Source: Candidatus Daviesbacteria bacterium (lineage in GTDB: Bacteria > Patescibacteriota > Microgenomatia > Daviesbacterales > UBA10151). Taken from it: DNA of 39,542 bases. Where the stretch lies: assembly GCA_021731695.1 (NCBI GenBank), contig JAKFWZ010000102.1:1-39542 (forward strand), written 5' to 3'. This document shows, in pieces, positions 1-39,542 of the stretch. The translations under genes and the position numbers were made by a program. How positions within the stretch are numbered: the stretch's first letter is position 1; the number at the start of each line of letters is the position of its first letter. Below the pieces are notes generated by a model. The model was given only the letters and a program-made list of their open reading frames with translations, was not told the DNA's origin and did no database searches.

Positions 1-6
1 AACTAT

Positions 7-537
7 ATGATATTCACTAAAACAAAATTAAAAGACGCTTTTGTTATAGATTTAGAAAAACGCGAAGATGAGCGTGGATTTTTCGCCAGAACTTTTTGTG
101 TTAACGAATTTAAAGATGCAGGAATTGAGATAGAAATTCTTCAGGCAAATACAAATTTAAGTTTAAAAAAGGGAACACTTCGTGGAATGCATTTTCAACA
201 CTCTCCTTATGAAGAAGATAAAGTTGTTAGATGCACAAAGGGTGCGCTATTTGATGTAATTATCGATTTAAGAAAAGATTCAGCAACATATAAGCAATGG
301 TTAGGAGTTGAGCTATCCGAATATAATCATAGAGCATTATTTGTTCCAAAAGGTTTTGCTCACGGATTCGTAACATTAGAAGACAATACTGAGGCTAATT
401 ATTTAGTTTCTCAGATTTATACACCTGGAGCTGAAGGTGGAATCAGATTTAACGATCCCTTATTTAATATCGAATGGCCGATTGAACCAATTTATGTTTC
501 AGCAAAAGACGCAAACCACCCGGATTATAAAGGATAA
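7..537 (+). CDS. dTDP-4-dehydrorhamnose 3,5-epimerase-like protein (RmlC/RfbC family)
   Basis: A 176-aa cupin-type sugar epimerase. Family knowledge: RmlC epimerises C3 and C5 of dTDP-4-keto-6-deoxyglucose in the cytoplasm on the way to dTDP-rhamnose and related surface sugars. Seen: the early DERGFF segment, the LRGMHFQ motif with the likely catalytic His62, the KVVRC core strand, the FVPKGFAHGF strand, and IYTP with Tyr138 at the position of the usual general acid. Length matches the family (about 175-185 aa). It begins a run of same-strand genes for surface carbohydrate; the next gene follows after a 48-nt spacer. No Shine-Dalgarno precedes the ATG and the window starts 6 nt upstream, so the promoter is not visible. 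The exact nucleotide-sugar substrate is unknown: rfbA/B/D are not in the window and 3-epimerase-only relatives exist. Confidence 0.85.
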   Translation: MIFTKTKLKDAFVIDLEKREDERGFFARTFCVNEFKDAGIEIEILQANTNLSLKKGTLRGMHFQHSPYEEDKVVRCTKGALFDVIIDLRKDSATYKQWLGVELSEYNHRALFVPKGFAHGFVTLEDNTEANYLVSQIYTPGAEGGIRFNDPLFNIEWPIEPIYVSAKDANHPDYKG

Positions 538-585
538 GCAAAGCTTGAGACCTTGTCAAAAGCTGAGCTTGCAAAGCCATAAAAT

Positions 586-1884
586 ATGATAATTATTGAT
601 ACAGCATTAGAAAAATTAGCAGCAGAAGGAAAGTCCATTAAGGTGGGAATGGTTGGGGCTGGATTTATGGCCTCAGGAACTGCATTAGAATCTTTTAAAT
701 ACACAAAAGGAATTACAATCGTTGCAATTTCAAATCGAAATTTAGAAAAAGCCAAAAAAGCATATACACAAGCTGGCGTTGAAAATGTAAAAGAAATAAA
801 TTCTCAAGATGATTTAGATAATTCTATAAAAGCTGGTGAATTTTCGGTTACAGCAGATCCTATGTTTTTATGTAACTCGAAAGATATTGATGTCATTTTA
901 GAAATGACTGGAAATGTTGAATTTGGAGCGAACGTTGCACTTAAAGCAATTAAGAATAAAAAACATTTTGTTTCTTTTAATGCTGAACTTTTTGGGACTC
1001 TCGGAGCCATCTTAAAAAAATATGCTGATGAAGCGGGAGTTATTTTTACCTTAGCAGATGGTGATCAGCCAGTTGTTCAAATGAATCTTTATAGATTTGT
1101 TAAAGGTATTGGTATTCGTCCTGTACTCGCTGGAAATATAAAAGGACTTCAGGATGAATATAGAAATCCTACAACTCAGGAAGGTTTTGCAAAAAAGTGG
1201 GGACAGAATGTTGAAATGGTTACATCATTTGCTGACGGATCTAAAGTTTCTTTTGAACAAGCAGTTGTTGCAAACGCTACTGGAATGGGTGTTTTAAAAA
1301 GAGGAATGACAGGTCCAACAGTTGAAACGGGTACTAAAATTGATGAATCTGTAAATTGGTTTCCTCAGGATAAATTAATTGAAAGTAATGGTGTAGTTGA
1401 TTATGTGGTTGGTGCTTTTCCAGGACCAGGAGTGTTTGTTCTCGGAACGATTAATGATCCGATTCAAAAACATTATTTAAATTTATATAAACTAGGCGAA
1501 GGTCCGCTATATTGTTTTTATACTCCATATCATCTTTGTCATTTTGAAGTTCCGAATACAATTGGAAGAGCAGTGCTATTTAATGATGCAGGCTTAACTC
1601 CAATGGGTGCCCATACAGTTGATGTTTGCGCAGCTGCTAAAAAAGACTTAAAAGCCGGAGAAATATTAGATGGAATTGGCGGATATATGGTTTACGGACT
1701 TTGCGAAAATTCGGAAACCTTTATGAAAGAGAATCTTTTGCCGTTAGGATTGATGGAGGGATGCAAATTAAAAAAGAATATTAAAAAAGATGTTGTTTTA
1801 ACTTTTGATGATGTTGAACTTGATGAAACTTTATCATCGGTAAGACTTTGGAAAGAGCAAGTAAAAATATTTTTTGAAAAATGA
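586..1884 (+). CDS. NAD(P)-dependent oxidoreductase with C-terminal SAF domain (COG4091-like, homoserine dehydrogenase-like)
   Basis: A 432-aa protein with an N-terminal Rossmann fold: VGMVGAGFMASG at about residues 20-31 is the dinucleotide-binding loop. It resembles the group annotated as predicted homoserine dehydrogenase with a SAF domain (COG4091). The C-terminal part (about 340-400, including TVDVCAAAKKDLKAGEILDGIGGY) has the SAF/AFP-like pattern. These proteins often sit beside nucleotide-sugar epimerases in surface polysaccharide clusters, as here, so a role in making an unusual sugar is more likely than threonine biosynthesis; that is inference from context. It lies 48 nt after the epimerase and 6 nt before the next membrane protein, consistent with one operon. 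The spacer before it holds AGCTTGC-type words and no Shine-Dalgarno. Confidence 0.8.
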   Translation: MIIIDTALEKLAAEGKSIKVGMVGAGFMASGTALESFKYTKGITIVAISNRNLEKAKKAYTQAGVENVKEINSQDDLDNSIKAGEFSVTADPMFLCNSKDIDVILEMTGNVEFGANVALKAIKNKKHFVSFNAELFGTLGAILKKYADEAGVIFTLADGDQPVVQMNLYRFVKGIGIRPVLAGNIKGLQDEYRNPTTQEGFAKKWGQNVEMVTSFADGSKVSFEQAVVANATGMGVLKRGMTGPTVETGTKIDESVNWFPQDKLIESNGVVDYVVGAFPGPGVFVLGTINDPIQKHYLNLYKLGEGPLYCFYTPYHLCHFEVPNTIGRAVLFNDAGLTPMGAHTVDVCAAAKKDLKAGEILDGIGGYMVYGLCENSETFMKENLLPLGLMEGCKLKKNIKKDVVLTFDDVELDETLSSVRLWKEQVKIFFEK

Positions 1885-1890
1885 AACTAA

Positions 1891-3450
1891 ATGAAAAAAA
1901 ACTTAAAATTAAAACTGCTTAATTATTTTTTTAAATTTCTTTCTCTCTTAGGATTAGGACTTGTTGTATTATTTTTATTCTCGCTATCTATAAAAGGTGA
2001 AGCAGGAAACCCTTTGTATTTTCAAACTGAACTCAGCACAAAAATTGGTGGACCATTTGAATCATCCGGAACAAATTCAAGATATGCTTTAACAAAATCT
2101 ATTGTTGATTCTAATTCGTTTTTCTTTACCGAAGAACTTGCGAAATTTGCATCTCCGGATTTAACAATCTATAAAGGAAGATATACGACTTTATTTACAC
2201 CCGGAGTTTCATTTGCGGCAGTACCATTTTATTATTTAGGAAAATTGGTTGGAGTCCCGCAATTTATTACATTTCTTTCGACTTTATTATTTGCTTCATT
2301 TAATATTTTACTTATTTATTTAATCTCCAGAAAACTTAAAGCAACAAAGGTTTTTAGTTTAATCGCAGGACTTATTTTTGCTTTTGGAACAAATGGCTTA
2401 GGTTATTCGTCAAGTATGACTCAACATCATTTGAGTGTTTTATTAATTCTTTTAGTAATTCTAAATTCAATTAGCAAAAGAAATCTTGTTAACAATTTAG
2501 TTTTAGGACTTTTAATTGGTGCAGGAATTTTAGTAGATATTCCAAATGCGTTTATGATGGCGCCAGCTGCAATTTATGCATTTTTTAAACATTTTCAAAT
2601 TGAAAATGTTGAGGGAAAAAGTAAACTAAAAATAAATCCATTTTTTGTTGCAATCATTGTCGGACTTATACCAATGGCAGTAATTTTTGGTTGGTATAAT
2701 TATTCAACAAATGGTTCGTTTACTGTACTTGCCCAAAGCATCGGAAGAAGCGACTTTTTTGCAACCGATGAAATAAAAGAAATAAATAAACAATCCAGCT
2801 CAAATTTTTCAAACGAAGCTCCTGAATTAATTCCTTTTGCAACCAGACTTCAATTTAATGGAGCATATATATTATTAATCAGTAATGAAAGAGGAATATT
2901 CTTCTACAATCCGATCTTATTTTTTGGATTATTAGGATTGTTCTTAGCATATAAGAACAGAACAAATAACGATTTAGTTGTTTTAATTACAGCGATTGTT
3001 TTAGTAAATATAACAATGTATTCAATGTTTGGAGATCCGTGGGGCGGATGGTCGTATGGACCAAGATATTTAATTCCATCAATTGCTTTGCTTTCTGTAG
3101 GGATTGGGTATGCTTTAACCAGAGTTGATAGAAACCCATTTGCGATAATTCTTTTTGCAGTACTTACAATCTACTCTGTGAGCGTAAGCGTTTTGGGTTC
3201 AGTAACTACAAATCTTCTTCCTCCAAAAGTTGAGGCGGAAAATTTAGCAACTCCAGTGCCATATACATATTTGTATAACTATCAAATGGCTGAGAGGAAC
3301 CAATCAGGTGTATTGATCTATAATTTGTATTTAAAAAATATTATGAATGTAAAAATATTTATTTATGTTTACTCGGCTTTAATTGTTACTTTAATTTTTT
3401 CATTACTTGCAGCAGGAATTATTTTTAAGGAAAAGGAGAAAAGTGTTTAA
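1891..3450 (+). CDS. Polytopic GT-C-like membrane glycosyltransferase
   Basis: A 519-aa protein with an N-terminal transmembrane helix (about 14-34), an extracytoplasmic first loop, then many hydrophobic helices. The first loop carries SRYALTKSIVDSNSF, and YKGRYTTLFTPGVSF follows near 93-107. This Arg-Tyr-Ala-Leu and GRY...PG arrangement is typical of GT-C enzymes (PMT/ArnT/GT39 relatives), which move a sugar from a polyprenyl-phosphate donor on the outer face of the membrane. The donor and acceptor cannot be read from the sequence. It starts 6 nt after the SAF-domain gene and its end overlaps the next GT-C gene by 8 nt, so the two are probably translationally coupled. Confidence 0.65.
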   Translation: MKKNLKLKLLNYFFKFLSLLGLGLVVLFLFSLSIKGEAGNPLYFQTELSTKIGGPFESSGTNSRYALTKSIVDSNSFFFTEELAKFASPDLTIYKGRYTTLFTPGVSFAAVPFYYLGKLVGVPQFITFLSTLLFASFNILLIYLISRKLKATKVFSLIAGLIFAFGTNGLGYSSSMTQHHLSVLLILLVILNSISKRNLVNNLVLGLLIGAGILVDIPNAFMMAPAAIYAFFKHFQIENVEGKSKLKINPFFVAIIVGLIPMAVIFGWYNYSTNGSFTVLAQSIGRSDFFATDEIKEINKQSSSNFSNEAPELIPFATRLQFNGAYILLISNERGIFFYNPILFFGLLGLFLAYKNRTNNDLVVLITAIVLVNITMYSMFGDPWGGWSYGPRYLIPSIALLSVGIGYALTRVDRNPFAIILFAVLTIYSVSVSVLGSVTTNLLPPKVEAENLATPVPYTYLYNYQMAERNQSGVLIYNLYLKNIMNVKIFIYVYSALIVTLIFSLLAAGIIFKEKEKSV

Positions 3451-5071
3451 TCTTTCAATCAATATTAATTTTTTAAATAGATTTGTAAAAAGACTGGAAA
3501 AATCAGCATTAGCAATTGTGATTTATTTACTGATTTTAATTTCAGTTGGGGCTTTTCTTTATTATTATTTCAATGGTTTAGGACTTGCTTATAACGATGC
3601 AAGATCTCATTTAGATATTGGAAGAAGAGTTGTTGAAGGATTAAAGCCAGGTGCTGCGCAACTTGGGTCTGTTTGGTTGCCGCTTCCGCATATCTTAATG
3701 GTTCCGACCATCTGGAATGATTTTATGTGGCACTCAGGTTTAGCGGGTGCAATCGTTTCAATGATTTCCTTCGTTGCAACTGGAGTTTTAGTTTATAAAT
3801 TTTTAGAAAAAATTGGTGTAGGAATTTTTGGAAGAATAATTGGAGTTCTCATATTTGCAGCAAACATTAATATTCTTTATTTGCAATCAACTGCAATGAC
3901 CGAACTTTTACTACTCGCAGTTATGACTGCGGGAGTTTATGAATTAATGCTTTGGCACAAAAACGGAAATGTTTTGAATTTAATTAAAGCTGCTTTTTGG
4001 GTAATGCTTTCAACTTTAACAAGATATGATGGATGGTTCCTGTTTGTTTTTACTTCCGGCCTCGTTGTATTAAATGTTTGGAGAAAAGAGAATTTTAAAT
4101 TCAGCTGGAGAAATCTTACTAAGATGGAGGGCGCATATATTTTATTTGCTACCTTAGCCGCTTTTGGAGTTTTTCTCTGGTTACTTTGGAACTTACTAAT
4201 TTTTAAAGATCCACTTTATTTTGCTTTTGGTCCATATTCTGCGCATACACAACAGGATCAATTGGATGCTGCTGGAATTTTAAGTACAAAAGGAAATATT
4301 GTTTTGTCAGTTAAACATTATATGTATGCTCTTGTTTATAACTCAAACTTATTTATCTCGGTTTTGGCTTTTTTTGGAGCAGTATATTTATGGCTTGATA
4401 AAAAAGTTTCAACTGGAATAAAACTTGCGTCAACTGCATTAACAGTACCTTTGTTATTTAACGTTATTGCTTTATATTTCGGACATTCAGTTTTATTTAT
4501 TCAGGGAATTTCCGGAAATACATGGTTTAATGTTAGGTATGGAGTCATGATGGTTCCATCAATTGCAATTTTTACCGGATTTTTAGTAGATAGATTAAAA
4601 GATTTTAGATACGTTTTACTCGGACTAATTCTCTTGGTTATCACAATTCAATTCACAAGTTACGACGCTGTGACTATTGATGATGCCAGAGTTGGTTCAT
4701 CTCAGAAAAATGTTTCAGAAGTATCAGGATGGCTCGGTAGAAATGCAGCAGATAAAGAGGGTTACATTTTAATTTCAGCAGCTTCTCATGACGCGATTAT
4801 TTTTTCATCTGGATTACCAATGAGTAAATTTATTCATGAAGGTACTGGAAGATATTGGGAGTCGGCAACAACAAATCCTGAAAGATGGGCGAGATGGATA
4901 ATTATGCGTTCATATGACGATAACGATCAAACATGGAGAGCTGTTTCAAAAACACCTGATTTAAATGGCTATAATCTGATTGAAAAATATCCGTTTGCAG
5001 ATATTTATGAATTGAGGGGTGAATTTTTACCTAGTTTAAATACAAAGCCTGTACTTGGTAAACAGAGGTGA
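3443..5071 (+). CDS. Polytopic GT-C-like membrane glycosyltransferase (ArnT/PMT-like)
   Basis: About 542 aa from the chosen GTG start. A good Shine-Dalgarno (AAGGAG, 3433-3438) lies 4 nt upstream of this GTG; a TTG at 3407 also opens the frame but has no ribosome site and would overlap the previous gene by 44 nt. The start overlaps the preceding stop by 8 nt. After the first helix comes an extracytoplasmic loop with AYNDARSHLDIGRR and LGSVWLPLPHI, the acidic-plus-Arg and WLPLP pattern of a GT-C branch common in archaea and candidate phyla, followed by about ten hydrophobic segments and a C-terminal soluble domain. Likely role: transfer of a lipid-linked sugar to a surface polymer or protein. 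Acceptor unknown. Confidence 0.65.
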   Translation: MFNLSININFLNRFVKRLEKSALAIVIYLLILISVGAFLYYYFNGLGLAYNDARSHLDIGRRVVEGLKPGAAQLGSVWLPLPHILMVPTIWNDFMWHSGLAGAIVSMISFVATGVLVYKFLEKIGVGIFGRIIGVLIFAANINILYLQSTAMTELLLLAVMTAGVYELMLWHKNGNVLNLIKAAFWVMLSTLTRYDGWFLFVFTSGLVVLNVWRKENFKFSWRNLTKMEGAYILFATLAAFGVFLWLLWNLLIFKDPLYFAFGPYSAHTQQDQLDAAGILSTKGNIVLSVKHYMYALVYNSNLFISVLAFFGAVYLWLDKKVSTGIKLASTALTVPLLFNVIALYFGHSVLFIQGISGNTWFNVRYGVMMVPSIAIFTGFLVDRLKDFRYVLLGLILLVITIQFTSYDAVTIDDARVGSSQKNVSEVSGWLGRNAADKEGYILISAASHDAIIFSSGLPMSKFIHEGTGRYWESATTNPERWARWIIMRSYDDNDQTWRAVSKTPDLNGYNLIEKYPFADIYELRGEFLPSLNTKPVLGKQR

Positions 5072-5119
5072 TCCTTGGATCATGATTTCTTTTTGGCCAG
5101 CGTAAAGTGTAAAAACACA

Positions 5120-6124
5120 ATGTTCAAATTTATTATGAAAAGTAAATATATTCTTATTGCTTTAGTGCTTACTATCCCGATTATCATGTTGCCCTTTTTA
5201 TTGAAGGAGCAGGTTGAAAAAAAAGAGCCTTATTGGGAATTTAGATCTGTTGATACTGTTAAATATTCAAGAGATGTTGCAGGTCAGATGTTAAAAAACC
5301 CGGATTTTGATGAAGTAATAGATAAACAAATAGCTGATATCGCCTCACTTGGTGCCAGTCATGTAGCCATAGGTTCTCCCTATGACCAAAAATATGTACC
5401 GTTTTTAAAAAGATGGGTCAAAGCTGCAAGGAAAAATAATTTAAAAGTCTGGTTTAGGGGAAATTTTAACGGTTGGGAGAATTGGTTTGGATACGAAAGA
5501 ATTGATAGGGAGCAACATAAAAAATTACTCAAGGAGTTTATAGTAGATAATCCGGATTTGTTTGAAGATGGAGATATTTTTACCTCATGTCCTGAATGCG
5601 AAAATGGTGGACCCGGCGACCCCCGTCTAAACGGAGACCCGGAAGGACATAAACAATTTTTAATTGATGAATATAATATTTCAAACGAAGCATTCGGTAG
5701 TATCGGCAAAAAGGTAAATTCGGGTTTTTACTCAATGAATTTTGATGTCGCTAAATTGATCATGGATTCTGAAACCACCAGAAAGTTAGGAAACGTTGTG
5801 GTTATTGATCACTATATAAAAGATCCGGTTCAGGTTTCAGAAGATGCTAAGTTCATCGCAAAACAAAGTGGCGGAAAAGTAGTTTTAGGTGAACTCGGAG
5901 CTCCAATTCCTGATATTCATGGGGAGATGACTGAGGAAGAACAGGCTGAATGGATCAAACAGGCTCTGGAAGAGGCAGTCAAAACGCCGGAAATTACAGG
6001 TATAAATTACTGGGTTAATGTCGGAGGCTCAACGAGGCTTTGGAATGATGACGGACAAGCGAGAAAAGCAGTTGATGTTATAAAGACATATTATAGTGAA
6101 ACTAAACTGCAAGCTCCTCGTTGA
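5120..6124 (+). CDS. Membrane-anchored glycoside-hydrolase-like (TIM barrel) protein
   Basis: About 334 aa from ATG 5120; ATG 5135 is equally possible and a TTG at 5075 is less so, because the hydrophobic segment KYILIALVLTIPIIMLPFLL would then sit well inside. One N-terminal helix acts as signal anchor, the rest is extracytoplasmic. The remainder looks like a (beta/alpha)8 glycosidase: a repeated beta-strand/helix pattern, FTSCPECENG with a candidate acid/base Glu, and VVLGELG with a candidate nucleophile Glu, followed by GINYWVNVGG as in cellulase-like folds. The assignment of catalytic residues is inference. It lies 48 nt after the GT-C gene (from ATG 5120) and may trim or remodel the glycan made by the cluster. 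No family number is claimed. Confidence 0.5.
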   Translation: MFKFIMKSKYILIALVLTIPIIMLPFLLKEQVEKKEPYWEFRSVDTVKYSRDVAGQMLKNPDFDEVIDKQIADIASLGASHVAIGSPYDQKYVPFLKRWVKAARKNNLKVWFRGNFNGWENWFGYERIDREQHKKLLKEFIVDNPDLFEDGDIFTSCPECENGGPGDPRLNGDPEGHKQFLIDEYNISNEAFGSIGKKVNSGFYSMNFDVAKLIMDSETTRKLGNVVVIDHYIKDPVQVSEDAKFIAKQSGGKVVLGELGAPIPDIHGEMTEEEQAEWIKQALEEAVKTPEITGINYWVNVGGSTRLWNDDGQARKAVDVIKTYYSETKLQAPR

Positions 6125-6149
6125 TTGTAGCCCATAGTCGTGATATAAT
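6121..6149 (+). promoter_or_regulatory. Promoter of sortase-substrate gene
   Basis: TTGATT (6121-6126), 17-nt spacer, TATAAT (6144-6149), followed by ATCCC. The -35 box overlaps the stop codon of the upstream gene. Predicted start of transcription is near 6156, which gives this gene a leader of about 54 nt, unlike most others in the window. Confidence 0.7.
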
Positions 6150-6174
6150 ATCCCATAAGATTTTTTCAGAGGTT

Positions 6175-6209
6175 AAAACCTTGAAAGATTTTGTATTAAA
6201 GGTTTTTTT
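6175..6209 (+). terminator. Terminator-like hairpin with U-tract in the leader, abutting the ATG
   Basis: AAAACCTT (6175-6182) can pair with AAGGTTTT (6199-6206), and the 3' arm runs into seven T (6203-6209) directly before the ATG at 6210. It resembles a weak intrinsic terminator or attenuator. No Shine-Dalgarno lies between hairpin and ATG. Confidence 0.35.
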
Positions 6210-6839
6210 ATGAAGATATTAGCTTCAGTTTTGATTACTTTTGTTTTGTTTTTATCTGTCGCGTTCAATGCGCAGGCTGCTACTGCTCCCAAATTCACTT
6301 CATGCGTAAATCCACAGGGTGAGATTGTTGCTCAATATGCTTACGGAACTCATGGTATAGCTGGAAAAACAGCTTCATTTGAAGGTAGCGATGCAGTTTA
6401 CAAACTCTCAGGAGACGCATTAACTCAATGTTTTTGTTCCTCAAACGGAACAGGAATTCAGACAGACTGGTGGAAAGTTTCATCTCTAACTTCAGAAGAA
6501 ATTGATTTATTAAAATCTCAAGGCTGGATTTATATTCCAATCGGAGCTTTATGGGGGCTTAGCGTTGACCCATATTTAACTTTAAACTCAGAATTTGTTT
6601 GTAAATCCGGACCAAATGGCGGAAGTGGTGGAAGTTCAAATGGAAGTTATTCAGGATCTTCAAGTTCGAATGGTGGTAACGGAGGAGTTTTAGGAGCTGC
6701 GGTTGGGGGAGTTGGTAGCGTTCTAGGTTTAGCTTCTACAGGTAATACAAAATTACTTTATTCAATATTTACGTTTTCAGTATTAGCTCTTCTTTCCGGT
6801 GTGTTTCTTAAATTTAGAGCAAAAAAATTGACCAAATAA
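6210..6839 (+). CDS. Secreted surface protein with LASTG sorting signal (sortase substrate)
   Basis: 209 aa. An N-terminal signal peptide ends at AQA/ATA (about residue 23). The body contains four Cys (C32, the CFC pair, and C in FVCKSG), probably disulfide-bonded outside the cell. A Gly/Ser-rich linker (about 134-172) leads to LASTG at 174-178, a hydrophobic helix and a basic tail (KFRAKKLTK). This is the layout of a cell-wall sorting signal with Ala replacing Pro of LPXTG. The sortase gene lies 43 nt downstream, so enzyme and substrate are probably dedicated partners. The body itself is of unknown function. Confidence 0.65.
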   Translation: MKILASVLITFVLFLSVAFNAQAATAPKFTSCVNPQGEIVAQYAYGTHGIAGKTASFEGSDAVYKLSGDALTQCFCSSNGTGIQTDWWKVSSLTSEEIDLLKSQGWIYIPIGALWGLSVDPYLTLNSEFVCKSGPNGGSGGSSNGSYSGSSSSNGGNGGVLGAAVGGVGSVLGLASTGNTKLLYSIFTFSVLALLSGVFLKFRAKKLTK

Positions 6840-6882
6840 TTTCATTTCAATGAATGAGTATAAATGCTATTCATCGTAAATT

Positions 6883-7440
6883 ATGAACATAAAAATACCT
6901 CGAGTAAATTCTTTAGCCAATCTTTTTTTGACAATTTCTGCTATAGGTTTTTTAACCACAGGATATTTTCTCTACGAACGAAATAACCCTCAAAATTTAG
7001 CTTTTGATGTAAATGTTTCAGAAAAAAGCTATCAAGCTGAAATTACCAGTGAACCCGTAGGAATTGAAATAAAAGATCAAAACATTTTTCTTCCGATAAT
7101 CCCTGCTGAAATTAAAGACAACAAATGGGAATCTTCCTCAAAAGGCATTTCATATCTTAAATCTTCTGTTATACCCGGACAAACAGGTAACAGCGTTTTA
7201 TATGGTCATAACTGGCCTAATTTATTAGGAAACCTTAAAAATGTTAAACCAAATCAGAAGATAAAAATATTTTATGCTGACGGCAGTTCTATGGAATTTT
7301 CAGTTGAATATACAACTGAAGTTAAACCTTCTGCAATTGATGTAATAAAACCATCAAACAATAAGAAATTAACAATTTATACTTGTAGCGGATTTTTAGA
7401 CAGCAAGAGATTTGTTGTTGTGGCAATTCCTTTAGTCTAA
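6883..7440 (+). CDS. Sortase (transpeptidase, class D/F-like)
   Basis: 185 aa with one N-terminal membrane helix (about 13-31) and an extracytoplasmic sortase beta-barrel. The catalytic triad is readable: His109 in VLYGHN, Cys168 in IYTCSG, Arg176 in SKRFVV. Family role: cleaves the sorting motif between Thr and Gly and transfers the protein to a surface acceptor. The neighbouring upstream protein carries LASTG and is the obvious substrate. A TATAAA at 6859-6864 may serve a separate promoter. A 55-aa membrane protein follows after 9 nt. Confidence 0.88.
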   Translation: MNIKIPRVNSLANLFLTISAIGFLTTGYFLYERNNPQNLAFDVNVSEKSYQAEITSEPVGIEIKDQNIFLPIIPAEIKDNKWESSSKGISYLKSSVIPGQTGNSVLYGHNWPNLLGNLKNVKPNQKIKIFYADGSSMEFSVEYTTEVKPSAIDVIKPSNNKKLTIYTCSGFLDSKRFVVVAIPLV

Positions 7441-7449
7441 AATGGCCGC

Positions 7450-7617
7450 ATGTTTATTAAGCTTTGGAAATTTCTCAATAATGACATTGTCTTTTGGATA
7501 TTTGCGTTAGTGCTATCATTATTTTCAGCCCTCTATATTATTAATAAAGAAGATATAAAAATAACAGTTACGTTTGGTGAATCATACGGACATAAGACTT
7601 TTACAATAGGTCGCTAG
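7450..7617 (+). CDS. Small single-pass membrane protein (55 aa)
   Basis: A complete small frame beginning MFIKLWKFLNND and ending FTIGR. It has one hydrophobic helix (IVFWIFALVLSLFSALYII, about residues 13-31) after a basic/aromatic N-terminus and a short hydrophilic tail. It starts 9 nt after the sortase stop on the same strand and is likely in the same transcript. No homolog is recognised. It could be an accessory of the sortase system, but only position supports that. Low complexity is absent and codon use looks like the neighbours, which favours a real gene. Confidence 0.45.
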   Translation: MFIKLWKFLNNDIVFWIFALVLSLFSALYIINKEDIKITVTFGESYGHKTFTIGR

Positions 7618-7721
7618 GCAAAACCTGCGATTCTTCGAATCTAAAGCAGAGCTTGCAAAGTCATAAGCAGCGCTTGCGTCTAACGCCTAAAGTAAACTTA
7701 CGACTTTGTCTTAGAAAAAGC

Positions 7722-7750
7722 TTGCCAAATCTGACCACTGGTGGTATAAA
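7722..7750 (+). promoter_or_regulatory. Leaderless promoter of the cyclophilin gene
   Basis: TTGCCA (7722-7727), 17-nt spacer, TATAAA (7745-7750). The ATG at 7761 is 10 nt after the -10 box, so the transcript would have a leader of only a few nucleotides and no ribosome site. Confidence 0.65.
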
Positions 7751-7760
7751 CTTTTATGGG

Positions 7761-8423
7761 ATGAGTGAAAAAAGCTTTACGGTAATTTTTATAGCCATTA
7801 CAATTGTTGCAGTAATAGGGATTGTCACCTCCCGTCTTATCAGTTCAACTCCAGCAGTAGCGCCGCAAGCTTCAGGCCCAAGCTCTACAGAGCCGGTTGA
7901 AGAAGAAGCATCGCAAGCTGCAGCTAAAACCGATTCTATGAATGCAAAAAAAACATATGCAAAAGCGCCTGCTTCGATGTCTGTCGCAGAACTTAAGAAT
8001 AGAAAAGCAGTAATTGAAACAAATAAAGGAACGATTGAGTTTGAAATTTATCCGGAAGCTAGCCAGGCTGCAACTAATTTTATCTTTTTAACTAATGAGG
8101 GTTTCTATAATGATTTAACTTTCCATCGCGTTGTTCCCGGATTTGTTATTCAGGGAGGGGATCCTTTAGGAAATGGACAGGGCGGACCTGGTTATCGCTT
8201 TAACGATGAACCGGTCAAAAGAAAATATGATAAAGGAATTGTGGCTATGGCAAATTCAGGACCAAATACTAACGGCTCACAATTTTTTATAATGCTTGAT
8301 GACAATCCTGATTTGCCTGCAAAATATACGATTTTTGGAAAAGTGACGAAGGGACAGAATGTTGTGGATAAAATTGCCGTTGGGGATGTGATGGAATCTG
8401 TTTCAATAGCGCCTCTAAAATAA
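7761..8423 (+). CDS. Membrane-anchored peptidyl-prolyl cis-trans isomerase (cyclophilin type)
   Basis: 220 aa from ATG 7761. The frame is open back to 7653, but the promoter at 7722-7750 fixes the later start, and the upstream part is spacer sequence. One N-terminal helix (about residues 6-26) and an Ala/Ser/Pro/Glu linker precede a compact cyclophilin domain (about 75-220): IETNKGTIEFEIYPE, FHRVVPGFVIQGGDP with the catalytic Arg, and MANSGPNTNGSQFFIML. Cyclophilins catalyse prolyl isomerisation; the anchor puts this one outside the membrane, where it would help fold secreted proteins. It may be released or stay anchored. Confidence 0.9.
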   Translation: MSEKSFTVIFIAITIVAVIGIVTSRLISSTPAVAPQASGPSSTEPVEEEASQAAAKTDSMNAKKTYAKAPASMSVAELKNRKAVIETNKGTIEFEIYPEASQAATNFIFLTNEGFYNDLTFHRVVPGFVIQGGDPLGNGQGGPGYRFNDEPVKRKYDKGIVAMANSGPNTNGSQFFIMLDDNPDLPAKYTIFGKVTKGQNVVDKIAVGDVMESVSIAPLK

Positions 8424-8426
8424 TTT

Positions 8427-8528
8427 CGTTTATCGTTTATCGTTTATCGTTTATCGTTTATCGTTTATCGTTTATCGTTTATCGTTTATCGTTTATCGTT
8501 TATCGTTTATCGTTTATCGTTTATCGTT
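8427..8528 (+). repeat. (CGTTTAT)n heptanucleotide tandem repeat, about 14.6 copies
   Basis: A 102-nt perfect array of the 7-nt unit CGTTTAT starts 3 nt after the cyclophilin stop. The tract is followed by AACTAACC/AATAACC words whose complement is loosely similar to the unit, then by the next promoter. Because 7 is not a multiple of 3 and no frame crosses it, it is a non-coding microsatellite that could vary in length by slippage. Confidence 0.95.
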
Positions 8529-8575
8529 GTCTTCCATGAACTAACTAACCAATAACCAGCTAACCGAATATCCCG

Positions 8576-8584
8576 TGATACACT
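8576..8584 (+). promoter_or_regulatory. Extended -10 promoter, leaderless
   Basis: TGaTACACT (8576-8584) is an extended -10 element; the ATG at 8591 follows 6 nt later, exactly where transcription should start. No clear -35 box. Confidence 0.5.
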
Positions 8585-8590
8585 ATTTGA

Positions 8591-9169
8591 ATGACTGGAA
8601 GAACCCATGATCTTGCAGCTTTTACCGCTTTAAGCTTTGTTGTAGCAACTCAACCAATTCCGCCTGATTTAACTATACCGACTGTTGTGGTGGCTTTATC
8701 TGCTAACTTTGTCGGAGGACTGGCTCCGGATATAGATCAATCAACTGCCGAACTTTGGGGAAGAATACGTGGAGGGTCTATTTGGGGAAAATTATTTGCG
8801 CCTCTTTTTGGCGGACATAGATTTATTTCCCATTCAATACTCGGAATATTTATTTTCGGATATGCAGTGAAATTTTTTCTCGGCGCAATTAGTTCTATCT
8901 TAATAGTTAATATGGATGTGGTCTGGTGGGCGTTTATGATTGGGTTTGTGGCGCATTTAGTAATGGATACATTCACCCGCGATGGTGTTCCATGGCTTTT
9001 TCCGATCCCGATTAAATTTGGAATCCCGCCATTTCGCGCGCTGCGTATTAAAACCGGTGGGTTATTTGAAAAATCAATTATATTTCCCGGGCTAATTGCC
9101 GCTAATATTTGGATTTATTACCACTATAACGCTAAGTTTTTAGATATCCTCAAGCACTACATCAACTAA
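8591..9169 (+). CDS. Membrane-bound metal-dependent hydrolase-like protein (YdjM/DUF457 family)
   Basis: 192 aa. Family hallmarks are present: N-terminal TGRTHD, GGLAPDIDQ, HRFISHS, and HLVMDTFTRDGVPWLFP, with hydrophobic helices between them. The conserved His and Asp residues (H in RTHD, D in APDID, H in GHRFISHS, H and D in HLVMD) form the presumed metal site. The family is called a membrane-bound metal-dependent hydrolase on the basis of these motifs; no substrate is established. It stands alone behind its own leaderless promoter; the next gene, nrdR, has its own promoter 20 nt downstream. Confidence 0.85.
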   Translation: MTGRTHDLAAFTALSFVVATQPIPPDLTIPTVVVALSANFVGGLAPDIDQSTAELWGRIRGGSIWGKLFAPLFGGHRFISHSILGIFIFGYAVKFFLGAISSILIVNMDVVWWAFMIGFVAHLVMDTFTRDGVPWLFPIPIKFGIPPFRALRIKTGGLFEKSIIFPGLIAANIWIYYHYNAKFLDILKHYIN

Positions 9170-9172
9170 AAG

Positions 9173-9188
9173 ACACAATATATAGTGT
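9173..9188 (+). promoter_or_regulatory. NrdR box 1
   Basis: ACACAATATATAGTGT fits the NrdR-box consensus (acaCwAtATaTwGtgt) at every position. It lies 1 nt upstream of the -35 box of nrdR and 3 nt after the stop of the preceding gene. Confidence 0.85.
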
Positions 9189-9189
9189 A

Positions 9190-9218
9190 TTGACAACTTC
9201 GTAAGACAATATGCTAAT
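9190..9218 (+). promoter_or_regulatory. Promoter of nrdR(-nrdJ)
   Basis: Perfect TTGACA (9190-9195), 17-nt spacer, GCTAAT (9213-9218). Predicted start near 9225 gives a leader of about 53 nt that contains GGAGG (9253-9257) and the second NrdR box. Confidence 0.75.
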
Positions 9219-9263
9219 CTTATTCTAAGAAACAGTACATATTGAGTTCTTTGGAGGTAGGTT

Positions 9264-9279
9264 ATACAATATATTGTAT
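9264..9279 (+). promoter_or_regulatory. NrdR box 2, overlapping the nrdR start codon
   Basis: ATACAATATATTGTAT fits the NrdR-box consensus and is a near-perfect palindrome. Its last two bases are the first two of the nrdR ATG (9278). It is 75 nt from box 1, whereas paired NrdR boxes are usually about 15 nt apart, so binding here would block elongation or loop rather than fill a single tandem site. Confidence 0.75.
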
Positions 9280-9727
9280 GTATTGTCCATATTGCAGAAA
9301 CACGCAGAGCAGCGTTATTGATAAAAGGCCGGTTTCAGGTACGGGAGAAATCAGACGCAGACGGGAGTGCCTGAAATGTAAAAAAAGGTACACTACGTAT
9401 GAACGGGCTCAGACAGTTGAGCTAATAGTTGTTAAACGTGATGGTAAACGTGAGCCTTTTGATATCAGTAAGATTAGAGCAGGACTCACCAAGGCACTTG
9501 AAAAAAGACCTTCGTTTGAAAATATTGAGGCCATTGCTTTAAAAATTGAGCGGAAGATCCGTTCAAAAGATGCCTTTGAAGTTGACAGTAAAATAATCGG
9601 CAGGGAAGTTTTAGCAGAACTTAAAAAAGTTGATCCTGTTGCTTATTTAAGGTTTGTTTCAGTTTACAGACAGTTTAAGGTACCGGGTGATTTTACAAAA
9701 GAACTTGAGTCGTTTATAAAAAACTAG
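9278..9727 (+). CDS. nrdR: Transcriptional repressor NrdR
   Basis: 149 aa from ATG 9278, giving the family-standard start MYCPYC and the standard length. An upstream TTG (9242) would add 12 residues encoded by leader and operator sequence and is rejected. The N-terminal zinc ribbon uses Cys3, Cys6, Cys31 and Cys34, and the ATP-cone follows (VVKRDGKREPFDISKIRAGL, about 49-68). NrdR senses ATP/dATP and represses ribonucleotide reductase operons by binding paired boxes. Two such boxes flank its own promoter, so it is autoregulated. GGAGG lies 20 nt upstream of the ATG, farther than usual. The regulated reductase gene follows after 133 nt with no second NrdR box in that gap. Confidence 0.95.
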   Translation: MYCPYCRNTQSSVIDKRPVSGTGEIRRRRECLKCKKRYTTYERAQTVELIVVKRDGKREPFDISKIRAGLTKALEKRPSFENIEAIALKIERKIRSKDAFEVDSKIIGREVLAELKKVDPVAYLRFVSVYRQFKVPGDFTKELESFIKN

Positions 9728-9850
9728 ACTGTAGATGATAGAGTATGGAAGATAGTGGTCGGAAGGTAGAAGATCGATTGTTGCTTTTTTCTATTTTCAA
9801 TTTTCAAAAATACTATCCTTTACTTTCTATAATCTATTGTCAAAAAGGAT
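9728..9850 (+). repeat. Imperfect inverted 'word' spacer upstream of nrdJ
   Basis: The nrdR-nrdJ spacer has a purine-rich left arm of GATAGA/GAAGATAG/GGTAGAAGATC words (about 9729-9775) and a pyrimidine-rich right arm (about 9811-9843, CTATCC, CTTTCTATAATC, CTATTGTC) whose complement has the same words. A long imperfect hairpin can form. TATAAT (9828-9833) in the right arm could be a -10 box for nrdJ. AAAAAGGA (9842-9849) is a plausible ribosome site 11 nt before the ATG. Confidence 0.55.
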
Positions 9851-9860
9851 TTAAATAATT

Positions 9861-12407
9861 ATGAAAAACACAAAAAACAAAAACACTAAATCAGTAGCGT
9901 TGCAAATTAGTGTTCCTTCCGAAAGCAAGAAAGCCTCTTCAGGCGAGCCAAAAGTTATTGCTTTTGATGAGGGCATTTTGCCTCAGATGAAAACTAAAAC
10001 TGAACTAGACGGTATTCGCCAAAAAGTCTTCATGGATCGATACTCACTTAAAGATGCAGAAGGTAATCCAACTGAATTTACTCCTGAAGAAATGTGGCAG
10101 AGAGTAGCTGCGGGTATTGCCCAAATGGAAAAGACTCATGCTTTAAGAAAAGTCTGGGCTCAGAAATTCTATGATGCAATGGAAGGATTTAAATTTGTTC
10201 CGGCTGGTCGTATTCTTTCCGGCGCAGGTACAGGTTATGAAGTAACCTTCTTTAATTGTTATGTTATTCCATCTCCAAAAGATTCAAGAGCCGGAATTAT
10301 GGAAAATATTACTCATACTGTTGAAATTCAGGCCCGTGGCGGAGGAGTTGGAATTAATCTTTCATCTTTAAGACCTCATGGCGCGAGAGTTAAAAAAGTT
10401 AATGGAACTTCATCAGGTCCGGTTTCATGGGCAAAACTTTATTCAGCTGCAAATCATGATGTTATCCAGCAGGGTGGTTCAAGGAGAGGCGCTTTAATGT
10501 TAATGCTTCATGACTGGCATCCTGATATTGAAGAGTTTATTCATGCAAAAGCAGACGGAAAATCAATTCCCGGAGCAAATCTTTCGGTTTGTATCTCAGA
10601 CAAATTTATGGAAGCTGTAGAAAATAATTCAGATTGGGTAACGATGTTTCCTGATGTATCTGATCCTGAATATGATGATAAATGGGACGGCGTTATGGAG
10701 AATTGGCTTGAAGCAGGTGGAAAAGTTATTGAGCATAAAGTCTATAAAGCCCGTGATATTTGGGATCAAATCTGCACAAGTGCATGGAATAGTGCAGAAC
10801 CAGGTCTTCACTTTTTGGAGCGATCGAATAAATGGGGAAACACATGGTACTTTGAGAAGTTGTTAAGTACAAACCCTTGCGGCGAACAACCGCTTGGGGC
10901 ATGGGCAGTATGTAATTTAGGTGCGATGAATTTATCGGCTTTTGTTAATGATTCCGGCGAATTCGATTACGATGATCTTGACACAAAAGTCAGAGTCGCT
11001 ATGCGATTTATGGATAACGTAGTGGACGCGAATTATTACTTCTGGAAAGAAAATGAGATTAAAGCTAAAGAAATCAGAAGAACCGGAATCGGAACAATGG
11101 GACTTGGAGATGCTTTGATCAAAATGAAGCTTAGGTATGGATCCGAAGAAGCATTGCCTGTTATTGAAAAAATTTATTCAACAATAAGAGATGCTTCATA
11201 TGACACTTCGTCAGACTTAGCAAAAGAAAAAGGATCCTTCCCGATGTTTGATGATGTTAAGTATTTACAGGGCCACTTTATTAAAACATTACCCGCTCCA
11301 ATCAGGACTAAGATTAAAACTCAGGGAATTAGAAATGCAGTTATTTTAACTCAAGCTCCAACTGGAACTACTTCACTGCTTTCTGGTGTATCTTCAGGAA
11401 TTGAACCAGTCTTTGACTTTAAATTTATCAGAAAAGACAGAATTGGTGAGCATGTTATTTATCATCCTTTGTATGAACAATGGTTGAAAGAAAATCCAGG
11501 AGTTGAAAAACCCGATTACTTTGCAGGAGCAAACGACATGAGTCCTATGGATCATGTTAAAGTTCAGGCTTTGATTCAGGGATATACTGATTCATCAATT
11601 TCAAAAACTGCAAATGCACCTTTCGAATTTACAGTTGATCAGGTAAAAGAGCTTTATATGCAGGCATACAAATTAGGCTGCAAGGGTGTGACATTCTTCC
11701 GCGACGGTTCAAGAGAAGGTGTTTTGTATCATGCAGACGACAAAAAGAAAGAGGAAGCAGCGGCTGCAGTTCAGGCCGGTCCGTCACAAGATACTGTTGT
11801 TTCTAGACCAATGATTTTAAGAGGGCGGACTTATAAAATGCAGACTCCTGTTGGTGAAGGATTTATCACTATAAACCGCGATGAGAAAAATCAACCTTTC
11901 GAAGTCTTCATCACAGTTGGAAAAGGCGGAATGCATACCATGGCAGATGCTGAGGCAATGGGGCGATTAGTCTCTCTTTCCTTAAGGCTTGCGAGAAACT
12001 CTGCAAATGCAGATCCTAAATCAGTTGCTCAAAAAATTGCAGCACAGCTACGAGGAATTGGCGGCGCATCACACGTTGGATTTGGAAAAGACAGAGTTAT
12101 GAGTTTGGCTGATGCGATTGCTAAAGCTTTGGCTGAAGATATTGCGATAACAGAAGCTAGTTCAAATGTAGCTGGGAATGGTGAACAAACATCTGAACCT
12201 TTGCCATTAAATTTAACTGAGTCTCCTGAAGAAAATGCCGGTGCTGATGATGTTGTAGCGTCAGGCCAAATTCCTTTAACTGCAATCGGCGGATCCTCCT
12301 CACAAACTCAACAGACAGCTGATTTATGTCCTGAATGCGGACAAGCCAGCTTTGTATTCGAGGAAGGATGCAAAAAATGCTATTCTTGTGGGTATAGTAT
12401 GTGTTAG
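9861..12407 (+). CDS. nrdJ: Adenosylcobalamin-dependent (class II) ribonucleoside-diphosphate reductase
   Basis: 848 aa. It makes deoxyribonucleotides using an AdoCbl-generated thiyl radical. Seen: FVPAGRILSGAG, FNCYVIP with Cys133 (first redox Cys), NPCGEQPLG with Asn338, thiyl Cys340 and Glu342, AVCNLGAMNLS with Cys351 (second redox Cys), and TQAPTGTTSLLSGVSSGIEPVF. A C-terminal extension after about residue 650 includes a domain (about 655-770) of the type seen in B12 reductases and ends in a Cys-rich tail with CPECG, CKKC, CYSCGYSMC; the final cysteines probably reduce the active-site pair. It follows nrdR and precedes a B12 riboswitch and cobA, so enzyme, regulator and cofactor supply are clustered. 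A degenerate second copy of its tail lies just downstream. Confidence 0.95.
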   Translation: MKNTKNKNTKSVALQISVPSESKKASSGEPKVIAFDEGILPQMKTKTELDGIRQKVFMDRYSLKDAEGNPTEFTPEEMWQRVAAGIAQMEKTHALRKVWAQKFYDAMEGFKFVPAGRILSGAGTGYEVTFFNCYVIPSPKDSRAGIMENITHTVEIQARGGGVGINLSSLRPHGARVKKVNGTSSGPVSWAKLYSAANHDVIQQGGSRRGALMLMLHDWHPDIEEFIHAKADGKSIPGANLSVCISDKFMEAVENNSDWVTMFPDVSDPEYDDKWDGVMENWLEAGGKVIEHKVYKARDIWDQICTSAWNSAEPGLHFLERSNKWGNTWYFEKLLSTNPCGEQPLGAWAVCNLGAMNLSAFVNDSGEFDYDDLDTKVRVAMRFMDNVVDANYYFWKENEIKAKEIRRTGIGTMGLGDALIKMKLRYGSEEALPVIEKIYSTIRDASYDTSSDLAKEKGSFPMFDDVKYLQGHFIKTLPAPIRTKIKTQGIRNAVILTQAPTGTTSLLSGVSSGIEPVFDFKFIRKDRIGEHVIYHPLYEQWLKENPGVEKPDYFAGANDMSPMDHVKVQALIQGYTDSSISKTANAPFEFTVDQVKELYMQAYKLGCKGVTFFRDGSREGVLYHADDKKKEEAAAAVQAGPSQDTVVSRPMILRGRTYKMQTPVGEGFITINRDEKNQPFEVFITVGKGGMHTMADAEAMGRLVSLSLRLARNSANADPKSVAQKIAAQLRGIGGASHVGFGKDRVMSLADAIAKALAEDIAITEASSNVAGNGEQTSEPLPLNLTESPEENAGADDVVASGQIPLTAIGGSSSQTQQTADLCPECGQASFVFEEGCKKCYSCGYSMC

Positions 12408-12430
12408 CACTTTTTGCGAAATCTGCGCTT

Positions 12431-12456
12431 GATATTGAAATTGTTTTTTCAATATC
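12431..12456 (+). terminator. Perfect hairpin after nrdJ
   Basis: GATATTGAAA (12431-12440) pairs with TTTCAATATC (12447-12456) around a TTGTTT loop, 24 nt after the nrdJ stop. It has no U-tract after the stem, so it may stabilise or process the 3' end rather than terminate. Confidence 0.4.
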
Positions 12457-12465
12457 GGCTACGAT

Positions 12466-12507
12466 GTTCTAAAGAAGTGTTATAGCTGTGGGTGTTCCAT
12501 GTGCTAA
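12466..12507 (+). pseudogene. Duplicated 3' end of nrdJ (C-terminal Cys tail remnant)
   Basis: The triplets at 12472-12507 read KKCYSCGCSMC then TAA, against KKCYSCGYSMC then TAG at the real end of nrdJ (12375-12407). The remnant is in another frame from nrdJ and has no start codon. Several synonymous or near-synonymous differences (AGC versus TCT, TGC versus TGT) show it is not a recent copy. It is either an old duplication or the stub of a displaced nrdJ allele. Confidence 0.6.
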
Positions 12508-12509
12508 GC

Positions 12510-12536
12510 GCGTCATTCCCGCGAAGGCGGGAATCC
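12510..12536 (+). repeat. REP-like palindromic element
   Basis: CGTCATTCCCGCGAAGGCGGGAATCC: ATTCCCGC and GCGGGAAT are perfect inverted arms around GAAG. This is the widespread short dispersed palindrome type. A related GTCATCCCGAA...TTCGGGATCC element sits in the T-box region at 23532-23558. Confidence 0.7.
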
Positions 12537-12560
12537 AATTAACAAAAGACGGTTGAGGAT

Positions 12561-12663
12561 TGACGATAGAAGATAGTGGTAGAAAATAGATGGTAGAAGA
12601 TTGATTCTATATTCCATTGTCTACCTTCAAAACCCATCTTCCATTTTCCATCATCCATCGTCA
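12561..12663 (+). repeat. Imperfect inverted 'word' spacer downstream of nrdJ
   Basis: Left arm 12561-12600 (TGACGATAGAAGATAG, GGTAGAAAATAGATGG) and right arm 12632-12663 (CCATCTTCCATTTTCC, CATCATCCATCGTCA) are imperfect complements. The words match those of the spacer at 9728-9850 on the other side of nrdJ. Confidence 0.6.
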
Positions 12664-12674
12664 AACATAAAAAA

Positions 12675-12746
12675 TTAGAAGCTCCGAAGTTTGTGAAACT
12701 CAAACACTGTGCCGCAACCGTATATAGTCGGGTCGCAGGCTTCTAA
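12675..12746 (+). ncRNA. Cobalamin (AdoCbl) riboswitch aptamer
   Basis: An outer 8-bp stem TTAGAAGC/GCTTCTAA (12675-12682 with 12739-12746) encloses the B12-aptamer core. Inside, GTTTG-TGAAACT-CAAAC (12689-12705) matches the P4 hairpin with its conserved GTGAAA loop; ACTGTGCCGCAACCGT (12706-12721) is the B12 box with its CCGCAAC loop; AGTCGGGTCGCAGGC (12726-12740) occupies the place of the AGTCAGGAGACCTGCC-type segment. It is compact and lacks large side arms. The partner for the CCGCAAC kissing loop is not obvious; GTTGCG at 12881-12886, inside the downstream gene, is complementary to CGCAAC but may be chance. It should control the 479-aa gene and perhaps cobA. Confidence 0.75.
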
Positions 12747-12755
12747 TAATGATCT

Positions 12756-12836
12756 CTTCCGATAAAACCGGAAGTAATATCTCACGAGCATGAGGGTAAA
12801 ACTGCCTTTACCTTCTCCAAAAGAGAAGGTTTTTTT
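12756..12836 (+). terminator. Riboswitch expression platform with intrinsic terminator
   Basis: A run of hairpins follows the aptamer: CTTCCG/CGGAAG (12756-12774), CTCA/TGAG (12781-12794), GGTAAA/TTTACC (12795-12812), and CCTTCTC/GAGAAGG (12811-12829) followed by seven T (12830-12836). The last is a strong intrinsic terminator 30 nt before the next ATG. The GGTAAA/TTTACC stem shares CC (12811-12812) with the terminator stem, so the two may compete, giving a simple transcription-attenuation switch. Confidence 0.75.
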
Positions 12837-12866
12837 GACCCCAATTCTTCTGAGACCCAAAAAATT

Positions 12867-14306
12867 ATGAATGCTGAAATGTTGCGCCCTGCGGGCTTAG
12901 AACTACGAACCTTTAAAGCTCCAAAACAAGTGTTTGGACCGAAACTGGAAATTCTGATTAGACCTGATAGTCTGGATCGCCAAGTTCCAAGAACGGAGGT
13001 TCTGAATTCAGTTGTAACTGTTTCTTCACAAAGAGAGCACAGAGCAGCCATACTAAAAACACCGGAACCTCAAATAACCCCTGATGTTTTAAAAAACTTT
13101 ACTGCAACTCAGGAGGTCGAATCTTTGCGAAAGAAATTCAATGACGGGTTGGCTCAGGGCACGGGTCGTGAGGAAGTAATAAACAGAATTGTTGCAGAAA
13201 ATTCGGCTAATATGAGAGCTTACCAGTGGGAATATACGATGTCTGACCCGATTCTCGTAAATCCTGTTAAGCAGAATAAAAACGGAGAATTGGTTAACTC
13301 AAAAAGTGAATATTCAATTTTAGAAATGACCTCTAAGAATGAACGGGAGGGAGCGGTATGGGAATCGGTAGTCAAAACTCAAGCACTTTTGAAAGAAGCA
13401 AGAGTCGGAGAATCGGTAATGATTATTAGTCCAGCCGGCTGGAGCGGAAGAGTTGATGCGCAGGGTAAAGAAATAGTTTATCCGGAAGCTGAAATATTTG
13501 CATTCATAAAAGGTGAAGGCAGTAAGATTAGAGCTTTAACTTTTGTAGCGGATCTGAATATGCAGCAGTGTGAAGAGTTCAGAGCCGCTTTCCTTAAACC
13601 AGAACCTCAAACTGAACAGAAAAAATTCAATGAGAAAGAAAAGATAATTAAAATGACAGCCTCTCCGATTTTAGTTTCAGGGGGAAAAATTAAATTTGAA
13701 GATATTCTGGATAAGATTCAGTCAATTAAAGGTGGCGAAATTATGCGGGAAGCGGATGGTGCCGGCAGAACTTTTAGCGAAGCCCGCAACTTTTTAGCAA
13801 GGGGAGATGAGTTACAGGAAATGCCTGAACTTTGCGAGGAAGTTATTGAAACATATGAAGACTATCTCAGAAAGAATATTAGCGAAATTAATAATCCTGC
13901 TGTTTATGGTGCAGTTAAACAAAGAATGGAGATGACGGTTTTTGAAATAGCTAAAATTTTACGGGGAGGTAAAAATGAAACAAATCAAATCAGCAATTTT
14001 TATATGCAGGCAATGAACGCTAACAATATTCAGCTTTTGGACACAAGAGTTGTTGACTCAAATTATAATTCAATAATTCATTTTTTACAGACAAGACCAG
14101 GATGTAATGGAGGTGGCAATAGCACATCAGGGGTTTTTAGCTCATCTTTAAGTGAAATTCTAAGTGGTAATTCAATTAGTATATCTTCGACCGGAGGGTT
14201 ATTTGGATCAGCAGAATCAGGCGCGACCTGTAAAGTTTGCGGAATAAATTCTGCAGCTAAAGGAGGTTGTGGTTTTTGTGACGGTTGTGCCAAGAAAGCT
14301 GCTTGA
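12867..14306 (+). CDS. Unknown 479-aa protein under B12-riboswitch control, with C-terminal Cys cluster
   Basis: No family is recognised. The N-terminal 120 residues are polar and may be partly disordered; a central region (about 115-235) is a mixed alpha/beta domain including GESVMIISPAGWSG and PEAEIFAFIKGEG; about 255-400 is mostly helical, rich in Glu, Asn and Gln. A Gly/Ser-rich stretch (about 410-455) leads to a C-terminal CxxC...CxxCxxC cluster (CKVCG, CGFCDGC) that should bind zinc or iron-sulfur. There is no signal peptide or membrane helix. The gene lies between a cobalamin riboswitch/terminator and cobA, so a role in cobalamin capture, handling or use is inferred from regulation only. 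The first ATG after the terminator is used; no Shine-Dalgarno is seen. Confidence 0.7.
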   Translation: MNAEMLRPAGLELRTFKAPKQVFGPKLEILIRPDSLDRQVPRTEVLNSVVTVSSQREHRAAILKTPEPQITPDVLKNFTATQEVESLRKKFNDGLAQGTGREEVINRIVAENSANMRAYQWEYTMSDPILVNPVKQNKNGELVNSKSEYSILEMTSKNEREGAVWESVVKTQALLKEARVGESVMIISPAGWSGRVDAQGKEIVYPEAEIFAFIKGEGSKIRALTFVADLNMQQCEEFRAAFLKPEPQTEQKKFNEKEKIIKMTASPILVSGGKIKFEDILDKIQSIKGGEIMREADGAGRTFSEARNFLARGDELQEMPELCEEVIETYEDYLRKNISEINNPAVYGAVKQRMEMTVFEIAKILRGGKNETNQISNFYMQAMNANNIQLLDTRVVDSNYNSIIHFLQTRPGCNGGGNSTSGVFSSSLSEILSGNSISISSTGGLFGSAESGATCKVCGINSAAKGGCGFCDGCAKKAA

Positions 14307-14331
14307 TTTTATTTCCTAAATTGTTGAATAT
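14303..14331 (+). promoter_or_regulatory. Leaderless promoter of cobA
   Basis: TTGATT (14303-14308, overlapping the stop codon of the upstream gene), 17-nt spacer, GAATAT (14326-14331), then ACCCAT and the ATG at 14338, 6 nt after the -10 box. cobA could thus be expressed independently of the riboswitch. Confidence 0.55.
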
Positions 14332-14337
14332 ACCCAT

Positions 14338-14889
14338 ATGAAATCAAAAAAATTTAAAGAAACGAAACACGGCTTAGTTATTCTTTATACCGGTGAGGGA
14401 AAAGGCAAAACGACAGCGTCGCTTGGTTTGGCTTTACGCGCTGCGGGGTATAAAAGAAAAGTTTTGATTATTCAATTTGGAAAAACATGGTTCACCGGGG
14501 AGCTCGAAGGAATAAAAATGTTAGCGCCATATGTAAAGATTATTCAGGGTGGCTTAGGTTTCGTTAAAATTTTCGATGATCAATATGACATTAAACAACA
14601 TAAAGCAATGGCGCAAAAAACATATGATCAATTATTCGAAGCAGTTACTTCCGATAAATATGATGTGATTATTGCGGATGAAATTGTCGGGTCAATTGCC
14701 GGAAAATTATTGTCTCAGAAAAAAGTGATTGAGTTAATAAAAGCAAAACCGGAAAGACTGGATCTTGTCCTAACCGGTCATCATGGAAAACCTTCTTTAT
14801 TCAAACATGCAGATTTAGTAACAGAAATGCTGCCGATTAAACATCCGTTTGAAAAGGGCTTCCTTGCAAAACCCGGTGTAGATTACTAA
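14338..14889 (+). CDS. cobA: Corrinoid adenosyltransferase (CobA/BtuR family)
   Basis: 183 aa. It adenosylates cob(I)alamin with ATP to give AdoCbl, the cofactor of the nearby nrdJ. The P-loop TGEGKGKTT (18-26) has the CobA form; IIADEI is the Walker B strand, LVLTGHHGK and ADLVTEM follow, and the C-terminus has KHPFEKGFLAKPGVDY like the KHPF..G..A..GIDY end of the family. Length is typical. No other corrinoid synthesis genes are in the window, which fits salvage of an external corrinoid. It sits 31 nt after the riboswitch-controlled gene and has a possible promoter of its own. Confidence 0.93.
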   Translation: MKSKKFKETKHGLVILYTGEGKGKTTASLGLALRAAGYKRKVLIIQFGKTWFTGELEGIKMLAPYVKIIQGGLGFVKIFDDQYDIKQHKAMAQKTYDQLFEAVTSDKYDVIIADEIVGSIAGKLLSQKKVIELIKAKPERLDLVLTGHHGKPSLFKHADLVTEMLPIKHPFEKGFLAKPGVDY

Positions 14890-14899
14890 CATTAGTTTA

Positions 14900-15580
14900 A
14901 TGCCCGCACAAAAAGGTTTTTCTCCTATTTTGGTAATAGTTGGTGTGTTTATAATGGCATTGCTACTAGGAGGAGCTTTTTTCTTAGGAAGATCTTCTTT
15001 AAGTAATCCAACAAACGAAGCAGTAATTGAAACCGTGGATGTTAGCACACCGTCACCAAGTCCTTCCTCCGCTTTCAAACTACCTCCAAAAATCAGTGAG
15101 CCGGAAAACTGGCCAGTTTATACTGACAATGAAGCAGGTTTTTCATTTCCTTACCCTGATGTTTTCAGAGTTGAATCTATCGTCGAAAGCCCGGATAAAA
15201 GGATTGTAAATGTTATTTATAACAATCCTTATCCGAGAGATTTGGCTCCCGAGATTCCGCCAGATAAAATTCTTGAAATAACTGTATTTAAATCTTCGGA
15301 AATGGCTGATGTTTATGCAAATAAGGTTATTGAAGCGGACTTAAAGAATCCTGAGGTTATTTTACTTGATCCAGGAGTTGTATTGGAATCAATCAGTTCA
15401 ACACCAGATTATAAAGCGTTTTTGAGAACAAAAAAATACTCCGGCCAAGATATCCGGTATGATTTTTTAAACCATAAAGGTAATCTGATACAGATTAAAA
15501 CTTTTATACCTAACGCAACTGCCGCTATGGGAAATTCTGAGCAGTATAATTATATGATTTATAGAATGAAGTTAAACTAA
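14900..15580 (+). CDS. Membrane-anchored extracytoplasmic protein with QKGF N-terminus
   Basis: 226 aa. MPAQKGFSPILVIVGV begins a single N-terminal helix (about 9-29), then a Thr/Ser/Pro linker (about 45-60), then a globular domain starting at WPVYTDNEAGFSFPYPDVFRV. That last pattern resembles the PsbP-like domains seen in many small bacterial lipoproteins and anchored proteins. The N-terminus looks like a type IV prepilin leader (basic, Gly, Phe) but lacks Glu at +5. The same QKGF start occurs in the 981-aa protein at 32896. Ten nucleotides separate it from cobA; a functional link is not evident. Confidence 0.55.
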   Translation: MPAQKGFSPILVIVGVFIMALLLGGAFFLGRSSLSNPTNEAVIETVDVSTPSPSPSSAFKLPPKISEPENWPVYTDNEAGFSFPYPDVFRVESIVESPDKRIVNVIYNNPYPRDLAPEIPPDKILEITVFKSSEMADVYANKVIEADLKNPEVILLDPGVVLESISSTPDYKAFLRTKKYSGQDIRYDFLNHKGNLIQIKTFIPNATAAMGNSEQYNYMIYRMKLN

Positions 15581-15590
15581 CTAAATGGGG

Positions 15591-15619
15591 TTGACATGGT
15601 TTAGCACTCGTGATATATT
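15591..15619 (+). promoter_or_regulatory. Promoter of lon
   Basis: Perfect TTGACA (15591-15596), 17-nt spacer, TATATT (15614-15619) with an extended TGa before it. It gives a leader of about 110 nt. A second -10-like TAGAAT (15681-15686, followed by ATCCC) lies closer to the gene. Confidence 0.75.
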
Positions 15620-15627
15620 ACTGCTAA
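15601..15627 (+). promoter_or_regulatory. CIRCE-like operator (HrcA site)
   Basis: TTAGCACTC (15601-15609), 9 nt, TACTGCTAA (15619-15627). The left half is the exact CIRCE half-site and the right half matches 7 of 9 bases of GAGTGCTAA, with the canonical 9-nt gap. It covers the spacer and -10 box of the lon promoter, the usual place for HrcA repression. Confidence 0.75.
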
Positions 15628-15638
15628 CAAAGTTGCTG

Positions 15639-15727
15639 GAGTCAAGAATCTAGAGTCTAGGAATAAATTACCACTTCTGGTAGAATATCCCTACTTTGCT
15701 TCTAGTCACTAGACTCTCGCGACTAGC
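15639..15727 (+). repeat. Imperfect inverted 'word' leader upstream of lon
   Basis: CTAGAGTCTAG (15650-15660) and CTAGTCACTAG (15702-15712) are short palindromes placed in two imperfectly complementary arms (about 15639-15662 and 15698-15726). Between them TACCA-CTTC-TGGTA (15669-15682) forms a small hairpin. The arms consist of variants of GACTAGAGTCTAG. Confidence 0.55.
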
Positions 15728-15738
15728 CACTTTTGCCT

Positions 15739-18141
15739 ATGGATCCAATTTCAAATCCGATTAAATTATCAAAAACCCTTCCCGTAGGACCTTTGCGCGG
15801 AACTGTTATTTTTCCTGGCAACACCGTGCCTATTGTTTCAGCCCGACCTAAATCCCGCGCAGCACTAGATGCAGCCTGGGCTACTAACCGATTGGTTGTT
15901 TTTGTTGCACAAAAGAATGACCGGATTGATGATCCTAAGAAAGATGATTTATTCCAAGTTGGAACAGTTTGTTTAATCAAGAGGATCTTGAAGGTTGATA
16001 ATGAATATCAATTATCCGCTGAAGGTTTAACGAGGGTTTTTATTAAAAACTTCACTCAAACAGAAAATTATTTAGAAGCTGAGATCGAAGAAATTCCTGA
16101 ATTATACGAACGAAATGAAGAAACTGAAGCATTAATTAGAACCGTCCGTGAGCAATTAAAGAAATATCTGGAGCTTAACGGTAATCCATTGTTCGACATG
16201 TCCTCACTTACAAACTGGCCTTTGATTTCTGCCTCCGATGATCCGAATCAATTAGTAAATACGATTTGCCAGATGATTGAATTTAAAACAATTGATAAGC
16301 AGCAGATTTTAGAAATGGTTGCAGCTAGCGAAAGATTGCAGCGGGTTTCTGAATTACTCGCAAAAGAAATCAGAATTTTAGAAATTTCCCAAAAAATCTC
16401 AACACACACTCAGGAAAGAGTTTCCAGGATGACAAAGGAAGCGATTTTAAGAGAACAGATGAGATCGATTGAAGAAGAATTGGGCGAAGCTTCTGAAAAT
16501 TCCGAGATTCATGAATTTGAACTTAAGATAAGGAAGGCTAATATGCCAAAAGAAGTTAGAGAAAAAGCAAATAAAGAATTGGGCAGGTTAGCCAAAATGT
16601 CTTCCTATAATCCTGAGGCCGCATATATTAGAAATTACTTAGAATGGCTTACAGATTTACCATGGAAAGCGGCCCCAAAACTTAAAATTGATATGAAAAA
16701 AGCGGAAGGTGTTTTGGATGAAGAACATTATGGACTTAAAAAAGTTAAAGAGAGAGTTATGGAATATTTAGCAGTTTATAAATTATCCGGAAAATTAAAC
16801 GGACCGATTCTTTGTTTTGCAGGACCTCCAGGAACTGGTAAAACTTCGATCGGTAAATCGATCGCAAAAGCATTGGGACGAAAGTTTGTTAAAGTTTCGC
16901 TCGGTGGAATCAGAGATGAAGCAGAAATCCGCGGACACAGAAGAACTTATGTAGGCTCAATGCCGGGACGCATGATTCAATCAATTAAACAAGCAGGCGC
17001 TTCAAATCCGGTTTTTATGCTGGATGAAATCGATAAAATTGGGGCTGATTACAGGGGTGATCCATCTGCCGCTTTACTCGAGGCTTTAGATCCTGAACAA
17101 AATCATTCGTTCTCAGATCATTATCTTGAAGTTTCCTATGATTTATCTAACGTAATGTTTATCACAACTGCAAATATGTTGGACACTATTCCTCCGGCTT
17201 TAAGAGATCGATTGGAAATAATCACTTACCCTGGATATACTCGTGATGAAAAATTTAATATTGCTAAAAAACACTTATTACCAAAAGTAATCGAAACTCA
17301 CGGTCTTAAAAAATCTAAAAATAAACCAGTATTCGAAGATGAGGCAATTTATCAAATTATCGATGGTTACACCAGAGAAGCTGGAGTTAGAAGTTTAGAG
17401 AGAGAATTATCAGCGGTAATTAGAAAAATTGCTCGAAAAGTAGCTAATGATGAGGTTAAGGGTGAATATAAAGTAACTGACATTGAAGTTAGAAAACTAC
17501 TCGGACCTGTTAAATTCTTACCGGAGTTAGCAGAAATCGAAGATATGGTTGGTGCATCGACTGGACTTGCATGGAGCGAAGTCGGCGGCTCAATTATGTT
17601 TATTGAGGTTACTTTAATGCCGGGTAAAGGTGTTATTCAATTAACCGGACAGCTAGGTGATGTGATGAAAGAATCAGCACAAGCTGCGATGTCATATGTC
17701 CGTTCAAGTTGGGCAACTTTAGGACTTAACGAAAAATTCTTCCATAAAGTAGATATTCATGTTCATGTACCGGAAGGTGCGGTGCCAAAAGATGGACCGT
17801 CTGCAGGAATTGCGCTAACTACGGCGATTGTTTCTGCATTTACAAAGATTCCGGTTAGAAAAGATATTGCTATGACTGGAGAAGTAACTCTGCGTGGCCG
17901 AGTACTTGAAATCGGAGGACTTAAAGAAAAAGTTCTCGCAGCTCACAGAGCCGGAGTTAAAGACATTATCATTCCTGAAAATAATAAAAAGGATTTGGAA
18001 GATATTCCGTCTCACATTGTTGCAGATCTAAAATTCCATACAGTCAAGCATATGGATGAAGTTTTAAATATTGCTTTAGTTAGATCACCGTTTGCACGAA
18101 CTAAAAAAATCCATGTAACTCCTCTGCCTGCAATAGCATAA
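15739..18141 (+). CDS. lon: ATP-dependent Lon protease
   Basis: 800 aa from ATG 15739; a TTG two codons upstream is less likely. Domains in order: substrate-binding LAN domain (about 12-210, beginning [19 protein letters not shown]), helical linker, AAA+ module with Walker A GPPGTGKT (362-369) and Walker [10 protein letters not shown], and the serine/lysine protease domain with PKDGPSAGI (catalytic Ser688) and [12 protein letters not shown] (catalytic Lys). Lon degrades misfolded and regulatory proteins in the cytoplasm. Its promoter carries a CIRCE-like element, so heat-shock control by HrcA is likely. No Shine-Dalgarno is evident in front of the ATG. Confidence 0.97.
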
Positions 18142-18142
18142 A

Positions 18143-18190
18143 TTCGGTTATCTGTTCTCAATTGTCGGTTTTCAGATTTAAGTTAATCAG
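18143..18190 (+). repeat. Outer inverted repeat, left copy, around DUF559 gene
   Basis: TTCGGTTATCTGTTCTC, then GTCGGTTTTCAG and TTTAAGT. The complement of 18661-18733 gives TTCGGATTTCTGTTATC, then CTCAGTTTTCAG and TTAAATAGT in the same order, so the two form a degenerate inverted pair flanking the gene. Confidence 0.5.
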
Positions 18191-18233
18191 TTCTCCTTGT
18201 TCACTTCTTTGTGGGCTTATTTCTCTCATAATC

Positions 18234-18268
18234 CCCTCGCCCTTAAGGGAGAGGGTCAGGGTGAGGGG
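18234..18268 (+). repeat. Inner inverted repeat, left copy (CCCTCTCC-type)
   Basis: CCCCTCGCCCTTAAGGGAGAG then GGTCAGGGTGAGGGG-type sequence: a palindromic GC-rich repeat in an AT-rich region, ending 1 nt before the -10 box of the DUF559 gene. Confidence 0.75.
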
Positions 18269-18274
18269 TATAAT
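18269..18274 (+). promoter_or_regulatory. -10 box of the DUF559 gene
   Basis: TATAAT immediately after the inner repeat; an ATG follows at 18283, 8 nt later, the leaderless spacing seen throughout the window. That ATG begins MKLNNWD and then hits a stop in its own frame. Confidence 0.5.
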
Positions 18275-18314
18275 TCAAATAGATGAAGCTGAATAACTGG
18301 GATTTGCCAGATAT

Positions 18315-18632
18315 TTGAGATCGAGGCAAACAGAAACTGAGAAATTATTGTGGTTTAATTTAAGAGGCAAGAAACTAAATGGAATAAAGTTTAAAAGACA
18401 AGCAGTTATCGGACCTTATATTGTTGATTTTGTCAGTTTTGATAAGCTGTTGGTTATAGAACTTGATGGAGGTCAACATAATTCTCCTAATGTTATTTTC
18501 AAAGATAAAGTTCGCACAAAATATTTGGAAGACTTAGGCTTTAAAATAGTTAGATATTGGGATAACGATGTATTCAATCATCTCGAACTAGTATTAGAGG
18601 ATATTTTACTTAAGACATCCACCTCTCCCTAG
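18315..18632 (+). CDS. DUF559 (Vsr/very-short-patch-like) endonuclease-type protein, probably 5' frameshifted
   Basis: 105 aa from TTG 18315. It is the PD-(D/E)xK-like DUF559 domain: RQTETEKLLWFNLRGKKLNGIKFKRQ, IGPYIVDFVSF with the active-site Asp, and LVIELDGGQH with Glu/Asp and Gln-His, ending FKIVRYWDNDVFNHLE. The typical beginning of the family (M-x-L-N..., ARxLR) is split: an ATG at 18283 encodes MKLNNWD in one frame, and FARYLRSRQT continues in another from about 18303, so a one-base indel near 18300 breaks the normal start. The stop lies inside the right-hand repeat. The gene sits in two nested inverted repeats and looks like a cargo of a small mobile unit. Function in DNA cleavage is inferred from the fold. 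Confidence 0.8.
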   Translation: MRSRQTETEKLLWFNLRGKKLNGIKFKRQAVIGPYIVDFVSFDKLLVIELDGGQHNSPNVIFKDKVRTKYLEDLGFKIVRYWDNDVFNHLELVLEDILLKTSTSP

Positions 18633-18656
18633 CCCTCTCCTCAAAGGAGAGGGGAC
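18619..18656 (-). repeat. Inner inverted repeat, right copy (CCCTCTCC-type)
   Basis: CCACCTCTCCCTAGCCCTCTC followed by CTCAAAGGAGAGGGGAC; on the opposite strand it parallels the left copy at 18234-18268. It contains the stop codon of the DUF559 gene, so repeat and gene have moved or evolved together. Confidence 0.75.
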
Positions 18657-18660
18657 ATGT

Positions 18661-18733
18661 AATTACACTGGTAACATAAGACTATTTAACTGAAAACTGA
18701 GCCTAGAGAACTGATAACAGAAATCCGAATATA
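18661..18733 (-). repeat. Outer inverted repeat, right copy
   Basis: AACTGAAAACTGAG and AGAACTGATAACAGAAATCC words. Read on the minus strand, they parallel the left outer copy at 18143-18190. Confidence 0.5.
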
Positions 18734-18769
18734 ATTGACTATGAGCTAAAGCTCTAGTGCGCACTATGC

Positions 18770-18799
18770 TTGCACTATAAGCCTTATTTCTGTTATGAT
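18770..18799 (+). promoter_or_regulatory. Leaderless promoter of ppa
   Basis: TTGCAC (18770-18775), 18-nt spacer, TATGAT (18794-18799). The ATG at 18808 lies 8 nt after the -10 box. An overlapping extended -10 (TGaTATACT, 18796-18804) is an alternative. Confidence 0.6.
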
Positions 18800-18807
18800 A
18801 TACTGAT

Positions 18808-19314
18808 ATGACAGTGCATAATATTACACCGGGCAAAAAATTTCCTAATGAAATTTATGTTGTTTTGGAGATCCCAAAAGGATCAAGAAATAAGTATGAA
18901 TTCAATGAAGAATTCGGTTTGATCGAGCTTGATAGAGTGAATTACACTGCGATGGCGCATCCTTACGACTATGGGTTTATACCTGGTACCCGTTCTGAAG
19001 ATGGTGATCATTTGGATGCCTTCGTTTTACTAGATAACTCAGCTTTCCCAGGTGCTTTAGTTTCTGCCAGACCAGTTGGGGTTTTATTTATGGTTGATGA
19101 CGGCGATAAAGACGAAAAAATTATCGCAGTTCCTTCAAAAGATCCTAGATACAATCATATAAAAGATTTAACTGATCTTTCCCCTCATATCAAAAAGGAA
19201 ATTGAGCACTTTTTTCTTCACTACAAGGATCTTCAGAAAGTAACTGTAGAATTAAAGGGTTGGGGCGGAGCTGAAAAAGCGAAAGAAGTTATAGAAAAAA
19301 GCAGAGAAGACTAG
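18808..19314 (+). CDS. ppa: Inorganic pyrophosphatase (family I)
   Basis: 168 aa, the usual length for bacterial family I PPase. It hydrolyses PPi to two phosphates in the cytoplasm with Mg2+. Seen: EIPKGSRNKYEF, HPYDYGFIPGT, and the metal-binding signature DGDHLDAFVLL, where His stands in the position usually taken by Pro or Glu; the three Asp residues of the signature are intact. A downstream KDPRY and the LHHYKDL-like FLHYKDLQ complete the fold. It stands just upstream of the membrane pyrophosphatase, separated by 328 nt, so the cell has both heat-wasting and energy-conserving PPi hydrolysis. Confidence 0.95.
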   Translation: MTVHNITPGKKFPNEIYVVLEIPKGSRNKYEFNEEFGLIELDRVNYTAMAHPYDYGFIPGTRSEDGDHLDAFVLLDNSAFPGALVSARPVGVLFMVDDGDKDEKIIAVPSKDPRYNHIKDLTDLSPHIKKEIEHFFLHYKDLQKVTVELKGWGGAEKAKEVIEKSRED

Positions 19315-19365
19315 TATGCTTTTCTCTGCGAGAATTTCGCAACTATCAAAATCTTCGTTTTGATA
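19301..19365 (+). terminator. Tandem hairpins at the 3' end of ppa
   Basis: GCAGAGAA (19301-19308) pairs with TTCTCTGC (19322-19329) across the ppa stop; then TATCAAAA/TTTTGATA (19344-19351 with 19358-19365) forms a perfect 8-bp hairpin with a TCTTCG loop. Neither has a following U-tract of note; they may mark the 3' end. Confidence 0.35.
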
Positions 19366-19431
19366 AGCAAAGCTTGCGATCTTAATATCTTAGTACTCCA
19401 TTCTTTTTGAGAAGTCTAGAGAAGAATAATT

Positions 19432-19560
19432 CAAAGATACAAGAAACAAGATACAAGTTTCCAAATAAGCATCAAATTATAATTCTCAAAATTTAAAATT
19501 TTTGATTTTAAGATTGAGATTTGTTTGTAACTTGTGTCTTGGATACTTGGTTTTTACTTA
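19432..19560 (+). repeat. Imperfect inverted 'word' spacer between ppa and hppA
   Basis: The 328-nt gap 19315-19642 has no gene. Its centre holds a left arm of GATACAAGAAACAAGATACAAG-type words (shown in part) near 19435-19470 and a right arm (about 19500-19558: TTTGATTTTAAGATTGAG, TTTGTTTGTAACTTGTG, TCTTGGATACTTGG) whose complement repeats them. The AAAATTTAAAATTTTT centre is the fold point. A weak promoter for hppA (TTGATT 19578-19583, TATTAA 19602-19607) follows. Confidence 0.55.
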
Positions 19561-19642
19561 AGATCTGATTTTGCTTCTTGATTTTAGATCTTAAGTTGTT
19601 GTATTAATATCCCCATTACTTACTGCCTTAGTAAATATCGCA

Positions 19643-21640
19643 ATGGAATCATTCACACAAAATATAAATCTATTTATTTGGGCGGGAGCCGCGGCAGCTA
19701 CTCTCTACGGCGCGTTTCTTTCTTTCAACATTTTAAAACTTCCAACCGGTAACGAAAAAATGCGCGCAATCGCAGCAGCAATTCAGGAGGGGGCCGCAGC
19801 ATATTTAACCCGCCAATATATGGTTGTAGCTTTGGTTGCTCTTGTGATGACTGCATTTATTTTTCAATTTATTTCTTTAAATAGTGCGTTAGGTTTCGTA
19901 ATCGGGGCTTTATTTTCAGCAATCGCCGGATTCGTTGGAATGATGATTGCGGTTAGAGCAAATATCAGATGCGCAGAAGCTGCGAAAAAAGGACTGGCAC
20001 AGGCATTTGATGTAGCGTTTAAAGGTGGATCTGTTACAGGATTTTTAGTTGTCGGTTTGGCGCTAGGTACAGTTTACGGCTTCCATAATTTTGCAAATGA
20101 TATTCCGGCACTAGTTTCTCTCGGGTTTGGAGCTTCTTTGATCTCAGTATTCGCAAGATTAGGCGGAGGAATTTATACAAAAGGAGCAGATGTTGGTGGA
20201 GATATGGTTGGAAAATTGGAAGCCGGAATTCCGGAAGATGATCCTAGAAATCCAGCAGTTATTGCAGATCTTGTAGGTGATAACGTCGGTGACGATGCTG
20301 GAATGGCTGCGGATATTTTTGAAACTTATGTTGTAACTGCGATTGCTGCAATTTTACTTGGAGACTTTATGTTCCCTGGTTCTGAAACAATGATCACTTA
20401 TCCGCTCGCTTTAATGTCAGCTGGAATTTTTGCATCGATTGTTGGAAGCGTTGCGACCAGACTTACCGGTGGAAGAATTATGGGAACTTTATATCAGGGA
20501 CTCGCGGTTACTGTCGTTTTATCCGCAATCTTTTTCTATTATATTTCTCAAGCTCTTTGGGCAACTAATGCAGTTTTGCCGGCTATGAATTTATTCTTAT
20601 CGACTTTAATCGGAATTGCTGTTACCGCGGGAATGATGATTATCACTGAATATTACACAGGCACAAAATACGCACCTGTTCAAAGGATTGCAGAAGCTTC
20701 AAAAACCGGACACGGAACTAATGTTATCGCAGGTTTGGCTGTTTCAATGAAAGCCACATTCGCTCCGATTATTTTAATTTGTGCAGCAACACTAGCTGCA
20801 TTTTTCCTCGCCGGAATTTACGGAATTGCGATAGCCGCTGTAGCCATGCTTTCACTTGCCGGAATAATTGTCGCAATCGATGCATTCGGTCCGATCACTG
20901 ATAATGCAGGAGGAATTGCAGAGATGAGCGGAATGCCTGCTAAAGTTAGAAATTCGGTTACCGATCCGCTGGACGCAGTAGGAAATACAACTAAAGCCGT
21001 GACTAAAGGTTATGCGATTGCATCAGCGGGACTCGCAGCACTTGTTCTATTTGCTGCATACACTCAGGAATTAGGCTCAGGCGCAGTCTTTGCGTTATCA
21101 GATCCAAAAGTCTTGGTTGGATTGTTCCTCGGAGGCGCGCTTCCTTACGTTTTCGCATCATACGCAATGGAAGCTGTTGGAAAAGCTGGAGCTGCAGTTG
21201 TTGAAGAAGTCAGACGTCAGTTCAAACTTTATAAAGGAATTATGAAGGGAACTGAAAAACCGGATTATGCCGCATGCGTTTCAATCGTCACTGCAGCTGC
21301 GCAAAAAGAAATGATTATCCCGACTTTAATTCCGGTACTTGCGCCTATTTTAGTCGGACTTTTCTTAGGACCATTAGCATTAGGCGGAATGTTGGTTGGA
21401 ATAATCATTACCGGGCTTTTCGTAGGACTCTCAATGACAACCGGAGGAGCTGCCTGGGATAATGCTAAAAAATATATTGAATCAGGCAATTTCGGAGGCA
21501 AAGGATCATTCGCTCATCAGGCTTCAGTTACGGGAGATACAGTTGGAGATCCATATAAGGATACAGCAGGCCCTGCAATAAACCCCATGATAAAAGTGGC
21601 TAATATTGTTGCGCTTCTTCTAGTTGCACTTCTGAAATAA
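19643..21640 (+). CDS. hppA: K+-independent proton-translocating membrane pyrophosphatase
   Basis: 665 aa with about 16 membrane helices. It couples PPi hydrolysis to H+ export. Substrate-site motifs are intact: [35 protein letters not shown] (given in part) near 187-225, and [22 protein letters not shown] (447-452) has Lys451 where K+-dependent enzymes have Ala, which marks the K+-independent H+-pump class; this is a well-established determinant. The C-terminal [22 protein letters not shown] is complete. No Shine-Dalgarno precedes the ATG. In a small fermentative cell it would help maintain proton motive force from biosynthetic PPi. Confidence 0.96.
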
Positions 21641-21641
21641 A

Positions 21642-22040
21642 ATGCCGACGGGCTTAGAGAGAATGTATAAAATAGTTCGAGAGTTGCCGGGGGAATTCCA
21701 CGATAACAGGTATTACCAAACGAAGCCAATTCAGGTGTTAGGTTCTGAATATAATATTAGATATGTAGTTCCAACAGATAGTTCTTTAAGGTTACCTATT
21801 TTAGCGAGAACAACAATGACTCCCGATTTTTATAATTCCACTCCAGAAGCCCAGATTTTAGTACTAAGGGAGATACTGCAGCGGTTGGTCGACAGACGGG
21901 CGATTGTGGTTTTGGGTCAAGCCCGTTTATGTGATCCTTTTGGTGTACCAAAAATACGGGGTGTCGGTGTCGATCATGAGGGACATGTTGCGTTGACCGT
22001 AGGACCTGATACTAATCCGATGAGAATCTCGCCAAATTAG
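21642..22040 (+). CDS. Unknown 132-aa protein
   Basis: It begins 1 nt after the hppA stop; a second in-frame ATG at 21663 (MYKIVREL) is a possible start. No signal peptide or membrane helix. A segment VVPTDSSLRLPILARTTMTPDFY and a helix STPEAQILVLREILQRLVDR are followed by beta-rich IVVLGQARLCDPFGVPKIRGVGV. The family is not recognised. Position suggests co-transcription with the pyrophosphatase, but nothing ties the functions together. It converges on the next gene with a 4-nt gap. Confidence 0.55.
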   Translation: MPTGLERMYKIVRELPGEFHDNRYYQTKPIQVLGSEYNIRYVVPTDSSLRLPILARTTMTPDFYNSTPEAQILVLREILQRLVDRRAIVVLGQARLCDPFGVPKIRGVGVDHEGHVALTVGPDTNPMRISPN

Positions 22041-22044
22041 AAGC

Positions 22045-22506
22045 TTATTTCTCTAATTCAAAATATCCAATTGTAAAAGGAACTCTGGGGATGAAGGTTA
22101 AGTGAACTTTTCCTAAGTAATGATTTGGTTTTATCTCTACAACTTCATCCAAAATAAATCTTAACCAAAATGGATCGTTACTTTTACTGTAATCAATTTT
22201 TACAACATCAATATTATCCTGAATACCGCGGCCTTTATATAATTTAAATGGATAATTCTCTTTCTCGTCGACAATATTAATTCCGATGCCTTCTTTTGCA
22301 TTAAACTTTTTCCCCTGCCACCCCGTTTTTACATTAACTTTTCCTTTGTAAAATCCGTCAGGTAATCTCTCCGGAACCGACCCTTTTAGAAAAGCTTTGG
22401 CATTGTCTCCATTTTGCATTTGATAAGTCCTGATGAACAGAAACAAAAATATGATTCCGATGGCCATTATTAAAATAGAAAATATAATTCCAATCACAAT
22501 TTTCAT
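22045..22506 (-). CDS. Unknown membrane-anchored protein (153 aa)
   Basis: On the minus strand. One long N-terminal helix (about residues 3-26), then an extracytoplasmic beta-rich domain (SVPERLPDGFYKGKVNVKTGWQGKKF in part; then IDYSKSNDPFWLRFILDEVVEI; ending FTIGYFELEK). The layout of a short anchor with a lipocalin-like or SRPBCC-like beta domain is only a guess from strand pattern. On its own strand TAGAAT lies 8 nt upstream of the ATG, again leaderless spacing. It is divergent from the M41-like gene and shares its 70-nt upstream region. Confidence 0.55.
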   Translation of the reverse strand: MKIVIGIIFSILIMAIGIIFLFLFIRTYQMQNGDNAKAFLKGSVPERLPDGFYKGKVNVKTGWQGKKFNAKEGIGINIVDEKENYPFKLYKGRGIQDNIDVVKIDYSKSNDPFWLRFILDEVVEIKPNHYLGKVHLTFIPRVPFTIGYFELEK

Positions 22507-22576
22507 TTAATCATATTCTAGCTTAAATTGCTGTTTAAAGTTTGGATTTGACAATCAGGACTATAATTTAGATGTA

Positions 22577-23233
22577 ATGATAGAAAGAGAATTTATAGAA
22601 ATAGCACCAGGAATTACGCAGCTGCACAGCGATTTAACTGCGAGAATGAATCTGGAAAGACCTTATGATGGTACAGAAACTGATTCAACTGATGACCACG
22701 AAGGTGCTCATCTTGTTGTTTTAGTGGCTAACGGAAGGTGGGCAAAAAAAGCCTCCAGAATTCCGGGCCCAGGGTATCTTGGATATGTTGAAGGGGATGT
22801 TGATACAGAATCTGCGATGGCAGCAGATGCAATGGGATTCGGTGGAACGGGACATGACAAAAGGCTTGCCGCAAGATTGGGCGATCCAGGAGTTGGTGCA
22901 AGAAATGCGCGCAAAACAATTTTTAAAAATTACGAAGAATGGCGGACACTTTCCAGAGCTATACATGCTGAAGGTGAAATTAATGGTTATCAAGCCGAAG
23001 ATATTTTTGAGAAAGCCCAAAATCCGCTGGCAAAAATTGAAGTAGAAAGTGGATCAGGTGAAAGGTGGAACTTTATTACTAAAGTTAGGAAAGCAAAAGG
23101 CCATTTAATCTTATTAGGTATTGAAAATATCGATAAAAAACCTGAGCAAGCTGACAATGTTTTTGACATCAGAACAAGAAGACCTCTTAGCGAAAAATTG
23201 CATGCTGGCCCAAAAATAAGAATTGCAGCTTAA
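22577..23233 (+). CDS. Stand-alone FtsH-type (M41-like) metallopeptidase domain protein
   Basis: 218 aa, no AAA module and no membrane helix. HEGAH at 41-45 fits the HExxH zinc motif. It is followed by RIPGPGYLGYVEG (61-73), parallel to the IPRG..LGY segment after the FtsH zinc motif, and by GFGGTGHDKRLAAR (87-100), parallel to the TTGAENDLERAT segment, putting Asp94 in the place of the third zinc ligand. The spacing is about 25 residues shorter than in FtsH. The C-terminal half (about 105-218) is a helical plus beta region without recognised family. The peptidase call is inference from motif order. Upstream, TATAAT (22562-22567) lies 9 nt before the ATG. Confidence 0.5.
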   Translation: MIEREFIEIAPGITQLHSDLTARMNLERPYDGTETDSTDDHEGAHLVVLVANGRWAKKASRIPGPGYLGYVEGDVDTESAMAADAMGFGGTGHDKRLAARLGDPGVGARNARKTIFKNYEEWRTLSRAIHAEGEINGYQAEDIFEKAQNPLAKIEVESGSGERWNFITKVRKAKGHLILLGIENIDKKPEQADNVFDIRTRRPLSEKLHAGPKIRIAA

Positions 23234-23248
23234 CCTATAGTTAAGATA

Positions 23249-23276
23249 TTGCAAAATCTGAGATATATGCTAATAT
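23249..23276 (+). promoter_or_regulatory. Promoter of the T-box leader
   Basis: TTGCAA (23249-23254), 16-nt spacer, TAATAT (23271-23276) with an extended TGc before it. Transcription should start near 23283, giving a leader of about 340 nt. Confidence 0.65.
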
Positions 23277-23406
23277 ATATCTAAAGCGTTAGTTACTTCC
23301 AGTCGCGCGGAAGGAGCTGATTCCATAAATGGGATACAGAAGTAAAACTGTAAAATATTACAAAGCGTGTCGGAAACGGAGCGCTAAAGAGAATGTTTCT
23401 TTAGTC

Positions 23407-23428
23407 TCCACCGCAAGGTGGATTTTTT
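23407..23428 (+). terminator. Internal GNRA hairpin with U6 in the T-box leader
   Basis: TCCACC (23407-23412), GCAA tetraloop, GGTGGA (23417-23422), then six T (23423-23428). It looks like a compact intrinsic terminator but could equally be the stem III equivalent that precedes the antiterminator. If used, it would release a small RNA of about 145 nt. Confidence 0.5.
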
Positions 23429-23510
23429 GTAACTAAAGCGACTGATGCAAGGTGGCACCGCCACAATAATTTAGAATTGACAATGTACAATTGACAATTT
23501 TTTATTAAAG

Positions 23511-23589
23511 GCCCTTGTGAGTTTGTTATTTGTCATCCCGAACTTGATTCGGGATCCAGAATAAATAATGAACTTGCAAGGGCTTTTTT
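23511..23589 (+). terminator. T-box terminator with an inserted REP element in its loop
   Basis: GCCCTTG (23511-23517) pairs with CAAGGGC (23577-23583), followed by six T (23584-23589). Its loop is 59 nt long because it contains a REP-like palindrome, ATCCCGAA/TTCGGGAT (23535-23542 with 23548-23555), which should itself fold and keep the stem arms close. Confidence 0.8.
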
Positions 23590-23624
23590 AGTGGAGAAAA
23601 GCTCAAGAAAGGAAGGTGATTTTT

Positions 23625-23864
23625 ATGTGTTTAGGTGAATTAGAACCACAAAGTAAAACAATTGCTAGAAAAGCTACAGTTATTGGAGCTAATGGAGAAA
23701 TTTATCCTCAGGTGGTTGCCATGGGTCCTGTGATTTATGAACAATTAGGAAGGGGATATGAACCTGTAATTAGGGTTTATGGAAATCCCAAAAGAGTACC
23801 TAACGGTGCAATGCTAGTAAGATTTCAAGCAGTCTATGATAAAAAAGGCGAAAGAGTGCTCTGA
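23625..23864 (+). CDS. Unknown 79-aa protein controlled by the T-box
   Basis: Start chosen at ATG 23625 because GGAAGGTGAT (23611-23620), an extended Shine-Dalgarno, lies 4 nt upstream; it is one of the strongest ribosome sites in the window. A GTG at 23616 lies inside this site and is rejected. The product begins MCLGELEPQ and looks like a small beta-rich cytoplasmic protein (KATVIGANGEIYPQVVAMGPVIYEQ shown in part; RVYGNPKRVPNGAMLVRF). It has no Trp and only one Cys (residue 2). No family is recognised. T-boxes normally govern aminoacyl-tRNA synthetases or amino acid transport and synthesis, and this is none of them by appearance, so it may be a small regulator or amino-acid-linked factor; that is speculation. 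Confidence 0.75.
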   Translation: MCLGELEPQSKTIARKATVIGANGEIYPQVVAMGPVIYEQLGRGYEPVIRVYGNPKRVPNGAMLVRFQAVYDKKGERVL

Positions 23865-23880
23865 TTTTTCAGGGCACCCT

Positions 23881-23908
23881 TTGATTTTTATTGCCTTTAA
23901 AATATACT
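23881..23908 (+). promoter_or_regulatory. Leaderless promoter of the APH(6)-like gene
   Basis: TTGATT (23881-23886), 16-nt spacer, TATACT (23903-23908); the ATG at 23915 follows 6 nt later. Confidence 0.65.
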
Positions 23909-23914
23909 TCCTTC

Positions 23915-24826
23915 ATGGATCAGAATTTCGTTAAAAGTACGTTATCCCTATTAGGCGAGGAAAAAGGAAAAGCTTGGCTTTCGAAAATTCCTGAACTCAT
24001 TAAAATTTATGAAAAAAAATGGAATCTAATAAGCCAGGGATCTTTTGAAAATCTTTCGATAAATTATGTTGAGAAAGTGAGAACTGCAGATGGGAAAGAT
24101 GCTGTTTTAAAAATAGGAGTTCCCTCTGACAATGAATTCCTAAGAGAAGTCGAGACTTTAAAATTATTTAATGGAAAGGGCTCTATAAAACTTCTGGAAG
24201 TTGACATTGATGACTTTGCAATGATTCTCGAAAGATGTATCCCAGGGAAACCATTAAGTGAATTAAATAACGAAGAAGAGGAAATTAAAATATTTGCTGA
24301 TGTTTGTAACAAACTTTGGATAGCAGCAACCCCGGAAATGAAACAAGACAAAGCATCTGATGAAATAAAATATTTCGACTGGTACTTTGAGAATATTGAA
24401 AATACTGCTAATTTGATTCCCATAGATTTAGTACAAAAAGCTAAAGAAGTGTTTGAAGACTTAATTGCCTCTCAGGGCAAACTATGCTTACTTCATTCAG
24501 ATTTGCATCATGATAATATTTTGTCATCAGAGAGAGGTTGGTTATCGATTGATCCTAAAGGGGTTATAGGTGAAAGAGAATATGAAAGTGCGGTATATAT
24601 TCATAATCCCCACTCAAGATTTAAAGAAAATGATAATTTAATAGATGTAGATTTTTTCAACAGAAGAATTCAATTGCTTGCAAAATATTTAGATCTTGAT
24701 AAAAGAAGAATTGCTCAGTGGGCTTTTGTAAAACAGACCATTTCTCTTATATGGACAGCAATGGATCATAAAACCAAAGATGAAACATGGTTAAAAATTT
24801 CTAGAGTTTTGGAAAAATTAATATGA
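23915..24826 (+). CDS. APH(6)/hydroxyurea-phosphotransferase-like kinase
   Basis: 303 aa from ATG 23915, fixed by the leaderless promoter; an upstream TTG at 23891 lies across the -10 box. It has the aminoglycoside-phosphotransferase fold: DAVLKIG with the ATP-binding Lys, LLHSDLHHDNIL with catalytic Asp and metal-binding Asn, and WLSIDPKGVIGEREYE with the second metal Asp. The SIDPKG variant is typical of the streptomycin 6-phosphotransferase/hydroxyurea group. In an environmental small-genome bacterium the natural substrate is more likely a metabolite than an antibiotic; resistance should not be assumed. It overlaps the HAD gene by 4 nt (ATGA), so the two are coupled. Confidence 0.8.
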   Translation: MDQNFVKSTLSLLGEEKGKAWLSKIPELIKIYEKKWNLISQGSFENLSINYVEKVRTADGKDAVLKIGVPSDNEFLREVETLKLFNGKGSIKLLEVDIDDFAMILERCIPGKPLSELNNEEEEIKIFADVCNKLWIAATPEMKQDKASDEIKYFDWYFENIENTANLIPIDLVQKAKEVFEDLIASQGKLCLLHSDLHHDNILSSERGWLSIDPKGVIGEREYESAVYIHNPHSRFKENDNLIDVDFFNRRIQLLAKYLDLDKRRIAQWAFVKQTISLIWTAMDHKTKDETWLKISRVLEKLI

Positions 24827-25287
24827 TTAAAGTTTTGCTATTTGATTTCTCCAGAGTTTTGCTTCATCCAACTGATGAAACATATTCAGGTAGCTTAAAT
24901 AATTTACATCGTGAATTGAAAGATGATGAGAGTTATTATTTGTTTAATTATTTTAAGTTAAATGAAGAGCTCCTGGATTTTATAAAAACTTTAAAAGATA
25001 AATATAAACTCTGTATTTTTACAACAGATTTTATTCAAAGTGATCCACTGATAAAAGAAAAAATAGACCCGATATTTTCCAAAATCTATTCGGCGGCAGA
25101 ATTAGGAATTACAAAAAGGCATCCTGAGTCGTATAAATTTATAGCAGATGATTTAGGGGTTAAACCTGAAGAAATATTTTTTACAGATGATATGGAAAGG
25201 AATATAGAAGCCGCAAAAGAAGCAGGTTTGCAGGCACTTCGTTTTAAACACAATGACGAATTGATAAATCAACTGAAAAGTATTTAA
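24823..25287 (+). CDS. HAD-superfamily protein with altered motif I
   Basis: 154 aa. HAD core: motif I LLFDFSRVLL (nucleophile Asp8), motif II FTTD, Lys in GITKRHPESY as motif III, and FFTDDMERN as motif IV. The second Asp of the phosphatase DxD signature is Ser10 here, which argues against an ordinary phosphomonoesterase and for an altered activity or a phosphate-binding role. The cap is small (about 20-60). It is translationally coupled to the APH(6)-like kinase; a kinase-HAD pair could act on the same phosphorylated small molecule. Its stop lies 2 nt from the 3' end of the convergent tRNA-Glu gene. Confidence 0.8.
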   Translation: MIKVLLFDFSRVLLHPTDETYSGSLNNLHRELKDDESYYLFNYFKLNEELLDFIKTLKDKYKLCIFTTDFIQSDPLIKEKIDPIFSKIYSAAELGITKRHPESYKFIADDLGVKPEEIFFTDDMERNIEAAKEAGLQALRFKHNDELINQLKSI

Positions 25288-25288
25288 G

Positions 25289-25362
25289 TAGCGCGTACGG
25301 GAGTCGAACCCGTGATCTTAACATTGAGAATGTTATGTCCTGGACCACTAGACGAACGCGCC
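25289..25362 (-). tRNA. tRNA-Glu (anticodon CTC)
   Basis: On the minus strand the cloverleaf reads clearly: acceptor GGCGCGT with ACGCGCT (first pair G-U), D-arm GTCTAGTGGTCCAGGAC typical of tRNA-Glu, anticodon stem TAACA/TGTTA with loop TTCTCAA (anticodon CTC), and T-arm ACGGG-TTCGACT-CCCGT. CCA is not encoded. The discriminator base would be A with this pairing. Confidence 0.93.
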
Positions 25363-25586
25363 GAGCATGTAAATTTTAACAGATTTTAGCCTCCCATTCC
25401 ACTTTAATATAAAATTTATCTTGCCGGAAATTTGAAAATGCTTAAGTAAATTTATGTCAAAAAAGCGAGATTTGCAGCAAGCAGGAGAAGAAGTGACGAA
25501 AAAATTAAAGCCGATTGATTAAAAGTGATAGGACTTGAAGAAAAAGTTGTAAAAATTGGATAAGATAGGATTAAGTTCATAATAGC

Positions 25587-25615
25587 TTTCAAATTAGCTT
25601 CAAAAAATATATACT
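25587..25615 (+). promoter_or_regulatory. Leaderless promoter of lysS-serS
   Basis: TTTCAA (25587-25592), 17-nt spacer, TATACT (25610-25615); ATG 25622 is 6 nt later. The 259-nt gap 25363-25621 otherwise holds only the upstream region of the tRNA gene and a 22-codon frame from ATG 25454 that is not supported as a gene. Confidence 0.65.
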
Positions 25616-25621
25616 TTACCC

Positions 25622-27181
25622 ATGTATTGGGCGGATAAAGTAGCAAAACAAATTATTGAGTCAGGTAAATTTAAGCCTTTTTGGGTGGACGATATGTTTA
25701 CACCTTCAGGCTATCCTCATATCGGTTCGCTTCGCGGGCCAATTGTCCACGATTTAATTTTTAAGGCTTTAAAAGATCAGGGAGTCGATGCAAAATTTAC
25801 TTTTGTGATAAATGATTTTGATCCGATTGATGGTTTGCCTCCGGAAATGCAGGATGATTTCTCGCAATATATGGGACTTCCGTTAAGGAATGTTCCTTCG
25901 CCTTTAGAGGGTTATGCATCTTTTGCTGCTTATTTTGCAGATGATTACAAAAAATCCATGAAGTCTCTTGGAGTGGAGCCAGAATTTTTGTCCTCCTGGG
26001 ATATGTATCATGAAGGAAAATTTGATAAAGCGATTAAATTGGCTTTGGATAATGCTGAAGTTATTCAGGATATTTACGCCGAAGTAAGCGGCAGTAAAAA
26101 ACGGGAAGCGGGCTGGCTACCATTACAGGTAATTTGTGAGAATTGCGGAAAAATAGGAACGACCAGAGTCTTTGATTGGGACGGTGAAACTGTTGCATAT
26201 AAATGTGAACCGGAAATGGTTAAATGGGCGAAAGGCTGCGATCATGAAGGACGGATATCCCCTTTTGGAGGAAATGGAAAACTACCCTGGAAGGTTGATT
26301 GGCCTGCACATTGGATGGTTATTGGTGTAACTATAGAAGGCGCAGGTAAAGATCATTCTTCAGCAGGCGGCTCAAGAGATATTGCCAGAGAATTAGTGAA
26401 AAAAGTTTTTAAAATAAAAGAACCTTTTAATTTGCCTTATGAATTTTTTCTGATCGGCGGCAAAAAAATGGCTTCATCAAAAGGTCTTGGCTTAAAGGCC
26501 AGGGAACTTACGGAATTGATTCCACTGGAATTAGGAAGATTTTTATTTTGCAGGTACGATTATCGACAACAAGTAAATTTTGATCCAGTAGGGACAATGG
26601 CAATTCCGGATTTGTTTGATGAGTATGACAGATGCTTTATGGCTTTTCTAAAAAAAGGTGAAGAAAGTTTTTCCCGCGCTTTTGAGATGAGCCATATTGG
26701 AGAACTGCCTGAAAAAACTGAAATGTTTTTGCCTCGTTTTAGAGATGTAGCAAATTTTATTCAACAACCATCAGTTGAAATTCATAAAAAATTTACAGAA
26801 GTCAAAGGCAGCGATTTAAATGATTTGGAAAAAAAGATTTTAGATGAGCGAATTAAATATGCAAAAATCTGGCTGGAAAAATTTGCACCGGATGATTTAA
26901 AACTTGGACTTTCTAAAAACGCCGGAAGTTTTGAATTATCCGAAGAACAGAAAAAGTATTTAGGAAAAGCTGTAGAACTTGTTCACACAGATTTATCAGC
27001 GGATGAATTACAAACTAAACTTTATGAATTAACAAAAGCAATGGGAATAAATCCTAAAGTGGGTTTTCAAGCAATTTATCAAACATTAATCGGAAAAGAT
27101 TTTGGTCCGCGTGCCGGTGCTTTCATCAGACAGTATAAAAAAGAGGAAGTAATTGGTAAAATCAGTGAGGCAATAAAATGA
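25622..27181 (+). CDS. lysS: Class I lysyl-tRNA synthetase
   Basis: 519 aa. A class I synthetase with HIGS (33-36) as the HIGH motif and KMASSK (282-287) as the KMSKS motif. CENCG and C...C residues near 172-202 form the zinc-binding insertion typical of LysRS-I. Specificity for Lys follows from overall resemblance to archaeal-type LysRS: DDMFTPSGYPHIGSLRG, AGKDHSSAGGS, and YDYRQQVNFDP. Most bacteria use the unrelated class II enzyme; the class I form occurs in archaea, spirochaetes, alphaproteobacteria and many candidate-phylum bacteria. The C-terminal helical domain contacts the anticodon. It overlaps serS by 4 nt (ATGA). Symbol lysS follows common usage for LysRS-I (also called lysK). Confidence 0.93.
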   Translation: MYWADKVAKQIIESGKFKPFWVDDMFTPSGYPHIGSLRGPIVHDLIFKALKDQGVDAKFTFVINDFDPIDGLPPEMQDDFSQYMGLPLRNVPSPLEGYASFAAYFADDYKKSMKSLGVEPEFLSSWDMYHEGKFDKAIKLALDNAEVIQDIYAEVSGSKKREAGWLPLQVICENCGKIGTTRVFDWDGETVAYKCEPEMVKWAKGCDHEGRISPFGGNGKLPWKVDWPAHWMVIGVTIEGAGKDHSSAGGSRDIARELVKKVFKIKEPFNLPYEFFLIGGKKMASSKGLGLKARELTELIPLELGRFLFCRYDYRQQVNFDPVGTMAIPDLFDEYDRCFMAFLKKGEESFSRAFEMSHIGELPEKTEMFLPRFRDVANFIQQPSVEIHKKFTEVKGSDLNDLEKKILDERIKYAKIWLEKFAPDDLKLGLSKNAGSFELSEEQKKYLGKAVELVHTDLSADELQTKLYELTKAMGINPKVGFQAIYQTLIGKDFGPRAGAFIRQYKKEEVIGKISEAIK

Positions 27182-28410
27182 TAGATATTAAATTACTACG
27201 GGAAAATCCTGAAAAAGTTAAAGAGGCAGTTTCAAAGAAAAATTTTGATGTATTAGTAATCGATGAAATCCTGAATCTTGACGCAATAAAACTTGAACTT
27301 TTACAAAAAGTTGAAGAACTTCGAAAAGAAAGAAATTCTCTTGGTCGTGATGACATTGAAAAGGGTAAAGAAATTAAGGAACAATTAAAAACTTTAGAAC
27401 CGGAACTTGAAGAAGCAGAAAAAAAATTTAAACATCTATTTAATTCAGTCCCGAATTTACCGGCAGAAGATGCACCAGTTGGAAAAGGTGAAGAAGGGAA
27501 TATTGAACTTCGTATTGTTGGTGAAAAAACTGCATTTGGATTCACTGCAAAAGATCATGTTGAGTTAGGAAAAGCGTTAGATATTTTAGATTTTGAATCA
27601 GGAGCAAAAGTTTCTGGAGCCGGATTCTACTATTTAAAAAATGCCGGAGCATTACTTGAACTCGCTTTGATAAATTACGGAATTAAATTTTTATCTCATC
27701 ACGGGTTTACTCCGGTCATTACTCCTGATATAGCGAAAGAAAAATTTTATCTTGGGACTGGTTATAATCCTAAAGGCGATGAGGCTCAAACTTATAAAAT
27801 CGAAGATACTGATTTGGGTCTTATTGCCACAGCTGAAGTGACTATTGCCGGATATCATTCTGATGAAATAATTGAGTCTCTGGAAAATCCTAAATTATAC
27901 GGAGGTTACTCGCATTGTTTCAGACAGGAATCCGGGGCATATGGTAAATATTCAAAAGGCCTCTACAGAGTTCATCAATTTTCAAAAGTTGAAATGTTTG
28001 CTTATACTAAAAAAGAAGATTCAAGCGATATGCATAAAAAATTGCTCGAGCTTGAAGAAGAATTTTGGACAAGCTTGGGAATTCCATACCGGGTTTTAGA
28101 AATGTGCACAGGAGATTTGGGTTCTCAAGCTGCTAAAAAATATGATCTGGAAGCATGGATGCCGGGACGGGGAGATTGGGGTGAAGTGACATCGACTTCG
28201 AACACCACAGATTATCAGGCGAGAAATTTAAATATTAAATACCGGGAAGGCGAAAAAATTGAATATGCGCATATGTTAAACGGAACTTTAGTCGCAACTT
28301 CCCGCGCGATTATTGCTATTTTAGAAAATTATCAACAGGAAGACGGCTCTGTCAAAATTCCTGAAGTTTTAACTCCTTATATGGGAATTTCTGAAATTCC
28401 ACAATCTTAA
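27178..28410 (+). CDS. serS: Seryl-tRNA synthetase
   Basis: 410 aa, class II. The N-terminal coiled-coil arm (about 25-105: EELRKERNSLGR, EQLKTLEPELEEAEKKF) grips the long variable arm of tRNA-Ser. The catalytic domain contains GAKVSGAGFYYL, the motif 2 region YSHCFRQESGAYGKYSKGLYRVHQF (in part), CTGDLGSQAAKKYDLEAWMPG, and motif 3 LNGTLVATSRAIIAILENYQ with the ATP-binding Arg. Length is slightly short of the usual 420-430 aa. It is coupled to lysS by an ATGA overlap. Confidence 0.95.
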   Translation: MIDIKLLRENPEKVKEAVSKKNFDVLVIDEILNLDAIKLELLQKVEELRKERNSLGRDDIEKGKEIKEQLKTLEPELEEAEKKFKHLFNSVPNLPAEDAPVGKGEEGNIELRIVGEKTAFGFTAKDHVELGKALDILDFESGAKVSGAGFYYLKNAGALLELALINYGIKFLSHHGFTPVITPDIAKEKFYLGTGYNPKGDEAQTYKIEDTDLGLIATAEVTIAGYHSDEIIESLENPKLYGGYSHCFRQESGAYGKYSKGLYRVHQFSKVEMFAYTKKEDSSDMHKKLLELEEEFWTSLGIPYRVLEMCTGDLGSQAAKKYDLEAWMPGRGDWGEVTSTSNTTDYQARNLNIKYREGEKIEYAHMLNGTLVATSRAIIAILENYQQEDGSVKIPEVLTPYMGISEIPQS

Positions 28411-28571
28411 ATCTGTTCAATTTTTTAAAAAGCACCGCTCGTACTGCTGAGACTTGCTCGCTATGGATTCGCTTTGCACTGATCATATTCTAAGATAGTT
28501 TTGTAAATAACTGCAAAGCTCATCGATTGCTTTTCTGAAGAAAGACACACAGCTTTATGAAAATTTATCTC

Positions 28572-29900
28572 TTATGGAAGAGTGGATGACGTTGGTGAAG
28601 GTGAAGCAGACCTTGATCTTAATTGCTCAAGCGCACTCATGGGTGATGGGGAAGATCCTGGTAGCGTTGCGCTACTCGAGCTTGAAGGAACTTCGAAAAC
28701 CGCAGAAGTTGTAGGACTTGGTAATACTACTGGGGAAGGATCAGCAATCTGTTGAGGTGGATTTGTTAGAGGAGCTTGTGTTTGCTGAATTGGAAGTGGG
28801 GTTGGTTCTGGTGAAGTCGCAGGTTTGCCAATTCCCAAAATTAAATAAGCACTTAGAGCCGCAACTATTAATAATATTGGAATTCCTGCGACCAGTAAAA
28901 CTTTGGTTATATTAAGATGCTTTTCCGGCGGAGCACCATCAGCTCCTGTTTGAGCTGAAGTTTGTGGTTGACTGACTGAAGGATTCTGATCTGGTGCTAC
29001 AGGTGGTGTATAAATATCACCTGGTGCCTGATGTTCGCCTTCTCCCGCAATCAAATGCGATAAATCTGTTGGAGCATTTTCGTTAGGACCCGTTTCAGGT
29101 AATGGCATTCCTGTTGGAGCAGTAGCCGGCATTGGAGCAGATCCTGGTGCGGGAGGAGCCTGTGTGTCAGTTGATTGAACTGCAGATAAATCAATTGTAC
29201 CCGCTGCGTTAGGAGCTTCAGTAGACTGTCCGAAACTAGTGTTAGATGATAATGCCTGGTTTGGAGTCTCAGAAGAGCCCTGCTCAAGTGAGGTTCCTGT
29301 AGCCATATCTGCAACCGGATTAGGCTGCTGGGCTGGTATATTTGGATTCATGAAATCAGGAATAGCAGGCGTCGGCGCAGCTCCAACCGGATCAGCAGGT
29401 GCAGAAGAAGGCATGTTAAATGGATTTGGCTCAGCAGGACCCTGACTTGGTGTAAAAGCTGTATTCAAAGGATCTTGTGAAGCAGGAACTTGAGCTGGAT
29501 TTGCAGGAAATGCACTGTCCGCTGGAGCCTGAGGTGCCGCAGGCATACCAAGTTGGCTTGGATCAGTCGGAGCAACAGGTGAAGCTGTAGGAGCTTCAAA
29601 CATGCCTGGAGGGGTAGGGCTTTGTTGTAAAAAAGGATTTGTATCTAAAGGTTGTAGCGCTGCGCCACTTTGACCTAAATCAGCTCCGGGAGCAGCTGGA
29701 GCCGCAGGCCAGGTTTCTGAGGGTGCAGGTTCGATAGGTGTTGTTGGCGTGACAGAAGGATCAGCTGGTGGAATTCCACCCATAGCCATCGGATCCGGAA
29801 GTGGGGCTCCCTGACTAGGAGTTGGAGCTGCGCCAAGCGGATCTCCGGCAGGAGGAAAAGGTGAAGGTTGATTTGGATTGTTGGAGCCGTTATTATCCAT
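28572..29900 (-). CDS. Pro/Ala/Ser-rich disordered single-pass membrane protein
   Basis: 442 aa on the minus strand. Residues 1-325 are almost entirely Pro, Ala, Gly, Ser, Thr, Gln and Asn, with recurring short phrases (GAAPTPSQGAP, NPFNMP, PADP, AAPQAP), and carry no predicted globular domain. One hydrophobic helix (LLVAGIPILLIVAALSAYLIL, in part, about 335-357) is preceded by HLNITK, and a second Pro/Ser/Thr tail (about 360-442) follows. The basic residues before the helix and none after suggest that the long N-terminal part is cytoplasmic and the short tail outside. No family is recognised. The same design is common in candidate-phylum genomes. It is divergent from secA with a 101-nt shared promoter region. 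The 161-nt gap to serS downstream holds nothing recognisable. Confidence 0.65.
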   Translation of the reverse strand: MDNNGSNNPNQPSPFPPAGDPLGAAPTPSQGAPLPDPMAMGGIPPADPSVTPTTPIEPAPSETWPAAPAAPGADLGQSGAALQPLDTNPFLQQSPTPPGMFEAPTASPVAPTDPSQLGMPAAPQAPADSAFPANPAQVPASQDPLNTAFTPSQGPAEPNPFNMPSSAPADPVGAAPTPAIPDFMNPNIPAQQPNPVADMATGTSLEQGSSETPNQALSSNTSFGQSTEAPNAAGTIDLSAVQSTDTQAPPAPGSAPMPATAPTGMPLPETGPNENAPTDLSHLIAGEGEHQAPGDIYTPPVAPDQNPSVSQPQTSAQTGADGAPPEKHLNITKVLLVAGIPILLIVAALSAYLILGIGKPATSPEPTPLPIQQTQAPLTNPPQQIADPSPVVLPSPTTSAVFEVPSSSSSATLPGSSPSPMSALEQLRSRSASPSPTSSTLP

Positions 29901-29916
29901 GGACAGTACTTCAGTT

Positions 29917-29945
29917 AGTTTATTTCATATAGGCCTTTAGATCAA
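29917..29945 (-). promoter_or_regulatory. Promoter of the Pro-rich membrane protein gene (minus strand)
   Basis: On the minus strand TTGATC (29945-29940), 17-nt spacer, TAAACT (29922-29917); the ATG begins at 29900. Confidence 0.55.
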
Positions 29946-29979
29946 GTGTCTTTTTCTGGAATCTTTAACTGAATTTAGG

Positions 29980-29999
29980 TATAATCCCTCTTGTATAAT
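29980..29999 (+). promoter_or_regulatory. -10 region(s) of secA
   Basis: TATAAT (29980-29985, followed by CCC) and a second TATAAT (29994-29999). The first places the start of transcription near 29992, about 10 nt before the ATG at 30002. There is no ribosome site. Confidence 0.6.
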
Positions 30000-30001
30000 T
30001 T

Positions 30002-32851
30002 ATGCTTGATATATTCTCATCATTAATAGATGCAAACAAACGCGAAGTAAACCGCCTTTCTAAAATCGTATCCCAAATTAACGATTTTGAGCCCAAGATT
30101 AAGAAACTTGATGATAAAAAACTGACCGAAAAAGCTGTGTCTCTTCGTGAAAGATATAGTAAAGGTGAGACTCTTGATGAGCTTTTAGTAGAAGGATTTG
30201 CTTTAGCGCGCGAAGCAGCATTTAGGGCTTTAGGCATGCGCCACTTTGATGTTCAGCTTATGTCAGCAATTGCTTTGCATAACGGAAAAATTACAGAACA
30301 AAGAACGGGAGAAGGAAAAACAATGTCTGCTGTTCCTGCGGTTTTTCTAAATGCAGTTTCCGGAAAAGGCGCACATGTTGTGACTGTTAATGATTATCTG
30401 GCAAGACGTGATGCGGGATGGAATGGACCGATTTATCATATGCTTGGAGTTTCAGTTGCAGTCATAGTTCACGAAAAAGCATTCCTTTTTGATCCAAAAT
30501 ATAAAAATCCTGATACTACAGATAAAAGACTTAAGAATTTAAAACCGGTTACCAGAAAAGAAGCATATGCGGCTGATATCACATATGGAACTAATAATGA
30601 ATTTGGTTTTGATTACCTTCGTGACAACATGGCAAATAGCCTCGATAACCAGGTTCAGCGCGGACACAATTTTGCAATTGTTGATGAGGTCGATTCCATT
30701 TTAATCGATGAAGCCAGAACTCCTTTAATCATTTCAGCTCCTGATATGGAACCCACCGGAAAATATGTCGAGTTTACAAAAATAGTTGAACAGTTGGATC
30801 CTGAAACTGATTATGTTGTTAACGAAAAAGAACGCGCTTCTCATATGACTGAAGAGGGAATTTTAAAAATTGAGAAGTTGATGAATGTGGATAATCTATA
30901 CGAAAAAGATTTTTCAGCACTGCATCATATTGAAGAAGCGTTAAAAGCAAAAACCCTATTTTTAATTGATAGAGATTATGTTGTTCGGGACGGGGAAGTC
31001 GTGATTGTCGATGAATTTACCGGTCGTTTAATGCCGGGACGTCGTTATTCCGGAGGACTTCATCAGGCGATTGAAGCAAAAGAAAACGTTAAAATTCAAC
31101 AGGAATCAAAAACTTTAGCTACTATTTCTTTCCAAAATTATTTCAGAATGTATAACAAATTATCGGGAATGACTGGGACTGCAGCAACAGAAGCGGAAGA
31201 GTTTTTCAAAATTTATAAACTTGAAGTAGTGATAGTGCCAACTCATCGCGACATGATTAGACTTGATCATGCAGATGCAATTTTTAAAACTCAATCCGGA
31301 AAATATAATGCAGTTGCAGAAGAAGTTGCCAGAATTCATGCAACCGGGCAGCCTGTTTTAGTGGGTACAACTTCGATTGACAAGAATGAGTTTTTATCCG
31401 AAATTTTAAAGAAAAAAAGGATTTCTCATTCACTTTTGAATGCTAAAAACCATGAAAGAGAAGCAGAAATTATTGCTGATGCGGGTGCAAAAGGTGCAGT
31501 TACTGTTGCAACAAATTTAGCAGGAAGAGGAGTTGATATTAAATTAGGAAAAGATGTCGATAAACTCGGCGGACTTTTCGTTATCGGAACAGAAAGACAT
31601 GAATCGCGAAGAATCGATAATCAGCTTAGGGGTAGATCGGGACGTCAGGGAGATCCAGGTGCCTCTAAATTCTTTGTTTCTTTAGAAGATGATTTCATGA
31701 GAATTTTCGGTGGTGATCAAGTTGCAAAAGTCATGGGCTTTTTGAAAATGCCTGAAGACGTCGCAATTGAAAATCCATTAGTTTCAAAAGCTATCGAAGG
31801 CGCACAGAAAAAAGTTGAAGGACATAATTTCGATATCAGAAAACATACTGTTGAATATGACGACGTTATGAATCAGCAACGCCAGATTATTTACGGCGTC
31901 CGCAAAAAAGTTCTTGAAGTTTTGGCAGGAAAAGGTGAAGAAGGAAAAACTTTAAAGGATGAAATTTTAGACAAGATTGATGTTGAGGTAAATATTATTG
32001 TTAATGATTATAGTGTTGATGAAGTTGATCATCAAAAAATTGTTGAAGATTTCGGGACAATTATTACTTTTGATAGTGCAAGTTTGAAAAAACTTGAGGG
32101 CGAAATTAAAGATTTAAAAGATCCGCTACAACTTAAAGATTTTCTATTTAGTTTAGCTGCTGATTTATATGACCAAAAAGAAAAATCAGTGGGTAAAGAG
32201 GTTATGCGACAAATGGAAAGTTTTGTTTACTTAAATACCATCGATACTTTTTGGATGGAGCACCTCGACGCGATGGATGATTTGCGCTCGGGTATTGGTC
32301 TTCGGGGTTATGCACAAAGAGATCCTTTAATTGAATACAAAAAAGAAGGATTCGAGATGTTTGAAAAAATGATTGCAGAAATTGATTCAGAAATTGCACG
32401 GAGAATTTATAAAGTTTCAATGCACACTCACGGACCGGTAAATATTGCACCGGTTGTTGCTCCCGCAAAAACGGTTGAAACTCACGATGAAGCATTAGAT
32501 GAAAAAGTAATGCTTGAGGAAGTTGGACAATTAATGAATGAAGTGCCTGAGGTTCGAGAAGTTCAGGTTGGAGAAATTGGAATTTTTGGAGGGGCTACTA
32601 AAATTAAAGTGGAAGGATCAAGTAATGATGATGCATATAATTCTCCTGAACCATCAGCACCAGCTGTTGTTGTAACAGAACCAAATATGGCAGGAACAAA
32701 AGTTACAGTTGAACGAGGCGGGCAGGTCGTTGCAGAAAATATTTATAGAGATGATGGTGCAATTCAAAAACAACACGGAAAGATGGGAAGAAATGATCCA
32801 TGCTGGTGCGGCTCAGGAAAAAAGTGGAAAAAATGCCATTATCCTAATTAG
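30002..32851 (+). CDS. secA: Protein translocase ATPase SecA
   Basis: 949 aa. The motor that drives unfolded preproteins through SecYEG. Domains in order: NBD1 with QRTGEGKTMSA (GEGKT 103-107) and the DEAD-type VDEVDSIL, the preprotein cross-linking domain, NBD2 with TNLAGRGVDIKLG and QLRGRSGRQGDPG, helical wing and scaffold (MEHLDAMDDLRSGIGLRGYAQRDPL in part), and a linker of about 110 residues ending in the SEC-C zinc motif CWCGSGKKWKKCH. The full C-terminal zinc motif is present. The only secretion ATPase in the window; it would export the sortase substrate, cyclophilin and other anchored proteins seen here. Confidence 0.98.
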   Translation: MLDIFSSLIDANKREVNRLSKIVSQINDFEPKIKKLDDKKLTEKAVSLRERYSKGETLDELLVEGFALAREAAFRALGMRHFDVQLMSAIALHNGKITEQRTGEGKTMSAVPAVFLNAVSGKGAHVVTVNDYLARRDAGWNGPIYHMLGVSVAVIVHEKAFLFDPKYKNPDTTDKRLKNLKPVTRKEAYAADITYGTNNEFGFDYLRDNMANSLDNQVQRGHNFAIVDEVDSILIDEARTPLIISAPDMEPTGKYVEFTKIVEQLDPETDYVVNEKERASHMTEEGILKIEKLMNVDNLYEKDFSALHHIEEALKAKTLFLIDRDYVVRDGEVVIVDEFTGRLMPGRRYSGGLHQAIEAKENVKIQQESKTLATISFQNYFRMYNKLSGMTGTAATEAEEFFKIYKLEVVIVPTHRDMIRLDHADAIFKTQSGKYNAVAEEVARIHATGQPVLVGTTSIDKNEFLSEILKKKRISHSLLNAKNHEREAEIIADAGAKGAVTVATNLAGRGVDIKLGKDVDKLGGLFVIGTERHESRRIDNQLRGRSGRQGDPGASKFFVSLEDDFMRIFGGDQVAKVMGFLKMPEDVAIENPLVSKAIEGAQKKVEGHNFDIRKHTVEYDDVMNQQRQIIYGVRKKVLEVLAGKGEEGKTLKDEILDKIDVEVNIIVNDYSVDEVDHQKIVEDFGTIITFDSASLKKLEGEIKDLKDPLQLKDFLFSLAADLYDQKEKSVGKEVMRQMESFVYLNTIDTFWMEHLDAMDDLRSGIGLRGYAQRDPLIEYKKEGFEMFEKMIAEIDSEIARRIYKVSMHTHGPVNIAPVVAPAKTVETHDEALDEKVMLEEVGQLMNEVPEVREVQVGEIGIFGGATKIKVEGSSNDDAYNSPEPSAPAVVVTEPNMAGTKVTVERGGQVVAENIYRDDGAIQKQHGKMGRNDPCWCGSGKKWKKCHYPN

Positions 32852-32883
32852 GACAATAATTGTTATTAAAATCTTTTTGTGTA

Positions 32884-32889
32884 CATAAT
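32884..32889 (+). promoter_or_regulatory. -10 box, leaderless, of the large surface protein gene
   Basis: CATAAT (32884-32889) with a weak TTGTTA (32860-32865) 18 nt upstream; ATG 32896 follows 6 nt after the -10 box. Confidence 0.45.
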
Positions 32890-32895
32890 TAATTA

Positions 32896-35841
32896 ATGCT
32901 TAATTCTCAAAAAGGTTTTGCCCATATATTTGCAGTCTTACTTATTTTAGTTATTACAGTTGGGATATTTCTGGGAAGCCACAATATCAAAAATTACACA
33001 AATTTATCTAGCAAAGCGAGTGAAATGTTTAGTGGCTCCTGTGATCCTGTAGAAACTCCTATTGTTTGTGAAAACTTAAAACCGGGTAATCCCTCAAGTG
33101 AATGGGATATTGGAGATCCAGATGCAGATTTGGGAAAAGCTGGTTTTTCTAATATACAGGGATTTGCAAGTAATTTTTCATCTAATGAAGATAGTGTTAT
33201 TAATTTTAAGGTAAAGACAGATGCAACCTCATACAGACTTGATATCTATAGACTGGGCTATTATGGGGGGATGGGTGCAAGAAAAATTGAAACAGTACGA
33301 CCTTTGGTTAGTCTGCCTCAAATTCAACCTGATTGTTTAACTGAAGGTACTACCGGGTTAGTTGATTGTGGAAATTGGGAAACTTCTATTATATGGCAAC
33401 CACCTTTAGATTTGGTTTCAGGTGTATATATTGCAAAACTTGTTAGGGAAGATAATATAAAAGGTTTTAGTCATATCTACTTTGTTATTAGGGACGATAA
33501 TGGTAATTCAGATATTTTATTTCAAACCTCAGATACAACCTGGCAAGCATACAATAATTATGGTGGAGCAAGTTTATATGAGAATACCAGGTTCACTCTT
33601 CCATATGGGAGAGCCGTAAAGGTAAGTTATAATCGTCCGTTGAATACCCGCTTAGAAACATATCCGTCAGGTATGATGAGTTTTCTTTTTCATAATGAGT
33701 ATCCGATGATAAGATGGCTTGAGTCTAATGGTTACGATGTTAGCTATTTTGCGGGTGTTGATAGTGCAAGTAAAGGGTCTGAAATTTTAAAACACAAAGC
33801 ATTTATTTCAGTGGGACATGATGAATATTGGTCAGGAGAGCAAAGAGCAAATGTTGAAGCTGCCAGAAATAATGGTGTAAATTTAGCCTTTTTTTCTGGA
33901 AATGAGGTTTTTTGGAAAAGCAGATGGGAAAAAAGTATTGATAGCGCAAAATCAGATTTTAAAACATTAGTTGTTTATAAAGAAACTCATTCTGGTAGTA
34001 AGGTAGATCCTTCAGCTTTATGGACAGGTACCTGGAGGGATCCGCGTTTTAGTCCACCTGCAGATGGAGGCAAACCTGAAAATAATTTAACAGGGACTAT
34101 ATTCATGGTAAATGCAGGAAAATCTGAAGATTTAGAAATTACATCAGAGTATTCAAAAATGAGACTTTGGAGAAATACCCCAATTGCTAATTTAGCTTCA
34201 GGACAGAAAGCTGTAATTCCATCTATGATAGGGCATGAATGGGATGCGGATTTAGATAATGGTTTTAGGCCTGTAGGTTTGGTAAATTATTCGCTAACGT
34301 CCTACCAGATAGATAATAGATATCTTGTAGATAATGGTTCACTATATGGAGATGGTGTGGTAAGTCATGCCCTAACACTATATAAACATCCAAGTGGGGC
34401 TTTGGTTTTTGGAACTGGAACTGTGGTATGGCCCTGGGGGTTAGATGGTAATCACGATCAAAATACTGTTGTAAAACCTGATGATAGGATTGGGCAGGTG
34501 ACTGTCAACATTTTTGCAGACATGGGTATTCAGCCAAAAACACTCAAGGTTGGATTAATAGCCTCTGAACAATCCATTGATACTACTTCTCCGGTATCTA
34601 CCATTACAACATCATCACCTATTAGTATTAATGCAAACTCCCCAGTTACAATATCTGGTACTGCTCAAGACACTGTTGGAGTTATAGGAGGGGTGGAGGT
34701 TTCAGTTGATAATGGTTTTACCTGGCATAAGGGTAAAGGAAAAGAACAATGGAGTTATAGTTATATACCTAAAACTGCTGGTACTGTTGATATAAAAGTA
34801 AGAGCTGTTGATGATAGTGGAAATGTGGAAGTTCCAAAACCTGGAGTTGGATTTATTGTAAAGTTTGTTTGTCCATGTAGTATTTTTAACGATTCTCAAA
34901 GTCCTCAGGTTAATGTTGGTGCTGGTGGAAGCCCTTTGGAAGTAGGAATGAAAGTTAGAACTAAAGTTGATGGATATATAACTGGTATAAGATTTTACAA
35001 AGACAGCAAAAATACCGGAACTCATGTTGGCTCGGTCTGGAGTTCTACTGGAAGCTTACTTGGTCAGGCTACTTTTACAAATGAGACTGCATTTGGTTGG
35101 CAGAAAGCTAATCTTGCAGCCGCTGTGCCTATTAAGGCGAATACAACTTATGTTGTTTCTTATTTTTCGCCGAGCGGAGCATACTCAACAACAGATGGAT
35201 TCTTTCTAAGCGATAAAATATCAGGTGGTTTAACTGCTTTAGCAAACAATGTTGATGGTGGAAATGGAGTATATAAATATGGAAGTTCGGGGTTCCCTAT
35301 AAATTCTAATCAAGCTACAAATTACTGGGTTGATGCAGAATTTGTAGAGAAGTGTAATTGCACAACTATCTGGAATAGTACTGATAAACCTGCAAATGTT
35401 AATGTGGATGGTGGAGCATCTCTTGAAGTTGGGGTTAAATTTAGATCAAGTAGCAATGGATTTATCAGAGGGATAAGATTTTATAAAGGAGATAAGAATA
35501 CTGGGACACATACTGCGAGTCTCTGGAATAGTACAGGAACAAAGCTTGGTTCTATAAATTTTGCTAATGAGACTGCTTTAGGTTGGCAGGAGGCAATCTT
35601 TCCTAATCCAATTGCTATAACTGCAAACATAACGTATGTTGCTTCATATCACACAAATAAGTATTTTTCTTCAACTGATGGTTTTTTTGCTAATGCAAAA
35701 ACAAATGGGGTTCTTACTGCTTTAAGCAATAATACAGGGGGTGGAAATGGGGTTTATGCATATGGTAACGGTAGTATTTTTCCCTCAAGTCCTAATCAGG
35801 CTACTAATTACTGGGTAGATGTGCTTTTTTCTAAGAATTAA
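32896..35841 (+). CDS. Large secreted protein: N,N-dimethylformamidase-beta-like domain, Ig-like domain, two DUF4082 domains
   Basis: 981 aa. MLNSQKGFAHIFAVLLILVIT opens an N-terminal anchor with the QKGF start. Residues about 75-555 resemble the N,N-dimethylformamidase large-subunit domain: YRLDIYRLGYYGGMGAR, LFQTSDTTWQAYNNYGG, GVDSASKGSEILKHKAFISVGHDEYWS in part, AFFSGNEVFWKSRWE, MIGHEWDAD. About 565-657 is an Ig-like fold (TSSPISINANSPVTISGTAQDT, in part). Then come two tandem copies of a ~160-aa DUF4082-type module starting at Cys659 and Cys820, each beginning with CxC and containing ITGIRFYKDSKNTGTH or IRGIRFYKGDKNTGTH and TNYWVD near the end. The same combination is known mainly from actinobacterial and cyanobacterial surface proteins. 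Probably extracellular carbohydrate-related adhesion or hydrolysis; true substrate unknown. Confidence 0.75.
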   Translation: MLNSQKGFAHIFAVLLILVITVGIFLGSHNIKNYTNLSSKASEMFSGSCDPVETPIVCENLKPGNPSSEWDIGDPDADLGKAGFSNIQGFASNFSSNEDSVINFKVKTDATSYRLDIYRLGYYGGMGARKIETVRPLVSLPQIQPDCLTEGTTGLVDCGNWETSIIWQPPLDLVSGVYIAKLVREDNIKGFSHIYFVIRDDNGNSDILFQTSDTTWQAYNNYGGASLYENTRFTLPYGRAVKVSYNRPLNTRLETYPSGMMSFLFHNEYPMIRWLESNGYDVSYFAGVDSASKGSEILKHKAFISVGHDEYWSGEQRANVEAARNNGVNLAFFSGNEVFWKSRWEKSIDSAKSDFKTLVVYKETHSGSKVDPSALWTGTWRDPRFSPPADGGKPENNLTGTIFMVNAGKSEDLEITSEYSKMRLWRNTPIANLASGQKAVIPSMIGHEWDADLDNGFRPVGLVNYSLTSYQIDNRYLVDNGSLYGDGVVSHALTLYKHPSGALVFGTGTVVWPWGLDGNHDQNTVVKPDDRIGQVTVNIFADMGIQPKTLKVGLIASEQSIDTTSPVSTITTSSPISINANSPVTISGTAQDTVGVIGGVEVSVDNGFTWHKGKGKEQWSYSYIPKTAGTVDIKVRAVDDSGNVEVPKPGVGFIVKFVCPCSIFNDSQSPQVNVGAGGSPLEVGMKVRTKVDGYITGIRFYKDSKNTGTHVGSVWSSTGSLLGQATFTNETAFGWQKANLAAAVPIKANTTYVVSYFSPSGAYSTTDGFFLSDKISGGLTALANNVDGGNGVYKYGSSGFPINSNQATNYWVDAEFVEKCNCTTIWNSTDKPANVNVDGGASLEVGVKFRSSSNGFIRGIRFYKGDKNTGTHTASLWNSTGTKLGSINFANETALGWQEAIFPNPIAITANITYVASYHTNKYFSSTDGFFANAKTNGVLTALSNNTGGGNGVYAYGNGSIFPSSPNQATNYWVDVLFSKN

Positions 35842-35879
35842 ATTTGGGTCTTGATATAAAAGACCTTTGGGGATTAATT

Positions 35880-36142
35880 TTAATTGAGCAGAGTTAAAGA
35901 AGAACCTTTCTCATAAACATCTATATTGTCCCCACCAGCTTGAGACATTTTAGTTTTATACTGATTATATTCTAAGACTGAATTAAATTCATAATTATTT
36001 CCATCTGGGTAATAAGTATAGTGATAAGTTGCTCCATTAGACGGATCTATTGGTAGAGTGGGGACAGTTATAGTACTTTGGCCCGCGAAACTAACTTTGA
36101 CCCAGCCTGTATTTAAAAATGTGCCTATAAGGTACCCTCTAT
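35880..36142 (-). pseudogene. 3' fragment of a type IV pseudopilin/prepilin gene
   Basis: On the minus strand an open stretch without start codon encodes GYLIGTFLNTGWVKVSF, then TVPTLPIDPSNGATYHYTY, then PDGNNYEFNSVLEYNQYK, TKMSQAGGDNIDVYEKGSSL and a stop. The lP-DP-N...YxYxxxGxxYEfns-LE pattern and the final YEKGSSLxLL are those of PulG/pilin-type C-terminal domains in candidate-phylum bacteria. The N-terminal leader and helix are missing: an in-frame TGA precedes the fragment (36143-36145) and no pilin helix is found beyond it. The gene has been truncated, apparently at the junction with the region that carries the KilA-N gene. Confidence 0.65.
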
Positions 36143-36243
36143 TGCTAGCATTTCAAAAAATGTCATTATCCGAACTGATAGTTTGCTAAATGTAAAAAAT
36201 AGGGGACTTTAAGCAGAGCCCACCGAAGACTTGATTTTTAATC

Positions 36244-36272
36244 CTTTCATATTGTAATATTTAAATTATAAA
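36244..36272 (+). promoter_or_regulatory. Leaderless promoter of the KilA-N gene
   Basis: CTTTCA (36244-36249), 17-nt spacer, TATAAA (36267-36272); ATG 36281 follows 8 nt later. Confidence 0.5.
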
Positions 36273-36280
36273 CGATTAAA

Positions 36281-37108
36281 ATGTCCTTAAAACAAGTATC
36301 AATTATTGTTGATAACTCAGAAATACGAGTCATCAAACACCGAAACCAAGATTACATTTGTTTGACTGATATGGTTAAAAATTATGGGGGTGATGTTGCT
36401 ATCTATAGCTGGATGCGGAATAGAAACACGCTTGAATTTTTGGGGGTATGGGAACTTATCAACAATTTAGATTTTAAAGGTGGCGGATTCGAGACCTTTA
36501 AAAAACATGTAGGACTCAATAGTTTTCACTTAACCCCAAAAAAGTGGATAGATAATACAAATGCGATTGGCATTATCTCGAAGGCAGGTAGATATGGCGG
36601 TGGCACCTATGCGCACAAAGACATTGCATTTGAATTTGGTAGTTGGTTGAGTGCTGAATTTAAGCTCTATTTAATTAAGGAATTTCAGCGTCTAAAAGAA
36701 ATGGAAAGTCAGCAAGAGCATTGGGACTATCGTCGTTTTTTAACAAAGGTCAATTGGCGTATTCAAACAAGTTCGGTTCGTCAAATTCTAATACCCTCAT
36801 CAAATTTACCAGTTAATAAACAGGGGATTGTGTATGCGGTGGAAGCAGATATTATCAATTTAGCTATTTTTAATACAACTGCAGACGATTGGAAAAAAAA
36901 TAATCCAGAACTTGCTAAATCGGGAAATATCAGAGACTATGCAAGTATTGAGCAGCTAACTGTGCTTGCTAATTTAGAAAGTATAGATGCAATGCTTATA
37001 ACTCAAGGTTTAAATAAAGAAGAGAGATTTAATCAATTACGTGTAGAGGCAATTCGGCAACTTACTGCATTATTAGAAAGTAAAACTTCACTACTTCCCT
37101 CCGGTTAG
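36281..37108 (+). CDS. KilA-N domain DNA-binding protein
   Basis: 275 aa. The N-terminal half is a KilA-N domain: VIKHRNQDYICLTDMVKNYG, YSWMRNRNTLEFLGVWE, WIDNTNAIGIISKAGRYGGGTYAHKDIAFEFGSWLS in part, and FKLYLIKEFQRLKE. The C-terminal half (about 150-275) is helical with the KilA-N-associated pattern ADIINLAIFNTTADDWKKNNPELA and RDYASIEQLTVLANLESIDA. KilA-N domains bind DNA and are typical of phages, large DNA viruses and mobile islands, though stand-alone chromosomal copies in human-gut and environmental bacteria are frequent. The flanking pseudopilin remnant suggests insertion by horizontal transfer. No integrase, attachment site or other phage gene is in sight. Confidence 0.85.
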   Translation: MSLKQVSIIVDNSEIRVIKHRNQDYICLTDMVKNYGGDVAIYSWMRNRNTLEFLGVWELINNLDFKGGGFETFKKHVGLNSFHLTPKKWIDNTNAIGIISKAGRYGGGTYAHKDIAFEFGSWLSAEFKLYLIKEFQRLKEMESQQEHWDYRRFLTKVNWRIQTSSVRQILIPSSNLPVNKQGIVYAVEADIINLAIFNTTADDWKKNNPELAKSGNIRDYASIEQLTVLANLESIDAMLITQGLNKEERFNQLRVEAIRQLTALLESKTSLLPSG

Positions 37109-37116
37109 TAGTATTT
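37090..37116 (+). terminator. Weak terminator overlapping the KilA-N stop
   Basis: ACTACT (37090-37095) pairs with AGTAGT (37107-37112) and is followed by ATTTT. The stem includes the stop codon. AT-rich and weak; only four T. Confidence 0.35.
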
Positions 37117-37240
37117 TGGTTCCATATAAGTAAATTCATTTTTAATTACTCGCTTTCGTTTTAGTTAGTATTTACACAATTCAATTTTTCTGGTAACTTA
37201 GGGAAACTTCACTGAAAGGGGGTGTTATTCAAACTAATAT

Positions 37241-37693
37241 ATGAATAAAACAATTATACCCACAGTTATAGTCGCGTTAATCGTTTTTGCGGCAATCGGA
37301 TTTTATGTTTCTCAGCAAAATAATGCAGCTCCTGCAATGCAGGAAACTTCAACCCAATCAACAGCTCCTGCAGCTTCGTCAGCAATGACAGAAGGCACCT
37401 ATAAAGATGGCACATATTCCGTAACAGGAAATTATGTTAGCCCGGGAGGACCAAGAACTCTCGAAGTGTCAGTTACTTTAGAAAATGGAGTTATTACAGA
37501 AACAGAAACAGAAGTAACAGCAACAGATGCAACTAGCAAAAGATTCCAGGAAGAATTTGTAGAAGGTTATAAAGCAACGGTTGTTGGTAAAAACATTGAT
37601 GAAGTAACTTTGACAAAAGTCGCAGGTTCATCTCTTTCACCAAAAGGATTTAACGACGCTCTGACTCGAATTAGAGCAGAGGCAAAATCCTAA
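37241..37693 (+). CDS. Membrane-anchored FMN-binding domain protein
   Basis: 150 aa. An N-terminal helix (about 5-23), a Thr/Ser/Ala/Pro linker (25-50) and an FMN-binding domain (about 51-150: YKDGTYSVTGNYVSPGG, LEVSVTLENGVITETE, GKNIDEVTLTKVAGSSLSPKGFNDAL in part). In this family FMN is attached covalently by ApbE to Thr in a SGAT-type motif; the aligned segment is A128-G-S-S131-L-S, so Ser131 is the candidate attachment residue. Domain lies outside the membrane. It overlaps the ApbE gene by 1 nt (TAATG), leaving no doubt about the pairing. It should carry electrons between the membrane NqrB/RnfD-like protein and an external acceptor. Confidence 0.85.
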   Translation: MNKTIIPTVIVALIVFAAIGFYVSQQNNAAPAMQETSTQSTAPAASSAMTEGTYKDGTYSVTGNYVSPGGPRTLEVSVTLENGVITETETEVTATDATSKRFQEEFVEGYKATVVGKNIDEVTLTKVAGSSLSPKGFNDALTRIRAEAKS

Positions 37694-38574
37694 TGGATAA
37701 CGGGTTCCGGTTTGAATTTGACGCAATCGGAACTCATTGGATGATAGATATTTTGGATTCTGAAGTTAAGGATCAAGCCGGTCTACGAAAAAAAGTCGAA
37801 GAGGAGATTGAAAACTTTTCTAAAATTTTTTCACGGTTTGATCCGGAATCTGAAATTTACTATGCTTCAAAAAATCCGAGTGAAATTACTCTCCCTCAAA
37901 AATATTTAAAACTTCTTAAGGTATATAAAAGATTGTATGACTTAACAGATGGATTATTCACTCCTCTAGTGGGCAATCTATTAATTGACGCAGGTTACGA
38001 TGAAAATTATTCGCTAAAGCCTAAAAAAATAAATCAAGTTTTAGAGTGGGAAGAAGTAATTAATTTAAAAGATAACGTTTTGGAAATTAAAAAAAAATGG
38101 ATGTTAGATTTTGGTGCAGGAGGAAAAGGATTCATTGTCGATATAATTGGTGATCTTTTGAACAATCAGCAAATAAAATCATATTGCATTGATGCTTCGG
38201 GAGACATTTTATATAAAACAGAAAAAGGAGCTGAGATTAAAGTTGGTTTAGAGAATCCTTCGAATACTAAACAGGTTTTAGGAATTGCTAATTTAAAAAA
38301 CGGAAGTATTTGTGCATCATGTGGAAATAGGAGAAAGTGGGATAAATATCATCACATTTTTAACCCTAAATCTTTAAAATCTGTTGATGAAGTTTTAGCT
38401 GTTTGGGCGATTGCAGATGAAGCTCTGATTTCGGATTGTCTCGCGACCTGTTTATTTTTTAAAGACCCGAAAGTATTTCAGGAAGATTTTAGTTTTGAAT
38501 ACTTAATATTGTATCCGGATTTTACGATTAAAAAGTCCGGGAATTTCCCGGGGGAACTATACACGACCGAGTGA
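37693..38574 (+). CDS. apbE: FAD:protein FMN transferase (ApbE family)
   Basis: 293 aa. ApbE transfers FMN from FAD to Thr or Ser of target proteins. Seen: FEFDAIGTHWMIDIL (N-terminal fold), FSRFDPESEIY, LTDGLFTPLVGNLL, the metal-binding DFGAGGKGFIVD, DASGDILYKT, and HHIFNPKS. There is no signal peptide or lipobox, so this copy would act in the cytoplasm or be exported with its substrate in an unusual way; many ApbEs are lipoproteins. It starts with an ATG overlapping the stop of the FMN-binding gene by one base. The downstream redox gene begins 32 nt later. Confidence 0.9.
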   Translation: MDNGFRFEFDAIGTHWMIDILDSEVKDQAGLRKKVEEEIENFSKIFSRFDPESEIYYASKNPSEITLPQKYLKLLKVYKRLYDLTDGLFTPLVGNLLIDAGYDENYSLKPKKINQVLEWEEVINLKDNVLEIKKKWMLDFGAGGKGFIVDIIGDLLNNQQIKSYCIDASGDILYKTEKGAEIKVGLENPSNTKQVLGIANLKNGSICASCGNRRKWDKYHHIFNPKSLKSVDEVLAVWAIADEALISDCLATCLFFKDPKVFQEDFSFEYLILYPDFTIKKSGNFPGELYTTE

Positions 38575-38594
38575 ACTTGCCTCGGGTTTTATAC

Positions 38595-38600
38595 TATAAT
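38595..38600 (+). promoter_or_regulatory. -10 box before the NqrB/RnfD-FNR gene
   Basis: TATAAT (38595-38600); ATG 38607 is 6 nt later. A weak TGAACT (38572-38577) lies 17 nt upstream. The gene may have its own leaderless start besides read-through from apbE. Confidence 0.5.
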
Positions 38601-38606
38601 TAGATA

Positions 38607-39542
38607 ATGTACTTACTCCAAAAAATTGACAACTTATTAAACTCAATCACGATGTATAGACTGGTTCTGTATGTCTTAACTATTCTTGCGATAATCTCAA
38701 TAATTTTTGGATTTATCGAATGGCTGCCTTTTAGCGGAATCCTGTTTATTTATACACTTGTTGTTATTTTAATATCGGTTTTTGTGAGCAATATGTTGTT
38801 TGCAAAAATAATCCGGGCAGATACGAATACGGAATCCGTTTGGATAACCGGATTAATTTTATTTCTGACACTGGCACCGATCAAGGACGGCACCGATTTA
38901 ATTGTAACGGTCGTAATTGCAACTGTTGCAATGGCTTCAAAATATTTCTTAACTTATGATAAAAAACATATTTTTAATCCGGCAGCGATTGGTATGTTTT
39001 TAGCAGGGCTTTTTGGATTTGGTAATTCTATTTGGTGGGTTGGAAGTACAGTCCTGATGCCGTTTGTTTTAGTTATGGGTGTTTTGATCATTCGTAAAAT
39101 CAGAAGGTTTCAGCTTTTTTTCATTTTCGCAATTTTTGCAATTGCTACCTCAAGTTTTTTTAATTACTTCAATGATATAAATCCGATTGAGAATCTTAGA
39201 ATGGTGATCTTTTCTTGGCCGTTGATATTCTTCGGAACAATAATGTTAACTGAGCCGTTTACAACCCCGTTTAATAAAACAAATCGAACAATTTATGGCG
39301 CAATTGTTGGAATATTATTTGGGTCTCAATTCTCTATCGGTCCTTTATACGCATCACCGGAATTTGCTTTAGTAGCCGGAAATATTTTTACATTTATAGT
39401 TAATCCAAAAGGAAAATTGATTTTAAAACTTAAACAAAAAAATCAACTTGCACCAGCAATTTTTGAATTTGTTTTTTCCCCCGATGAGCGAGACTCTTCT
39501 TCGAATAGAAAAATAAATTATATTGCCGGACAATATATGGAA
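38607..39542 (+). CDS. NqrB/RnfD-like membrane protein fused to a ferredoxin-reductase (FNR) domain, 3' end outside window
   Basis: 312 codons to the window edge, no stop. Residues about 15-270 form roughly ten membrane helices of the NqrB/RnfD type, with YFLTYDKKHIFNPAAIGMFL in the conserved HIFNPAA position. A cytoplasmic linker (NPKGKLILKLKQKNQ) is followed by the start of an FAD-binding FR-type domain: APAIFEFVFSPDE and INYIAGQYME, matching the F.F.P..F.aGQYm opening of ferredoxin-NADP+ reductase-like modules. The expected remainder is the FAD/NAD(P)-binding part. Such fusions are known partners of ApbE-flavinylated FMN-binding proteins: the cytoplasmic module takes electrons from NAD(P)H, the membrane part passes them across to the external FMN domain. 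Confidence 0.8.
   Translation, partial: MYLLQKIDNLLNSITMYRLVLYVLTILAIISIIFGFIEWLPFSGILFIYTLVVILISVFVSNMLFAKIIRADTNTESVWITGLILFLTLAPIKDGTDLIVTVVIATVAMASKYFLTYDKKHIFNPAAIGMFLAGLFGFGNSIWWVGSTVLMPFVLVMGVLIIRKIRRFQLFFIFAIFAIATSSFFNYFNDINPIENLRMVIFSWPLIFFGTIMLTEPFTTPFNKTNRTIYGAIVGILFGSQFSIGPLYASPEFALVAGNIFTFIVNPKGKLILKLKQKNQLAPAIFEFVFSPDERDSSSNRKINYIAGQYME

Follow-up and report, generated by a model that had tools for sequence, protein, structure and literature searches.

Gene content and completion of the operon

The window, i.e. the whole 39,542-nt stretch of DNA analysed here, is an entire contig (C9) of a Candidatus Daviesbacteria draft genome (G000; 1.45-Mb, 102 contigs, 97% complete). Three genes lie at its right end, all on the forward strand (Table 1). 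They encode a divergent FMN_bind-like protein (gene 1), an ApbE-type FAD:protein FMN transferase (gene 2), and an NqrB/RnfD-like membrane protein fused to an FNR module (gene 3). The reading frames and spacings of the first-pass annotation were reproduced, with a 1-nt overlap (TAATG) between genes 1 and 2 and a 32-nt gap between genes 2 and 3. In a promoter scan, sites were no more frequent than in shuffled sequences, and a terminator scan gave 2 hits vs 1.0 expected, both on the opposite strand.

Table 1. Positions of the operon genes and of their predicted functional sites in the window
Feature	Position	Strand	Basis
Gene 1, a 150-aa divergent relative of FMN_bind: membrane anchor at the N terminus, linker rich in S/T/P/A, FMN domain at the C terminus	37241..37693	+	ORF, 35-37 homologs, profile match
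Predicted membrane anchor or uncleaved signal of gene 1, residues 5-21	37253..37303	+	hydropathy
A128-G129-S130-S131 codons, predicted FMN attachment site with Ser131 as acceptor	37622..37633	+	conservation, alignment to the Thr of SGAT
Gene 2, ApbE, FAD:protein FMN transferase, 293 aa, without signal peptide	37693..38574	+	PF02424
Gene 3, initial 312 codons, covering the NqrB/RnfD-like membrane domain and the beginning of FNR	38607..39542, onward C11:3-614	+	PF03116, homology
GQY codons, beginning of the FAD-binding part of FNR	39528..39536	+	GQ invariant in 29 relatives

The window stops inside gene 3 at ...AGQYME, where only the first FNR residues are visible. The C-terminal part of a same-genus homolog matches positions 39411-39542 of C9 and 3-611 of a second contig, C11, and both matches meet at one query residue. 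The contig ends share 5-nt (TGGAA), across which the frame continues as ...GQYME/WTLPH.... The joined gene encodes 312 + 202 = 514 aa, the join resting on the frame, the 5-nt overlap and homology rather than on an assembled read across it. The window part matches PF03116 (E 2.6e-7), with no match among PDB sequences by phmmer, and the C11 part, which is 69% identical to the same-genus homolog, matches PF00175 (E 3e-15). The full protein carries the FAD motif RRYFT and the NAD(P) motif GGIGVTP, and the corresponding R-x-[YF]-[ST] and AGG[IV]G-type motifs are kept in 29 full-length relatives. The first-pass annotation had read gene 3 as an NqrB/RnfD-FNR fusion and asked for its completion; the completed protein bears this reading out. 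A truncated FNR without FAD/NAD(P) residues is excluded, its second half being present on C11. In a structure model of a complete homolog (L091; mean pLDDT 90), the Foldseek matches are FNR and NqrF FAD domains. The motif [ST]GA[ST] is absent from the window part of gene 3 and from 28 of the 29 full-length relatives.

A divergent FMN_bind-like family with a serine motif

The gene 1 protein has no match to PF04205 (FMN_bind) over the Pfam cut-off, and a search with this model across the whole source genome gave no match anywhere. Though Pfam misses the window member, the family profile aligns with that of the canonical FMN_bind proteins of relatives (E 6.8e-12), and 17 of 35 family members match PF04205 weakly (best 2.8e-6). 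Judged from these profiles, gene 1 is a divergent FMN_bind relative, in line with its earlier description as an FMN-binding protein. Against PDB, the family profile gave one weak match, to an FMN-binding domain (E 0.034), and the NCBIfam PplA model matches gene 1 partially and weakly (E 4.5e-6), far under its cut-off. The structure model of gene 1 reaches a pLDDT above 90 in the domain. Its best Foldseek match is the FMN domain 8p2a, at a non-significant E of 0.029; 8p2b and RnfG are also among the top matches and IscU-type folds score close behind. This weak structural backing of an FMN fold counts against the interpretation proposed below. A chance ORF was rejected in view of over 35 homologs.

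The predicted attachment site reads A128-G129-S130-S131-L132-S133, with the same numbering as in the first-pass annotation, which had proposed Ser131 as the acceptor. The proposal is supported by an alignment of 37 sequences, including two named relatives from Levyibacteriota and Gottesmanbacteria contigs. Gly129 is present in all 37. The residue at position 131, aligned to the Thr in SGAT, is Ser in 36 sequences and Thr in the remaining one, and position 130 is occupied by either Ser (20 sequences) or Ala (17), giving a family consensus of x-G-[S/A]-S-L-T. Since similarity to the window protein was what brought these sequences into the sample, part of this conservation is selected for. Eight of the aligned sequences have the Asp of the literature motif, and three have the exact D-x-x-[ST]-G-A-[ST]. 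The window reads TKVAGSS, with the Asp missing and Ser in place of Ala, which also counts against the interpretation below. Intermediate forms, DVVSGAS in L110 and DVISGAS in L113, bridge the window sequence to the standard motif. A 315-aa FMN-like protein in another locus (L122, 5999-6946) has two tandem divergent domains, each with its own G-x-[S] site.

A transferase without export signal and its predicted anchored substrate

Gene 2 was confirmed as an ApbE by its match to PF02424 (E 5.8e-41, 141 bits vs a cut-off of 25.6). It is the single ApbE copy in the assembly, and its PDB relatives are TM1553 and FmnB. The catalytic His221 and Asp248 are present in all 39 ApbE relatives, and Ser209 in 37 of them. 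A bacterial-type FAD synthetase was not found in the source genome, a further point against the interpretation below.

Only 18 codons separate the core GT motif of the window ApbE from the preceding stop, too few for a signal peptide, and they include no hydrophobic stretch. Neither the signal peptide nor the lipobox expected of an exported lipoprotein is present. At most 25 residues separate stop and core in 31 of the 39 ApbEs examined. An upstream hydrophobic stretch was seen in one of the 39, whose frame extends back into the FMN gene ahead of it, probably from a wrong start. The earlier remark that ApbE has no export signal is therefore true in the window and common to its relatives.

In gene 1, by contrast, the predicted anchor has a hydropathy of 2.78 over 17 residues, with K3 ahead and no charge behind. 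An N-terminal anchor or hydrophobic segment was found in 36 of 37 FMN proteins, the charge bias is N-in or neutral in 34, and nine of the 37 contain a lipobox pattern; these signal and topology calls are simple hydropathy tests, not SignalP predictions, which we count against our interpretation. Export by the Tat route was rejected, as none of the 37 has a twin-arginine motif. An ApbE without export signal next to a substrate with a Sec-type anchor argues for attachment most likely in the cytosol, on the precursor.

Distribution, linkage and pairing in the phylum

A contig scan with one protein as query returned two loci only. In a sample of 380 genomes of the phylum searched for gene 1 homologs, 41 were positive. 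ApbE is present in all 36 genomes with a clear match (the weakest, above E 1e-4, were left out) vs 83 of the 380 overall. Most window-type FMN genes (35/41) adjoin an ApbE gene, and 34 of these precede it in the same orientation. The third component varies: many loci have a fusion like gene 3, and elsewhere there is a lone NqrB-like or a ferric-reductase-like protein with FNR. The FMN-ApbE pair is thus the constant part.

Two types of ApbE can be distinguished, a short one of about 248 aa and a long one of about 290 aa. The short type lies beside canonical FMN_bind 29 times and never beside the window type, the long type 33 times beside the window type and twice beside the canonical one (Fisher p 3e-16, with genomes treated as independent, though they are related). 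From these counts, ApbE subtype appears to track FMN motif type. The fusion proteins also separate by FMN partner type in their tree, in which the window fusion and its sister from a same-genus genome (G001) fall outside a well-supported clade (100/98) of canonical and most ApbE-less systems.

Seven related genomes have the fusion but neither ApbE nor a clear FMN protein, which counts against the interpretation below. One of them, G022, has a single weak, partial match to the FMN family profile. Another is G001 (79% complete), where the fusion is found at the same place as in the window without genes 1 and 2.

In G001 the fusion gene directly follows secA (L028, 683-5185). In the window, secA and the fusion are separated by genes 1 and 2 and by two others, pointing to either a loss in G001 or an insertion in the window. 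Cupredoxin genes occur near NqrB-like genes in ApbE-less genomes (L032, 9870-10310; L041, 7769-8209; L042, 6141-6578; L045, 6523-6963). In L042 and L045 the cupredoxin gene is the immediate neighbour of a short NqrB-like gene, and FNR is encoded separately close by. The cupredoxin neighbourhoods suggest that a copper carrier stands in for the FMN protein.

Relation to known flavin-based systems

The operon fits the published definition of the NQR/RNF-like system, already reported in the candidate phyla radiation (PMC8238504; PMC11334425), in combining ApbE, an FMN protein and an NqrB/RnfD domain fused to a PF00175 NAD-binding domain. In that system the cluster includes an ApbE or FMN-binding gene, at least one with a signal peptide or lipidation (PMC8238504); here ApbE matches PF02424 and gene 1 has a hydrophobic anchor by hydropathy. 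Gene 3 has the N-terminal PF03116 and C-terminal PF00175 domains (PMC8238504), and its membrane domain is without the Thr that is covalently modified in NqrB/RnfD (PMC11334425). Differences are the divergent serine-motif family of the window FMN protein and the missing signal peptide of its ApbE. The function earlier assigned to the set, moving electrons from NAD(P)H to the outside, matches this published system as far as gene content can tell. A minimal trans-membrane redox route, which the first-pass annotation had put forward, is likewise supported; its novelty is below that implied, since the trio fits a class described in 2021 for the candidate phyla radiation and the route itself is not new. 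One search found no haem-copper oxidase in the source genome, the sole check made on missing respiratory chains.

Gene 3 is related to NqrB/RnfD of Na+-NQR/RNF in its N-terminal domain and to NqrF in its C-terminal one, and gene 1 is distantly related to NqrC/RnfG. Unlike these complexes, the operon has two redox proteins only, with the B and F modules fused, and within it there are no NqrA/RnfC, NqrD/E or RnfA/E subunits. With two redox proteins and without NqrD/E-like genes, the operon is not expected to pump ions or to provide a return path. A surface FMN protein with an ApbE-type transferase is shared with flavin-based extracellular electron transfer in Listeria (PplA, FmnB; PMC9973259). 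However, Listeria exports FmnB and FAD, whereas the window ApbE is leaderless, and the membrane entry there is a type II NADH dehydrogenase instead of an NqrB-FNR fusion. The cytosolic ApbEs of Klebsiella and trypanosomatids also lack a signal peptide, but their substrates are intracellular fumarate reductases (PMC12052999), while the neighbouring substrate here is membrane-anchored.

A proposed conduit flavinylated before export

Taken together, the operon very probably specifies a minimal conduit for electrons across the membrane, belonging to the NQR/RNF-like class. Given the features shared with the published system and a membrane part without the Thr site, the best reading is a path from NAD(P)H through the FAD of FNR and a membrane flavin to a surface FMN. 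We infer that NAD(P)H would donate electrons to the FAD in gene 3's cytosolic FNR domain, and that these would traverse the membrane via the NqrB/RnfD-like domain of the same protein, using a non-covalent flavin. They would then pass to the covalent FMN on the extracytosolic domain of gene 1, which may hand them to some external acceptor. It is quite likely that Ser131 is flavinylated by the neighbouring ApbE, which would join FMN to it by a phosphoester. As to the compartment, we lean slightly towards flavinylation preceding export, with FMN attached to the precursor in the cytosol before or during translocation. Such pre-export flavinylation is a step absent from the published model. The three parts combined make a reading that we regard as probable.

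An FMN-bearing chain passing through Sec is undocumented in the flavinylation literature examined, which counts against this order of events, and in the limited collection searched we found no description of a leaderless ApbE with an exported substrate. Exported ApbEs flavinylate exported substrates outside the membrane and require an external FAD supply (PMC9973259), and known cytosolic ApbEs serve intracellular enzymes (PMC12052999). The same conduit could accordingly be modified after export, as in Listeria/Vibrio, by an ApbE acting outside, which it would reach by a leaderless route or from lysed neighbours. This agrees with what known ApbEs do to exported substrates (PMC9973259, PMC12052999), but we consider it unlikely, as the ApbEs of the window and its relatives have neither signal nor anchor, the window frame is too short for one, and external FAD would be needed too.

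A window-type protein with non-covalent FMN or none, beside an ApbE that serves a different substrate, is quite unlikely. Its degenerate motif and the failure of Pfam FMN_bind to detect it would fit such a role; Ser or Thr at position 131 in 37/37 homologs, the constant linkage to an ApbE of matching subtype, and the absence elsewhere in the genome of a protein of PF04205, the substrate family searched, speak against it. It is very unlikely that gene 3 acts alone or with another carrier (e.g. a thiol protein or cupredoxin), the FMN protein being a dispensable extra: the ApbE-less relatives, with their fusion (as in the incomplete G001 genome) or their short NqrB-like and separate FNR genes, some near cupredoxin genes, allow for it, but in the window, as in most window-type loci, the genes are packed into a single tight unit, and the grouping in the fusion tree matches the type of FMN partner.

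Returning to attachment before export, there is an even chance, in our estimate, that Patescibacteria broadly flavinylate exported redox proteins in this way. Leaderless ApbEs matched to the motif type (long: x-G-[S/A]-S-L-T; short: SGAT) would act inside the cell, on the precursor, followed by Sec passage of the FMN-bearing chain. If so, an FAD exporter would be unneeded. It would also add a further way of loading exported proteins with cofactors, i.e. covalently before Sec, as opposed to sending a folded protein through Tat or exporting the cofactor itself. In our literature search on Patescibacteria or the candidate phyla radiation together with flavinylation, FMN-binding, ApbE or NqrB, a 2021 survey was the sole relevant work found. 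It used the Pfam FMN_bind model, required signal peptides, and called flavinylation strikingly underrepresented in these lineages. The divergent family brought in here has many members that the standard Pfam model misses. The ApbE/motif pairing also offers natural pairs for tests of ApbE specificity.

Genes around the operon

Just upstream of the operon, the window encodes a KilA-N domain protein (PF04383; 36281-37108), possibly of phage or mobile origin. Further upstream is a 981-aa protein (32896-35841) that has a hydrophobic segment at its N terminus and a C-terminal domain of dimethylformamidase-like type (PF20254); it also contains two DUF4082 domains. Elsewhere in the same genome, an FNR-like gene cut by a contig end (L132, contig C38, 3-606) adjoins a gene for a metal-sensing repressor (PF02583). 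On C11, an NAD(P)H-hydrate dehydratase gene lies 1 nt downstream of gene 3 on the same strand, followed by a convergent riboflavin kinase gene; together (L130, 616-1804) they may provide cofactor repair or supply beside the operon. The fusion gene of G001 is also adjoined by a dehydratase-like gene.
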